From an uncultured Pirellula sp. (GTDB lineage Bacteria; Planctomycetota; Planctomycetia; Pirellulales; Pirellulaceae): 64,000 bases of DNA. Shown piece after piece: positions 1 to 64,000 of this stretch. Both the position numbers and the translations under genes were made by a program. The stretch is from the NCBI GenBank assembly GCA_903892355.1, contig CAITIE010000098.1, positions 124,001 to 188,000 of the forward strand, written 5' to 3'. The notes beneath the pieces were generated by a model, which did not search any database, was not told where the DNA came from, and saw only the letters and a program-made list of their open reading frames with translations. The stretch's first letter is position 1; each line of letters starts with the position of its first letter.

Positions 1-774
1 TACAAAAGTGCCTTTAGCAATCTTTCCCGTCCAACATTTATTCGTACCGAGGTGATCGAGGTCGGTTTTGGTTACAACGATCCGCCGAATCGGGTCAAGG
101 AACTGATGCTCGAATTGCTCACAACCACTCCTGGCGTTTTGTCGGATCCGGCACCGTCCGTTCGGACCGTGAACTATGCCGATTTTTCTGTGATCTACCG
201 ATTGATTTTTTCCGTCGCTCGGCAAGAAGAACTGGCTGTTACTCGCGATCGCATCATGACTCGATTGTGGTATGCCGCGAAACGGGGCGGACTGACGATC
301 CCCTATCCAATCCAGATGGAATACGGTCCGAGCGAATCCCCAAATCCAGACCCACCGAAACCCCGCGAACTCCTTCGAAACCAACCCAGGTACTTGCCTG
401 CGGTTGGAGACGATAATACTTCCAGCCAGCGAGTTATTGATTACGCCGCTGGGGAAATGCTCCATACGCCGGCGAGTCGCTTCGAAGCAGTCGGGCTTGT
501 CCTCAGCGGTTCGGCCTCGATGCTAGCTACGAATGCTACGGGGGAACTCGTAAACGTTGGAAACATCGTCGCCGGGGAGTGTTTTGGAAGTCATTTAACA
601 GCGGGGTCTACGGGTGACGATGTACAGATCCGTGCGAACACCGACGTGTCGGTCATGATCTTTGAGGATCAGGCGATGGATGCCTTGCTCAACCAATCGC
701 CCAGTCTCGCAGCAGAGATTGGGGATACGATTGAAAGTCGCCGTCAAGCGATCCTGGCGGTACGCAAGAACTAG
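1..774 (+). CDS. Mechanosensitive ion channel (MscS family) C-terminal part with C-terminal cyclic-nucleotide-binding-like domain; truncated at window start
   Basis: Frame 1 is open from base 1: YKSAFSNLSRPTFIRTEVIEVGFGYNDPP resembles the MscS cytoplasmic region; later VGLVLSGSASMLATNATGELVNVGNIVAGECFGSHLTAG resembles a CAP/cNMP beta-roll. Stop at 772-774. Confidence 0.75.
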   Translation, partial: YKSAFSNLSRPTFIRTEVIEVGFGYNDPPNRVKELMLELLTTTPGVLSDPAPSVRTVNYADFSVIYRLIFSVARQEELAVTRDRIMTRLWYAAKRGGLTIPYPIQMEYGPSESPNPDPPKPRELLRNQPRYLPAVGDDNTSSQRVIDYAAGEMLHTPASRFEAVGLVLSGSASMLATNATGELVNVGNIVAGECFGSHLTAGSTGDDVQIRANTDVSVMIFEDQAMDALLNQSPSLAAEIGDTIESRRQAILAVRKN

Positions 775-795
775 CGGCTTACTGTTCACGCCGGA

Positions 796-2259
796 CTAAG
801 CGAAGAGATCCATGCGCGGTTCCCCTTTGCCATCTTCCGTGACATAAAACGGGCGTCGTTCGACATCGAAAACGGTTTTGGGACTGATCCCTAGAGCGGT
901 CAACAGGGTTGCGTGCAGGTCGGTCACCGTGATCGGATTCTCGATGGCGATGCATGGACGTTCCGGTGCTGTTTTGCCGTAGAGGAATCCTTTCTTCACG
1001 CCACCACCCCACATGACGACGCTCGAGCCTGCGGTGAAGTGTCGGTGCAATCCATAATGCTTTAGCTCGGTCATCTTATCGACCTTTTCGGCTTGATCGG
1101 CCGCATTGGAACCGGGTTGGCCTTCCATGATCATGTCGCGACTGAACTCGCTGGCCAGGACGACGAGCGTTCGATCGAGCAAGCCCCTGGATTCGAGATC
1201 GAGGATCAATTGCGCGATGGGCCGGTCGATTTCGGACTTCATGCGACGGAGTGTTGTATGACCATCGGCGTGGGTATCCCAATGCAGGAAGGGGACATAC
1301 TCGGTGGTGACTTCGACATAGCGAGCGCCTGCTTCCACCAGTCGGCGAGCTAGCAAGCATCCTCGTCCAAATCGTCCCGTATCGTATTTTTCGTAGCTCT
1401 CCTTTGGCTCGAGGGAGATGTCAAACGCCTCGCGCTCTTTGGATTCGAGCAATCGGTAGGCTCCCTCCATCGAGCGGATCATGGAATCCCGTTGGAAGTC
1501 GCTCATGTGCTCCCGATCCGGATGGGCGTCGGCGAGCTTGCGATAGAAGCGATGTCGGTTTTGGAATCGAGGCAGTTCCATCCCTTTGGGAGGTCGGACA
1601 GAGATCGCAGCTTCTTCGGGGAACGGCAAATTCATCGGCGCGTATTCGCTGCCAAAAAAGCCAGCCGTTGTGAACGCTTTGAGTTCTTCTTGTTCGCCGA
1701 CTCCTTCGAGCCGCTGACCGATGTTGATGAAGGGTGGAATCACCGGATTGTTGGGGCCGAGGACTTTGGCAACCCATGAACCGATGTGGGGACACGCGAC
1801 CGTCTGTGGTGGAACGTATCCTGTATGCCAATGGTACTGGTGACGCGAATGGAGGATGCTGCCCAGGTCGGGTTGGATGTGGGATCGGATCAACGTCGCT
1901 CGATCCATGACCTTCGCGACGTTCTCGAGTCCTTCACTGATCTCGATATTGTCAACCGCCGTACGGATCGATGGGAAAGTGCTCAGGACTTGCGCGACGG
2001 GTTTGCCCACTTCAAAGGGTTCGTAGTACTTGGGATCGAACGTGTCGGGGGCGCCCATACCTCCACCCATCCACAGGACAATGATCGCATCCGCTTTTGC
2101 AGCGGGTGCAATGATCTTGGTGCCATCGGGCATGGCGTGCAGAAGTCGCGGAGCACCCATGCCGAGGGTTGTTGTTGCCGCGAGCGATAAGTGCTTTAGA
2201 AATTCTCGCCGCGCGTACGACTTGGGAGCGTTAGGATCCACTTCGAAGTGTTGCATCAT
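796..2259 (-). CDS. DUF1501 domain-containing protein (planctomycete sulfatase-like secreted protein)
   Basis: 487 aa with Tat-like N-terminus (ARREFLKHLSLAATTTLGMGAPRLLHA) and the DUF1501 pattern WMGGGMGAPDTFDPK ... HSRHQYHWHTGY; sits next to a DUF1549/1553 gene as usual in Planctomycetes. Confidence 0.85.
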   Translation of the reverse strand: MMQHFEVDPNAPKSYARREFLKHLSLAATTTLGMGAPRLLHAMPDGTKIIAPAAKADAIIVLWMGGGMGAPDTFDPKYYEPFEVGKPVAQVLSTFPSIRTAVDNIEISEGLENVAKVMDRATLIRSHIQPDLGSILHSRHQYHWHTGYVPPQTVACPHIGSWVAKVLGPNNPVIPPFINIGQRLEGVGEQEELKAFTTAGFFGSEYAPMNLPFPEEAAISVRPPKGMELPRFQNRHRFYRKLADAHPDREHMSDFQRDSMIRSMEGAYRLLESKEREAFDISLEPKESYEKYDTGRFGRGCLLARRLVEAGARYVEVTTEYVPFLHWDTHADGHTTLRRMKSEIDRPIAQLILDLESRGLLDRTLVVLASEFSRDMIMEGQPGSNAADQAEKVDKMTELKHYGLHRHFTAGSSVVMWGGGVKKGFLYGKTAPERPCIAIENPITVTDLHATLLTALGISPKTVFDVERRPFYVTEDGKGEPRMDLFA

Positions 2260-2353
2260 CGGATCGATTCCGTGCCTTGAGGTTTGTGGCCGAGGGATTT
2301 ACGGCCAAGGGGGTTATGGCCGGGGGGCTTTAATCGAGGGAGTTGTGAGGAAA

Positions 2354-4900
2354 CTAGCGGATGTATTGGAAGTCAGGAAGCATGATCACGGCCCAAAGGA
2401 GATCCTCCAAGTCGGAGACTTCGAGCGAGGGGCCTATCATCGCATTGATGGTCGTGAGTTCTTCCGGGCGAGGTTGTCGACTGAGGGCGAACAGGAAAAG
2501 TTGATCGACCAAATCCTGGCGTGATGTTGAGTTTCCTTCGTTCTGAAGTTGCTGGTGCCATCGCTCAGCGCCCCGTTGCAACCATTCGGCGAGCGTCTGG
2601 CCATTGGACAGATCCATGGCTTCGAGGGTTGTTAGTTCGGTCGGTCGCATGCTGACGATCTGATCGCGATTGGGCCGGCCGAGACTTCGCATGAGAAAGT
2701 CGGCTTTGACCAACGAAGCCCGAACCATCGAGCCGTTGTGGCTATTCCCAGTTAGTCCTGTGGCGATCTCGTTTTGGAGCCGGGCACCCCATGGTCCATT
2801 GGCGACGACGGCGCTTTTCCAACCGTCGGCGGTGCCAGGAAGTTTTCCATTCGAATCTGGGAGTGTGGTCGAGTATTTCCAATCGGTCGACGATGCGATC
2901 GATGTTGTTTTATCGTTGTCCACGAGCTTCATTTCGAAGTAGAGAGCAGCGGGATTCGGACCACTGCCGCCGTTGGTTCCGACGATCACTATTTCATTTT
3001 CGCCCAGCTGCAGGAACTCTTTGGCCTGGAACGCCTCAAGACTTTCCCAATTCGGGTCTTCGGCAACGAGGCGCTGGTTGATCCAAAGTCGGTACTCGTT
3101 GTCACAGGTGATGACGCCGAAGGCTTTGGAAGGGAGTTTGTCCAATGGGAAGGAAGTTCGGAAGGCAATCTTTTCCCCCGCCGGTGGTCCTCCGGCTGCA
3201 TTGGCTGTTTCCGACCATATCCACTTGCCGGTGGGGGCAGCGTTGTTGGAAGCCGCAGGATCGGCTGCAATCGGTTTGCCTCGCACGACGGGAGCATCGA
3301 ATTTGGTGGGAGCGGCGCCGGTGAGTTGCCACACTGCGTCGACGAACTGCTCGGCGGTCATCCTGCGAGCGCGTGGGCCTTGGTAGGTGTACGCTTCGTT
3401 GGTTTCCTTTTCCTGCAGTCGCTCGGCGCGAGCACGGTAGGCTTCGGACGAGGCGATGGTGAACAACACCTCTTTCAAGTCATAGCGATGGTCGACGAAA
3501 TCGACCGCCAAGTAATCGAGCAGATCTTCGTTCCATGGTTGGCTTTGCATCGCATCGGTGGGATGGACGATGCCGTATCCCATCATTCGATGCCACAGTC
3601 GATTCACAATGGTACGGGCGAATCGGCCGTTTTGCGGGTGGGTCATGAGACCAGCGAGTTGCTGCAACCGTTCTGGTTGCGGCGCGTTGGGATTGATTTC
3701 CCCCAACTCGGGAAACAGCCAACCAGCCTTGGCCGTTTGCCCGGTAGGTTTATCGCAGCGATGGATCTTCAGAGGCGTGTTGGAGTAGACCGCGGCGAGA
3801 CCATACGCGTCTTTGAGCGTCCAGCGATCGATGAAGCTGTCGTGGCACGAGGCGCATTTTAAGTTGATCCCGAGGAACGCTTGGCCCAAGCTTTGGGCGA
3901 ACTGGATCTCAACCGTCTGACCTGCGCTGACTTCGCCGCGCCAACGGATTCCGTTGGCGAACCCGGCGCTCTCGCCATTAGGAGGTGCGATCAACTCGCG
4001 AGCCATGGCATCGTAGGGTTTGTTCGCCATCAATGCGTCGTAGAGCCATTTGGAAATCTGGGTGCGGCCGCCGGTAATGAAACCGGTGCCGGAGTAATCG
4101 TTGCGAAGCAAGTCGTTCCAGAACGTGAGCCAGTGCTCGGTGTACTCCATATCGCGAGCGAGCAAGGCTCGGATGAGTCGTTCTCGTTTATCGGGGGAGG
4201 TGTCGCTGAGGTACTCGTGGGTTTGCTCGGGGGTTGGGAGCAAGCCGACGAGGTCGAGGTAAAGGCGGCGTACCAGTTCGGAGTCGTCGACGGAAGGGAT
4301 CGGGGCCAGCCCATGCGTGGCCCGATCGGCGTCGAGGAATCGATCGATCGGATGGTTGCGAGCGGGCGAGTGTGCAGGTGGTAGTTCCGGCCGACGTGGT
4401 TGGAGAGGTGGTTCGTAGCCTCGCGGTCCAAACGTGAATCCGGCTTCCCATGGGAACCCCGATTGGGCCCACTCGCGAAGGGTTGCGATTTCCGAGTCGC
4501 TCAAGCCCGTTCCTTCGGGGGGCATTCGGACATCTTTGTCGTTCGATGTGACGCGTGCCAGGAGTTCGCTCGACGATTTGTCGGCGGATAGAATTTCCGA
4601 GCCCGATTCCCCACCTGCGAGGAGCGTTTCCCGAGTGTTCAAGGAAAAGCCACCCTTCTTTTGGTCACCCGCGTGGCATTCCACGCAATGCTTTTTCAGG
4701 ATGGGGACGACGCGATGGGCAAAGTCGATGGGCTCTTGGCCGGGGCAAGTGGTCGCCATCAGCCAAAGGACGAGCAGTCCCAAGGGTGGAATGCGAAGGG
4801 AGGAAAGCCAAAGGGTGGGTAGCATCGTCTGCATCGTGAGGCTCGGCACCGACGGGAGGTCGATTCCACGGTGGTTGGAGGGAATGAAGGTGCACACCAA
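2354..4900 (-). CDS. Planctomycete cytochrome C / DUF1549 / DUF1553 domain protein (PSCyt1-PSCyt2-PSD1 type)
   Basis: 848 aa; CVECH heme motif near the N-terminus, second CASCH, FLDADRATHGLAPIPSVDDSELVRRLYLDLVGLLPTPEQ (DUF1549) and NRLWHRMMGYGIVHPTDAM (DUF1553). Confidence 0.85.
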   Translation of the reverse strand: MVCTFIPSNHRGIDLPSVPSLTMQTMLPTLWLSSLRIPPLGLLVLWLMATTCPGQEPIDFAHRVVPILKKHCVECHAGDQKKGGFSLNTRETLLAGGESGSEILSADKSSSELLARVTSNDKDVRMPPEGTGLSDSEIATLREWAQSGFPWEAGFTFGPRGYEPPLQPRRPELPPAHSPARNHPIDRFLDADRATHGLAPIPSVDDSELVRRLYLDLVGLLPTPEQTHEYLSDTSPDKRERLIRALLARDMEYTEHWLTFWNDLLRNDYSGTGFITGGRTQISKWLYDALMANKPYDAMARELIAPPNGESAGFANGIRWRGEVSAGQTVEIQFAQSLGQAFLGINLKCASCHDSFIDRWTLKDAYGLAAVYSNTPLKIHRCDKPTGQTAKAGWLFPELGEINPNAPQPERLQQLAGLMTHPQNGRFARTIVNRLWHRMMGYGIVHPTDAMQSQPWNEDLLDYLAVDFVDHRYDLKEVLFTIASSEAYRARAERLQEKETNEAYTYQGPRARRMTAEQFVDAVWQLTGAAPTKFDAPVVRGKPIAADPAASNNAAPTGKWIWSETANAAGGPPAGEKIAFRTSFPLDKLPSKAFGVITCDNEYRLWINQRLVAEDPNWESLEAFQAKEFLQLGENEIVIVGTNGGSGPNPAALYFEMKLVDNDKTTSIASSTDWKYSTTLPDSNGKLPGTADGWKSAVVANGPWGARLQNEIATGLTGNSHNGSMVRASLVKADFLMRSLGRPNRDQIVSMRPTELTTLEAMDLSNGQTLAEWLQRGAERWHQQLQNEGNSTSRQDLVDQLFLFALSRQPRPEELTTINAMIGPSLEVSDLEDLLWAVIMLPDFQYIR

Positions 4901-5072
4901 GTATAGCCGAAATCACCGCCGGAAGATCACCAAGAAGTCATCGGATTGAGGCTGGAATAACCTCCGGTGATACCATCTGCGAAGCCGCAAAAAAATTCTT
5001 GCATTTGAGTTTCGTTCGGGTATCGTGTGGACCTCGCCCCATCAAGAAAAACAGTTCAAGAGGATTTGTGTG

Positions 5073-5930
5073 ATGGTTGGACCAATCAGGGGTTTTCGGG
5101 TGCTTTTCGCATCGCTGACTGCTCTCATATGTCTGTTACATGCTGCGAGTGCGGAGGCAGGAATTATTGTTGAAGCATCCGTCCAATCGACGATTAAATT
5201 TTCGACGCTGAATAGCACCTATACCTATGCCTATCAAGCAACGGTTCCTACGGATCCCTCGAATCCTCCCCCCGCACCTTCGTCAAATGAAAGCCAAAGC
5301 GTTAAAAACCTAGTTGCTAAAAGTGATGTATACATCCCCTTTTTCGGCGATAGTGTTGACGAAGATTTTTCGTATCTCACCTTTCAGCAATCTGCTGAAT
5401 TGCAGATTGACACCTCGGTTACCGGCAATGATTTTTCTGCATCCGATTTCCTTTCATTGGAAATAGTGACACTTTTATCGTTCCAACTTTCATCTCCCGT
5501 ACTACTCACCGGAGGTTATCTGAGTAAGTATTACGATACAATCGCAAATCAAGACGTTTATCTAAACACAGGATATACATTTGCAGTCGATTCTGGGATT
5601 ACGGCGGAATGGAGTTCGGTATCCACATCGCCAACGCCATCACTGGTGGCTGCATTGAACGCGGCTAACTCCTCTCCCTACTTCTTTAACGAGGGGCCGC
5701 ATACCGTGACATTGACGTCAAAGGTTCAGGCCAAGGATTTTAACGCTAGTACTTCCGGCCTCCCCAGTCTCCTCGCAAAGTCAAGTTTTGACGTACGACT
5801 AGAGTTCACGCAGACTCAAGTTCCTGAGCCTTCAAGTTGTGTTGTTGCCGGTATGTTGTTTGGAACCGCGGTGCTAGGGCGCAAATGGCGTAGAAAAGTA
5901 AATAGTCAGCGCGGTAAGTGTTTGTCGTAA
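5073..5930 (+). CDS. PEP-CTERM sorting domain-containing secreted protein
   Basis: Signal peptide VLFASLTALICLLHAASAEAG; C-terminus VPEPSSCVVAGMLFGTAVLGRKWRRK (VPEP + hydrophobic stretch + basic tail). Internal ATG chosen inside the 5025 ORF. Confidence 0.75.
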   Translation: MVGPIRGFRVLFASLTALICLLHAASAEAGIIVEASVQSTIKFSTLNSTYTYAYQATVPTDPSNPPPAPSSNESQSVKNLVAKSDVYIPFFGDSVDEDFSYLTFQQSAELQIDTSVTGNDFSASDFLSLEIVTLLSFQLSSPVLLTGGYLSKYYDTIANQDVYLNTGYTFAVDSGITAEWSSVSTSPTPSLVAALNAANSSPYFFNEGPHTVTLTSKVQAKDFNASTSGLPSLLAKSSFDVRLEFTQTQVPEPSSCVVAGMLFGTAVLGRKWRRKVNSQRGKCLS

Positions 5931-6000
5931 TTGTAATGCCGTACCGTTACCTATCCATCGCAGTGAAAGCCTTCGCTTTTTGGGGTCCAAGAAGCACGCA

Positions 6001-6486
6001 TTAACCCTTTGATGCTTCCTTGGTTTCGTTGTCTGCCTTCCAAACGCGGTAGCGGACTTCGGTACCGGTTGGCACGTAGATCACCAGTGGCAGTTTGCTG
6101 TTGTACCTTAGCAGCTTCGGTTCGCCGCCGAGTCGTACAAAGCGTTTGACCTTGGGAGTGTTCGGATCGACACCGATCCGGGTTCCCGCCATGGGGCCGA
6201 GTTCCTTGACGACGTATTTGGGAAATCCCCAGCCTTCGACTGTGACTTCTTCCATGCTGCCACCGAAGAAGTAGCGATTGATTTCGTCGAGTTCCACCGT
6301 TTTTCCGATCTGCAGTTCGACGCGATAATCGTCTTCATCGTCCATTTCGGCGAGATGGACCACATGACGGGTCACCCCGTTTTCCGCAACGGGGTAGGCT
6401 TTCAAGTTATCGACGGATTGTTGGGCCATAGTGATCGATGTGGTTCCTAAAACGGCGAAGGCGAAAAGTGCGATCAACGATTTCAT
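6001..6486 (-). CDS. eco: Ecotin-like serine protease inhibitor
   Basis: [23 protein letters not shown] signal peptide, then [16 protein letters not shown]..., [43 protein letters not shown], which closely parallels E. coli ecotin ([26 protein letters not shown]). Start set at the ATG at 6484-6486. Confidence 0.85.
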   Translation of the reverse strand: [161 protein letters not shown]

Positions 6487-6560
6487 AAAGGTACATCCTT
6501 GTGCAAACGGTGAAGAAACGGGGCAACCATTATCCGGCGCCGTGGCACCGGAATCCATAA

Positions 6561-7460
6561 CTAGTTTGACAATGGTACGGCGACGGGCAAGGCATTGCCG
6601 AACCGGTCGAAGTCCTTGAAGGACCAAACGACCTTCTTATCCGGGGACACTTCGAGGATCTGCGGATTGTCTGGACCCGCATGGCAATTGACGATCCAGG
6701 TGTTCCCGTTTTCGAGGCGATCGACCATGGTGATCCACGCCAACTGAACTCCAGGGAGTTCTTTTTCTTTGAGTTCCCAAACGATGTTTTTGTCCTTGGT
6801 CACTTCGATGACACGATGGCCATCTCCGGTCCCGATCAGCGTATTTCCATTGGCCAATCGAACCGCCGAGTAGAGTTTCGAGCCGACGTTGTATTCCCAA
6901 ACGATTTTCCCATCGCGATCGTATTCGCGGACCAATCCGAGTGCTTCATGAGCGACGAGATAATGCCCATGGGGAGCGGGGCGTACCAGCCTGGTATCGC
7001 GATGGGCATCCGGGGTTGGTACGGTCAGCGGGATCGAGTGAACCACCTTGAGGTCTTTGTCGACCTCGATGATACGAGCGGCACCGCTCTCCGCGATCAT
7101 TGTCAGGCCGTTGGGGAGTCGCCGGAACGCATGGATCTCGATCGGCCCACCCTTGTCCGTTTTACCAGCCTTGTACGCCCATACCTCTTTACCGTTCTCA
7201 TCGATCTCGACCACGTTTTGGAAGGAGGTTTGGAGCAGCCAATGGCCATGCGGCAACGGCTGTGCATCATGGATATCGCCGATTGGGAATTGCAGAGCCA
7301 CGCTCTGATCGGGTTTGATGATGGCCGCGATTTTCTTTTGGTAGTCGGCAGCAAACAGAGCTCTGGGTGTTCCGGTTTGTTGAGCGAGGCTCGAAGAAGC
7401 AAGGAGAGAGCAGGCGAGGAACGAAGACACAAAAGCTCGAGCGAGGAGAGAACGTTTCAT
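6561..7460 (-). CDS. Secreted beta-propeller (PQQ/arylsulfotransferase-like repeat) protein
   Basis: Signal peptide; repeated blades such as VVEIDENGKEVWAYKAG, VREYDRDGKIVWEYNVG, VIEVTKDKNIVWELKE, ILEVSPDKKVVWSFKDF. Confidence 0.65.
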   Translation of the reverse strand: MKRSLLARAFVSSFLACSLLASSSLAQQTGTPRALFAADYQKKIAAIIKPDQSVALQFPIGDIHDAQPLPHGHWLLQTSFQNVVEIDENGKEVWAYKAGKTDKGGPIEIHAFRRLPNGLTMIAESGAARIIEVDKDLKVVHSIPLTVPTPDAHRDTRLVRPAPHGHYLVAHEALGLVREYDRDGKIVWEYNVGSKLYSAVRLANGNTLIGTGDGHRVIEVTKDKNIVWELKEKELPGVQLAWITMVDRLENGNTWIVNCHAGPDNPQILEVSPDKKVVWSFKDFDRFGNALPVAVPLSN

Positions 7461-7709
7461 GGTGGACTCTAGGGTGGTAGTGGATCTTGAAATGGACCGG
7501 AGGATAGGTCATCACGGCAATCACTCGTCGTGATGCGCTCGCGACATTCTAAGAAACTGCGAGGTGCTGGTGCAGCGACTGCGAGCTGTTGGCCCAAAGA
7601 ATTGGGGGGAAGAAGCTGGAAATTCCAGAATACAAACACGAGAGGTTTTACGAACTCCGGGGAGCCGAAAAACCTTTATGGCGTTTGAGCGTTCATGAAT
7701 ACCCTTGGG

Positions 7710-9077
7710 TTACTTGCCACTGAGGAGTCGTTGGACTTCTTGCAAGCTGGTGACACCCAGCGCGCACGCGAGGATACCTTCTTCTTGGAAGCCGAGGTGC
7801 CCTTGCTGTTTGGCGAAGGCGCGGAGTTCATCCGGCTTCGAGGCAAACTTGAGGATGGCTTGTCGCATCGGTTCGTTGATGGTGAGGAGTTCGAAGATTG
7901 CCAAGCGACCGAGGTAGCCTCGACCGTTGCAGCGTTTGCAGATTTCAAATTCGATCGGATTCCCTTTCGCATCGACACGTTGGTCTGGAGGTGGGGGAAT
8001 GGTCGGGTTGTACAGTCTGGTAACGCGACCTGCGGGGATCCCTAATTTCTGCAAAAGTTGCGGCGCGGGTTGGTACGGTTGCTTGCAGGTATCGCACAAT
8101 CGACGGATCAATCGTTGGTTGAGGACGCCTTGGAGGACGGACACCAGTTGTTTGGCATGTTTCGGGTTTGCGGTCAGGAGTTGAATCACAGCATCGATAG
8201 CATCGCTAGCGACGATCCTGGTGACAGCATGTTTGTTTTCTTTGGTGATTTGGCTAAGGAGTTCGCTTGTCACTTCGCTGTTGATCAGCGAAGGCATCAC
8301 AAACACGTCGGGTTGTTTCAGTCGGACCTTGTTGAAGACTTCTTCCGGCAGTTCGCCTGCCTCGGTCCCGTAGTAGTATGCAGTGACGTTGATGATCTCT
8401 GGTTCTTGGTCTTTTTTGGGTTCGATCGAAACCCAATCGCGAACGAATTTGTCGGCGTTTTCGAGAGCCACCTTCCATGAGGTAGGAAGGCCGTGGGTGG
8501 CGGGAGCGCTGAGCACGATCAAGCCGCCATGACCGTTCATCATCCCCTTGAACGATTCCTGCATGGCATCGCGCATGCCGAGGTCGCTGAGGGTTTTGAT
8601 GATCGGTTTTTTGCGATCGATGGAGATCAAGACACGTTCGCCCGACGGTACGCCGGTGCTCATGAACGAAATAATCCAGTCGATATCCTTAAAGTTGGTC
8701 GCAAACTTTGCGTCTTGTCGGGCTTTCCGTTCGGTGGGGTTAAGTCCGAGAACCTTTTTGTAGACGACGAGCGCCGAGTCGGCAGTGACGCGGTCGAGAG
8801 CGGGTAGTGTTTCCCAAACGCCGTCAACGCGATAGCGAACCACGGCGCCTTGGGCGGAGTAATCGATCAAGATCCGGTCGGCTTTGCCAGTGATCGCGTT
8901 GGCGAGGAGAACGAGAGCGACTGGGTATCCCGGTAGTTGCTTGGAAGCGATTAGCAATCCGGTCGCTTCATCGCGACCGATCCCCATGGCTTTGATTTCC
9001 AATGGGGGGATGGTGATTTCACCGCCGAGGCTTTGTGATTCGTCTGTTTTCTTCGGCTTTTTCTTTCCAAAAATCAT
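7710..9077 (-). CDS. GspE/PilB-family protein with degenerate Walker A and Walker B motifs
   Basis: Overall GspE/PilB layout incl. C-terminal zinc-type cysteines (CDTC ... CKRCNGRGYLGRLAIFELL), but the P-loop position reads GGLIVLSAPATHGLPTSWKVAL and the Walker B position reads QPDVFVMPSLINSEV. Confidence 0.75.
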   Translation of the reverse strand: MIFGKKKPKKTDESQSLGGEITIPPLEIKAMGIGRDEATGLLIASKQLPGYPVALVLLANAITGKADRILIDYSAQGAVVRYRVDGVWETLPALDRVTADSALVVYKKVLGLNPTERKARQDAKFATNFKDIDWIISFMSTGVPSGERVLISIDRKKPIIKTLSDLGMRDAMQESFKGMMNGHGGLIVLSAPATHGLPTSWKVALENADKFVRDWVSIEPKKDQEPEIINVTAYYYGTEAGELPEEVFNKVRLKQPDVFVMPSLINSEVTSELLSQITKENKHAVTRIVASDAIDAVIQLLTANPKHAKQLVSVLQGVLNQRLIRRLCDTCKQPYQPAPQLLQKLGIPAGRVTRLYNPTIPPPPDQRVDAKGNPIEFEICKRCNGRGYLGRLAIFELLTINEPMRQAILKFASKPDELRAFAKQQGHLGFQEEGILACALGVTSLQEVQRLLSGK

Positions 9078-9095
9078 TTGTTGCCTTTGCGACGG

Positions 9096-10274
9096 TTAGA
9101 TGATACCAGGTTGGCTGACATTGATACCCTTGAGGGCCATCTTCAAGGCTTCGGGGTTCGGTGCGACTTCGAATGCTGTTGGGCGATCGATGAGACCATC
9201 GTCGATGAGTTGTTTAAGGCTCATCGTGAAGTCTTGCATACCTTCGGCGGCGCCGATGCGGATCGCATCAGCGAGTTTCTGATCTTTCTCCTCCAGGAGA
9301 AGTTTCCGGATCATCGGAGAGAAGGTCATGATCTCGCAGGTTGGGACCCGCGATACCCCTTGTTTGATCGACTTCAGAAGTTTTTGGGCGACGATTCCTT
9401 TCATGTTGAACGCGATCGCATTTCGGATTGCCTTGTGCAACTCTTCTGGGAACAAGTCGAGGATACGGCCGATGGTGGAGGGTGCCGAGGAGGCGTGGAT
9501 GGTACCGAACACCAAGTGCCCTGTTTCCGCCGCGTGGATGGCTGTCATAAACGTTTCCTCATCACGCATTTCGCCGACGAGGATGATGTCTGGATCTTCC
9601 CGCACCGCATGCTTCATCGCGATCCCGAAGTCCTTCACATCGGTCCCGACTTCGCGTTGGTTGATCAAGCACTTGTCTTCGGTGTAAACGAATTCGATCG
9701 GGTCTTCGAGGGTCAAGATATGTTTGCGGTAGTTTCGATTGATCCAATTGAGCATGGATGCGATCGTGGTACTTTTTCCCGAGCCGGTAACGCCGGCCAG
9801 CAGCACCATCCCTTGATCGAATTTGCAAAGCTCTTCCAAAATTGGGGGCAGGAACAATCCTTCGAAGTTCGGGATAAAGTTATTGATCCGCCGAGCGACC
9901 AAGCCTGGGCGACCAAGCTGTTTGAGCATGTTGACGCGGAATCGCCAATTCTCGCCGTCGACGTTTACCGTATACGAGAAGTCAGCTCCACCTTCTTCTT
10001 CGAAAATTCTGCGGTTGCGGTCGTCGAGCATGGGTATCAGCAGTCGGACCATTTCCTCCACTTCGATGGGGGGGCGGTTGAGGGGTTTCAGATCCCCTTT
10101 GACGCGGACGATGGGTGCAGTTCCAGCTTTCAGGTGCAAGTCGCTACCTTCGAGTTTCACGCAGGCCTTGAACAGCTTGTCCACCTCCAGCTCTTGCTTG
10201 GTCTTCAAGAGGGATGCGGCGAGCGCATCGGCGGGTGGGGCGGCATTGGTGCGATTGTTTTCTGCAACAGCCAT
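9096..10274 (-). CDS. pilT: Type IV pilus retraction ATPase PilT-like
   Basis: Intact Walker A LLAGVTGSGKSTTIASML, Asp box ILTLEDPIEFVY, Walker B DPDIILVGEMRD, His box GHLVFGTIHASSA. Start set at MAVAENNRT. Confidence 0.85.
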   Translation of the reverse strand: MAVAENNRTNAAPPADALAASLLKTKQELEVDKLFKACVKLEGSDLHLKAGTAPIVRVKGDLKPLNRPPIEVEEMVRLLIPMLDDRNRRIFEEEGGADFSYTVNVDGENWRFRVNMLKQLGRPGLVARRINNFIPNFEGLFLPPILEELCKFDQGMVLLAGVTGSGKSTTIASMLNWINRNYRKHILTLEDPIEFVYTEDKCLINQREVGTDVKDFGIAMKHAVREDPDIILVGEMRDEETFMTAIHAAETGHLVFGTIHASSAPSTIGRILDLFPEELHKAIRNAIAFNMKGIVAQKLLKSIKQGVSRVPTCEIMTFSPMIRKLLLEEKDQKLADAIRIGAAEGMQDFTMSLKQLIDDGLIDRPTAFEVAPNPEALKMALKGINVSQPGII

Positions 10275-10513
10275 GGTGCGTCTTTGTGGTGATAGAGTTC
10301 TGGAGAACCGTTGGAAAAGTTTGGGCGAAAAGGGCCGCGGCCATTGCTGCGGGTCCTTGGGCGGATGGTGCGACCGAACGGCGTCTCGAGTATTGTGGTC
10401 GAAGTTGTGACGCTTGTCATCCGTCAAGTTTGAGGAACTTGGTCGAGGCATCCCCTGCCTTTGCAATTTTTGCGCCTTCTCTTCTATGGTGACTCGATTC
10501 TCGCGAATTGGAA

Positions 10514-11281
10514 TCAAAGTCGGACTGGAATTCCTCGTTCCGCCATCATCCGTTTGGTTTGAGCGATGGTGTATTCGCCGAAGTGAAAGATACTTGCTGC
10601 CAGGACGGCATCTGCTTCGGCGAGCAGGATGGCATCGATCAGGTGTTCCGGGCGTCCCGCACCGCCGCTCGCCACGACCGGGATCGATACGGCTTGGCTG
10701 ACCGCCCGGGTGATCGGCAAGTCATAGCCATCCTTGGTTCCGTCTTTGTCCATGCTGGTGACGACAATTTCACCTGCGCCGAGTTCTTCGACCCGCTGCG
10801 CCCATTCGACGACTTCGATGCCCGTGGGGGTTCTGCCGCCATGGATGTGGACCTCCCAGAACTCTTTTCCGTTCCGGATGACCCGCCTGGGGTCCATGTT
10901 GACGACGATGCATTGCGCCCCGAACCGTTCGGCGGCTTCCCGAACAAAGTCCGGATTTTTGCATGCGATCGAGTTGAGGGAGACTTTATCGCAGCCGGCT
11001 TGGAGAAGTGTCCGGATATCGTCGACCGTGCGGATTCCACCGCCGACGGTCAAAGGCATGAAGATCTGCTCGGCAGTTCTTCGAACGACATCAATCATGA
11101 TCGATCGTTCTTCGTGGCTGGCGGTGATGTCGAGAAAGACGAGTTCATCGGCCCCTTCGGCTTCGTACCGCGAGGCGATTTCGACGGGGTCGCCGGCGTC
11201 TCTCAATTGGACGAAGTTGGTGCCTTTGACCACGCGGCCCGCATGGACATCGAGGCAGGGAATCACTCGTTTGGCCAGCAT
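10514..11281 (-). CDS. hisF: Imidazole glycerol phosphate synthase subunit HisF
   Basis: [34 protein letters not shown]..., [39 protein letters not shown]. Confidence 0.95.
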
Positions 11282-11288
11282 CCGAGGA

Positions 11289-12437
11289 TTAACCTTTCGC
11301 AGCCATCAGTTTTTGGAAGTCATCGAACAGGTAGCTGCTATCGTGCGGTCCCGCGGAGGCTTCGGGGTGGTATTGCACGCTAAAAGCTGGATGTTGTTTG
11401 TGCCGTACTCCGGCGATGGTGTTGTCGTTCAGATTCCGATGGGTGATTTCGAGGCAATCCGGTAGGGTTTCTTCAGTGACCGCAAAACCGTGATTCTGCG
11501 AAGTGATTTCAACGCGCCCGGAGCCGCAATGGAGGACTGGTTGGTTGGCACCTCGGTGACCAAACTTCATTTTGAAGGTTTTCGCGCCGCTGGCGAGGGA
11601 AAGGAGTTGATGCCCTAAGCAAATTCCGAATACTGGTTTCTTGCCTAGCAGATTTCGGATGGTGGAGATCGCGTATTCGAGCGGCTCAGGATCTCCGGGC
11701 CCGTTGCTCAAGAAGACGCCATCGGGATTGAGCGCGAGCACATCCTCGGCGGTCGCGGTGCCAGGCAGGATCGTGACGCGATTGCCGCGGTCAGCGAGGT
11801 GCCGTGGGATGTTCCACTTCATCCCAAAATCCAAGCAAACGACATGGTAATTGTGTTGGTTTTCGTGCGAGTTCGATTGGCTCGCAAGCGAATGAAGGTG
11901 CTCGGACCATTCCCGTTTTTGGGTGGGAATCACTTCGCGAACGAGGTCACGACCGACGAGCCCCGGGCTTTTCCTCGCCTTGGCAACCAGTGAATCGGCG
12001 TCGAAATCGATGCTGGAGAGGATCCCGCGCTGGGCTCCTTTGTCGCGAATCTTTCGTACTAACGCTCGCGTGTCGATCCCCGCGATGGCCACGATCTGGT
12101 GCTTGATCAAGTAGTCGCTGAGGGAGTTTTTCGACCGAAAGTTGCTGAAGATCCTGCTGTTTTCGCGGACCACAAACCCAGACACTTGAGGCCGCCCCGA
12201 CTCGACGTCTTCTTGGTTGATCCCAACGTTCCCGATCATGGGATACGTCATGGTCACGATCTGACCTCGATAACTCGGGTCGGTCAGGATTTCCTGATAG
12301 CCGGTTATCGACGTGTTGAAGACGACTTCGCCGTCCATTTCTCCATCGGCACCAATGGAAATCCCTTCGTAAACAGAGCCATCCTCGAGTGCCAGAAAAC
12401 CGCGTTTGCCTTGGTGAATCAAAGTCGTTTGCCCCAC
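11289..12437 (-). CDS. carA: Carbamoyl-phosphate synthase small subunit
   Basis: [10 protein letters not shown]..., [29 protein letters not shown], glutaminase motif [36 protein letters not shown]. Confidence 0.95.
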
Positions 12438-12767
12438 GTTTGCGTCGATGCATCAACCTCCCGAGCATCATAGCCGAGGCTCGAAAACTTACCAGTCTTA
12501 ACCCCCTGTCTTCCAGGGCTACCGAAAACGAGTCCGACAAACGCGGCATTGATTCGTTTTTCCGAGCAGGGGCGGGGGCAGGGGTACGGGTAATACGGGT
12601 ACGGGTAAGTGGTACGGAGTACTGGGTACTGAAAAGCGTATCTCAGTTGGGAAGAGACTCCGAGAGGCTCGCAAAAAGGAGCCGTAACATAGTGCAGGAT
12701 AGAGTTCGAGGGGCTGTTTTGAACCACAGGCCCTTGGTGCCACTCCTTTTCGGGGGGCAACCGGTTG

Positions 12768-13760
12768 CTAATCACCCAAGGGTTTGTTGGCGAAGGGTTT
12801 AAGTTCCCGAATCGCGATCTCATGGACTTTGCCATTGCTCGCGAGGCAATGGCCGGCTCGGATATCTTCGATGCCCGCCCAGGATGTAAATTTTCCACCC
12901 GCTTCGGTGATGACCGGAGCGACTGCGGCTACGTCCCATGGATTGACGATCGGGTCGACCATCAATTCCGCGCGGCCGGTAGCAACGAGGAGATAACCGT
13001 ACCCGTCCCCCCAGGATCGTGAAACGTAAGCCATGGACTGTAGGTTGCGATAAGCGGACTGGGCACCTCGCCTGTCAAAATTATCGACTTGGGATGTCAA
13101 GAACAGACCGTCGGCTAGATCGTCGACTTGGTTGACGCGGGTCCGCTTGAGGATTGGCCGGTCCCGATTTTCATGGCTTGTCATTCCATACCAAGATCCG
13201 AAGCCTTGAGCTCCCAACACCAACTCGCCGAGCGCTGGGATTGAGATCACCCCTAGCACGGGCCGGCTCCTGTAAGTTAAACCAACCAATGTCGAGTAAA
13301 GGGGAACGCCGGAGATGAAGCTTTTGGTTCCATCGATCGGATCGATGATCCATTCAAAGGGGGTGGTCCCGGCAATCCCTCCGAACTCCTCTCCCAGAAT
13401 CGCGTCGTCCGGATAGTGCGACTCCACAAGCTTTCGGACGGTTTCTTCTGCTTGTTTGTCCGCCAGCGTCACTGGCGAGCGGTCGTTTTTGCGTTCAACG
13501 CGGAAGGAGTCCGTCCGGAAATACTGGAGGGTTACCCGGCTCGCTTCGGCGGCCAGACGAAGTCCAAACGCGATTCTCTTCGCGAAATCGGCGGGCGTAA
13601 CTGAGTCCCAGTCTATGCCATTGCTGGTTTCCCCTAGGCCGGATTGGCCCGCTGGGATCGATTGGTTTTCGCTCAGGGTGTCCTCGATACCGGCTTCAGA
13701 GAGCGATTCCGGCAATTGAAAATCGGGAAAAGGTACCATGGGGAGCGAATCTCCTGGCAT
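12768..13760 (-). CDS. hisN: Inositol monophosphatase family, histidinol-phosphatase (HisN-like)
   Basis: DDAILGEEFGG, WIIDPIDGTKSFISGVPLYSTLVGL, DPIVNPWDVAAVAPVITEAGGKFTSW; close to hisF. Confidence 0.75.
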   Translation of the reverse strand: MPGDSLPMVPFPDFQLPESLSEAGIEDTLSENQSIPAGQSGLGETSNGIDWDSVTPADFAKRIAFGLRLAAEASRVTLQYFRTDSFRVERKNDRSPVTLADKQAEETVRKLVESHYPDDAILGEEFGGIAGTTPFEWIIDPIDGTKSFISGVPLYSTLVGLTYRSRPVLGVISIPALGELVLGAQGFGSWYGMTSHENRDRPILKRTRVNQVDDLADGLFLTSQVDNFDRRGAQSAYRNLQSMAYVSRSWGDGYGYLLVATGRAELMVDPIVNPWDVAAVAPVITEAGGKFTSWAGIEDIRAGHCLASNGKVHEIAIRELKPFANKPLGD

Positions 13761-13929
13761 CGAAGGCGGGTTTACGAAGGTAAGGCTTAATTGCCCAGCT
13801 AGGTGGAGTACAATAAAGCAGTCTCGAGTCGGACGCTAGGAGTGCAAGGATCGCAAGCACGCGTCGAAAAAAGCTTGAACTCGCCCCCCCCTGGCTTGGT
13901 TTCCTCCCCTAACCCCCTCCCTCAGATCC

Positions 13930-15393
13930 ATGTCATCGATCCCGCAAGCGGACTCGCGTTCGGACGACCAGCCACTCCCCAAGAGTGTGGATTCTGTTTC
14001 CGAGGGAAAAAGTGTGTTGTTGGAGCCGACCGACAGGTCCGGGGCCGTGTATTCATCGAACACTGACAAACCGCTCCCGAAGAGGTCGTGGGGGTATCGG
14101 TTCGCGTCGCTGGCATTGATCAGTGCCGTCGGTATCGCCGTTTATTTCACGCGCGATCGGTGGGAGCCAGTGTTGGAAGGTTTTATTCGGCCTGCCGCTG
14201 CGGGTGCGAGACCTAAACCTCGTCCACCCGTGGTCAGCATCGCCAAGGCTCAGAAAGAGACGGTGCCCCAGTACATCAACTGCCTCGGAACGGTAACCGC
14301 CTTCAACAGCGTTGTCGTCAAAAGTCGCGTCGATGGAGAGTTGGTCGAGGTTTCGTCGCAGGAAGGCCAAATGGTGGAGGCGGGGCAGTTGCTGGCCAAG
14401 ATTGATCCTCGGCCGTTCGATGCCGCACGCGATCAAGCCAAAGGTCAGTTGCAAAGGGACTTGGCCGGGTTGGAACTGGCCAGGCTCAACTACGAACGTT
14501 CAAAAAATCTTCCGGTTGGCGATACGTTGTCGCAGCAGGAGCGGGATGAGCTCGAGGCGGTTTACAAACAAGCTCAAGCGATTGTCGAGGTGGATCGGGC
14601 TGCGGTGGCGAACGCCGAATTGCAGGTGACTTACTGCAGCATCGTGGCACCGATTCGAGGCCGGATTGGGTTGCGTTTGATCGATCGTGGAAATATGGTC
14701 AAGGCTAGCGATCCGAATGGACTGGCAGTGATCACACAGTTGCAACCGATATCGGTCGTATTTCCTATCCCGCAGGATGAGATCCCGCGAGTGCAGAAAC
14801 AGCTATCGACGTCGAATGCCGTCCCTGTCTTCGCGTACGATCGAAGTTTTCAAAATCAACTAGCTTCAGGCACATTAACCGCGATCGACAATCAAGTCGA
14901 CGCGACGACGGGAACCTTGCGACTCAAAGCCACCTTCGAAAACACCGATGACGCTTTGTTCCCAAACCAGTTTGTCAACATTCGTTTGCTGGTCAAGCAA
15001 TGGGACGATTCAATTGTCATCCCATCGTCGGCGGTCCAGCGCGGGATCGATTTTCTGTATGTGTACGTGGTGCAAGAAGATTCCTCCGTGGAAATGGCAA
15101 AGGTTACGGTTGCTTTCAGCGAAGGTGGCCGATCGGTGATCAGTTCGGGGCTCGAAGAAGGGCAAACGGTTGTGACCGAAGGGACCGACAAACTGCAACC
15201 CAAAGCCAAAATCACCTTGCCAGGTGCTCCGAACTCCTCGGGTGGGCCGCCGGATAAAGTTGTGCCTCCGGAGAAGCGTGGCCTACAAGGTAATGCTGGC
15301 CCGCAAGAAAAAGGAGCGGTGTCTGAGCAACCGGACGGCTCCGACAAACACGATGGGCTGAATGCACCGAGCCCCTCGAAGCGGGCCCCTTAA
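13930..15393 (+). CDS. RND efflux periplasmic adaptor (MdtA/AcrA family)
   Basis: NCLGTVTAFNSVVVKSRVDGELVEVSSQEGQMVEAGQLLAKIDPRPF, APIRGRIGLRLIDRGNMV, followed immediately by two RND pumps. Confidence 0.85.
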   Translation: MSSIPQADSRSDDQPLPKSVDSVSEGKSVLLEPTDRSGAVYSSNTDKPLPKRSWGYRFASLALISAVGIAVYFTRDRWEPVLEGFIRPAAAGARPKPRPPVVSIAKAQKETVPQYINCLGTVTAFNSVVVKSRVDGELVEVSSQEGQMVEAGQLLAKIDPRPFDAARDQAKGQLQRDLAGLELARLNYERSKNLPVGDTLSQQERDELEAVYKQAQAIVEVDRAAVANAELQVTYCSIVAPIRGRIGLRLIDRGNMVKASDPNGLAVITQLQPISVVFPIPQDEIPRVQKQLSTSNAVPVFAYDRSFQNQLASGTLTAIDNQVDATTGTLRLKATFENTDDALFPNQFVNIRLLVKQWDDSIVIPSSAVQRGIDFLYVYVVQEDSSVEMAKVTVAFSEGGRSVISSGLEEGQTVVTEGTDKLQPKAKITLPGAPNSSGGPPDKVVPPEKRGLQGNAGPQEKGAVSEQPDGSDKHDGLNAPSPSKRAP

Positions 15394-15397
15394 AACG

Positions 15398-18300
15398 ATG
15401 AACATCTCCAAGATTTTCATCTTACGCCCGATTGCGACGGTTCTGTTCATGGTTGCCATCTTGCTCAGTGGAGCGGTGGCCTACCGACAACTTCCAGTGT
15501 CGGCCTTGCCTCAAGTGGACTACCCCACGATCCAGGTTTTGACTTTTTACCCTGGAGCGGGTCCCGAGGTAATGGTCTCCTCGGTAACGGCACCCTTGGA
15601 AAAGCAATTCGGCCAGATACCTGGCTTGTCCCAGATGACGAGTTCGAGCACGCAAGGCTGTTCGGTGATCACACTGCGATTTTTACTCGATCTCAACATC
15701 GACATCGCTGTTCAGCAGGTTCAAGCATCCATCAATGTGGCGGGTAATTTCCTGCCTCGCGATCTGCCGAATCCACCGGTCTATTCCAAGGTGAATCCGG
15801 CGGATGCGCCGGTATTAACGTTGTCCTTGTCCTCGGACACGATCCCGCTCCCTCGCATCCAGGATTTAGCCGATACGCGATTGGCACAGAAGCTTTCGCA
15901 GGTGAAGGGGGTTGGTCAAGTCTCCGTCACCGGTGGTCAAAAGCCGGCCATTCGCGTTCAAGCAAACCCGACGAGCCTGTCTGCGGTCGGATTGACCTTG
16001 GACGATCTCCGAACGGCGCTCGTGGCTGCCAACGTGAACCAAGCCAAAGGGAGCTTTGACGGACCGAAGCAGTCGATCATCATCGGTGCGAATGACCAGC
16101 TGTTTACGGCGGAACAGTTCCGCGAGTTGATCGTCGCTTACCGAAATGCGGCGCCGGTCAAACTAAAAGAGGTCGCCAACGTGATCGATGATGTCGAAAA
16201 CGTTCGGCAGGCAGCGTGGCATGACACGCAGCCTGCTGTCCTGCTCAACATCCAGCGTCAGCCCGGTGCCAATATCATCGATGTGGTGGATCGGATTGAA
16301 GCGATGTTGCCGCAACTGAAGGAATCGTTGCCGGCGGCGATTCGCGTTGAGGTGTTGACGGATAGAACCACCACCATTCGTGCTTCGGTGGAAAGTGTTC
16401 AGCACGAGTTGTTGCTCACCATTGGTCTCGTCGTCGTCGTCATCTATGTTTTTTTGCATAGCGTTCGAGCTACGATAATCCCCAGCGCTGCCGTCCCTTT
16501 ATCCATCGTCGGTACATTTGGGATCATGTACATGTTGGGTTATACGCTCAACAATTTGACTCTGATGGCGCTGACGATATCGACCGGTTTCGTCGTCGAT
16601 GATGCGATCGTGATGATTGAGAACATCATTCGGTATGTGGAAGAAGGGATGGAGCCGTTGCAGGCATCCCTCAAGGGTGCTTCGGAGATCGGTTTCACCA
16701 TCGTATCTCTTAGTGTATCGTTGGTCGCAGTTTTGATTCCGCTCCTATTCATGGGGGACGTTGTCGGTCGCTTGTTCCGGGAATTTGCAGTGACCTTGAG
16801 CGTTACAATTTTTGTCTCGGCGATCGTTTCCCTCACCCTGACGCCGATGATGTGCGCTTTGCTCCTCAAGGTGCATCCCGGCGGGGCCTCCCATTCATCT
16901 CGCGAGCGTGAGGGGCAAAGCGAATCGACGGGCTGGTTGTTTATTCACCTGTTGCGATTTTACGAAGTCACCTTGCGATGGACGTTGCGGCACCGTCGTT
17001 TCACGATGCTCGTGTTCCTGGTGACGTTGGTCGCGACGATTGTACTTTATATTCAGATCCCTAAAGGTTTTTTCCCAACGCAAGATACCGGGGTGATTCT
17101 CGGGATCACGGAGACCAGTCAAGACGCATCGTTTGCGAGCATGCAATCGAAACAGGCTGCATTGAATGCTGTTTTGGCGGGGGATGAAGCCGTGGAGAGC
17201 ATCGCCAGCTTTATCGGAATCGACGGCATCAATTTGACCCTCAACAGTGGTCGCATCCAAGTCAATCTCAAGCCGCATCATGAACGCGGCGAGAGTATCG
17301 AGCAAGTGATGGCGAGACTGTCGAGAAAGGCGTCGGTTGTTCCCGGCATCCAGTTGTTCCTTCAACCCGTGCAGGACCTGTCGGTGGAGACTCGCGTGTC
17401 TCGGACGCAGTACCAGTACTCGATCGAAGACTCCAATCCCGAGGAGTTGAAGGAGTGGGTTCCGCAACTGGTTGAAAAGCTCAAGTCCAGGCCGGAGTTG
17501 CGGGATGTTGCCAGCGATCAATCCAACTTTGGGAAGGAAGCGTTGCTCGTCATTGATCGCGATACGGCGTCGAGGCTAGGAGTGACACCGATGATGGTGG
17601 ATGATGTGCTGTACAACGCGTTCGGACAGCGGCAGGTCTCCACAATATTCACCCAACTCAATCAATACCGTGTGGTGTTGGAAGTAGCGCCTGAGTTCCG
17701 AGATTCCCTTGCGGACATCGGATCGATGTTTGTGAAAACGGGTAATGGGCGAACAGCACCGCTCGAGTCGTTGACACGGGTGGATTATCGCAATGCGCCC
17801 CTTGCCATCAATCATCAAGGGCAATTTCCTGTAGTGACGATTTCGTTCAATGTCGCCCCAGGGGTTTCTCTCGGCCAAGCTGTCGATGCTGTGGAAGCCT
17901 CGGCCAATGAGTTGCAGATACCGCCGAGCATGATTGGTGCTTTTCAAGGATCTGCCGAAGCCTACCAGCGGTCGCTCGCAACTACGCCGCTGTTGATCTT
18001 GGCCGCATTGGTGACTGTCTACATCGTGCTCGGTGTTCTTTACGAGAGCTACGTTCACCCGATCACGATTCTTTCCACATTGCCGTCCGCGGGGGTCGGG
18101 GCGCTGCTGGCGCTGATCTACTTCCGACTCGATCTCGGGATCATCGCGATCATTGGCATTATTTTGCTGATAGGGATCGTTAAAAAGAATGCGATCATGA
18201 TGATTGATTTTGCGCTTGAGGCGCAGCGGGTGCATGGGCTCAAGTCGGAGGATGCGATTTTCCATGCGAGCTTATTGCGATTGCGACCTATCTTGATGAC

Positions 18301-18493
18301 CACGATGGCGGCGTTGCTCGGGGCTGTTCCTTTGGCATTTAGCACAGGGGTTGGTGCCGAGCTGCGACAGCCGCTTGGGATTTGCATCATCGGCGGTTTG
18401 GTGTTTAGCCAAGTGCTAACGTTGTACACGACCCCTGTGATTTACTTGTGGTTTGACAAGTTTTCTCCATCGGCGGGCGAGGATGGGCGATGA
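15398..18493 (+). CDS. RND multidrug efflux transporter (MdtB-like)
   Basis: MNISKIFILRPIATVLFMVAILLSGAVAYRQLPVSALPQVDYPTIQV; about 1,030 aa, RND repeats, TM4 GFVVDDAIVMIENI. Confidence 0.88.
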   Translation: MNISKIFILRPIATVLFMVAILLSGAVAYRQLPVSALPQVDYPTIQVLTFYPGAGPEVMVSSVTAPLEKQFGQIPGLSQMTSSSTQGCSVITLRFLLDLNIDIAVQQVQASINVAGNFLPRDLPNPPVYSKVNPADAPVLTLSLSSDTIPLPRIQDLADTRLAQKLSQVKGVGQVSVTGGQKPAIRVQANPTSLSAVGLTLDDLRTALVAANVNQAKGSFDGPKQSIIIGANDQLFTAEQFRELIVAYRNAAPVKLKEVANVIDDVENVRQAAWHDTQPAVLLNIQRQPGANIIDVVDRIEAMLPQLKESLPAAIRVEVLTDRTTTIRASVESVQHELLLTIGLVVVVIYVFLHSVRATIIPSAAVPLSIVGTFGIMYMLGYTLNNLTLMALTISTGFVVDDAIVMIENIIRYVEEGMEPLQASLKGASEIGFTIVSLSVSLVAVLIPLLFMGDVVGRLFREFAVTLSVTIFVSAIVSLTLTPMMCALLLKVHPGGASHSSREREGQSESTGWLFIHLLRFYEVTLRWTLRHRRFTMLVFLVTLVATIVLYIQIPKGFFPTQDTGVILGITETSQDASFASMQSKQAALNAVLAGDEAVESIASFIGIDGINLTLNSGRIQVNLKPHHERGESIEQVMARLSRKASVVPGIQLFLQPVQDLSVETRVSRTQYQYSIEDSNPEELKEWVPQLVEKLKSRPELRDVASDQSNFGKEALLVIDRDTASRLGVTPMMVDDVLYNAFGQRQVSTIFTQLNQYRVVLEVAPEFRDSLADIGSMFVKTGNGRTAPLESLTRVDYRNAPLAINHQGQFPVVTISFNVAPGVSLGQAVDAVEASANELQIPPSMIGAFQGSAEAYQRSLATTPLLILAALVTVYIVLGVLYESYVHPITILSTLPSAGVGALLALIYFRLDLGIIAIIGIILLIGIVKKNAIMMIDFALEAQRVHGLKSEDAIFHASLLRLRPILMTTMAALLGAVPLAFSTGVGAELRQPLGICIIGGLVFSQVLTLYTTPVIYLWFDKFSPSAGEDGR

Positions 18494-21400
18494 AGCTACC
18501 TACGCCGATGAAGCTTGCGGAATCGACCAGTTTTTCGACTCCCTTCATTCGTCGTCCTGTCGGGACAACGCTGCTGACGATCGCTGTCACACTGGCGGGA
18601 TTGCTCGGGTATTTCCTGCTACCGGTTTCTCCGCTACCGCAAGTCGAGTTTCCGACGATCTCGGTGAGCGCATCATTGCCAGGAGCGAGTCCGGAAACAA
18701 TGGCCTCGGCGGTTGCGACTCCGCTGGAGAGGAGCCTGAGTCGTATCGCGGGTGTGACCGAGATGACATCCACGAGCACGCTGGGGAACACTTCGATCAC
18801 GTTGCAGTTTGAGTTGGATCGGGACGTGAACGCGGCGGCGAGAGAGGTTCAAGCGGCGATCAATGCGGCTCGAAGCCAGTTGCCCGCGAATTTGCCGAAC
18901 AACCCTTCGTACCGCAAGGTGAATCCAGCCGACTCGCCGATCATGTTGTTGACGATGGTCTCCGAGATATATTCTAAACCACAGATGTACGAGTTGGCTT
19001 CGAACGTTGTTCAGCAAAAACTTTCCCAGGTTCCTGGGGTTGGCCAAGTGTTCGCAACCGGGGGCTCCAATCCAGCGGTCCGGATCGAAATCAATCCCAC
19101 GGTGGCGAACCAAATGAAAGTCGGATTGGAAGATATCCGCGCAGCTTTGGGAACTTCGAATGCCAACCGTCCAAAAGGATCGATCGAAGAGCAAGGCGTC
19201 CATTGGATGCTCAATTCCACCGATCAGTTGATGACGGCTGACGAATACAAGCCACTTTTTGTGGCGTTTCGAAATGGAGCCCCGATTCGACTTCAGGATG
19301 TGGCAAATGTCACCGACTCTGTGGAGGATATCCGGAATTTTGCACTGGCGGATGGTCGGCCATCGATCAGCGTGTTGATCTTTCGCCAGCCTGGGGCCAA
19401 CATCATCGAAACCGTCGATCGGATCAAAGGATTGATCCCAGTGCTGAGAGCGCAGCTTCCCGCGGCAATCCAACTCGACGTGGGGATGGACCGTTCCACC
19501 ACCATCCGTGCCTCGCTGGACGAGGTGCAAAAGACTCTCGTTATTTCGGTATTGCTGGTGATCGTCGTGGTCTATTTGTTCTTGCGAGATATTCGCGCGA
19601 CGATCGTGCCGACGGTTTCGGTGCCTGTTTCACTGATCGGAACGTTTGGCGTGATGTATCTGTTGGGGTACAGTCTCGACAATTTGTCGTTGATGGCCCT
19701 AACGATTTCTACCGGCTTTGTCGTCGATGACGCCATCGTCGTGACCGAAAATATCAGTCGTTACCTTGAGAAGGGGATGAAGCCGATCGACGCTGCGCTT
19801 AAAGGTGCAGGTGAAATCGGATTTACGGTGTTGTCGATCACCGTGTCTTTGATCGCAGTTTTTATTCCGATTCTGCTTATGCGAGGGGTCGTTGGGATGC
19901 TCTTTCGGGAGTTTGCGGTGACTCTTTCCATCGCGATTCTGATATCCCTGGTGGTGTCATTAACGACGACACCGATGCTGTGTGCGATCCTGTTGAAACC
20001 GACTTCGCATCGAGGTCACGAGCGCAATAAATATTGGTTGGAGCATGCGTATGGTCGGGTTCTCGATGTGGTCCTCGATTTTCCGGGTTGGACCATGTTG
20101 GCCTTTGCCGCCATAGTCGCCTGCAATGTGTTTCTCTACATGAAGGTTTCGAAGGGGTTTTTCCCACAGCAGGATACCGGGCGTTTGGTTGGAAGTATCG
20201 TTGCCGACCAAGGAACCTCGTTCCAAGCCATGGTGGATTTGGTGCAGAAATTTGGCAAGGCGGTGAGTGACGAGCCGGCGATCGATCGCGTGTTGGTAAG
20301 TACAGGCGGTGGCGGAGGTGGCGGCGGTGGTGGTGGCATCAATAGCGCGCGGATGTTCGTTACGCTCAAGCCTCTGGATCAGCGCAAGGAGACCATCGAC
20401 CAAATCCTAGCGTCGATTCGCAAGAAAACCGGAGGGATCAGCGGGGCCAATATCTTCATGCAAGCGGTCCAGGACTTCAGGATCGGCGGGCGGCCTTCGG
20501 GGGCTCAGTTCCAATACACGCTTCGAGGGGGGGATCTCAAAGAACTGAACGAGTGGACATTGAAGCTAATGGCCGCGATGAAGAAGGTTCCTGAGATTAC
20601 GGATGTCAACACGGACCAGCAGGACAAAGGCCAGTTGTCGCGACTAGTGATTCAGCGCGACATGGCGTCGGTGCTGGGGCTTGATATCGCGACGATTGAC
20701 AATACGCTGTACGACGCATTTGGTCAGCGTCCGGTTTCTACCATTTACTTGCCGATGACCCAGCGGCGCGTAGTCATGACGGTGGACAAGGAGTATTCAA
20801 AGGGTCCTGAGTCCTTAAGAGCAATTTATGTCAGAACGAAGAACAACTCTCAAGTTCCTTTGCAGGATCTGTATACGCTGGAAAGCAGAAATACGTCGCT
20901 GTCGGTTGCTCATTCAGGATTGTTTCCGTCATCGACGATTTCCTTCAACTTGAGTCCGGGTAGTTCCCTTGGGGACGTGGTTCCACTGATCCAAGGTGTT
21001 GGATCGGAGAATGGGATGCCGTCGAGCATTCAAGGTAGTTTCCAGGGGACGGCACAAGCGTTCCAGGATTCGCTTTCCAATCAGCCCCTGTTGATTTTGG
21101 CGGCGATCGTAGCTGTGTACATCGTGCTCGGTATTCTCTATGAGAGTTTGATCCATCCCATCACCATCTTGTCCACATTGCCGTCGGCTGGTGTTGGGGC
21201 GATCCTAGCGCTTATTTTGTTTCGGATCGATTTGAACGTGATTGGTCTGATTGGAATATTGTTATTGATTGGAATCGTGAAGAAAAATGCGATCATGATG
21301 ATCGATTTCGCCATCGCCGTTCGGAAGGAGCGTGGCTGGGGGCCTCGCGAGGCGATCCACGAAGCCTGCTTGCGTCGCTTTCGTCCGATCATCATGACGA

Positions 21401-21609
21401 CATTGGCTGCGATTTTGGGAGGCATCCCGCTCGCAATTGGTCGCGGTGATGGGGCGGAATTACGACAGCCGCTAGGGATTGCCATCGTGGGCGGACTGAT
21501 CGTCAGTCAGTTTGTTACGTTGTTCACAACCCCAGTCATCTATTTGTACATGGACTATTGGTTTTCAAAGAGCGAGCCAGAGGAAGTGTTGGTTGGCGAA
21601 TCGAGATGA
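18490..21609 (+). CDS. RND multidrug efflux transporter (MdtC-like) with poly-glycine insertion
   Basis: FSTPFIRRPVGTTLLTIAVTLAGLLGYFLLPVSPLPQVEFPTISV; GFVVDDAIVVTENI; ATGA overlap with the preceding gene; 11 consecutive Gly codons near 20306-20338. Confidence 0.88.
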   Translation: MKLPTPMKLAESTSFSTPFIRRPVGTTLLTIAVTLAGLLGYFLLPVSPLPQVEFPTISVSASLPGASPETMASAVATPLERSLSRIAGVTEMTSTSTLGNTSITLQFELDRDVNAAAREVQAAINAARSQLPANLPNNPSYRKVNPADSPIMLLTMVSEIYSKPQMYELASNVVQQKLSQVPGVGQVFATGGSNPAVRIEINPTVANQMKVGLEDIRAALGTSNANRPKGSIEEQGVHWMLNSTDQLMTADEYKPLFVAFRNGAPIRLQDVANVTDSVEDIRNFALADGRPSISVLIFRQPGANIIETVDRIKGLIPVLRAQLPAAIQLDVGMDRSTTIRASLDEVQKTLVISVLLVIVVVYLFLRDIRATIVPTVSVPVSLIGTFGVMYLLGYSLDNLSLMALTISTGFVVDDAIVVTENISRYLEKGMKPIDAALKGAGEIGFTVLSITVSLIAVFIPILLMRGVVGMLFREFAVTLSIAILISLVVSLTTTPMLCAILLKPTSHRGHERNKYWLEHAYGRVLDVVLDFPGWTMLAFAAIVACNVFLYMKVSKGFFPQQDTGRLVGSIVADQGTSFQAMVDLVQKFGKAVSDEPAIDRVLVSTGGGGGGGGGGGINSARMFVTLKPLDQRKETIDQILASIRKKTGGISGANIFMQAVQDFRIGGRPSGAQFQYTLRGGDLKELNEWTLKLMAAMKKVPEITDVNTDQQDKGQLSRLVIQRDMASVLGLDIATIDNTLYDAFGQRPVSTIYLPMTQRRVVMTVDKEYSKGPESLRAIYVRTKNNSQVPLQDLYTLESRNTSLSVAHSGLFPSSTISFNLSPGSSLGDVVPLIQGVGSENGMPSSIQGSFQGTAQAFQDSLSNQPLLILAAIVAVYIVLGILYESLIHPITILSTLPSAGVGAILALILFRIDLNVIGLIGILLLIGIVKKNAIMMIDFAIAVRKERGWGPREAIHEACLRRFRPIIMTTLAAILGGIPLAIGRGDGAELRQPLGIAIVGGLIVSQFVTLFTTPVIYLYMDYWFSKSEPEEVLVGESR

Positions 21610-22538
21610 ACGAGAAAGTGCCGCCAAGTCGTTCGGTTGAGAAAGACCTCGGAGCGTTCAGCCCCGGAGCATCGATAGATCGCAAATGCCCAATTTGCAA
21701 GTCGGACGCTAGGCTGTGGAAGAGCGTTCGATCGTACGGCATTGCTGAATGCGAGAAGTGCTTTCATCGTTTCCTAGCAGAACCGGTTGCGTCGAATCAC
21801 GTTGAAAGTATTTACGGGGATGATTACTTTTTTGGTGGTGGCGCGGGTTATAGCAACTACTTAGATCAGTCCGGTTTATTGCGAGGGCGTGGCACAGAGT
21901 ATGCCAGGCGGATCAAAAGGTATCGGAACGGGCCAGGGAAACTTTTGGATGTTGGTGCGGCGGCTGGATTCTTGCTCGAGGGATGGATCGACGAAGGGTG
22001 GCGAGGTGTAGGGGTCGAGCCGAATCGGTCGATGTGCCAACACGCAAGGAAACGTGGGATCGATGTTCGTTGCGGGACTGTGGAAATACTGGATTTGGAA
22101 TCGGATGGGCCATGGGATCTGATTTCGATGGTCCAGGTTATTTCGCATCTTCCGGAACCGGTGGAATCGATTCGCAATCTAGTCCGGTACTTGGCTCCTG
22201 GCGGTTTACTTTTGGTCGAAACGTGGGACCGCATGAGTTGGTTTGCGCGGTTATGCGGGGCGGGATGGCATGAGTATTCACCGCCGAGCGTTCTTCATTG
22301 GTTCACGCCGAAAACACTCGAATTGGCCGCAACGACTTGTGGGCTTCGACCGGTAGCTTCGGGAAAAGTGCTTCGTTGGTTACAGGTAGGCCATGCAAAG
22401 TCGCTATTGGAGCATGCGGGTAAGGAGTCCGCGTTGATGCGGATGGCCCATTGGAGCGTGGCGCCGCTACCGGGTGGTTGGTCGGTTCCTTACCCAGGTG
22501 ACGATCTGAGGTGGGCACTTTTTCAAAAGCCGAATTAA
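21606..22538 (+). CDS. Class I SAM-dependent methyltransferase with N-terminal zinc-ribbon
   Basis: CPICKSDARLWKSVRSYGIAECEKCFHRF ribbon; GKLLDVGAAAGFLLEGWIDEGWRGVGVEPN (motif I). ATGA overlap with the RND gene stop. Confidence 0.8.
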   Translation: MNEKVPPSRSVEKDLGAFSPGASIDRKCPICKSDARLWKSVRSYGIAECEKCFHRFLAEPVASNHVESIYGDDYFFGGGAGYSNYLDQSGLLRGRGTEYARRIKRYRNGPGKLLDVGAAAGFLLEGWIDEGWRGVGVEPNRSMCQHARKRGIDVRCGTVEILDLESDGPWDLISMVQVISHLPEPVESIRNLVRYLAPGGLLLVETWDRMSWFARLCGAGWHEYSPPSVLHWFTPKTLELAATTCGLRPVASGKVLRWLQVGHAKSLLEHAGKESALMRMAHWSVAPLPGGWSVPYPGDDLRWALFQKPN

Positions 22539-22570
22539 AGGCTGTTGGGATTTTCTTAAAGCGAGACAGA

Positions 22571-24418
22571 CTACTTCGTCTTCGGTTGGCTTGTTGGAGC
22601 CATTTCTGAGAGGGGCATGTGTCGGTAGTATGCTTCGAGGCAAAGGATTGAAAGGACTGTGGAATAGAGTCGACCACCAGCAGCACCGTGAGGGTCGCCT
22701 TGGGGGGGCCAACTGCCTCGTTCGCGGCCGGCCTGAATTTGCAAGCTTGGGAGGGCTTCTTTCATCACGTCATTCCATTTTCGCCATGGGCTACCACCGG
22801 CATGGTGAAGGGCGTTGGTTGCGTAGTACCAATAGTAGTAGTCACGCCCTTCGATGCTGGTAACGATTGGGTGCCTTGCGATGTGTTCGCAGCCAGCCAC
22901 GATGCGTTTGTCTTCGGTGCGCCATCCGAGGTACATGCGGCAGAGCATGCCTTCGGCGGTCATGGAGTCTTTGGGAGGGCTGAACGCTTGGTAAGCGTAT
23001 TGCTCGCCATCGGGGTTGGCGCCGCGGAAGCCCTCTTTGCGTTGGACGGTATCGAGGAACTGGTGGATTCGTTCTAGATTATCGCTGGGAACTTCAATCC
23101 CGGCCATTCGGGCTGAAATCAGCGCCATGACGTACCACCCAGTGACGCTCGTGTCCCCCGTTTCCTTGGGTTGGTATCTCCAGCCACCTCCGTCGTCTTG
23201 TGCCGATAGTGCGTAGCGAACGGCTAGCTCCGCTGGTTCTTTTAATTTCGGATCAGCGGTCATCCCAAAAAGTTCGCATACGGCGATGGTGGCTTGTGCC
23301 TGGGAGTAGGTTTTTTGGATCCCGGTTGTTTTGTTGGCAAAGAATCCGTCGGAGTCTTGGATGGACAGCAAGTAATTGAGGCCTCGAAGCACGTTGCTTT
23401 GGTATTCCCCGGACTTGTGCGTATTCCCAGCACCCATGAATGCTAGAAGCGCGAGCGAGGTCGCAGCGGAGCGATTTTCACTGGTTCCACCGTCGCTGTA
23501 GGGTTGAACCATGCTCCATGAGCCATCCGAGCTTTGGTTTTTTTTGAGCCATTCCAAGCCGAGTGCGACGGATTGTTCGGTTCTATCGTTTCCACCGAAG
23601 GCCTTCAGTAAGGCCCCTTTCATGGTACCCGATCGTCCCGTGAGTCCCTTTCGGATAGAGATCTCTGGCACAGCGACATTACTGCCGAGTTCGGTTAGAT
23701 CGGGAAGCGTTGTCGCGAGATCGGATGCGGAAATCGAAAGATCGTTGAGAGCATCGTTGTCGTTTTCCCCTTGGAGCGATTCCACTTCCGAGATGTTGAA
23801 CGAGGTCAACACATCCCCCTCTGCGCCAGCTTCGCTATTTCCTAAAAGGAGCACGAAGGACTTGGCTACTTCTTCTCGAAGAGGGATTAATGCGAGTAGC
23901 AGAATTACCGCGATATGGACGAGGGTACTGATCAACCAACTCGGGGCGTCTTGGAGGTACTTGACCAAGAATTTTTCTGTGAAGGTTTGGTCGGAGTCGT
24001 CATCAGCGAGTTTGTCGGTGGTGTGTTGGATTGCCTCTGTAGGTTGATGAGATTTGACGGTTGAAGCCGTTGTGGGCAGGGATGCTCGTTGACGAACTGT
24101 CGATGATGCATTGGGCGGGGAACCAGAGGCGACGGGCGCGTTGGCGAGTGGCGTTCGGGGTTTGGCTGGGATCTGAAATTCGTTGAGCGAGTCCGTGGAT
24201 GGTTTTTGAGCCGGCGTGCGCCCCAGAATAGGAGCGGTGGGGGCGGGGGCGGCGGCGTTGGATGGGTTTGGGGGGATAACGGGAGGAACGGCGGGGGGCA
24301 GCACCGGTGGAGGTGTCGGTGGTGTGAGACGCGACGTCACCGGGGGTGCTTGAACCGGGGGAGGCAGTTCTGGGGGCAACCCTGTGGGATTATTGGATCG
24401 AGGTTGATTGTCCGCCAT
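22571..24418 (-). CDS. Prenyltransferase/squalene-oxidase repeat (terpene-cyclase-like fold) protein with Pro-rich N-terminus and one TM segment
   Basis: Repeats GLEWLKKNQSSDGSW, GLNYLLSIQDSDGFFA, AVRYALSAQDDGGGWRYQP; TM-like WLISTLVHIAVILLLALIPL; N-terminus PPELPPPVQAPPVTSRLTPPTPPPVLPP. Confidence 0.75.
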   Translation of the reverse strand: MADNQPRSNNPTGLPPELPPPVQAPPVTSRLTPPTPPPVLPPAVPPVIPPNPSNAAAPAPTAPILGRTPAQKPSTDSLNEFQIPAKPRTPLANAPVASGSPPNASSTVRQRASLPTTASTVKSHQPTEAIQHTTDKLADDDSDQTFTEKFLVKYLQDAPSWLISTLVHIAVILLLALIPLREEVAKSFVLLLGNSEAGAEGDVLTSFNISEVESLQGENDNDALNDLSISASDLATTLPDLTELGSNVAVPEISIRKGLTGRSGTMKGALLKAFGGNDRTEQSVALGLEWLKKNQSSDGSWSMVQPYSDGGTSENRSAATSLALLAFMGAGNTHKSGEYQSNVLRGLNYLLSIQDSDGFFANKTTGIQKTYSQAQATIAVCELFGMTADPKLKEPAELAVRYALSAQDDGGGWRYQPKETGDTSVTGWYVMALISARMAGIEVPSDNLERIHQFLDTVQRKEGFRGANPDGEQYAYQAFSPPKDSMTAEGMLCRMYLGWRTEDKRIVAGCEHIARHPIVTSIEGRDYYYWYYATNALHHAGGSPWRKWNDVMKEALPSLQIQAGRERGSWPPQGDPHGAAGGRLYSTVLSILCLEAYYRHMPLSEMAPTSQPKTK

Positions 24419-24552
24419 CGGATGTTGTTCTTTGGGAGAGCCTTGTTGCCGTGCCGGTCGCAATCCTTTTGCCTGGCGTGACTATTTCGAACACCCACTT
24501 CCCTGATTATACCGCACAGGGGCTGACCTGGCGCGGGATGGGAAAACGAAAA

Positions 24553-24605
24553 CACCCTTCGGGTCGACCGAGCGGTTGAACGCTCGAGAGAAGACCCGAA
24601 GGGTG
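24553..24605 (-). terminator. Extended intrinsic terminator downstream of csrA
   Basis: Perfect 13-bp stem cacccttcgggtc (24553-24565) / gacccgaagggtg (24593-24605) with inner stem gagcg/cgctc; followed on the minus strand by TTTTCGTTTTCCC. Confidence 0.75.
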
Positions 24606-24704
24606 AATTGTATCGCGACCGATCTCATGGATCAGCCGGGGATAACGTGCTTGACTGCCGAGAAACGGCTCTCTCGAGGCCGTGTCCTGTGGAAGTCGAG
24701 CGAT

Positions 24705-24929
24705 TTACTGTCGATCTTCCTTCAAGCTGCGGAGTTCAGCTGGTTGGATATGATTCGCTTTGCGATTTTCACGTTTGATCGCCTCGTAAACTTCCTGCCG
24801 ATGGACAGGAATATCGTTTGGGGCTTCGATACCTAGCCTCACTTTATCCCCTCGAATGTCCACAATCGTGACAACAACGTCATCGCCGATCATGATGCTT
24901 TCGTCTCGATGTCGCGAGAGCACAAGCAT
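24705..24929 (-). CDS. csrA: Carbon storage regulator CsrA
   Basis: MLVLSRHRDESIMIGDDVVVTIVDIRGDKVRLGIEAPNDIPVHRQEVYEAIKRE is canonical CsrA. Confidence 0.97.
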   Translation of the reverse strand: MLVLSRHRDESIMIGDDVVVTIVDIRGDKVRLGIEAPNDIPVHRQEVYEAIKRENRKANHIQPAELRSLKEDRQ

Positions 24930-25341
24930 TGGAGACTCCTTTTCACTTCTAGGTTGCATCCCGTGCAACAGGCTTCGGATTGGATTTGTGAGTCGTTCGC
25001 GTTTGGTTGAGTTGCCGAACTCGAACAGGGCATGGTATCGACCAGCCACTACCTCGGAATGATGGTTTAAGATCGCTTTCCGTCAGAAGCATCCCTAGGC
25101 GTTGTAACACGTGTAGGGGCGATTGTTGCCTTTTCCAATTATTCCGTCAGCGACCAATTGTTCCATACACTTTACGTGACCCTCAAGCTTTCGCAGGGGG
25201 CGGTCGATGACATGCATGTGCTCTTCGCTCCAAATTCCCATGAGCATCATGACTTGTAGTATTCGGCATCGGTTCGAATACCAACGCGCTGTTGGTATAT
25301 CGTAGAGCCTCGCCGAGCGTGAATGCAGGGTTGGAGCGAAG

Positions 25342-27123
25342 TTGAAAGAACTAACCGACCAACCACTTTCTTTAGAAGTTGAAAACGTGAAGCGACGGTT
25401 TCCCTCCCATTTGCGTCTTCATACGGAAGACCAAGCCTCGGCAACACCCACCACCGGTTCGACCCGTTCTACCTTGCGAGAGTTGGACGAGGTGGACATG
25501 TGCCTTCGCGCATTTGCGGAGGCTACAAGCTGGGGTGTCGCTGCTCGTTCTATGTCCAAGGATTCACGCGGAAGCAAAGAGTCCGCCTGCGGAAAGACTT
25601 CGAATCCCGCAGGCCGCAGTGGCTTGTCAAATATGGGCGGTCGCCATTGGCAGCTTGTGGATAATATCGTTCGCGATGGGATTTTGGATGAGTGCGATTT
25701 GAACGCCCTTCCTTCGGTACCGATGTCAAAAGCTCAGGATTTACTGTTTGCGATTGAGCGTTTGGTGCAGCGGTTAGACACCGCGGAAGAGACGATCCGC
25801 CGGCAGGAAGCCGAATTGGCAACTGCCGTTTTGGTTACCAGCCATCCCGATCGCCAGCAGGAAACCGCAGATCGGCTTGAATCGATCCTAGAGAGCACTT
25901 CACGATCCATCGGTGCTGTAGCGGCTGCGGTCTATTTGCTCGACGATGCGACATCGTCCTTGAAGATGCGTTCCTGTTTCGGGTTGCCCCGCAGCCGACT
26001 GGCTACTGGTCCTCGCGATCTTCGCGGGTCGCTCGCGGATCTCGAAGCCTTGCTCGGGAATGCGGTTTTGCTGAGCGATATCGACGTGATGCCGGAATGG
26101 CCTAGTCCGGAAAAGTTCGCTTCCGCCATTGTGGTTCCGATCGGTACATCGACGATGCCTCATGGAACGATGTGGTTTTGGTGCGATACGACTCGGTCTT
26201 ACAGCCCTACGGAGGTAGAAGTCGCCAACCTGGCGGCAGGGCGCGTGATGGGAGAGATTGAGCAGTCCATTCTCGGACACGAAGTGAGTCGCTCACGCGT
26301 CGTCCAAAAGCAGATCGATACAGCGAGTCTCACTCAAGCCAGCATGCTCCCAGACATGCAAGTGCTGCATGAGGATTACGATGTCAGCGGATGGACATAC
26401 CAACACGGTAGTCTCGGCGGAGCCTTCCATCATTGGGATGTGGTTCCAAACGGAATGATGACGGTTGCCATCGGAAATGCCAGCCAGATCGGCCCCGAAG
26501 GCTGTATCGTGGCCACCAGTGCGCTTTCCATCATCCGTACCCTTTGGAATCAAGGAACCCCGCCGCACCAGATCCTTCGAGTGATCAATGATTCCCATTG
26601 GAGCATGACCGACGCCGATTGGACGATCGCGTTGTCGTTGCTCCAAATCAATCCGGTAACCGGGTATGGTTCGCTCTGCAATACTGGGGATATGCAGTCA
26701 TTCATTGTTTCGAGTCGCGGGTCACGACCGATCGGTTCTCCCCGTCCCTTTGTAGGTGCGCAGCCAGACACCGTCTTCACGCCGTCTCGATTCATCTTGC
26801 AACCGGGAGAGATACTGGTCGGGTTCACCCCGAAGATCCTGCACGTGCCGCAGCAAAAGCCGAGTGCCCTGAATTTTCCTGGAAAAGATCCTCACAAGCC
26901 CTATGTGCCGTCCTCGCCGGAATCGGCGGATCTCAACCGGCTCGGGCAAAAATCGCTGGACCAAACGACGCTGTTGACGCTGGTTCGGGATCTTTGCGAT
27001 GAATCGGCGAATGACATTGCCAGCTACATTGCTAGACTATTACCTCAGAACGCTCCTGATTCTCCCTCACCATGGGATCGGTCCTTGGTGTTGATTAAGA
27101 ACGTTCGCAAGGCGTTCAAATAG
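25342..27123 (+). CDS. GAF + SpoIIE/PP2C-like (RsbU-type) protein lacking catalytic acidic residues; start codon uncertain (TTG in ORF track)
   Basis: GAF-like region around ETADRLESILESTSRSIGAVAAAVYLLD; RsbU-like order of segments QIDTASLTQASMLPD ... GGAFHHWDVVPNGMMTVAIGNASQIG ... LQPGEILVGFTPKI ... PWDRSLVLIK. Confidence 0.65.
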   Translation: MKELTDQPLSLEVENVKRRFPSHLRLHTEDQASATPTTGSTRSTLRELDEVDMCLRAFAEATSWGVAARSMSKDSRGSKESACGKTSNPAGRSGLSNMGGRHWQLVDNIVRDGILDECDLNALPSVPMSKAQDLLFAIERLVQRLDTAEETIRRQEAELATAVLVTSHPDRQQETADRLESILESTSRSIGAVAAAVYLLDDATSSLKMRSCFGLPRSRLATGPRDLRGSLADLEALLGNAVLLSDIDVMPEWPSPEKFASAIVVPIGTSTMPHGTMWFWCDTTRSYSPTEVEVANLAAGRVMGEIEQSILGHEVSRSRVVQKQIDTASLTQASMLPDMQVLHEDYDVSGWTYQHGSLGGAFHHWDVVPNGMMTVAIGNASQIGPEGCIVATSALSIIRTLWNQGTPPHQILRVINDSHWSMTDADWTIALSLLQINPVTGYGSLCNTGDMQSFIVSSRGSRPIGSPRPFVGAQPDTVFTPSRFILQPGEILVGFTPKILHVPQQKPSALNFPGKDPHKPYVPSSPESADLNRLGQKSLDQTTLLTLVRDLCDESANDIASYIARLLPQNAPDSPSPWDRSLVLIKNVRKAFK

Positions 27124-27185
27124 CTTTGGTCGTGAGGAAGCAGTGAGTAGGAATGAGTGAGTCCCAAGCGGGGAGGAAACCACGT

Positions 27186-27401
27186 ATGAATAAAGATGAA
27201 CTCGGGCTCAGTTACAGCAGTCGCAAAGCGTTGACGGTTCACCTGGGGGAAAATGCGGGGAACGAAATCGCGACCCTTCTCCAAAAGATGGCTGCCCAAA
27301 TCGAAGAGCTAAAACGGAACAAGGTGAATGTCACCCAGGTCATTCCCCAAGAAAAAAAGGATGATCACGTCATCGCGACCATTGAAAACGAGTCGTTTTG
27401 A
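27186..27401 (+). CDS. Small hypothetical protein
   Basis: Open frame MNKDELGLSYSSRKALTVHLGENAGNEIATLLQKMAAQIEELKRNKVNVTQVIPQEKKDDHVIATIENESF between the phosphatase-like and sigma genes on the same strand. Confidence 0.5.
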   Translation: MNKDELGLSYSSRKALTVHLGENAGNEIATLLQKMAAQIEELKRNKVNVTQVIPQEKKDDHVIATIENESF

Positions 27402-27480
27402 GCTTCCAATCCAAACCGGCCGAATTGGGATTCGAAATCAGGGAACCGATCGTGGCTAGGATCCGTCTAGGAGTTGAAGT

Positions 27481-28086
27481 GTGACACCTGACGAGGAACT
27501 GGCCTTGATTTCTACCATCCGATCGAATGAGCCTTGGCGATTCGACGAGCTTGTTAGCTCGCACCAGGGAAAGCTATTCGGCTTTCTCCTGGGGATGATG
27601 CGCAATCGCCAGGATGCCGAGGAAATTACCCAAGAAGCCTTCCTTTCGGCCTACCGAAATTTGTCCCGCTTTGAGGGGCGATCTTCGTTTTACACTTGGC
27701 TTCGGCGAATCGCCTACAATTTGGCGATCGATCTGCAGCGGCGGCATCGCACTGCCGAAAAAGCAGATCCGCATTGGATTGCGCAGTCGTTGGCTGAATC
27801 CGACGATGGGCCAGATACTTCCTTGATGAAAGTCGAAATCCACGACATCGTGCGTGGGGCGTTGGACCGTCTCGGAGCCGATGCGAGAAGTATCATTCTT
27901 ATGCGGGACATTCAAGCACTCGATTATGGCGAGATCGCGGAAATTCTTGAGGTCCCCATAGGGACGGTTCGAAGTCGTCTCCATCGTGCTCGCAACGAAC
28001 TCCGAGCATTGCTCCTGAAAGAGCATCAGGAATTGTTTGAGTCGATGTTGGATCGTGATCCGCTTACCAAGGAGACTCGGGGATGA
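27481..28086 (+). CDS. ECF-type RNA polymerase sigma factor
   Basis: Region 2 MRNRQDAEEITQEAFLSAYRNLSRFEGRSSFYTWLRRIAYNLAIDLQRR; region 4 LDYGEIAEILEVPIGTVRSRLHRARNELRALL. GTG start. Confidence 0.92.
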   Translation: MTPDEELALISTIRSNEPWRFDELVSSHQGKLFGFLLGMMRNRQDAEEITQEAFLSAYRNLSRFEGRSSFYTWLRRIAYNLAIDLQRRHRTAEKADPHWIAQSLAESDDGPDTSLMKVEIHDIVRGALDRLGADARSIILMRDIQALDYGEIAEILEVPIGTVRSRLHRARNELRALLLKEHQELFESMLDRDPLTKETRG

Positions 28087-29759
28087 ATCGAGAACCCTTT
28101 GATGAGTCATTGTTGACAGCCTACCTAGATGATGAACTTTCGCCAGGTGATCGCAATAAGGTCGAATCTGCCCTGCGTGAGTCTCCGCAACTGACCAAGT
28201 TATTGGATGAGCTTCGTACTGTCCGGAAGCTTGTTACGAGCGCTGTTCGCAGCGAGGAGAACAAGCGTGCTAGCGCGGAAGCCACTACTCTCGCTGATGC
28301 TGGACGGCCCTCGTTTACGATTAAGGGGCCATGGCAATCGGCGGCGGGGGCAAGGCCGACCGACACGTCGCCTGCGATGGTGACAACGAAGAGAGTCGAT
28401 CCGGTTGTTGCTGCGACTCACGATCAAGCGTTTCGTCCTGCGGTCCGAGGTTGGATGATGCTCGCATCGCTCGCAGCAACAGTCATCTTGGGACTATTTG
28501 TTTTCTCTCCATGGAGAAGTAAGCGAGAAGTACCCTTCGCTGCGGCTCCATCATTGAAAGGTAGCAAGGAGGCGGTTGAGCAGCCTCTGCCACCGCTCGC
28601 ATCGGCAGCCCCAGGCCCGATAAACGCCGAGAAGGTGCCTTCCGCACGAACGGCCGTTGCCCCGCCCGCCGATGTGACCCCCGGAATGCCAGTGCCAAGC
28701 GATCCGGCGGTATCGTACTCGGAGAGCTATGGATTGAGTTCAGCGCCCAAGGATGCTTCGCTGTCGAAAAATTTAGGGGCCGCTTCGGATGCCCTGCTTA
28801 ACCTTTTAGCCGACGCATCCTCGCGGACGGATGGGAATCGCGGCGAGGTCGACGCGATGGCTCGAAGCCCCCAGCAGAAGGAACTCGTGTCGCCCTCGAA
28901 GAAGCAATCGTTGGACATTGATAAGTCATCGCCCCCTAACGAGGGGATTACGGAAGCGCCGCCTTTCGCAAATCGTTTTGCGGACACTGCTCATTTTGTT
29001 TTCGTGTTGAATCTCCGAGTTGATTCCGTCCCTTTCGCAGACGCTAAGGGTTCGGTCGCTGCGGCAGCCGCAGCGACCGGGGTTGCCCCTGGTTCGGTAC
29101 TAGATGCGCCCGGAGTTCCGCCTAGCGAGGCATTCAATGCGCCGGGGGGTGGTTTTGGTGGAACTGCTGGTGCAGGGCCCAGTGCTGCTGGGGGCAGGGC
29201 TGACTCAAGGTCGTTAGGCCGAAGCACTGGAGGTTTGGCGAGTGGACGGGGGGCCGACGAATCCACAAACGCGCTGGAGGATACCGAAGAAACTGGATCG
29301 CCAAGCAACGAATTAGAGCCTGGGTTGAGCCAATCTCGGAAACGTAAGGCCAATGCGCTGAACCATGGTGAGCCCAGCAATAGATCGTGGGCGTTGGCCG
29401 CGTTGGATCGTGCAGAACCTAGCCAAGGCCCTTCCTCGCAGCTCGTCATCGAGTTTCGATTTCCGAAAGATCGCGAGGAGCAAGCCATCGTGGCGCTTCG
29501 CGAATTAGGAATTGTCCTCCCCGCTGGGATACCGGCAAGTGACCAGACAACGCAATGGTTCGTCAGTGAGATCGATGATTCCAAAAAATCGCTTTATGAA
29601 CGTGTCGAGAGTCGTTTTGTGGATCGCAACAAAACGGATCGGGTGGAATCGGAAGCCCTGTCCGTGCCACAACGCCGCACGAGTGAGCTTGAGCCTAATC
29701 AAGATCAATGGCTTTCGATTCGAATCCTATTGCGCCGACGCGTCGCGGCACCTGAGTGA
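28083..29759 (+). CDS. Putative anti-sigma factor / membrane-anchored regulator
   Basis: ATGA overlap with the sigma gene; N-terminal FDESLLTAYLDDELSPGDRNKVESALRESPQLTKLLDELRTVRKLV; single TM (GWMMLASLAATVILGLFVFSPW); long low-complexity C-terminal region. Confidence 0.7.
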   Translation: MNREPFDESLLTAYLDDELSPGDRNKVESALRESPQLTKLLDELRTVRKLVTSAVRSEENKRASAEATTLADAGRPSFTIKGPWQSAAGARPTDTSPAMVTTKRVDPVVAATHDQAFRPAVRGWMMLASLAATVILGLFVFSPWRSKREVPFAAAPSLKGSKEAVEQPLPPLASAAPGPINAEKVPSARTAVAPPADVTPGMPVPSDPAVSYSESYGLSSAPKDASLSKNLGAASDALLNLLADASSRTDGNRGEVDAMARSPQQKELVSPSKKQSLDIDKSSPPNEGITEAPPFANRFADTAHFVFVLNLRVDSVPFADAKGSVAAAAAATGVAPGSVLDAPGVPPSEAFNAPGGGFGGTAGAGPSAAGGRADSRSLGRSTGGLASGRGADESTNALEDTEETGSPSNELEPGLSQSRKRKANALNHGEPSNRSWALAALDRAEPSQGPSSQLVIEFRFPKDREEQAIVALRELGIVLPAGIPASDQTTQWFVSEIDDSKKSLYERVESRFVDRNKTDRVESEALSVPQRRTSELEPNQDQWLSIRILLRRRVAAPE

Positions 29760-29860
29760 AATTGAGACCCAAGTGCATGCGGGGAGTCGACAACCAGTCG
29801 GCTTTGGGAGCTCTCCTACCGATGGTGGTGCGGGTTGCTGATCCGTGAGCTTCGAGGGGA

Positions 29861-30754
29861 TCATTGCTGGGGGTGGCGAGCGGCGGAGGTGATCGCAAGA
29901 ACCCCGGGATGTTTGATTTTTCGTTCCACGGAGATTGCATAAAATCGCTCGGTGATCGGGAGTTGGCCGATAGGGCGTACGCCATACATGGTTTCGACTT
30001 CAGGAAGAATAATCGACGGGATGCAAAAAAGACCAAGTCCCGATTGGCCGGCGCTCTTGAGCATCGCTGCATCATCGAACTCGCAACGGATCGATGGTTC
30101 GATCGACTCGTCAGTGAACCATTGGTCAAGCGATCTCCGCAGTACTGTGTCCGTCGTCGGAAGTAAAAACGGAGCCCCGTGAAGGGATCGTGGGAAATGT
30201 TCGACATAGTCTTTCGCTAGCCGAGCCGATGCCACGACGGTGACGGAGGACTCGCCGAGCAAGTGCGAATAAGCTCGGATACGTAGTCGTGGATCGCACG
30301 GTGTATCCGACAGGACGACATCGAGACGATGGATGCTCAGTTCGTTGATAAGGTGTTCTAAATCACCTTCTCGAGAGATCAATCGAATCGGAGTTTCAAG
30401 TTGGAAAGCGGGTTGCAGGAAGCGAAAGGCGACCATTTTCGGCATCACGTCCTTCACACCGACTCTCAGCAACAGCGGTGCTCCGGTTGGATTGCCTCGG
30501 AGCGCGTTGAGCATTTCTTCGCCGGTTGCGAAAATCTCCGTCGCATATCGGTAGACCGACTCGCCGGTGTCCGTCATGGCGAGTCCTCGCCCTGACTTCT
30601 TGAAAAGTTGCCGGCCGAGAAACCGTTCAAGTTCATGGATCTGTACGCTGAGGGTTGCAGGGGTTACCCCCAATTTCTCAGCAGCTTTTGCCATCGTCCC
30701 TTCCCTTGCGGTGACCCAAAAGTACATCAAATGGTGGTAATTTAGCCCTTCCAT
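29861..30754 (-). CDS. nhaR: LysR-family transcriptional regulator, NhaR-like
   Basis: MEGLNYHHLMYFWVTAREGTMAKAAEKLGVTPATLSVQIHELERFLGRQLFKKSGRGLAMTDTGESVYRYA parallels E. coli NhaR. Confidence 0.8.
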   Translation of the reverse strand: MEGLNYHHLMYFWVTAREGTMAKAAEKLGVTPATLSVQIHELERFLGRQLFKKSGRGLAMTDTGESVYRYATEIFATGEEMLNALRGNPTGAPLLLRVGVKDVMPKMVAFRFLQPAFQLETPIRLISREGDLEHLINELSIHRLDVVLSDTPCDPRLRIRAYSHLLGESSVTVVASARLAKDYVEHFPRSLHGAPFLLPTTDTVLRRSLDQWFTDESIEPSIRCEFDDAAMLKSAGQSGLGLFCIPSIILPEVETMYGVRPIGQLPITERFYAISVERKIKHPGVLAITSAARHPQQ

Positions 30755-30877
30755 GGATCCTTTACTTTTTCTAAATGATTGTGCTGCAAAATTGGAGGAA
30801 ACGTTTGGGGGATATCGCCGTACTATTCCAATAGACGTGTTTCAAACAACTTTGCTCGTTTATAAGGAACTAGCGCT

Positions 30878-31198
30878 GTGCTGATATCCATCCATGCCAA
30901 AGGTGAATCGCTTTCCGATAGTTTGCGAACTTGGATCGAAGACCGGCTCGAGTCGGCGATCGAAAGGGTAGCCGGCCATTGTCAGCAGATTCAAGTCTTT
31001 CTCACGGACGAAAACGGGCCCATGAAGTCGGGGTTGGATAAAGCGTGCCGGGTGGTTGTGCAAATCGACCATCAGCCGAGTTTGGTGGTGACCGACCGCG
31101 ACAGCAATGTGGCCAAGGTGATCGACCGTATCGCGGATCGGTTGGCTATCGCTGCGAGTCGTCGCAGCGAGCGTCGGCGTGAGCATCGCCACGGTTAA
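30878..31198 (+). CDS. HPF/RaiA-family ribosome-associated protein (short form)
   Basis: MLISIHAKGESLSDSLRTWIEDRLESAIERVAGHCQQIQVFLTDENGP... CRVVVQIDHQPSLVVTDRDSNVAKVIDRIADRLAIAASR resembles the HPF fold pattern. Confidence 0.7.
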   Translation: MLISIHAKGESLSDSLRTWIEDRLESAIERVAGHCQQIQVFLTDENGPMKSGLDKACRVVVQIDHQPSLVVTDRDSNVAKVIDRIADRLAIAASRRSERRREHRHG

Positions 31199-31242
31199 CC
31201 GTGGCTTGATTGGTGCTGGAGCCGCTGGGCCTGGCGCACTTG

Positions 31243-32340
31243 CTACGCCGTGTACTTTAACCCGAACGTATGCGCGACGGCTTCGTTGGTAACTGCGCCC
31301 TGATGAATATTCAACGAATCGCGGATCGGTTTGGACTCGGAGATAGCTCGTTGGATACCTTTTTCCGCGAGCAGTACGGCCCAAGGCAGAGTGACATTGC
31401 AAAGCGCGAACGTGCTGGTTCGTCCAACGGCACCAGGCATGTTGGTGACGCAGTAGTGAACCACATCGTCGACCATGTAGGTTGGATTTTTGTGCGTGGT
31501 CGGCTTGCTAGTCTCGACACAGCCTCCTTGGTCGATCGCGACATCGATGATGACACTGCCGGGTTTCATCAGCTTTAAATCGTCCTTTTTGACCAAATAA
31601 GGTGCGCGAGCCCCTGGGATCAGGACCGATCCGATGACCAAATCGGCGAGCCGCAATTGTTCTCGAATGGTGTAACGGTCGCTGAATAGAACGTTGACAT
31701 TAGGCGGCATGACGTCGTCAAGGTACCGCAGTCGATCGAGATTGACGTCGAGGATAGCGACATCTGCACGGAATCCGGCAGCGATTCGAGCCGCATTGGA
31801 ACCGACGATTCCACCTCCTAGGATGGTGATGTGTGCGGGGGCAACCCCTGGAACGCCACCGAGCAAAATGCCTCGTCCCATTTGAGGTCGCTCGAGGTAT
31901 TTCGCGCCTTCTTGAATGCTCATCCGACCAGCGACTTCGCTCATCGGAGTCAGCAGTGGCAGTCGGCCTTGGGCATCCCTCAGCGTTTCGTAGGCCAAGC
32001 ATGATGCGCCACTTGCGATCATCGCTTCGGTGAGACCTTTGTCGGCTGCAAAGTGAAAATACGTAAAGAGCGCTTGGCCTTTGCGGATCATCGGAAATTC
32101 AGAGGGCTGAGGTTCTTTGACTTTGACGATCAGATCGGCGCGATCAAAAACGTCTTTGCCACTTGCCACCAACTCGGCCCCTGCTTGCAAGTAGGCGTGA
32201 TCTGCGAGGCCGGACCCCAATCCCGCACCCGCTTGGACAACGACTTTGTGGCCGCGTTGAACAAGTTCCTCAACACCCACAGGAAGCATGGCCACTCGGT
32301 ATTCGTCGTCTTTGATTTCCTTAGGTACGCCGACAATCAT
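31243..32340 (-). CDS. ald: Alanine dehydrogenase
   Basis: MIVGVPKEIKDDEYRVAMLPVGVEELVQRGHKVVVQAGAGLGSG..., ITILGGGIVGSNAARIAAG, VIIDVAIDQGGCVETSKPTTH, YCVTNMPGAVGRTSTFAL. Confidence 0.95.
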   Translation of the reverse strand: MIVGVPKEIKDDEYRVAMLPVGVEELVQRGHKVVVQAGAGLGSGLADHAYLQAGAELVASGKDVFDRADLIVKVKEPQPSEFPMIRKGQALFTYFHFAADKGLTEAMIASGASCLAYETLRDAQGRLPLLTPMSEVAGRMSIQEGAKYLERPQMGRGILLGGVPGVAPAHITILGGGIVGSNAARIAAGFRADVAILDVNLDRLRYLDDVMPPNVNVLFSDRYTIREQLRLADLVIGSVLIPGARAPYLVKKDDLKLMKPGSVIIDVAIDQGGCVETSKPTTHKNPTYMVDDVVHYCVTNMPGAVGRTSTFALCNVTLPWAVLLAEKGIQRAISESKPIRDSLNIHQGAVTNEAVAHTFGLKYTA

Positions 32341-32628
32341 GATAGTAGTCTTCTTTGGTTTCGGTTGGAGTTGCAGATAGGGAGGACGGTGTTGGTCGTT
32401 ACTAGCATCCTGATGAATCCGCGAGCATGTTTATGCACACAGCCCGTTCCACAAATCTTGGACCGGGGCTGGAACCTTGCAGGGGCTGGTACCTTGCAGT
32501 GCAGCTTGCAAATGATAGTAGCTATTTTTCAAGAGGCTGTTAGCAACAATAATATTTTCGAATTGTAGCCGCATATGGAATGAGCGTGCTACCGCACTTG
32601 CTGTGTACGAATGGTCGGCAAGCTGATT

Positions 32629-35600
32629 TTAGGGCCTGCCGTTCCTTGGTTGGAACGGATTAAAGTCGCGAGGAGAGGGGAGCGTCGATGCCGCGGGGCC
32701 ATTTGGGGAGGTGGGCGACGCGCCTCCAGGTCCGGTTGGTCCAATTTGGGAAGGTTGACCGGGGCGTTGGTATTCCGGAGGAAGCGTTCCCTCGATGCGT
32801 TTGATTTGTGCTTCCAACTGCCCCGTTTTCAGCTGCATCGACGCGGAGCTGACCTGCAATTCTTCGGCTTGTGCGGGTGACGTTCCATTGGGGATGCGAC
32901 GGATGGTCGCCCCACGCCGCTGCGTTCCGTCGATGCGGACTGAATCATTCAATGCTGCATACCCGAGACGACTGGCGTCGATGATCACATCACCGGATTC
33001 GGTTTTGCTGGCTAGTCGGGCATTGCCCAAAGCATCGATTTCCCAAGTTCCGTTTGATGACGCGGTGCGCGATTGGTTGTAACTAAGGCTGGCCGAGTCA
33101 AAAAGATTTAGTTGATCGCACCATAATCTTGTTTGGTTCGTAGCGAGCGTTTCCGACTTGCGGACATCGATGGAGTCCTCCCAATTGAGAATAGGAGAGA
33201 GCAATGCATCGATTTTGTCATAGAACGAAACGATGCGCTGGCTTACTGAGCCTTCCATGCGGCCCAGGAATGTTAGGTGAAGGCATTGCAGGTTGTTGTT
33301 TCCTAGCCGTTCCGCTGGGTTGCTTTGGATAAGCGATGTCATCGGAGAAAGAGAGTTCGGCGAAATTGGATTGCTGTTACCCAAGCGCCGGCTCCAGAGT
33401 TGGCCTGGTCCATACCCGATCCAAGTCTTCGTGGGCATATTGAATTCGATTTTCGGGACTTGAAGATTCTCTGTCGATTTGCGATTGCCGCGGAGGTCCG
33501 TTTGTGCGGCTCGTATATCGACATTTCCATCGAGCCGGACGATTTGAAGTTCTGGTTTGATTGTCGTTCGTGTTGGATCTTTCTGGCCCTCTCGCATCTG
33601 CTGAAAACGCAGCGGGATACGGTTTGCAAGGTCGAGGGTCATCGTGTTGGCATTGGCTGTCATATGCCATATGGTTTCAGGTGCCGATTGCATTTTGCAA
33701 TCGAGAGCAACTCCCCCTCCAAACCTGGCGATACGCCCATCGAAGGTCATTCGCTCTCCCCATTGAATACGTGGTGGGGACAACCAGCGAACCGACGCAT
33801 TCGAGGGATCATTGCGGTCGCTCCTGATCCCGTTCGGAGTGGTGAGTAGGGTTGGAATTGCGTTAGGAGGCGTTGGTGCTGATGGCGTCGTGTCTTGAAG
33901 TGCTTCGGCGGGAATCATCAACTCGCCGGGGTGATCGATCCAAAAGAGTTGTTCGGTTTGTGAGAGTTGCAATTCTTTGGCTTCGACCCACCCGGTACCT
34001 ACGGAGATTTTTGCTGGAGTACCGACCAAATGAATGTTGGTGATATCTTTGGATTCGCCGAGCAATACCAGTTTGTCTCCTCGTGCAGTCAATGGCCATT
34101 GTGTTTCATCGGTGAGTTGATCTCTGGTGAGCGTGAAATTGCCCTCGAGCGTCAAAGAGTCGATGGTGCTCATGTTGCCCATCCGGCTGACCGTCGCATC
34201 GAGCTTATTGCCGGTGACATTGATGGGGGATGATTTCTTTTCAGGGCGCTGAGCAAGTCCCTGGGACGATGGGGAAGTTTTGAGTGTGGGGCTTGGAATT
34301 GGCATGCCGTTGGGCAGAGTCACCGCAGGACGCGAGAGAGGTGGAGATAGAGGCGGTGTCGCAGGAGTCATCACCAAACCACTGCTCGGGACCCCTCCAC
34401 CCAGATCCTGCTTGCTCTCATTACCTTGGTTTGCGATCGAGGTATTTGGTGCGACGGTGCTGGGGATAGCTGGATCCATGATGTTCGGATAGCTGAATCG
34501 TACCGCCATCGATTGGACTTGAGCATTGAGTTCCTCGGATTGCACCATCACATCGCCGTCGGCTTGAATTAGCTCAGGAACGAAGTCGGGGACTTTGCCG
34601 TCGGGATAATGCGGACGAAGTCTTTCGGCGAGCGAAGGGATGACCGGGGTAACCCACATATTGAGTTTTTCTGCGACGAATCGTCCTCGTTGGGTGCTGC
34701 TGATATTGGCACCTCCTTCGATCATGATCAAATCGCGATCTTCATGAGGGCGAATGACCAGCCGTTTGCTCCAGCGTAAACTCCAGTTCTCATTCTCCGA
34801 CGCCATCTGAGCACTGCCGATTCCGTCAGCGAGTACCCAACCAAGCCGCTTATTGCTGATGGTGTTTTCGGTATTGATCAGCCCAGGGTTTTGGTACTGC
34901 ACTTGTGGGGACGACACCTGAAATGATTCCCGCTTCAAAAATACGCGAGAAGAGTTTCGAGGTGCCGTGCCTGGGAGAACGTTGCTCAAACTGACCATGC
35001 CGTTGACGAAATCCATGATCAAATGCTGGCCGTAGGCTTCCGACTGCATTCCTGGAGCATTCAACTTGATCCACCGCGACTGATCGTTTGAGTCCAAACC
35101 TGGTAATCCGGTCGCTTCGAGTCGGTTCAGTTTCCATTGACTAGAGTTATGCGAACTGCTTGCAACGGTGGTTGTCTCCTCGGTCGCTGTTTTTGCCGCT
35201 GACCAACCGAGGGTTAATTTCAGTTCGTTGCAGTCAAAGGTGTCGATAGGCATTCCCTCCACATGGTGTTCCATGTGAACTCCGTCCATGAACGTCGCCA
35301 TCGATTGATGGAATTGAAAGACGAAGCGACCTCGGCAGTCTAACTTGGCATATGCTGGGAGTTGTTTGGCGTTGGGAATGCGATCGCTCGGCCATAGGCC
35401 GCCGGGTTGCAGGCCGAGGTGAACTTTGTCGACGTAAATCAGTTGCAGGTAATCAAGTCCATTGAAGGGTGAGTCGGTTGGAGGTGACGTCGTCGGAGCA
35501 TCGGACAGAAGATCCTGATCCATGTAAATGGATAGGTATCTGCCTTCCAATTCGGAATCACCGAGTTTCATCTTGATCTGCTTGTCGGTCCAGATTTGGC

Positions 35601-36120
35601 GCTTGTCGATACGCATGTCTCTGGTCTCAATCAGCATTTCACCTTGGCCAGAGCTTGGATCAGGTGGCGAGTATATTTTGATATCGCCGAGGAGTTGTCC
35701 GTTGATTACTGGCGGAGGATGACCGGAAGTCCAGTCGAACGCGGATTTGAACTGAATTTCAGCACCGCGTGGGTTTTCGATAAAGATCGCCCGCTTACCT
35801 CCCTTGTCATTTCCTTGCGGAATGACGATGGTCAAAGGCTTGAATCGCCATCGTGTATCGGTGATTTGTTCTCGTTCTTGATAGAGAAGGATGCATTGCT
35901 CGCGTTCGATGATCAAAGGCGATTTGCGTTGCCAAGCACCTTCGACGAAGTAATGCTCCCACCATTGGGTTTCCGAAGTTTGCGGGTTGGTGGTAGCGAC
36001 CCATTTCGACTTGCTCGCGCGGGGTTTTGGTTCCAGCAACGGCACAACGATCGCTTGGTACCCGCCGAACAGGAGAAGCAAAGGGATCAGGGTTTGTAAA
36101 TAGGAACGCCAGAATGTCAT
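32629..36120 (-). CDS. Giant LptC/LptA(OstA)-like LPS-transport candidate with N-terminal TM anchor
   Basis: 1,163 aa from the ATG at 36118-36120, which overlaps the kdsC stop. N-terminal TM SYLQTLIPLLLLFGGYQAIVVPLL; repetitive beta-rich segments (MLIETRDMRIDKRQIWTDKQIKMKLGDSELEGRYLSIYMD). Gene order kdsD-kdsC-this. Confidence 0.55.
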   Translation of the reverse strand: MTFWRSYLQTLIPLLLLFGGYQAIVVPLLEPKPRASKSKWVATTNPQTSETQWWEHYFVEGAWQRKSPLIIEREQCILLYQEREQITDTRWRFKPLTIVIPQGNDKGGKRAIFIENPRGAEIQFKSAFDWTSGHPPPVINGQLLGDIKIYSPPDPSSGQGEMLIETRDMRIDKRQIWTDKQIKMKLGDSELEGRYLSIYMDQDLLSDAPTTSPPTDSPFNGLDYLQLIYVDKVHLGLQPGGLWPSDRIPNAKQLPAYAKLDCRGRFVFQFHQSMATFMDGVHMEHHVEGMPIDTFDCNELKLTLGWSAAKTATEETTTVASSSHNSSQWKLNRLEATGLPGLDSNDQSRWIKLNAPGMQSEAYGQHLIMDFVNGMVSLSNVLPGTAPRNSSRVFLKRESFQVSSPQVQYQNPGLINTENTISNKRLGWVLADGIGSAQMASENENWSLRWSKRLVIRPHEDRDLIMIEGGANISSTQRGRFVAEKLNMWVTPVIPSLAERLRPHYPDGKVPDFVPELIQADGDVMVQSEELNAQVQSMAVRFSYPNIMDPAIPSTVAPNTSIANQGNESKQDLGGGVPSSGLVMTPATPPLSPPLSRPAVTLPNGMPIPSPTLKTSPSSQGLAQRPEKKSSPINVTGNKLDATVSRMGNMSTIDSLTLEGNFTLTRDQLTDETQWPLTARGDKLVLLGESKDITNIHLVGTPAKISVGTGWVEAKELQLSQTEQLFWIDHPGELMIPAEALQDTTPSAPTPPNAIPTLLTTPNGIRSDRNDPSNASVRWLSPPRIQWGERMTFDGRIARFGGGVALDCKMQSAPETIWHMTANANTMTLDLANRIPLRFQQMREGQKDPTRTTIKPELQIVRLDGNVDIRAAQTDLRGNRKSTENLQVPKIEFNMPTKTWIGYGPGQLWSRRLGNSNPISPNSLSPMTSLIQSNPAERLGNNNLQCLHLTFLGRMEGSVSQRIVSFYDKIDALLSPILNWEDSIDVRKSETLATNQTRLWCDQLNLFDSASLSYNQSRTASSNGTWEIDALGNARLASKTESGDVIIDASRLGYAALNDSVRIDGTQRRGATIRRIPNGTSPAQAEELQVSSASMQLKTGQLEAQIKRIEGTLPPEYQRPGQPSQIGPTGPGGASPTSPNGPAASTLPSPRDFNPFQPRNGRP

Positions 36121-36644
36121 GAGAGTCGATTCGGGATAAAATCCTCCCATCGACTTTTCGCCTTCAGTAGACGCTCGATGAGTTCGCGAATGGCACCCTT
36201 CCCTCCCGGCGATTGAAGTACCCAGCGAGCCGCTTGTTTGACTTCAGGTGCACCGTCTGCCACGGTAACAGCTAGTCCCACCTCGTACATGACGGACAAG
36301 TCTGGTAGGTCGTCTCCTATGTAACAGACTTCGTTCGGGGTAAGTCCAGCTTGTTGGATCATCTCTTTGGCGGCTGGAAGCTTATCGGAAAAACCTTGGC
36401 GGACCATGGAGATGCCGAGTTCTGCTGCCCGCAACTTGACCACTTGCGAGTTCCGTGCGGTCAGCAGGCCGAATTCAAATCCAGCCTTGCGCCATATTTT
36501 GATGGCGTGCCCATCCCTAACGTAAAACGATTTACTCTCCACCCCTGCGTTGTCGATCGTGATCATGCCGTCGGTCAACACGCCGTCGACGTCAGAGAGG
36601 ATCAAGCGGATCGGCTTTGCGATTTCGGAATCTCGGATTGCCAA
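36117..36644 (-). CDS. kdsC: 3-deoxy-D-manno-octulosonate 8-phosphate phosphatase KdsC (HAD family)
   Basis: IRLILSDVDGVLTDGMITIDNAGVESKSFYVRDGHAIKIWRKAGFEFGLLTARNSQVVKLRAAELGI ... CYIGDDLPDLSVM. Confidence 0.93.
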   Translation of the reverse strand: MAIRDSEIAKPIRLILSDVDGVLTDGMITIDNAGVESKSFYVRDGHAIKIWRKAGFEFGLLTARNSQVVKLRAAELGISMVRQGFSDKLPAAKEMIQQAGLTPNEVCYIGDDLPDLSVMYEVGLAVTVADGAPEVKQAARWVLQSPGGKGAIRELIERLLKAKSRWEDFIPNRLS

Positions 36645-36663
36645 GTGATTCTCTCCGGCGCTT

Positions 36664-37902
36664 TTATGTTAAGGGGCCAAAAATTCGTAGGCTGGTCGGT
36701 CCATGATCCCATGGATTGCACGGGTCGGAATTCGGGTCGTCACAGGACGCATTTTCCACAGAGGATGTTGCCACGGATACCAAGGGCTTCGTCGATTGCG
36801 ATTGCTCGATTTCTAGAACATCGGTGATATCGATCATCCCCAAGGGGTGATCGGTAGAGTCAACCACCGGTAACTCACTAATTTTTCGATGGGCCATGAT
36901 CGCGATCGCATCATCAAGCCTCGCTCCTTGCTGGATCGCAGAGAAACGAACGGTCATCACCTCGGATATGGGCCGGTCCAGTTCCGACTCGCGATGCTGT
37001 TCGAGCATTTTGGCGAGATCGCTGTCGGTGAAGATCCCAGTCAAGGTACCGTTGCTGTCCGTGATCATCACGGCGCCGCTGCGTCGACCAGGTTTCGATA
37101 CATCGACCAACATGGTTCGGATCGAGATCGACTCCGTGCAAATTCGGCATTCCGAAAGAGGTCTCATCAGCTCATCAACGTTTGCCAATTTCCGTCCCAG
37201 TGCGCCTCCTGGATGCAATTCCGCGAAATCATCCACCCGGAATCCCTTGGCCTCACTAACGACCATAGCCAGCGCGTCGCCTAATGCTAACATAGCAACG
37301 GTACTGGTGGTCGGCGCGAGATTGTGTTGGCAAGCTTCCTTGAGCGGTGGCAGGATCAATGCGATATCCGACGCGCGAGCCAGCGGACTATTCGCACCGC
37401 TGGTAATACTCAATATCCCGGACGATCGCCTGGAGATGCAGGGCAGGATTTCGACGACTTCGGTTGTCGATCCGCTGTTGGACAAGATCAGAACTAAGTC
37501 TGTCGGTCCGATGCATCCGAGATCGCCATGAATGGCTTCGGAGGGATGCAGGAAGTGAGCTCGCGTGCCCGTGGAGGCAAAGGTTGCTGCGAGTTTGCGA
37601 CCGATCAATCCCGCTTTGCCGATTCCGCAAATGATCAAGCATCCACGCATTGCGACAATGCGTTCGGCCGCGAACGAGAATTCCTCGTCAATCGAGCTAG
37701 ATACTTGCTTCAGGGCTGAAGCGTTGTGCTGGATGATTGCGATACCGCGAGCAATACGCTCCTGGCGGGACACCGCGGTGTTTGAATTTTTTCTTGAAGC
37801 TGATGATCCCATAGCCATTGGCAATTCCATGCCGTGCGTCGTGAACGAGTCCTTGTTCCATAACGAGCACGGGAGAATACCATTTCTCGGCCCATGTGCC
37901 AA
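36664..37902 (-). CDS. kdsD: Arabinose-5-phosphate isomerase KdsD (SIS + tandem CBS); exact start uncertain
   Basis: GCLIICGIGKAGLIGRKLAATFASTGTRAHFLHPSEAIHGDLGCIGPTDLVLILSNSGSTTEV; CBS domains; VDDFAELHPGGALGRKL. Confidence 0.92.
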   Translation of the reverse strand: MAHGPRNGILPCSLWNKDSFTTHGMELPMAMGSSASRKNSNTAVSRQERIARGIAIIQHNASALKQVSSSIDEEFSFAAERIVAMRGCLIICGIGKAGLIGRKLAATFASTGTRAHFLHPSEAIHGDLGCIGPTDLVLILSNSGSTTEVVEILPCISRRSSGILSITSGANSPLARASDIALILPPLKEACQHNLAPTTSTVAMLALGDALAMVVSEAKGFRVDDFAELHPGGALGRKLANVDELMRPLSECRICTESISIRTMLVDVSKPGRRSGAVMITDSNGTLTGIFTDSDLAKMLEQHRESELDRPISEVMTVRFSAIQQGARLDDAIAIMAHRKISELPVVDSTDHPLGMIDITDVLEIEQSQSTKPLVSVATSSVENASCDDPNSDPCNPWDHGPTSLRIFGPLT

Positions 37903-38137
37903 CCTCGAACCTGCAATGCTAGCTATTGCCCTGTTAGGTTCGCAATGTCGCAGGCAATGGTTGCGACGTTTAGAGATCGGCTAAGCCCAATTACGTCTAG
38001 CGAATAGGCTGCACGAATAGGGGTATCGCGACGTATTGCGACTCGATTCATTTTTGAGAATCTTTTCGAGTCTACTTCACATCGCTGCAAATCGTTTGCA
38101 GGGCGGAGGATCCGCTCCTGCTGATTTTGTGCGAGGC

Positions 38138-39823
38138 TTATCGATTGGGCTTTCGTGACGATTTTCCCTTGGGTGCTCCTCGCTTACCGGAAGTGCCTTT
38201 CGGGCCACCGCGCCCTGCAGTTGGTTTTGCGCGGTTGCTGCGTCCCTTAGTGGGGCCACCGGAACGAGTAGTGGGGCCACCGGAACGACTAGTGGGGCCA
38301 CCTTTTCTCGAGGGCTTGGCCGATCCTCGCGATGGTGGACGGCGTTTTCGTTGACCAGCATTTCCGGACGTGTCCGGTTCAAAGTTTTCTGCGGTCTCCG
38401 AACTGCTCCGACGGGACTGGGGTTTTCCGAAGGGTTTGGCTCCTCGAGCGTTGGCAGGACGACTGGCGCTGCGGCCAGCCGATTTCTTCCCAGCCCGCGG
38501 AGAGTTAACGCTGGATCTTGGTGATTTTCCAGTCTGCGGTTTACCTGGACGATTTCCAGGCGCTCCTTTAGCTCCTCGTTTCGGTTTAGCGACGGCGAGA
38601 GAGTCTCTATCGAAATCCTTGGACTCAGGCTCATCGTCGTCGAAATCATCGTCCTCGAAATCATCGCTTTCGAAATCCTCGTCATCGAGATCTTCATCAT
38701 CATCGAAGAACGATGCGTTGTCGTCGAACTCGTCTTCGTCCAAGTCTTGCTCAGCGACTTCTTCTTCGTCGGCGATAACTGCGCCGGATCGAGTTGACGA
38801 AGTTGGGAACCACGCATCGTCATCTTGGGATGAAGCATGGTCCCGGACCAGAATGGATTCGTCACCGAAATCTTCGTCTTCGGTATCGACATCTTCGTCG
38901 GTACTAAACGGATTCTTCTTGAGGCTTGGAAGGGTATCCCATTGCGGATCCTTCTCTTTGCGAGGTCGTTTAGCCGCGGGAGCATCGCTTTCGATGGCCG
39001 ATGATTCCTGGGCGAGTTTCTTCTTTCTAGCTTTCTTTTCCAACCGCCGGGCCCGCTTGAGTTCTTCGACCGCAGCATAGAGCGCTGATACTTCATGGGT
39101 GCTGAGTGGACGGTAGGCACCCTCTGGAAGTTCACCCAATTTGAGGGGGCCGATCGCGATCCGTTTCAGAGAGACTACTTTGTGACCGAGTCGAGCGAGC
39201 ACGCGTCGGATTTCCCGGTTCTTGCCTTCACTAAGGGTAATTTCCACTTCGGACGAGCCTTTGCGGACCCGCTTTAATTTCGCGTGATCGACTTTCGCTC
39301 GACCTTCGGCGAGGTAGATCCCGCGTTGGAGTCGTTTCAAGGAATCCAATTCGACTTGTCCAGCCACGACAACCGCGTAGCGTTTAGGCACGCCATGTTT
39401 GGGGTGAGTCAATCGTTGGGATAGTTCGCCATCGTTGGTCAGTAAGATCAAGCCGGTACTGGCGGCATCCAAACGACCAACCGGAAACAATCGAGCTTGA
39501 TTGGGTACCATATCGACGACCCGAGCGCGACCTTGGGGGTCGCGATTGGTGCAGAGAACACCTTCGGGTTTGTGAAGTGCAAAGTAGATCGGACGATGCC
39601 GTTTCAGCGGTTCACCGTCGACCGAAATCGTGACTGCATCCGGGTCGATTTTCAGGCCGACTTGCTGAATAACTTTGCCGTCGATCTCCACGCGGCCTTG
39701 TTCGATCAATTCATCGACAAGCCGTCGAGAACCCAGTCCAGACGCCGCGAGGACTTTGTTGATACGCTGTTCACCTTGGAAAACAGCAGGTGCCGCGGGT
39801 TGCGGCCGATTTTTTTTTGGCAT
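38138..39823 (-). CDS. RluB/RsuA-type 23S/16S rRNA pseudouridine synthase with long acidic-then-basic C-terminal tail
   Basis: S4 domain RINKVLAASGLGSRRLVDELIEQGRVEIDGK, VGRLDAASTGLILLTNDGELSQRLTHP; tail DEDEFDDNASFFDDDEDLDDEDFESDDFEDDDFDDDE followed by a Lys/Arg/Gly/Ser-rich region. Confidence 0.88.
   Translation of the reverse strand: MPKKNRPQPAAPAVFQGEQRINKVLAASGLGSRRLVDELIEQGRVEIDGKVIQQVGLKIDPDAVTISVDGEPLKRHRPIYFALHKPEGVLCTNRDPQGRARVVDMVPNQARLFPVGRLDAASTGLILLTNDGELSQRLTHPKHGVPKRYAVVVAGQVELDSLKRLQRGIYLAEGRAKVDHAKLKRVRKGSSEVEITLSEGKNREIRRVLARLGHKVVSLKRIAIGPLKLGELPEGAYRPLSTHEVSALYAAVEELKRARRLEKKARKKKLAQESSAIESDAPAAKRPRKEKDPQWDTLPSLKKNPFSTDEDVDTEDEDFGDESILVRDHASSQDDDAWFPTSSTRSGAVIADEEEVAEQDLDEDEFDDNASFFDDDEDLDDEDFESDDFEDDDFDDDEPESKDFDRDSLAVAKPKRGAKGAPGNRPGKPQTGKSPRSSVNSPRAGKKSAGRSASRPANARGAKPFGKPQSRRSSSETAENFEPDTSGNAGQRKRRPPSRGSAKPSRKGGPTSRSGGPTTRSGGPTKGRSNRAKPTAGRGGPKGTSGKRGAPKGKSSRKPNR
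38248..38302. repeat. 21-bp in-frame tandem repeat inside the pseudouridine synthase tail
   Basis: tagtggggccaccggaacgag / tagtggggccaccggaacgac / tagtggggccacc; encodes SGGPT(S/T)R-type repeats. Confidence 0.85.
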
Positions 39824-40034
39824 GGCTCAAGCGATCGCCTTATAGAGTTTCCCGGTCGAACTCATTGCGATACCGGCTGACGGAATATAGCCAGGCAACG
39901 TCTCCCGACGTGGCGGATGAAACTCGAAGATTTGGGCCGTCAATCCCAACCATTTTGTGAGGTTTCAAACAATCGCATCGACCGCGATGGATTGAATGAT
40001 AGTCACGACTCCCCATTTTGTCATGTGTCAGGAT

Positions 40035-40697
40035 TCAATTCCCGGCAACCAGTTCCCCTTCGCGTGTGGCTTGCCAGATCTCTCCGGACTGCAGTTCCAT
40101 GGCGGTTAAACAGCGGCCGCCGTAGCAATAGGTGTCGATGCAGACCAGGTGCGGCAACCGGAGGATTTCACCGTTGCGATCGTGGGTGTGCCCTACGACA
40201 GCTAGTTTGCCCGATACGTGAGGAGGTGGCATCATCTCCGTCAGTTTGACCCAACGAAGGAGTTCCGTGGGTTGCTCCGCAAGAGGCTTCCGGGGATCGT
40301 AATTGGCGTGAACCACGAAATGGGTGTCGTTTTCGAAGTAGGGGCGAAGGTTCTTGAGGAAGTCCAAGTGGGCCTCTGGGACCACGTTCAGATCGCCGCT
40401 GAAACCATAACTTTCCATGGTTTGCACCCCTCCATGATTCAGCCATCCATACGGTTCAATCCGACGTTCCAAGACGTCGATCATCATTTCCTCATGATTG
40501 CCCATCAGCGGTACCAAATTCACCCGCTCGCGAAGTTCGAGCAAACGATCGACGACACCTTTGGAATCAGGACCCCGATCAATGTAGTCACCTACGGTGA
40601 CGAGCGTGTCCTCGGGGGTCAACGCGATCGCTTTAAGAAGGGCATCAAATGCTGCTAGGCAACCATGAATGTCACCGATGGCAATCGTTCGCGGCAT
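40035..40697 (-). CDS. Metallophosphoesterase / PPP-family Ser/Thr phosphatase
   Basis: MPRTIAIGDIHGCLAAFDALLKAI, VTVGDYIDRGPDSKGVVDRLL, LVPLMGNHEEMM, AVVGHTH motifs. Start set at the internal ATG (40695-40697). Confidence 0.9.
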   Translation of the reverse strand: MPRTIAIGDIHGCLAAFDALLKAIALTPEDTLVTVGDYIDRGPDSKGVVDRLLELRERVNLVPLMGNHEEMMIDVLERRIEPYGWLNHGGVQTMESYGFSGDLNVVPEAHLDFLKNLRPYFENDTHFVVHANYDPRKPLAEQPTELLRWVKLTEMMPPPHVSGKLAVVGHTHDRNGEILRLPHLVCIDTYCYGGRCLTAMELQSGEIWQATREGELVAGN

Positions 40698-40914
40698 AGG
40701 GAAGAGGTGATTATTACCGATGGAGGAATGGATACTTTTGCTGGCACGAAAACCTGTCAAGATCAAGGATATTCGCAATCCAAGCTTTGAGCTATGCCCA
40801 ATTGATCCAGGTGAGTAAAGATACCGCTCGGAGAATCGCTCTGAGTCAACCCGGTACCGCAGCAGGTCGCTGCAGGAGATGTATAATAGGGCGGGACGAT
40901 GCACAATCCGTTTC

Positions 40915-40962
40915 GGCTGGTTGGCATATCGGCTGGGTGGCATATCGGCTGGGTGGTATATC
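40915..40962. repeat. Three 16-bp tandem repeats, intergenic
   Basis: ggctggttggcatatc, ggctgggtggcatatc, ggctgggtggtatatc. Confidence 0.85.
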
Positions 40963-41105
40963 GGCTAGAGGCCGATTCACCGACGCAGGTGCGACGGATG
41001 GGGTGACCTTCCGGTCCTCCGCATTGATCCAAAAAAATAATTGAGCCAGAAAATAATTGGTCTCGAAAAATTCTTCCCTGCGAATATTTACAGGATCCAA
41101 AATCC

Positions 41106-42497
41106 TTGGAAACGCTCTTTCGAAGATCGGTGGTCGCCAGCGGACTCATTGCGAATGAGCAATGGGAATACTGCTTGCGTTTGCTCCGGCACCGAATGCT
41201 GAGCGCTCAAGCCAAGAACAGTGTTGCCAAGAACAGTGATGCCGATGAAGATCAGATCCTTCGAGAAGTGTTGGTCGAACAAGGCGCATTGACGGAGTAT
41301 CAGGCACTGCAGCTGCTCGATGGAAAAACCAAGTTTCGATTGGGGCCGTATGTCATTACCGATTTTATCGGTCAAGGAGGAATGGGGCAGGTCTTCAAGG
41401 CCATCCATCAGGTGATGGGGCGGGAATGCGCGGTCAAGGTTCTGCCACTGCACCGCATTACCGAGGAATCACTCGCTGGATTCATGCGTGAGATTCGATT
41501 GCAGGCCAAGCTTGATTGCCCTTATTTGGTGCGAGCCCATGATGCCGGTCAAGACGGTAGCGTCCATTACTTGGTGACCGAATATGTTCCCGGAATGGAC
41601 TTGAGACGACTGGTGAAGTCGCGGGGCAGACTCACTCAAGACCAAGCAGCTGGAATTGTGATGCAGGCCGCGTTGGGTTTGAGTTACGCTCACGAACAAG
41701 GCATGGTGCACCGGGACGTAAAGCCCGGCAATATTTTGGTGACGCCAGACTCGATCGCAAAAGTCTCGGACGTTGGACTGGCCAGCTTCACCGCAGCGAT
41801 GCTCGATGATCCACGAGCCGGCAAGATCGTGGGAACTGCCGACTTTTTATCGCCGGAACAGATTCGGACACCACTGGATGTTGGACCCGCCAGCGATGTC
41901 TATTCCCTCGGCTGTACCCTTTATTATGCCGTCAGCGGCAAAGCCCCCTTTCCCGGTGGAGATACCGCTTCCAAAATCCGAAGGCATCTTGATTCGACTC
42001 CTTTGCATCCTAGAAATTTCAATTCGGAATTGAACGAAGAGTTTGTAGAGATCATCGCGGAAATGATGGAGAAGGATACCAAGAACCGGATCCAAACCAT
42101 GGCCGAGGTTGCAGCGAGACTGGAGGTATGGGCAACCAGTTCCATGCCACTCGCGCCGTCAACGCTCACCCGGAGTCCATGGTTAGCGCCGCCACCTCCG
42201 GTCGTGGATTTGAATGCTGGAGCCAGCGTCAGCGACGAGGCGAATCAAGAAACATCGATGCATTCGATGGAGACCAGCCAATCGCGGGCTGGTGGCAGCG
42301 TCTCCGCGGGGGGGCTGGAATCCGCCGAACGGCGTTCTCGCGAAATGGTTTCCCCGCCGCAGTTTATCGGCCAGCTAGCGCCCCAGGAAAACGCAATGTC
42401 CCGCGCCATGCTGGTGGCGATGACCATTGCGATCGTGCTACCACCCGCACTTCTCATCGGTGCCATCCTCGGTTACCTGATTTCGTACCAACTCTAG
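41106..42497 (+). CDS. Ser/Thr protein kinase with C-terminal TM
   Basis: IGQGGMGQVFKA, AVKVL, GMVHRDVKPGNILVT, KVSDVGLA, GTADFLSPEQ; C-terminal hydrophobic VAMTIAIVLPPALLIGAILGYLI. Confidence 0.9.
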   Translation: METLFRRSVVASGLIANEQWEYCLRLLRHRMLSAQAKNSVAKNSDADEDQILREVLVEQGALTEYQALQLLDGKTKFRLGPYVITDFIGQGGMGQVFKAIHQVMGRECAVKVLPLHRITEESLAGFMREIRLQAKLDCPYLVRAHDAGQDGSVHYLVTEYVPGMDLRRLVKSRGRLTQDQAAGIVMQAALGLSYAHEQGMVHRDVKPGNILVTPDSIAKVSDVGLASFTAAMLDDPRAGKIVGTADFLSPEQIRTPLDVGPASDVYSLGCTLYYAVSGKAPFPGGDTASKIRRHLDSTPLHPRNFNSELNEEFVEIIAEMMEKDTKNRIQTMAEVAARLEVWATSSMPLAPSTLTRSPWLAPPPPVVDLNAGASVSDEANQETSMHSMETSQSRAGGSVSAGGLESAERRSREMVSPPQFIGQLAPQENAMSRAMLVAMTIAIVLPPALLIGAILGYLISYQL

Positions 42498-42817
42498 TAA
42501 GTGTTGGCTGTTCCCGGTTGGCTGTTCCAGGTTGCTCGCTGTTGCAGGAGCCGTTCCTCGGGTCCGATCCTGAGGGTTATTCCGACAGCGGCAAGGCGTC
42601 CTTTACCAACCCGGGGACCATCCCCCCAATTACGGATGTCAAGCTTGCAAGCTACCCGCTTTTTTGAACGTTTTCCCAAAAAGTTGAACTATCCTTAAGG
42701 GCGTTCAAACGGGCAGGGAACCTCTCGAAAGCCCTGGAGATCGAATGGGTTCAGGCAGGACCTCGACGTCGGCCCGCACGAGAGCGACGCAGAATTGACT
42801 ACGCAAAAGGTAAGGGT

Positions 42818-45166
42818 ATGTGGACGACACTGAAGGGTTGGTTGGACGGATTGTTGGGAAAGAATGCCGTCACCAAAGCGCACATGACGTTCGCCCGGAC
42901 TTCCATGGGGAATCGGATCAAGCAAACCAGCGTGATCCTACGTCGGCAACTTTGGATTTGGCCGATCATCGCGGTACTGCTCTTAACCCTCATCGGTTAT
43001 ACGATCACGCGTCGCATCCAACTGACCATGGAAGGAAACCTCGAAGCCCAGCTCAATACCTTGCTCAGCGTCGAACGGGCGATGGTTGAAAAGTGGCTTC
43101 ATCAGCAAGAGTCCAGCGCCATCACGTTGGCTAACGACCACAACATTCGGGAGCAAATCGGCCGTTTGGTGGAGCTTGATTCGCCACTTCCCGGAGCCCC
43201 TGTTTTGGAGTCCAAAGAACTCGACAAAACCGTCATCGCGGGGAAGCTGGCGAGAGAGTTGGGCCCATCCCTTTCCTCCAACGACTTCTCCGGGTACCTC
43301 ATTGCGACACGAGAGAACAAGGTCATCGCGGGAAATAACCCCGAATTGATCGGGCAGACGATGGATGAGTACAAGGGGTTTTTATCGAAGGTCTTCGAGG
43401 GCAAATCGACGGTGTGCGCTCCGTTTAAGAGCATTGCGGCCGTAAAGGATAGCTCGGGAAAAATTGTGACTGGGGTTCCGAGTATGTTTGTTGCAGTCCC
43501 AATCAAAGACGAAAACCTGCAAATCATCGCGGCTTTGTGTTTGCGCATTCGCCCTGAGAAAGAGTTCACTCGCATTGTGCAACTCGGTAAATTTGGTCAG
43601 TCGGGAGAGACACTCGCCTTTGATGCGACGGGGATGTTGGTCTCCAATAGTCGCTTTGATGACGATCTCATTTTGTTGGGATTAATCCAAGACAAAGAAG
43701 GTGCCTCGTCAATATTGAACCTGCAGCTTAAAGATCCTGGTGGAAACATGACGAAAGGATTTCGCCCAAAACTCCGCCGAGCCGAATTGCCGTTAATGAA
43801 GGATGTTTCTAAAGCTATTTCTGGAGTTGACGGGGTCGATTTGTCGGGGTTTCCAGATTATCGAGGCGTACCCGTGGTAGGTGCTTGGACCTGGCTGAAG
43901 GATTACGATTTTGGATTAACTATTGAGATCGATCATGACGAAGCCTTTTTGCCCCTCAATATTCTCAAGCGAGCCTTTTATCTCTTGTACGCATTGCTCT
44001 CGCTCAGTGCGTTGGCCATTTTCGTCTTTACCTTGATAGTGACCCGATTGCAGCGCGAAGCTCGCGAGGCAGCCATCGAAGCCAAACAGCTCGGGCAATA
44101 CAGGCTCGACGAAAAACTAGGCGAAGGGGCGATGGGAATCGTCTATCGCGGGCATCACGCGATGCTTCGCCGACCGAGTGCGATTAAGTTGCTCCATGCG
44201 GACCGTGTTAACGAGACTTCGATTGCGCGATTTGAACAGGAGGTGCAAATCACATGCAATCTTAACAACCCGCATACAGTTGCTATCTATGACTATGGTC
44301 GAACTCCCGAAGGGGTTTTCTATTATGCCATGGAATACCTCGATGGTATCGATCTGCAGATGCTCGTGGATCGGTACGGACCACAGCCAGACGGTCGCGT
44401 CGCAAAGATCCTCGATCAGCTCTGCAGTTCACTCTTTGAAGCGCATTCGACGGGGCTGGTACACCGAGATATCAAGCCCGCAAACATCATGCTCAATCGT
44501 CGTGGTGGCGTTCCCGATTTCGTGAAGCTGTTGGACTTTGGTCTCGTGAGGGCCGTGGATGATGGGAAAAAATCGAAGCAAGGAGGCGGAGGAATGGCGG
44601 GTACTCCGCTCTACATGTCGCCCGAGTCGATCCAAACGCCGGACCTCGTCGATGCCCGCAGCGATTTGTACGCCGTGGGTGCCGTCGGATACTTCTTGCT
44701 AACGGGTCAACCCGTCTTTGAGGCGAAGACCCTCGTTGAGCTATGCCAACAGCATGTCGATGCGATCCCGGTCCCTCCATCGGAACGAGTCGGCCGCGAA
44801 ATCGATCAGGATCTCGAACACGCCGTGATGGCTTGTTTGGAAAAGAACCGTGCCAAGCGACCTCAAACAGCGAGGGACCTCGCTACACTCATCCATCGAC
44901 TCAGTTCCAGCGACGCTTGGAGCATCAATGACGCAGATGGTTGGTGGAGTCGTCACGATCGCAGCAACATGGCTGTCGCGGACGCGACCAAAGCGTCGCT
45001 CCCTGCGGTCCCTCCCCTGGGACGGTCCGGTGCTGGTTCACTAGCAAAGTCTGCAAATCCACTCCTCGCAGAACCCGATCGCAAAGCGGCTACCGCCACG
45101 CAGGGATTCGATCAAACGCTCGAAATCACCAACGATGGCAAAAACGACGACCAGAAAAACTCGTAA
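42818..45166 (+). CDS. Sensor Ser/Thr protein kinase: extracytoplasmic (Cache-like) domain, TM, kinase domain
   Basis: TM WIWPIIAVLLLTLIGYTITRRI; about 370-aa extracytoplasmic region; TM ILKRAFYLLYALLSLSALAIFVFTLIV; kinase LGEGAMGIVYRG, LVHRDIKPANIML, KLLDFGLVRA. Confidence 0.85.
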   Translation: MWTTLKGWLDGLLGKNAVTKAHMTFARTSMGNRIKQTSVILRRQLWIWPIIAVLLLTLIGYTITRRIQLTMEGNLEAQLNTLLSVERAMVEKWLHQQESSAITLANDHNIREQIGRLVELDSPLPGAPVLESKELDKTVIAGKLARELGPSLSSNDFSGYLIATRENKVIAGNNPELIGQTMDEYKGFLSKVFEGKSTVCAPFKSIAAVKDSSGKIVTGVPSMFVAVPIKDENLQIIAALCLRIRPEKEFTRIVQLGKFGQSGETLAFDATGMLVSNSRFDDDLILLGLIQDKEGASSILNLQLKDPGGNMTKGFRPKLRRAELPLMKDVSKAISGVDGVDLSGFPDYRGVPVVGAWTWLKDYDFGLTIEIDHDEAFLPLNILKRAFYLLYALLSLSALAIFVFTLIVTRLQREAREAAIEAKQLGQYRLDEKLGEGAMGIVYRGHHAMLRRPSAIKLLHADRVNETSIARFEQEVQITCNLNNPHTVAIYDYGRTPEGVFYYAMEYLDGIDLQMLVDRYGPQPDGRVAKILDQLCSSLFEAHSTGLVHRDIKPANIMLNRRGGVPDFVKLLDFGLVRAVDDGKKSKQGGGGMAGTPLYMSPESIQTPDLVDARSDLYAVGAVGYFLLTGQPVFEAKTLVELCQQHVDAIPVPPSERVGREIDQDLEHAVMACLEKNRAKRPQTARDLATLIHRLSSSDAWSINDADGWWSRHDRSNMAVADATKASLPAVPPLGRSGAGSLAKSANPLLAEPDRKAATATQGFDQTLEITNDGKNDDQKNS

Positions 45167-45197
45167 ACGCAATTGCCTTCGTTGGTATCCGAACGCG

Positions 45198-45461
45198 TTA
45201 TTTTTTTATCTTGAACAGGTATGAGAGAGCATCGAGTATCCCTGCGTACCTTCGGTTTCGCCCGGCGTACTTTTCAAGGACGTAAAACAGAAAGTAGTAG
45301 AATCGACAGAAGGCCCAGATGGTGATCATCAGACGGGCGATCGTTCGGATGCTAAGGTTGTCGTGCAAAAGTAACGATGCAGCGACGATGCCAAGTGCGA
45401 GGAAGAGAAAGCCTTTAAGGTGCAAGACATTTTGACTTTTGATATCGTCGAATAGTTTCAT
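45198..45461 (-). CDS. Small hypothetical membrane protein
   Basis: 87 aa, hydrophobic GFLFLALGIVAASLLLHD; open frame only. Confidence 0.5.
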   Translation of the reverse strand: MKLFDDIKSQNVLHLKGFLFLALGIVAASLLLHDNLSIRTIARLMITIWAFCRFYYFLFYVLEKYAGRNRRYAGILDALSYLFKIKK

Positions 45462-45499
45462 TCGATTCTCGCTTCCTCTCGCAATCCTTTCAAAAGATT

Positions 45500-45952
45500 T
45501 TATCCCGATGGATTGCTTCCTGGAGATTGCTTTTTGCCCGAGGGGAAGAAAGCTTGGTTGTCGGGATTGTTGAGCAGCAATAGCGCCCAGATCCCAAATG
45601 GGATTCCCAAGAGGATGAAGGGGCTGAGGAAAGGGATGCAGGCGAGCACGGCTCCCAATCGAGCCAGTGGGAGCGACTCGAGGAACGCCATTTTCGCCCC
45701 TCCGATCGCTATGAGAATCAAGGATATCAGCTGAATGCTTGCGAGTGCCGTATCGATCGCATTGGCGAAATGAAAATTGCTGGACGCAAAGGCAACAGCG
45801 TTAGAAACCAAGACGATAGTAACAAAGACCGAGTGGATCGAGGCCATGATGATCAGAGCCGTCGCAGGGCGGGAGAGCCGAGCCTTGGCCAAGTCTCTAG
45901 GGTCCTGATTGAGTTCGGGATTCGATGTCGGTGGTGAATACGGATTGATCAT
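45500..45952 (-). CDS. Hypothetical multi-TM membrane protein
   Basis: 150 aa starting MINPYSPPTSNPE; several hydrophobic segments, GIPFGIWALLLLNNPD near the C-terminus. Confidence 0.65.
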   Translation of the reverse strand: MINPYSPPTSNPELNQDPRDLAKARLSRPATALIIMASIHSVFVTIVLVSNAVAFASSNFHFANAIDTALASIQLISLILIAIGGAKMAFLESLPLARLGAVLACIPFLSPFILLGIPFGIWALLLLNNPDNQAFFPSGKKQSPGSNPSG

Positions 45953-45994
45953 GGCGGATTGGTACGAATCCTAGCTCGATCTCTCACTCGATGC

Positions 45995-48900
45995 TTATGG
46001 TCTAGATCCATGGATGCACGGATCCGCTCCAATAGTGCCTATCAATGAGTTGAGGTAGTCTGTGCTCGAAACGATTGCTAGTTGTTTTTTGGCATAGTCA
46101 AGTCGATCTCGGAGTCCTAGACGCTGCGTTGCCATCTGATGGGATGCGATCGAACAATACTCCTCCAGGTCGTTGCATCGACGTCGCCACTGCTGAACGT
46201 CGATCTCTTGTTTTGCGATCAGTCGTTCTCGGTACCAGTCGCTCGACAGGAGATACTCTCGGGTGAACATGCTCCGAAACTCCGTCGAATCCGCTTTTCG
46301 GCCTTGCCACTCTCCCGTTGCCATGATCATGAGGACGGCTTGCAGTGGAGGGCAAGCGAGCGAAATGCTTCCGTCATCGATGTAGGCTTGGGCGACGCGT
46401 TGTTGAGCTTCGGTGATGTGCAATACGCCATCGACGAAGGAATCTAAATCCTGGGTTTCAGGGGATAGTATCTTTTCGTCAAATACTTTGAGTGGATTGT
46501 CGAAGACCCGGCCAAAGAATCGTCTTACAAATCGGCTCGTAATTCGATAACCCAAGCGGCTTGCTGGAACGTGAACTCCATGATGGGTCATGTCTTGAAG
46601 CGGCTCGAGCATCCCCTCTCGGATCAGGAAAGCGGGGTCCCGTTCCTCGGGACGGAGTCGGCACCAGATTTCAGGAACGAACATACTGATGTCGTGTCCT
46701 ACCTCGATGTCGGGACCGATATGCCCCGCTGCGGTGCTGAAGCCACCAAGTCTCGTAAGAATCATGCTGACCAAATAAGCGTTCAGATCGTAGACCATGT
46801 TGAGCGCATTGAAGGGGCCTTTGGTGAGCGCTCCTTCGCTGCCGGCACCGGTCGTCGAGGGACTTTTGCCCGTAAGCGAGCAAATGTAATCCATCAAAAG
46901 TTCCGGTAGCTCTTGATAGTGGATGGGGTTGTAAACAGCCAGCGATCGAAACCCTGATTTCAGGTCGGGAGGATTGTTCCTGCGTCCCGAGAGGATGGCG
47001 GATACGGGGACCGGGACCGGTGCCTCGGCCGAGACGCCTCGGAATAATTGGATCCCCCGGTACGCGACATAGCGATCGAATGGATCGGCGAGGTCCGGGC
47101 GGTCTTGGAGGTAGCGAGGGTTTTTCGATGGCTTTCCGTCGACCAAACGGGGTTGCGCTGAGGAGACGACATACTGCTCATTCCCCTGGAGAAACGAACG
47201 CAGCCTATCCTGCATAGGCTGCGTGTATTTTTCGAAATCGATAATATCTGCGATCTCCGTCGCAACGCTGGACTTCGGTAACGGTTCAAAGTTGCAAAAA
47301 AAGTTTCCGACATCCGCGATGTCGAACTCCGTTTGCTGATCGAGGCCGCGATGAACGGCGTCATCGGGTCGTTGGAATAAACGATATTCGCAATTCGCCA
47401 CGAACTTGTAACTTTGGTCATCTCGGTGTAGTGGTGCGTCCAGCGCGCTGCCCGGTACCACGATGCTCGCCGTGATGTCGTCCTCGAGTTGGATCTTGTT
47501 CGCTGCTGCAAAGTCCTGTCGCAGTTTGTACATCCGCCATCGTCCTGATGCATCCAGGCCCACGCGAAGGTACATGCCGACCAGCTTGCGGTTTTCGTAC
47601 TTAAGTTCGTGCCCTGGTTCTCCGTTGACGATGTCGACGCTGAAGTGCGAACGCCAATCACCGTGCCATTCCGTGTTGTAAAATCGCTTGATGATGAACG
47701 CCATGGCGTAGATGTGTGACGGAATCTTCGCTAACCAGGCGTTGTATTCCTCGGTATACTCGCGCGAGGGTGTCAGCAATTTGATCACGCTGCCCAGCGA
47801 TCGTGTGGGGTCGAGGACTTTGCGGCTCTCCCGTTGCGAATAATCCGGCTTCTCTCGAGCCTCATTTCGCCAGCGATCCTGGTAGCAGCGATCGAAGATC
47901 TCATCGAGTTTGTCAAAGTCGGTGTCGATGTCAGCAACGAAAATCGATCCTCCTTGCATGTAGTCCCGAATCGATTTGCTGATCTCGCTTTTGCCACCAC
48001 CGCTTACCGTGCATGGCTTGTGGCAAACCGTGCCATCTCCTGCAGTTCCGAGCAATCGCCATGACGGTGCACACGGGTGCTTCTCCATGCGGACTTTGTA
48101 GCCGCTTGGTGACATATAGATTTTGTCGGGCTCTAAAGGAATCGAATGCTCGACACCGTCTACCGACCACGTGACTTTTCGCTCGAGGATACTAGCGCGA
48201 GCATCTTCGCGAACGTAGAAAAGATTTGGGAAATTGCGATCGATACCAAAACCTGTCGGTTGGACATCGATGAACGCTTGGTAGTCTTTGAGCAGATCCG
48301 CAAACGTTCGGCCGTTGTAGCGTCGCGAGTTCCATTGGAAATCATCACCCAGATTGTGTGTGATGAAAGCCAACGTTCCACCAGCATGCTCTTCTTCCAC
48401 ATTCCCCATCAGATTCGCAGCATAACTGATCTGCGTTTTGACCTCTTTTTTGCAGTAGCCAAAGTAGTTATCGGCGATCAGGGTGACGATGACGCCCTCT
48501 TCGGTCCTGCATGTCGCTTTGAAGGCAACGCCATCGTTGTACTTTTCCGAAGGCTCGCGCCAGCACATGGAGTCTCGACGCTGACGCTCGGTGGCTTGAT
48601 CCCAATGCGGAAGCCCGAGTTCTTTTTTGGTGGCTTCGGTCAAGTGGGGAGCCAGGATTACACATCCGGTGTGCCCCGTCCAATGGTGACTATCGAGCGC
48701 GGCATCATGTTCGGGAACCAAGGGATCCCCGGCGTTGCCAAAGATCGATTCCACGAAGTCGAGGTTGCTGACCAGTCCCCCTGGGGCAAAGAAACGAACC
48801 TCCATGGTTTGGTAGTCGCAGTATCCGGGCACCGCGGGTCGGACGAGGGGGCGTATCAAAAGAGACACCCACGAACTTGCGGGGTTGACGCAGTTCTTTG

Positions 48901-49513
48901 TGAACGGCAACTTCATGCTCGTTTCTGGAGGTGTTACCGCTCGCTGAAAAAGTGCGGCGAAGACATGCTTGGGAACGGCTCGTTTGTCTCCCGAGATCGG
49001 CAATCCCCCTTCGGTGACGTGGAACGTTCCTTGGGTGGTCCGTCGATCCGCTTTTGGATTGTGAAGCACCCCGTTGGCGAGTCGGTACGAACTCACCAAC
49101 TCATTTTGAAACGTGTCTTCTCGATCAGGTAAGCTTAGTTCTCGTGCCATCCCGTGATGGCTCAAGACCAGCGTAGATTTTGGAAGTTGCAGTGCTGCGG
49201 AAAGATTCAGGTCGGCAAAATGGTTTCGCAGGAAACTCTCGATGCGAGCGTCGATGGGAGCTTGTAGTTGCGAGAGGAGTCGGTTTTTTTCCTCAAGATT
49301 CGCTAGCAGCCCTTCGGGCAAATCGACCCGCTCCATCGCCTCTTCGTCCACCACCAGGTCGGAGGCCGCCATTTGCATGTAGAGGAATTGACGAAGCAGT
49401 TCATACGACTTGGGATCCCTCGCCGTCTTTCGACTCCAGGACAGGTTGCGTTCCGGGAAATCGATAAGCCATCCGTAATCGACGGAGTTGTCGCCTTGTC
49501 GCGTTGGGTTCAT
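45995..49513 (-). CDS. Candidate PPi-type phosphoenolpyruvate carboxykinase (large PEPCK-like protein)
   Basis: About 1,172 aa from MNPTRQGDNSV. RRTTQGTFHVTEGGLPISGDKRAVPKHVFAALF; VTLIADNYFGYCKKEVKTQISYAANLMGNVEEEHAGGTLAF (compare PEPCK YGGEMKKG...NYLLP); TVSGGGKSEISKSI; length about twice that of ATP/GTP PEPCK. Confidence 0.55.
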   Translation of the reverse strand: MNPTRQGDNSVDYGWLIDFPERNLSWSRKTARDPKSYELLRQFLYMQMAASDLVVDEEAMERVDLPEGLLANLEEKNRLLSQLQAPIDARIESFLRNHFADLNLSAALQLPKSTLVLSHHGMARELSLPDREDTFQNELVSSYRLANGVLHNPKADRRTTQGTFHVTEGGLPISGDKRAVPKHVFAALFQRAVTPPETSMKLPFTKNCVNPASSWVSLLIRPLVRPAVPGYCDYQTMEVRFFAPGGLVSNLDFVESIFGNAGDPLVPEHDAALDSHHWTGHTGCVILAPHLTEATKKELGLPHWDQATERQRRDSMCWREPSEKYNDGVAFKATCRTEEGVIVTLIADNYFGYCKKEVKTQISYAANLMGNVEEEHAGGTLAFITHNLGDDFQWNSRRYNGRTFADLLKDYQAFIDVQPTGFGIDRNFPNLFYVREDARASILERKVTWSVDGVEHSIPLEPDKIYMSPSGYKVRMEKHPCAPSWRLLGTAGDGTVCHKPCTVSGGGKSEISKSIRDYMQGGSIFVADIDTDFDKLDEIFDRCYQDRWRNEAREKPDYSQRESRKVLDPTRSLGSVIKLLTPSREYTEEYNAWLAKIPSHIYAMAFIIKRFYNTEWHGDWRSHFSVDIVNGEPGHELKYENRKLVGMYLRVGLDASGRWRMYKLRQDFAAANKIQLEDDITASIVVPGSALDAPLHRDDQSYKFVANCEYRLFQRPDDAVHRGLDQQTEFDIADVGNFFCNFEPLPKSSVATEIADIIDFEKYTQPMQDRLRSFLQGNEQYVVSSAQPRLVDGKPSKNPRYLQDRPDLADPFDRYVAYRGIQLFRGVSAEAPVPVPVSAILSGRRNNPPDLKSGFRSLAVYNPIHYQELPELLMDYICSLTGKSPSTTGAGSEGALTKGPFNALNMVYDLNAYLVSMILTRLGGFSTAAGHIGPDIEVGHDISMFVPEIWCRLRPEERDPAFLIREGMLEPLQDMTHHGVHVPASRLGYRITSRFVRRFFGRVFDNPLKVFDEKILSPETQDLDSFVDGVLHITEAQQRVAQAYIDDGSISLACPPLQAVLMIMATGEWQGRKADSTEFRSMFTREYLLSSDWYRERLIAKQEIDVQQWRRRCNDLEEYCSIASHQMATQRLGLRDRLDYAKKQLAIVSSTDYLNSLIGTIGADPCIHGSRP

Positions 49514-49972
49514 GGTGAAGCAGGTGCTCAAGAGAAAAATTGTCAGAAGGCAGCATGGAATCGCACAATGAGAGGAGATGCATATGGTAACGAATCGACG
49601 GCCACAAAGCATCCAGACGATCCCTTGGTGTGGCATTGGGTTGTTTGTATCCAAGGATGCTTGACTGCGGGGACAAAAGGAGACAAGAGAGAGGCTCCGC
49701 GGGCCATAGGTATTCTCAAGAAAAGCGTTCGGATGGGTATTCGCAGCTTAGCGCACGAAAAGACGCCATCTTCACAAATCGCCGTTGGAACGAGACACTT
49801 GGTGGAGAGGAATGCAAATGTGAGGAGGGGGTGGCATGTAACCCAAATACCGCTGTCCATTAGAATTTGCTCCCGCGGTTATCGATTGCAATTGGAAATG
49901 TAGGTTTGATCTCGCTGCTTGGCGAAGATTTTTGTTTGTGAAATTTAGAGTAAGAAACGTTTAGGGAAATCC

Positions 49973-51742
49973 ATGGCGCAGAAGCGATTGCGTTCGGAGA
50001 GTTGGTGGAACGACCCATCGAATCCAGGGATGACGGCCTTGTATCTGGAGCGATTCCTGAACTACGGAATGACGGCTGGTGAATTGCAGAGCGGCCGGCC
50101 GATCATCGGCATTGCGCAATCGGCAAACGACTTGGCCCCATGCAATCGAGCGCACTACCAAACGATCACGAGGCTGTGCGATGGAGTTCGGGATGGGGGA
50201 GGGGTGCCGATGGTTTTCCCGATGCACCCTCTTCAGGAATCAGTCCGGCGTCCAACTGCTGCGCTTGACCGCAACCTCGCGTATCTTGCGTTGGTCGAAG
50301 TCCTTCATGGTTATCCGCTCGACGGAGTGATCTTCACCACGGGATGTGATAAGACCACGCCTGCTGCATTGATGGCGGCGGCGACGACGAATTTGCCGTC
50401 GCTGATTTTCAATGGCGGCCCGATGCTTAACAGCTATCTCGATGGAGAACTCGCTGGAGCAGGAACGATTATTTGGGAAGCACGACGTCGATTGAGCGCT
50501 GGGGAGATCGATGAAAAGAAGTTCATGGAATTGTTGGCGGCATCGGCTCCGAGTACCGGTCATTGCAACGTGATGGGGACGGCGCTTTCGATGAATTGTC
50601 TCGCGGAGGTCATCGGCATGGCGTTACCCGGGACGGCTGCAATTCCAGCTCCGTATCGCGAGCGAGCCCAAGCCGCCCATGCAGCTGGCAAGCGGATCGT
50701 CGAAATGGTGCATGAGGATTTGCGTCCCTCTGCCATCATCACCCGCGAATCACTACTCAATGCGATACGCGTGAATACGTGTTTGGGTGGTAGTACCAAT
50801 TGTCCTCCTCATTTGCTGGCCGTTGCAAAGCATGCCCATGTCGAATTGGTCTTGCAGGATTGGGAGGACGCGGGGTACGAATTGCCATTGTTGACGAACT
50901 TGCAGCCAGCGGGTGAACTCCTCGCAGAGGATTTTCATCGCGTCGGTGGGTTGCGTACGGTCCTGCGAGAAATGCTTTCGCACGGTTTGTTGAATGGTGA
51001 GACACTATCGGCCAGCGGACGAACTCTTGCTGAAAATATCGCGGATGCGCCGCTGCCTGATGGTACCGTGATACGCACGGTCGAGAATCCGGTGCGGACT
51101 CAAGCTGGATTCATGGTTCTGTCTGGTAACCTATTTGACGCGGCGCTCGTCAAAACCAGCGTCATCAGTCCTGACTTTCGTTCGAAGTACCTAAGTCGTC
51201 CTGGAAGCGAGAATGCGTTTGAAGGGCGAGCGGTGGTTTTTGAGGGCCCCGAAGATTATCACCATCGAATCAACGATCCGGCACTCGAGATCGATGAGAA
51301 TTCGATCCTAGTCATTCGAGGGTGTGGGACGTTGGGATTTCCTGGGAGCGGCGAAGTGGTGAACATGCAACCGCCTGACCGCTTGCTGAGAGCTGGCATC
51401 AAGGAGTTGCCTACCTTGGGAGACGGACGTCAAAGCGGTACATCGGCGAGTCCGTCGATCTTAAATGCTTCCCCAGAGGCCGTGGCTGGAGGGGGATTGG
51501 GCAAGCTGCGTACGGGGGATCGCATTCGCATCGACCTGAATGCTCGACGGGTGGATGCTTTGGTGCCTGAGGATGAGTGGGGTTCTCGAGCAGAATCAAA
51601 TGCTTTGGCGATTCCAGAGAATGCGACGCCGTGGCAACGCTTATACCGAAACCACGTTGGTCAATTGCATACAGGTGCTTGTTTGGATTTTGCATGCAGT
51701 TTCAAAAAAGTCTGCGAGCAAGTGCCGAGACATAACCATTGA
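49973..51742 (+). CDS. IlvD/Edd family dehydratase (dihydroxy-acid or sugar-acid dehydratase)
   Basis: RPIIGIAQSANDLAPCNRAH, IFTTGCDKTTPAALMAA, GHCNVMGTALSMNCLAEVIGMALPG, CLGGSTN, VVFEGPEDYHHRIND. Confidence 0.9.
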   Translation: MAQKRLRSESWWNDPSNPGMTALYLERFLNYGMTAGELQSGRPIIGIAQSANDLAPCNRAHYQTITRLCDGVRDGGGVPMVFPMHPLQESVRRPTAALDRNLAYLALVEVLHGYPLDGVIFTTGCDKTTPAALMAAATTNLPSLIFNGGPMLNSYLDGELAGAGTIIWEARRRLSAGEIDEKKFMELLAASAPSTGHCNVMGTALSMNCLAEVIGMALPGTAAIPAPYRERAQAAHAAGKRIVEMVHEDLRPSAIITRESLLNAIRVNTCLGGSTNCPPHLLAVAKHAHVELVLQDWEDAGYELPLLTNLQPAGELLAEDFHRVGGLRTVLREMLSHGLLNGETLSASGRTLAENIADAPLPDGTVIRTVENPVRTQAGFMVLSGNLFDAALVKTSVISPDFRSKYLSRPGSENAFEGRAVVFEGPEDYHHRINDPALEIDENSILVIRGCGTLGFPGSGEVVNMQPPDRLLRAGIKELPTLGDGRQSGTSASPSILNASPEAVAGGGLGKLRTGDRIRIDLNARRVDALVPEDEWGSRAESNALAIPENATPWQRLYRNHVGQLHTGACLDFACSFKKVCEQVPRHNH

Positions 51743-51798
51743 TGGTCCACCGGAACCAACGAGAAACAACTTACGCGAGGTTTGAAGCGTAGGGCAAA

Positions 51799-52620
51799 CT
51801 AAGGTTCACGGAGGTGCTTCTTCAGGATATCAGCCCATACGCGATATCCATCTTGGTTGAGATGAAGCTGGTCCGATTTAAAGTATCCCTCGATGGGGTG
51901 TCCATCCGCGTCAAGGAACGAGTTTGCCGTCGGGATGAAGTGGACCTGCGATTTCTCGGATGCGATTTGCTCGAGTTGCTGGTTGACTAATTGGATTTTG
52001 TCCCAAAGCTTGAATCGGGACGGTGTCGGTGTTACCGCGATCAAATAAACGCTGGCCCTCGGTTGCTCCTTGAGAATCGACCCAACCACGATTCGGGCCA
52101 ATTTGCCGACGGTCTCTGGAGTCACATCGAGGTCTTTGCCGACGATATCATTGCCAATGAAAACCATCGCTTTGCTGAAGGCGAGGTTGTGGATGAGTTT
52201 CGGGGTATAGATTGCCAAATCGCGGTAACGCGCACTTCCGTAAGCGCGGCGAACCATGCGGTAGGGGGCCATGTCGCTATCGATGGTATCCCAGATCCGA
52301 AAACTCGAACTCCCAAGACAGACGATAGCAGCGTCGGAACCGTCAGTTTCGTTGGTTGCGGAGAGCTTTTCGACATCCTTCTCCCATTCCTTGGCTGCTT
52401 TTCGGAAGGGTTCTAGGAACGATTGGGTACCTGGGTCCATGATCCCAAATAGGGGAGTTTCGTCCTGGATTTCAATCGTTTCGTGGGTCCAAGCGATGGA
52501 GAATGAAACGATCCATGACGCTAAAAGGACAGGCCAAAGGAAAGATCGCTCGCGATACACGTGGTCTCCTAGAGCAGTAACTACTTCTGGTGAACCGGTC
52601 TCCGAGGCGTGTGGCAGCAT
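51799..52620 (-). CDS. SGNH/GDSL-family hydrolase
   Basis: AAIVCLGSSSFRIWDTIDSDMAPYRMVRRAYGSARYRDL, MVFIGNDIVGKD, C-terminal KSDQLHLNQDGYRVWADILKK. Confidence 0.8.
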   Translation of the reverse strand: MLPHASETGSPEVVTALGDHVYRERSFLWPVLLASWIVSFSIAWTHETIEIQDETPLFGIMDPGTQSFLEPFRKAAKEWEKDVEKLSATNETDGSDAAIVCLGSSSFRIWDTIDSDMAPYRMVRRAYGSARYRDLAIYTPKLIHNLAFSKAMVFIGNDIVGKDLDVTPETVGKLARIVVGSILKEQPRASVYLIAVTPTPSRFKLWDKIQLVNQQLEQIASEKSQVHFIPTANSFLDADGHPIEGYFKSDQLHLNQDGYRVWADILKKHLREP

Positions 52621-52634
52621 GGATCCCCCTCGTA

Positions 52635-53525
52635 TCAGCGTAGGAAGAGGAGGATCAAGGCCCCCACGATGATGCGATAGATCGCAAACGGGAGAAACCC
52701 GTGCTTGCGAACCCAATTCATAAACCACGCGATTACGGCTAATGCTACGACGAAACTGGCTCCGAAACCGATCGCAAGCGTTACCCATTGCGATCCTTCG
52801 ATAGCGACTGGTTCTTTGATGATAAACTGAAGGAGTTTAAATCCTGCAGCCGCGAACATCACGGGAATAGACAGGAAAAAGCTAAATTCCAACGCGGCGA
52901 CTCGAGATAGGCCCATGACTTGACCACCTGCGATGGTGGCCATCGATCGGCTGGTGCCTGGAAAGGCGGCGGCCAGGATTTGTGCGGAACCGATCGCGAT
53001 CGCTTGCTTCAATGACATACTCTCCATGGTCGACGTGGACGCCTTGGCAGAGAACGCTCGGTCGATGAGCACCATGGCGAAACCACCGACGATCATAGCG
53101 ATGGCAATTACGGTAGGGCTTTCGAGATTCTTGTCGCTCCACTTATTGATCAGCAAGCATGGGATCGCGGTGACGATAAAGCTGATCAGGACGAGCATGA
53201 ACGGGTGTGCCATCCAATGCTTCGAGGGCGATTTCGTAGTGTCGTTAGCAGTGTCGATGTCCGTTGGATCTTGGTTGGTCGAAGAGCCTCGTAGGGAGTT
53301 CCAAAATGAGTGCGCGAACTCCAACAAGCGTTGTCGGAAATAGACCACGACGGCGAGGATCGCACCGAGTTGGATGACGACCGTGAACATTTTCCAAAAC
53401 GGGCTCGTCAGGTCGGTACCCAAGAGCTTTTGGCAAATCACGATGTGCGCCGTCGAACTGACCGGAAGGAACTCGGTGAGCCCTTCGACGATACCGGCGA
53501 TCAAAGCGACGAGGTAATCCGACAT
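52635..53525 (-). CDS. uppP: Undecaprenyl-diphosphatase UppP (BacA)
   Basis: LIAGIVEGLTEFLPVSSTAHIVICQKLLG; IGSAQILAAAFPGTSRSMATIAGGQVMGLSR. Confidence 0.95.
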   Translation of the reverse strand: MSDYLVALIAGIVEGLTEFLPVSSTAHIVICQKLLGTDLTSPFWKMFTVVIQLGAILAVVVYFRQRLLEFAHSFWNSLRGSSTNQDPTDIDTANDTTKSPSKHWMAHPFMLVLISFIVTAIPCLLINKWSDKNLESPTVIAIAMIVGGFAMVLIDRAFSAKASTSTMESMSLKQAIAIGSAQILAAAFPGTSRSMATIAGGQVMGLSRVAALEFSFFLSIPVMFAAAGFKLLQFIIKEPVAIEGSQWVTLAIGFGASFVVALAVIAWFMNWVRKHGFLPFAIYRIIVGALILLFLR

Positions 53526-53585
53526 GATTTGGGTAATGGATCGAGAGTGCTTTTGTGGGGGAATCCGGGCGATTCCAAATAAAAA

Positions 53586-53614
53586 CCCGGGTTGGCGGAA
53601 ACCGCCAACCCGGG
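53586..53614 (-). terminator. Intrinsic terminator (minus strand) upstream of uppP
   Basis: Perfect 13-bp stem cccgggttggcgg (53586-53598) / ccgccaacccggg (53602-53614), 3-nt loop; followed on the minus strand by TTTTTATTT. Confidence 0.85.
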
Positions 53615-53618
53615 CTCG

Positions 53619-53876
53619 TTACTCTTCATAGTAGCTTGCAACTCGTGCGCATGTCCTAGGAAATCCCAGGATACGCCGAACTACAAGTCGGGGTCGAGGC
53701 TGCATGTCATGGGCAGCCCGCCGGCATGCCTAAGACGCCCCACCCCTTTGGCTAGTAGAACACGGATTCACTAAATCACCTCCTTTCGAAACGAGCCAGA
53801 CCGCCCTATTCGCCAGTTGCCTAGATACGGAATAATGCGGTACGGATACGCACGCTGCGATGCGTTTCGCAGCACC
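53619..53876 (-). ncRNA. Candidate short transcript / leader with strong SD and small ORF (GTG at 53771)
   Basis: Minus-strand promoter-like elements at 53883-53912, hairpin at 53854-53873, GAAAGGAGGTGA ttta GTG, 13-codon ORF then UAG with frame open to a TAA at 53619-53621 just before the terminator. Confidence 0.45.
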
Positions 53877-53882
53877 GATTGC

Positions 53883-53912
53883 ATTCTAGCTCGCGCGGGA
53901 AAGCGAAATCAA
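53883..53912 (-). promoter_or_regulatory. Candidate sigma70-type promoter
   Basis: Minus strand TTGATT (53912-53907), 18-nt spacer, TAGAAT (53888-53883). Confidence 0.45.
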
Positions 53913-54116
53913 TCACGGGTTGGAGAGAACCCGCGGAATTACCGTTCAAATACCCGAGAAACTCGGGAAATAGCGAGTGATCCGTGCCCCAGAAACTTCC
54001 TTTGAAAATCAAGTCTGGCTGGACATATCCCCGCTGGGAAGGGGATGAGAGGTGCTGAGGCGCTGTCGTCACGGGGCGTAAATTGCGGGATTTATCGGTC
54101 GCTGCAGCGGGAGCGA

Positions 54117-56663
54117 TTACTCCGGTAAAGCCAGCAATCGGGTTGCTTCTTCGTGCAAGAAACCGACGTCCATGAAGGGCTCGTAGCCGATGTCTTGCCA
54201 GCGGATACGTCCTTTCCCATCGACCAGGATTGTTCCGTGAAGCGGTTGGCCTTCGAAATCATCGAAGCAACGAAAGGACTTGAACACGTCGAGATCTGGG
54301 TTTGGAGCCAGCGTCAAATTCATTTGTCCGTCGTAGCGTTTGAGGGCTTCGGCAAGAGAGTTTGCGTTTTCCGTGCTTATGCCGACGATTTCGATTCCTG
54401 CCTGTCGGAACTTATCGGTGGCAGGAGAAAAGTCACGGAGTTGTTCGGCGCAATGGAGGCATCCGAATCCGAGGTAAAGGATCAGGATGTATGGTTTTCC
54501 TTCGAGCGACTGCGACGAGCGATCTCCGCCCGGCTGTGTGCTTGGTTGTGCAGTGACATGCCAGCGTGGAGCATTGGCAGGGGACCATCGCATGGGTCCT
54601 AATGTGTCCAGCGGTGGACGATCTCCGAGATCATTTGGCGGAGAGGGGCGAGTTCGCCACGTTTTATCCGGGACCAAGGGAGAAGCTATCGGTTGAACAC
54701 GCTCTATGAGGGTTTCATCGGGATCGCTAGCCCATGCTAAATCGAAGCAGCGTTCGGCGGCTTTTTTCCGAAGTTCCTCCCATTGGTTGAGAGACTTGGA
54801 ATCGGGTTGGCGTGTGATGGCTTCGTTGGTGATCCATGCGAGTATCGCCGCGGGCAGAATTTGCCCAGAAGTCCCATCGAACGACTGTTGGGATTGTTGG
54901 ATGGCCGTGTTGTAATCTCCTGCTTTGCAGCACCATTCCATCCGAAGGTGGGAATCTACCCAACTGCGAGTATGATTTGAGAGTCGAAGGGCTGTCCGGA
55001 AATCCCCGCGAGCGGCAGCGAGGTGTGCATCGAGAGCCGAGAGCGCAACCCCGAGTCGATGATGCCGATACTTGAGCTCGTGGATTTTGCGTTCGCGTTC
55101 TTGGACTTCGTGGCTTTCCGATTTCCATTTTTCTTGATCGAAATCCCGAGGGATGGAATCCACGAGGGACGATTCACTTTCCGACCCGTAGAGCGAATCG
55201 GGCACAGGGGCTGGATCATTCAAGGTTGGAGGCAGAATCTTTGCGGTGGATGTGTCTGGCGGTGAAATCGCCGTCCATTCACTGCGCAATCGTCTGCGGG
55301 TTTCGACAAGTGTCGTCCTCAGCGCATTGGCTTCATCCATTTTTCCAAGTTCCGCGAGCGCGATCCCTTGGAGTCCCCGCGATTCTTCATGTTCCAGCGT
55401 GTTTTCGGCCCCGTCGAGGTATCGGGATTTTGCGAGGTCGAGCATTTTTTCCCAACGGCGATACGAGCGAATGGATTGCAATAATCGTTGCCTGCCGAGA
55501 TTTGCACTGCCGTTACCATCAGGTGCGTTGTATTTGGGATGGCGAGGAAGTTCGATCATGTTTTTCGAGAGTTCGATAGCTCGCGACACGGCTCCGAGAT
55601 TCAACCAATTTCGGATAAGCCACTCATTATTGTGGGCATAGTTGTGGATTTGATCAGGCATGACCCGATCTCGCATCATGTGTGCATGATCAACGCGCGC
55701 GGATGCTTCTTGTTGCCATGCAGCATCAACGTAGCGGTTCAACCGAGAGTACGTATGGCCCGGCATATGCCACATATGCGCGATGCCTGGGGCGCTAGGA
55801 CCACACTCTGCAGCGGCGGAGATGGCTAGATCCTCTTTGCGGTAGTCCCAAAGATGGATTCGGAAGTGTTGAGCGGGATGGTGAGGGTTCGCGCGAAAGA
55901 TTTCGGATAGAAGCGCATCGATGGCAAGGTGGCTTTGGATCTCGATTCCTTGGCTTTGATTTTGCCAGTATTGCAATACCAGCATCGCTTTGACTTCGAC
56001 ATCGTTGGGATAATCCACAGCGATGTCTTCGAGCTCCTTTGCGTAATCCTTCAATCGCTGTTTCCGTCGGTCTCGAATTTCATCGGTGATGGGTGGAGAC
56101 TTCGACTTCTTTTTGTGTTTTTTCGATGTTGCATCTGCACTAGTCGCAGCTTGGTCAGCAGTGCTAGCTGCTTGTTCACTAGCGGCATCTTTTGGTGGAG
56201 TTGGCCAATCCTTGACACGTTTGCTCCATGCTTCGATCAAACGGCGTTCGATTTTATTGGTGGATTCGATCCTTCGCATCGCTTGCTCGATGAAGCCGGC
56301 TGAACGTTCGGGATTTTCGACATTCGCCCGCGCGATGCCCCAATAATGAATGGCGCAGTCCGGGTCGATTGCGGCGGCTTGCCTGAACGATCGTTCGGCC
56401 TCGAAGTACCAGAATCCATGCAATTGTGAGAGGCCTTGGTCCAGGAATCGTTGGGCCATAGGGCTCGGTGTTGAGGATTGCCAGTGGACATTGCCCATGC
56501 CTTGCATCAAGTAAGCGGCTTGGCGTGGGCCTTCATTGAAGGCTTCTGCATGGAAGGAGTGACCGGGTTGGGCACTGGCAGAATCTGGCGTTTGCGGCAA
56601 TGCAGTTGCCGCATGGCAAAGCACGAGCGCGATGGAGCTTAACGAACGTTTCAAAATGTGCAT
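54117..56663 (-). CDS. TPR-containing protein with C-terminal redoxin/AhpC-like thioredoxin domain
   Basis: Signal peptide MHILKRSLSSIALVLCHAATALPQ; TPR-like helices; C-terminal KPYILILYLGFGCLHCAEQLRDFSPATDKFRQAGIEIVGIS ... ILVDGKGRIRWQDIG. Confidence 0.75.
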   Translation of the reverse strand: MHILKRSLSSIALVLCHAATALPQTPDSASAQPGHSFHAEAFNEGPRQAAYLMQGMGNVHWQSSTPSPMAQRFLDQGLSQLHGFWYFEAERSFRQAAAIDPDCAIHYWGIARANVENPERSAGFIEQAMRRIESTNKIERRLIEAWSKRVKDWPTPPKDAASEQAASTADQAATSADATSKKHKKKSKSPPITDEIRDRRKQRLKDYAKELEDIAVDYPNDVEVKAMLVLQYWQNQSQGIEIQSHLAIDALLSEIFRANPHHPAQHFRIHLWDYRKEDLAISAAAECGPSAPGIAHMWHMPGHTYSRLNRYVDAAWQQEASARVDHAHMMRDRVMPDQIHNYAHNNEWLIRNWLNLGAVSRAIELSKNMIELPRHPKYNAPDGNGSANLGRQRLLQSIRSYRRWEKMLDLAKSRYLDGAENTLEHEESRGLQGIALAELGKMDEANALRTTLVETRRRLRSEWTAISPPDTSTAKILPPTLNDPAPVPDSLYGSESESSLVDSIPRDFDQEKWKSESHEVQERERKIHELKYRHHRLGVALSALDAHLAAARGDFRTALRLSNHTRSWVDSHLRMEWCCKAGDYNTAIQQSQQSFDGTSGQILPAAILAWITNEAITRQPDSKSLNQWEELRKKAAERCFDLAWASDPDETLIERVQPIASPLVPDKTWRTRPSPPNDLGDRPPLDTLGPMRWSPANAPRWHVTAQPSTQPGGDRSSQSLEGKPYILILYLGFGCLHCAEQLRDFSPATDKFRQAGIEIVGISTENANSLAEALKRYDGQMNLTLAPNPDLDVFKSFRCFDDFEGQPLHGTILVDGKGRIRWQDIGYEPFMDVGFLHEEATRLLALPE

Positions 56664-56720
56664 CGTAGTTTTGCAATAGGTGGGCTGCAGAGCATGGCAT
56701 CGAGTTTGAGTCGATGGGGC

Positions 56721-56792
56721 GGGGCGGGACAGTGTGGCGGGGCGGGACAGTGTGGCGGGGCGGGACAGTGTGGCGGGGCGGGACAGTGTGGC
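56721..56792. repeat. Four perfect 18-bp tandem repeats, intergenic
   Basis: ggggcgggacagtgtggc x4 between the ABC ATPase stop and the TPR gene start. Confidence 0.95.
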
Positions 56793-56800
56793 GGCGCGGG

Positions 56801-57553
56801 TCACAGTTCGGATGATGCTCGCAGCGCGGTCGCGGCAGCTTCGTGATCTGTGGTATCGGCAATGATTTTTCCATCGCGAAGGACGATATTCCGGCGAGCA
56901 TTGCGGGCGACACCGAGGTCGTGGGTGACCAGAATGACAGTCAAATTCTTTTTCTCATTAAGTTGTCGGAACAATTCGATCACTTCACGGCTTGTGCGTG
57001 AGTCTAGATTTCCGGTAGGTTCGTCACCCATCAAGATGGATGGATCGGTGGCCAATGCTCGCGCGATCGCCACACGTTGTTGCTGACCGCCCGAAAGCTG
57101 TCCGGGATGGTGATCGAGGCGTTCACCGAGACCGACGAGCGAAAGGAGTTCTTTGGCCCGATCGTGTCTCGCGCGATTGCTCATCGTTTTCCCGTAGAGC
57201 ATTGGGAGTTCTACATTCTCTAGGGCCGAGGTCCGCGCTAGTAGATTGAAGTTTTGGAAGACGAATCCGATTTGAGCATTGCGGATACGCGCTCGTTGGT
57301 CGGCAGACATGTCGACGACTTCGATGCCGTCGAGTAGATAGCTACCGTGGGTTGGTCGGTCTAGGCAGCCGAGGGTGTTCATCAGTGTTGATTTTCCCGA
57401 CCCGCTGGGGCCGATCAACGCTGCATACTCGCCTCGGTTCATGACGAGATCCACTCCATCGAGAGCGCGAACCTCGACTTCATCAAGCTTGTAGACTTTC
57501 GCGATTTCGCGAAGTTCAATCAATGGTTTGGTGGTTGGAGCGGCTGGGTCCAT
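56801..57553 (-). CDS. ABC transporter ATP-binding protein (MacB/LolD-type)
   Basis: GPSGSGKSTLMNTLGCLDRPTHGSYLLDG, SGGQQQRVAIARALATDPSILMGDEPTGNLDS. Confidence 0.93.
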   Translation of the reverse strand: MDPAAPTTKPLIELREIAKVYKLDEVEVRALDGVDLVMNRGEYAALIGPSGSGKSTLMNTLGCLDRPTHGSYLLDGIEVVDMSADQRARIRNAQIGFVFQNFNLLARTSALENVELPMLYGKTMSNRARHDRAKELLSLVGLGERLDHHPGQLSGGQQQRVAIARALATDPSILMGDEPTGNLDSRTSREVIELFRQLNEKKNLTVILVTHDLGVARNARRNIVLRDGKIIADTTDHEAAATALRASSEL

Positions 57554-57568
57554 GGGGAGTATCGGAGT

Positions 57569-57916
57569 TTAGATCGCTTCTGAACCGCGTTCGCCGGTTC
57601 GAATTCGGATGCAGTCCTCCATGGGGAGAACGAAAATTTTCCCATCGCCGATCTGCCCAGCGCCTTCCGACTTAGCACCCTTGAGGATGGCCTGGATGGT
57701 CGGTTCCACGAACTCATCGTTCACCGCGATTTGCAGTTGGAGCTTTCGGAGTAGGTTGATGGACCCGTCGTGACCGCGCAACGCGTGTTTTTGCCCTTTT
57801 TGTCGGCCGAAACCCAAGCAATCGAGGACCGTCAAGCGAAACACTTCGACTTCCGTTAGTGCTTCTTTGACGTGTTCGAGACGATTGGGTTGGACGATGG
57901 CGATGATAAGTTTCAC
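57569..57916 (-). CDS. P-II family nitrogen regulatory-like protein
   Basis: GTG start; VKLIIAIVQPNRLEHVKEALTEVEVFRLTVLDCLGFGRQKGQKHALRG ... AGQIGDGKIFVLPMEDCIRIRTGERGSEAI. Confidence 0.9.
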   Translation of the reverse strand: MKLIIAIVQPNRLEHVKEALTEVEVFRLTVLDCLGFGRQKGQKHALRGHDGSINLLRKLQLQIAVNDEFVEPTIQAILKGAKSEGAGQIGDGKIFVLPMEDCIRIRTGERGSEAI

Positions 57917-58144
57917 AGAACAAATCCTTGAGGGCAAAAACGAGGGATCCAATCCGCAGAAGAAATTGTGAACTGAACTGATCGGGTTGGCAAATGGAAC
58001 CTTTGTTGAACCGGTCCAAGTTTGCGAAAATGGAGCAGTTTTGTGCACATGTGCAAGGAAATCAGGACCGGGAGATGCCCCTAGTTCCCGTCTTGCCGTA
58101 TTTCCGAACTCGTAGGACTAGGGGGGGCTCGCTGATTCGACGCC

Positions 58145-58182
58145 CTGAAAAAGAAAAGTCACGGCCCGGAGGCCGTGACTTT
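58145..58182 (-). terminator. Intrinsic terminator downstream of the 58240-59946 gene
   Basis: 12-bp perfect stem aaagtcacggcc / ggccgtgacttt (58155-58166 / 58171-58182) with 4-nt loop; minus strand continues TCTTTTTC. Confidence 0.8.
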
Positions 58183-58239
58183 ACTGTTCATTGGAAAGAG
58201 ATCTATTTGGACCAACAACTGTTGACCAATCATTAGTGC

Positions 58240-59946
58240 CTAGAAGTCCCCGCCTTGGCCGGCCATTCCAGCCTTGACACCACCTGCGATTGCTTTGAGC
58301 ACACCTTCTTGGATGGTGAATCGAGCGACGGAACCACGATCGACAACTTTCGAATCGATCATGATCATGTCATCGCCGCTGCTGAGTGCAGAGAGCATGC
58401 CGTCGACAATTGGGTTCGATTCAAAGGTTTGAACGAAGTTCAAAAGCTGGGACATATCCATTCGCATCCGAGATGGGGATGCAGCGGCATTCGGGCTGGC
58501 TGCGACACCATCGATCGCTGCCTTGAGGGACACTTCCGCGGTCTTTCCGACCGAGAGAAGGATTCCCTTCGGCGAGGTCCCGATAGAAACGTTGATCGAA
58601 TCGCCCCAAATCTTACGTTGTTCATCGGGGGCGTTCTCAGGGAGCGGTGCAGAAATACGGTGGAGATTGAATCCTTGATGCTTTCCGCTCATGAGTTCAA
58701 TCGAGAGAGGTGCATTTGCATTTGAAGCTTCGGTTGCCAAATCCTTTGCCAATTGCTCAACCTTGGTCCCGTCTGCAACGCTCAAGGCGACGAGGACATT
58801 CAAGGATGGATTGGTCGAGACATTGGCTGCGACTTCAACGGAGCCTTCTTTACCGCTTTCGAGAAAAATTTTGACCAGACGATCGAGATATTCTTTGGCT
58901 TTGGCCGCTGCAGCGGTGTTACCGTTGCTGTTGTCATCGATCTGCTTGTACGCGGCCTTCAGTCCGGTATCGAGCGAGGATTCGATTTGAGCCATATCTT
59001 CTGGAGCCACCAGCATGAGAGCTTTGTAGTTCATCATGCTTTCATCCGACAAGAAACCTGACAGTTTGGACTTCGCCGATTCCATCGACTTCATCTGCTT
59101 GGCGAATCGCGAACCGTCGACAAAGCGGCTTCCAAAGTCGATGATCATATTCTTGTCTTTTGGACGGATCCCGAGACCAAACACGAATTTTTCGGTCCCT
59201 GTAAAGATCTCTTCCATGTTCTTCATCATTTGCTCACCGGATGCTCGGCTCGCTTCGAGTTCCTCATCATCCAAATCACCCGACTGAGCTTCGATCGCTT
59301 GTTCAAAGCCGCTTCGCATTTGGCTGGTGAGCAGATCGATCAAATCATCTGGGATGTTTTGGACGTTGACTTCCACGAGTAAGTCATGCTGTGAGGCCAT
59401 TTTGTCCAAGCGTTCGGCGCTCGAACCGGAAACTCCTTCAAGCGATTCTTCCGAACTCGAAACGAACAGCCAGTCACCTTGGTGCTGAGCGAAGATCGTG
59501 TTTGGGCCCAAGCTCATGCTGTAGAGGCCATCACCCAGGTCTTCTGCTTCGCCGAAGAGTTCGAGACCGCCGAGGAAGCTATCCAGATCGGAGATCGGGA
59601 GAGCTGCGACAGAAACAGGAACCCCCGCGTCGCCGAGGGTAACAAATGCCCCGATGGGACGCGCGCGATCCAATCCACTCGTGTAACCGTTGACAGCTTG
59701 GGTGACGATCCCGCTTTGGGCACCAGCACCGACCAACCGCATCAAGTACGTAACGTTGGGAAGGAGTCGGTCCAGCGGAGCGATCGAAACGGTGACGACT
59801 TCGTCTCCTTGTTCCGATGAGGATACTTGGCCAGAAACATCGAGTACGTTTGTTTCTTGGGCGCAGACTGTGGAGGGAGCGAATGCTGCGACCGACAGCG
59901 CGCTAGCAGCAGAAAGACCCGCAACCGTTAACCAACGAAATTTCAT
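58240..59946 (-). CDS. Secreted hypothetical protein
   Basis: Signal peptide MKFRWLTVAGLSAASALSVAAFAPSTVCAQ; single ORF with terminator and strong coding character; no family recognised. Confidence 0.7.
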   Translation of the reverse strand: MKFRWLTVAGLSAASALSVAAFAPSTVCAQETNVLDVSGQVSSSEQGDEVVTVSIAPLDRLLPNVTYLMRLVGAGAQSGIVTQAVNGYTSGLDRARPIGAFVTLGDAGVPVSVAALPISDLDSFLGGLELFGEAEDLGDGLYSMSLGPNTIFAQHQGDWLFVSSSEESLEGVSGSSAERLDKMASQHDLLVEVNVQNIPDDLIDLLTSQMRSGFEQAIEAQSGDLDDEELEASRASGEQMMKNMEEIFTGTEKFVFGLGIRPKDKNMIIDFGSRFVDGSRFAKQMKSMESAKSKLSGFLSDESMMNYKALMLVAPEDMAQIESSLDTGLKAAYKQIDDNSNGNTAAAAKAKEYLDRLVKIFLESGKEGSVEVAANVSTNPSLNVLVALSVADGTKVEQLAKDLATEASNANAPLSIELMSGKHQGFNLHRISAPLPENAPDEQRKIWGDSINVSIGTSPKGILLSVGKTAEVSLKAAIDGVAASPNAAASPSRMRMDMSQLLNFVQTFESNPIVDGMLSALSSGDDMIMIDSKVVDRGSVARFTIQEGVLKAIAGGVKAGMAGQGGDF

Positions 59947-60440
59947 AACCGTGAGCTCCTCCGAAGAGTAGAAAGATCCAAAACCGTATGTCGCGAAACC
60001 AAATTCGTTTCCATCCGCCACTCCTTGGCAATCATTTCCTAAAGTGGGAAGGAATTCTCGAGAAAAATATACCTTCGTTCAAGAAATCAGAATAGCGGAG
60101 AGGACCCGCCCCGAGGGGGCCCGGGCTAAGCATTTAGGGATTTGAAGTCGTTTTTTTGCGTTTTCCTAATAATTTGAATGGTCGTAATCAACGCCCGAGA
60201 CAGAAGCCCTTCTCAAAAAGCGGGGCCCCTCGTGGCCGCATATCCACCCTTCGTGGCCGCACCTCCAAGGTAGACCGACGGCGTGCTGTGATCGGGGGTA
60301 ATGACACACTATGAAGTAAAGACAATCCCACAATACTCACTACAATAAGGCGTCGTATCGCCGCTTGAATGAATGCGTGTTGGTTCAATCTCGCTTCAGT
60401 CGGATGATGGCGATCATTGAATAGCTGGTGCTGGTTCCGG

Positions 60441-60508
60441 AACCTGTTCGCCCAGCTAACCTGTTCGCCCAGCTAACCTGTTCGCCCAGCTAACCTGTTC
60501 GCCCAGCT
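60441..60508. repeat. Four perfect 17-bp tandem repeats just upstream of the cytochrome gene
   Basis: aacctgttcgcccagct x4, ending 12 nt before the ATG at 60521. Confidence 0.95.
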
Positions 60509-60520
60509 ACTAGGAACACT

Positions 60521-62527
60521 ATGAAGATCCTTTTTTGGCTCCTTGTGCTTTTCGCTGCCGGGTTGGGCTTAGTTCTTTGGTACTTCCTGAATGTCCCGAC
60601 CTCCGTTCCGCAAAATCCGGTCGACGGTTCGGTTCCTTTTGCGTCCTCAGCACCACCCAAGCCATCGGATTGGTTGCTACTTCCAAAGGACATGAGTTCT
60701 GAGCCCGCGTCTGATCCCAGATTGACCGTAAAAACGATTTTCCGAAACGTTCATCCTGATGTGGCTTATATGGGGGATGAGAATTGCGCGGAATGCCATC
60801 AAGCACTTTGCGATTCGTTTCACCAGCATCCCATGGGGAGATCCGCAATCGTTGCCGGGACAGACGGCTTGGAGGGACTCGATGGAGCATCTCTGGAGCC
60901 GATTCGAGCCGGGCCGTATGAACTGAGCGTACGCAAGGACGCGGAGGGGGTGGTTCAAGTGGTCCGGGCCAAGGGTGGAGACGGGAAATACCTACCGGCG
61001 GTGGAGTACCCAATCTCAATCGCCATTGGATCTGGGACTCGTGGGCGTTCTTACGCGAGTTTGGATGACGATAGTGTGTGGCAAGCGCCGCTGAGTTGGT
61101 TTACCGAAAAAGGGTGTTGGGATATCTCGCCTGGGTTCAATCTAGGCGAAGCGACGCAGCGGCCGATTGTTAATGGTTGCTTGTATTGCCATGTCAATCA
61201 GAGCGGTTGGATTGAGGACTCCGTCAACCGGTACAAGCAACCTGTCAGCAAGCAGCAATTATCGATTGGTTGCGAACGGTGCCATGGGCCAGGCGAATTG
61301 CATGCCAAAGAGCACGCAACTGGTGTGGTTGAAGGTTCTTCGAAAGACGGAGTTGATACGACGATTGTCAATCCCAAGCATCTCTCCGATGACTTGCAGA
61401 TGTCGATCTGCGCGCAATGCCATTTGGGTGGAAAAACGCGAGTGGTTCGCAAGGATCGTACGCTTGAGGAATTTCGTCCAGGTCTTCCTTTGGATCTTTT
61501 TGTCAATGGATATATCTCGACTCCCGATGCCAGTTTGCAGAACAAAGCGGTCGGGCATTTCGATCAATTGCTGCTGGCACAGTGCAGGACTGCCTCCGGA
61601 AAATCGCTTTTGTGCAGTTCTTGTCACGATCCGCACCGAAAGCATGAACCAGAAGTGGCGGAGCAATTGCAATTGCAAAATTGCAAGTCGTGCCATCAGG
61701 ATCGCGGTTGCAGCGCACCGGCAGAAGTGCGAAACTCGCGGCAAGATCACTGCGTCAAGTGCCATATGCCAACGACCGATGATACTCAGATAGCCCATAC
61801 CAGTTTGACCGATCATCGAATTCTGAAAGACCCGAGCAAACCACTTGAGGATGCTATTAGGTTGGCAGGCCAAACGGTTTTGACCCCGTACTTCAATAGT
61901 GCCGAGGTCAGTGAAACTGAAAAAGAACGTGATCTCGGGATTGCCTTGGCCCGATTTGCTGAAAAGATCCCAGCGGATTCTCCCAAGAAACAGCAAACGC
62001 TGGATCAAGCCAAATCAAGGCTGAAAAAATCGCTCGAGAGATGGCCGAATGACACCCAAGCATGGATTGCTTTCAGTGCTGTCGAAGCAGCTTCGGGGAA
62101 TTTAGAGTCAGCGATGAGTGTGATGCAGGCCGCGGCAAAAATCGCACCGAACGATGAGGCTGTTCTCTCACAAGCTGCCAACATTGCGGAGTTGGCTGGT
62201 CAAGTGGATGCAGCGATCGCACTCATGAACGACTTGGTAGCGATGAATCCAGCGTCCCATGATTATCGTATACGGCGAATGATGATGTACATGTCCTCGG
62301 GGGACTTTTACCGGACGGAGGCCGAGAGCCGCGAATTATTGCGGATCAATCCGCTGCAACCGATGGCACGCTTGGTGCTCGGGCTGTGCCTTTACGGTGA
62401 GGGTGAGAAGGATGCCGCTCAGGCCGAGGTCAATCATGCGCTGCAACTGGCGACGTCGAAGGAGCAACAAGCGTCCATCCAATCGTGGTTCCAGCGATTT
62501 GTGGCGTGGAGGTCACAAGCCAAATGA
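60521..62527 (+). CDS. Multiheme c-type cytochrome with C-terminal TPRs
   Basis: Seven CxxCH motifs: CAECH, CLYCH, CERCH, CAQCH, CSSCH, CKSCH, CVKCH; N-terminal TM anchor; TPR-like C-terminus. Confidence 0.88.
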   Translation: MKILFWLLVLFAAGLGLVLWYFLNVPTSVPQNPVDGSVPFASSAPPKPSDWLLLPKDMSSEPASDPRLTVKTIFRNVHPDVAYMGDENCAECHQALCDSFHQHPMGRSAIVAGTDGLEGLDGASLEPIRAGPYELSVRKDAEGVVQVVRAKGGDGKYLPAVEYPISIAIGSGTRGRSYASLDDDSVWQAPLSWFTEKGCWDISPGFNLGEATQRPIVNGCLYCHVNQSGWIEDSVNRYKQPVSKQQLSIGCERCHGPGELHAKEHATGVVEGSSKDGVDTTIVNPKHLSDDLQMSICAQCHLGGKTRVVRKDRTLEEFRPGLPLDLFVNGYISTPDASLQNKAVGHFDQLLLAQCRTASGKSLLCSSCHDPHRKHEPEVAEQLQLQNCKSCHQDRGCSAPAEVRNSRQDHCVKCHMPTTDDTQIAHTSLTDHRILKDPSKPLEDAIRLAGQTVLTPYFNSAEVSETEKERDLGIALARFAEKIPADSPKKQQTLDQAKSRLKKSLERWPNDTQAWIAFSAVEAASGNLESAMSVMQAAAKIAPNDEAVLSQAANIAELAGQVDAAIALMNDLVAMNPASHDYRIRRMMMYMSSGDFYRTEAESRELLRINPLQPMARLVLGLCLYGEGEKDAAQAEVNHALQLATSKEQQASIQSWFQRFVAWRSQAK

Positions 62528-62560
62528 TGGTGCGTGAGAAGACCGATGGGTGCGTCAGCG

Positions 62561-62614
62561 GTGCAGGTTGATCGAGCTGTGCAGGTTGATCGAGCTGTGC
62601 AGGTTGATCGAGCT
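62561..62614. repeat. Three perfect 18-bp tandem repeats downstream of the cytochrome gene
   Basis: gtgcaggttgatcgagct x3. Confidence 0.95.
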
Positions 62615-62669
62615 GTGATCAAACGGCCTAACAGCAGGGTATTCAGCAGGGCGATCAGCCTCGAAGGGC

Positions 62670-62891
62670 TTACCGTTCTCGGAATACGATTCGTCCCTTG
62701 GTCAAATCGTAGGGGGACAACTCCACACGGACCTTGTCACCGGGGACAATACGGATGAAGTTTTTCCGCATTCGACCAGCGACGTGCGCGAGCACTTCCG
62801 AACCAGTTTCCAATTGAACGCGAAACCTGGTGTTCGCTAGAGCCTGGGTGACAGTACCTTCGACTTCGAATGCTTCTTCGTTTTTTCCCAT
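62670..62891 (-). CDS. infA: Translation initiation factor IF-1
   Basis: [66 protein letters not shown]. Confidence 0.95.
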
Positions 62892-63310
62892 AACGTCCCG
62901 AGGACTTCACTCCGAGAAAATGTGTGGATGGAACTTGTTCTTAACGATCAACGCGGTGGTTTTAAAGTCGCCACAGCTGACTGCCTGTACGGCAGATAAT
63001 TGCCTATGCAGCCACAGTCGTTCGGTGCGGCGTCAGGCTTGGTTAGACGGGGAGGCACCGGACACCCCAAGGTACTTGGCGATGTCGCACCTGCGATCAT
63101 CAAACTTCCATTCCCGTCGCACTCCCCATGTTATACGGGATTTTACTGGCAATCGTCCACGCCAAACCCATTGAATCCTCTCTTTTTCGCGGACCCAGGG
63201 CTGTTTTTTGGGATGGATCTATTTTTCGAAGGATGCCAACGGGAGCTTTTTGTTTCTGAGACGTTTTAGGGATGGTGGTTCGATCGATCTCGAGTACTTT
63301 GGATCAGGTC

Positions 63311-64000
63311 ATGAGTTCACCAACTGCCAATCCGACCAATCGATTTCTTTATGCCGCTTGCCAGCACGGAGCGGAACCGGTCCTCAAACAGGCCCTTTGT
63401 GAGCCGGAGGGGCCTTTTCGGCTGGCGTATTCCGCCAAAGGTTTCTTGACATTCAAATCGAACATGGCGACCCCGATATGGTCGAGGGCACTGATCGAGC
63501 ATCCGCTGGTCCGAAGCCGGGGAACGGTTTTGGAGCGGATCGAAGGTACCGAATCGGGGCCGATGATCGAGCAAATCCTGTCCTCGTACCAGAGCTTAGA
63601 CTGGGATACGCTTCACGTGTGGCAGCGGGATACGGCCCAGCCAGGTTGGAATGGATTTGAGCCGGGGGAGTCTCTTTTGGCCGTGTCCGTGGCTGAGCAA
63701 CTAAGGAATGCGCTCAGGAGGCAAAACGACGTACGGGAGGTTCGCGCTGGGGGCCTATCGCGTGAGAATCCCCAAGTTCCCGTGGACATCGCTCACGCAC
63801 CATCGAGTGTGGATTCCCCAGATAGCTCGCAACCTGATGGGGCTCTGCATCGCAGCATTCCAGAGAGTGTGCTTGTCAGCGAAAAGGATACGGAATCGGA
63901 TCCGGAAACCGGCACGGCAGAAACGTCAGGGGGCGATGGATTGATTCGCATCGCCGATGACAAAGGGGCGGACGGACCGATCCCAAGACCCGTTCCTCAA
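63311..64000 (+). CDS. N-terminal part of a putative RlmM-like/FtsJ-type rRNA 2'-O-methyltransferase; runs off window end
   Basis: Frame open from ATG 63311 to the window end: MSSPTANPTNRFLYAACQHGAEPVLKQALCEPEGPFRLAYSAKGFLTFKS... Absent from the ORF track because no stop lies in the window. Confidence 0.5.
   Translation, partial: MSSPTANPTNRFLYAACQHGAEPVLKQALCEPEGPFRLAYSAKGFLTFKSNMATPIWSRALIEHPLVRSRGTVLERIEGTESGPMIEQILSSYQSLDWDTLHVWQRDTAQPGWNGFEPGESLLAVSVAEQLRNALRRQNDVREVRAGGLSRENPQVPVDIAHAPSSVDSPDSSQPDGALHRSIPESVLVSEKDTESDPETGTAETSGGDGLIRIADDKGADGPIPRPVPQ

Follow-up and report, generated by a model that had tools for sequence, protein, structure and literature searches.

The 64,000-nt window analysed here carries, on its minus strand just before uppP, what is almost certainly a conserved structured RNA gene, judging from comparison with its relatives, and within the predicted transcript lies a micro-ORF of 13 codons that is very probably under selection. 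A first-pass annotation of the locus had described a compact transcription unit with a small ORF, and its promoter, Shine-Dalgarno (SD) element, ORF and terminator indeed prove to be conserved together. The extent of the phenomenon is much larger than that annotation supposed, and the conservation of the element excludes chance as its source.

Anatomy, fold and distribution of the RNA gene

The whole gene spans positions 53583–53876 of the window (this and all features below lie on the minus strand), with covariance models R1 and R2 matching 53690–53876 and the terminator ending at 53583; its transcript would be about 290 nt long and would start near 53876. The putative promoter (53883–53912) consists of TTGATT at 53912–53907 and TAGAAT at 53888–53883, separated by 18 nt, and is the sole sigma-70-like match in a sequence scan of 53500–54150. 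Aligned promoters of the genus keep TTG..(17–18)..TANANT, and promoter-like sequence 5′ of 167 members has 4.0 mismatches to consensus, compared with 5.4 in shuffles. At the other end, the intrinsic terminator before uppP (53583–53617) is present as annotated, except that its stem of 16 pairs is slightly longer than the 13 bp first given; it shows compensatory changes in the genus alignment, and terminator-like hairpins follow 98 of 162 members but 0 of 162 shuffled sequences. The promoter, the 5′ hairpin, GAAAGGAGGTGAT, the GTG and the in-frame TAG all stand in the layout originally described. A second, weaker terminator-like hairpin (53914–53935) sits directly before the −35 box and perhaps ends the upstream AhpC/TSA-domain gene.

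Support for the fold comes from two alignments. The first, A4, contains 61 sequences, of which 60 come from genomes outside model building; because it was aligned to the model, and so fitted to the structure under test, it leans towards that structure in the following figures: pairing holds in 89% of cells, double changes occur in 33 of 38 pairs, double-change cells number 437 (140 in shuffled and 57–102 in slid controls), and the covariation score is 0.478 (0.163 shuffled, 0.06–0.09 slid). The second was made independently with MAFFT from genus sequences; it recovers the same set of helices, and compensation is seen in 22 of its 53 pairs. The RNA of the window also folds more stably than its shuffles (z = −5.1). 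From the 5′ end, the first helix is the P1 hairpin (53854–53873; GCTGCGA/TCGCAGC, loop AACGCA), whose seven pairs all carry double changes in A4 and are 98.8% paired; it is followed by the P2 stem-loop (53800–53841), made up of the covarying helices 2–4 of A4. The P3 hairpin (53753–53773; TAGTG/TACTA), helix 5 of A4, encloses the start codon and has 76% of cells paired and double changes in three of five pairs. The long-range helix P4 (53690–53746), formed by GGGGTGGGGCGTC and GAC..GCCTC.ACCCC, is helix 6 of A4 and appears in the genus alignment as well, with 93% of cells paired and seven of nine pairs double-changed; the end of the micro-ORF supplies its 5′ strand. A variable stem-loop 3′ of P4, P5 (53633–53688), is predicted from a single-sequence fold, and its sequence is not conserved between lineages.

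The conservation that the first-pass annotation had asked after is extensive. Among 25 same-genus genomes, the window's own included, a DNA search found the element in 22, and Pirellula species are among the named records of the group. Trained on 22 sequences from the genus, model R1 has matches in 159 of 201 genomes of the family and in 75 of 299 of the class. Model R2 draws on 66 diverse members and matches 163 of the same 201 family genomes and 249 of the 299 class genomes (222 of the 264 high-quality ones, and 127 of 155 genera). In a phylum draw R2 matches 80 of 300 genomes, many families outside the class among them, the weakest of these matches (E above about 1e-4) being tentative. Nearly every R1- or R2-positive genome holds one copy, and one copy is found in most genomes of the class. 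Neither model matches some family genomes of good quality (G078, G061, G059, G053, G082 and others); these may have truly lost the gene, carry divergent copies or have been dropped by the filter. A search of viral contigs gave no match to the RNA, and carriage by viruses was dropped as an idea; DNA-pattern matches in Blastochloris and in a deltaproteobacterial MAG have no match to R2 and were taken as chance.

The micro-ORF and its Shine-Dalgarno element

Upstream of the start codon lies the SD-like segment GAAAGGAGGTGAT (53775–53787), which occurs as a single perfect copy in the window and whose GGAGGTG core hardly varies across the class. In planctomycetes the 16S 3′ end, taken from complete relatives since the window's own MAG has no detectable 16S, reads GGATCACCTCCTTTCT, and GAAAGGAGGTGAT is its perfect complement over 13 nt, one more than the roughly 12 first noticed. 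In P5 of many members (L094, L100, L112, L117, L208 and others), 5–40 nt after P4, we observed GGATCACC or GATCACC, a stretch that copies the 16S 3′ end and has its complement in GGTGATC of the same RNA. In the L043 and L071 lineages this copy and the SD flank have changed together; the copy is enriched over shuffles, reaching p ≤ 0.05 in 29% of members. Self-sequestration of the SD by GGATCACC in P5 was rejected as a core feature, as the copy is absent in the window itself and its lineage.

The micro-ORF, MNPCSTSQRGGAS (53730–53771), runs for 13 codons from GTG (53771–53769) to an in-frame TAG (53732–53730), and conservation extends to its frame, its stop, its spacing and the QRGG core. When the candidate nearest to 13 codons is chosen per member, 165 of 167 distinct members have an ORF, 10–15 codons long in 164 of them; starts are GTG (143), TTG (19) and ATG (3), stops are TAG (83), TAA (48) and TGA (34), and the spacing from SD core to start is 5–6 nt in 159. 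The peptide consensus is M-x-x-x-C-T-S-Q-R-G-G-x-x. Codons of the QRGG core vary synonymously, with CAA or CAG for Gln, CGA, CGG, AGG or AGA for Arg and all four codons for Gly: 62 of 106 single changes in the core are synonymous against 31 expected on a tree that excludes the ORF, in a binomial test that counts parsimony changes as independent. Frames +1 and +2 show no such excess. Of the two halves for which a codon-substitution check had been proposed, the first shows this excess in the QRGG core, and the frame after the stop is not conserved. Codon-level constraint on the short ORF is confined to that core; the signal over the whole ORF is weak (omega-like value 0.78; the other frames give 1.41 and 1.16), and the codon test on members found no protein-level constraint in the N-terminal half. 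The core overlaps helix P4, so constraint on the RNA could be part of the codon signal.

How the peptide and the fold divide the labour is where the main alternatives arise. If the locus were a micropeptide gene, the 13-residue peptide would be the product and the structure would merely tune its translation, which is what a conserved SQRGG core with synonymous changes, a strong SD and a conserved stop might lead one to expect. The N-terminal half of such a product drifts, however, and P1, P2 and the pair H9/P4b described below covary strongly outside the ORF, and we regard this reading as doubtful.

The opposite view, that the RNA is purely noncoding, would have the SD-like segment pair with 16S rRNA in the manner of a 30S sponge or hibernation RNA and the ORF arise as a by-product. 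That conservation peaks in the 16S-complementary segment, that the N-terminal codons are free of protein-level constraint and that the start codon sits in a covarying hairpin are all in keeping with it. By one common rule applied to real and shuffled rows alike, however, a frame of 10–15 codons at optimal spacing is found in 95–100% of aligned members, compared with 9–32% in column-shuffled nulls that retain column composition; all three stop codons occur at the same place, and synonymous codons alternate for Gln, Arg and Gly. We consider a purely noncoding RNA unlikely. The ORF had at one point been set down as a by-product since GTG is not strictly conserved, a judgement that was reversed, NTG, frame and stop being conserved class-wide. 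A role in sequestering ribosomes is possible, but the conservation of start, frame, stop and peptide core speaks for translation of the RNA by ribosomes over mere holding of them, and on this comparative evidence the micro-ORF is probably translated in vivo.

Competing hairpins and a proposed ribosome-read switch

Five nucleotides past the stop lies the hairpin H9 (53716–53725; GCC-GGCG-GGC), which is 100% paired in A4 and whose offset from the stop has a median of +5. The GGC of its 3′ arm is also the 5′ arm of a second hairpin, P4b (53698–53718; GGCTGC...GCAGCC), so that the two share three bases and are mutually exclusive. The third shared base, y, covaries with both of its partners: when y is C, it pairs in H9 in 115 and in P4b in 95 of 120 members; when y is T, it pairs in H9 in 23 and in P4b in 20 of 25, and in these members the H9 and P4b partners both shift from G towards A. 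This three-way covariation indicates that H9 and P4b are both maintained despite excluding each other; alternatively, it could reflect a base triple.

We propose that the locus encodes a free-standing, ribosome-read RNA switch or dual-function RNA. A 30S subunit would dock on the SD and melt P3, and the translating ribosome would then unzip P4. On reaching the stop, the ribosome would, judging from known ribosome footprints, cover the 5′ arm of H9, and P4b could form. In this way the RNA would report that its micro-ORF is being translated, or would be reset by that translation. Its action as a dual-function RNA would be in trans, exerted by the RNA, by the peptide or by the two together; the lack of synteny is the one observation that suggests action in trans. 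Taken whole, this mechanism seems to us about evenly balanced between right and wrong. A broader and more tentative possibility is that the switch acts at phylum level as a housekeeping RNA and monitors what state the translation machinery is in: its 13–14 nt complement of the 16S tail would recruit the 30S subunit, the 13-codon ORF would be read, and the bistable hairpin at the stop codon would flip to give a trans output unlike that of any described RNA. To our knowledge, RNAs that are single-copy across much of a phylum are few, namely tmRNA, SRP RNA, RNase P RNA and 6S. If the ribosome-driven switch is true, planctomycetes have a dedicated RNA that reads translation. With the covariance models and the coordinates to hand, the claim can be tested directly in species that are in culture.

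Neighbouring genes and relation to known RNAs

The annotation had also offered the locus as a leader or attenuator for uppP. Its anatomy of a short ORF, competing hairpins and a terminator is attenuator-like, and, as in the trp and tna transcription attenuators with their leader peptides, the position of a ribosome on the short ORF could select between exclusive hairpins. Unlike in those systems, the terminator here closes an independent gene and no conserved regulated gene lies downstream. Flanking genes in relatives are unrelated (ammonium transporter, DUF1501, IF-3, RimK and others), neighbour orientation is random (same versus opposite strand, 30 and 34 upstream, 31 and 29 downstream), and in 60 loci no conserved same-strand downstream gene was found, the downstream neighbour lying on the same strand in 31. 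A cis-acting leader-peptide attenuator for whichever gene follows is therefore very improbable, and comparison across loci indicates that the RNA gene is free-standing and separate from uppP. In one genome (G083; L121 3193–3792) the RNA gene faces infC, which encodes IF-3; the two are convergent, and the pairing is thus probably coincidental. Programmed UAG readthrough into a longer protein, suggested by about 36 open codons past the UAG in the window, can be virtually dismissed: the run is of chance length, as had been suspected from the start, conservation of its frame fails already within the genus, all 22 genus members have the stop in one and the same position, and the wider set uses TAG, TAA or TGA there, so that the conserved pattern marks the UAG as the ordinary stop of a 10–15 codon micro-ORF.

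No match to a known housekeeping RNA was found at the locus. Rfam 15 gave no gathering-score match in the whole window and nothing credible at the locus at E up to 10. The genome's tmRNA sits elsewhere, at G000:C72, with no tmRNA match at the locus; SRP RNA and RNase P RNA were found elsewhere in the four genomes tested, neither of them at the locus; and 6S RNA (RF00013) had no match anywhere in the genome, with a model that detects only 6 of 14 controls. The RNA has apparently been missed by Rfam and by gene callers because it is structured and coding at once, with an ORF far below length cut-offs. Among the papers searched there was no earlier description of it, the Rhodopirellula-1 motif being the one candidate for identity. 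A published table (Weinberg 2010, PMC2864571) lists that motif for Proteobacteria and Planctomycetes and classes it as ambiguous, with a cis-regulatory role considered probable. Compared by this table entry alone, the two share a listing for Planctomycetes, and identity is possible.

Dual-function sRNAs are among the nearest known parallels. SgrS/SgrT and RNAIII belong to this group, whose known members have longer peptides and a far narrower distribution than the RNA described here. Bacillus subtilis SR1/SR1P and SR7P are further examples (PMC8152036). Like them, the present RNA is predicted to be a regulatory RNA that doubles as the message for a small protein; unlike them, its ORF is woven into a covarying fold across much of a phylum. 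In Sinorhizobium meliloti, the attenuator-derived RNA rnTrpL and its short leader peptide peTrpL both act in trans (PMC7298713). A very short ORF, a structured RNA and an intrinsic terminator at the end are common to both cases, and action in trans may be as well. Our RNA differs in having no biosynthetic operon behind it, with neighbours that vary, and no run of a single amino acid in the micro-ORF that would mark a starvation sensor.

Further upstream, an 895-aa ORF was called from a GTG such that its N-terminus (56715–56804, minus strand) contains four in-frame tandem copies of TLSRPA; its true start probably lies further downstream than the called GTG.
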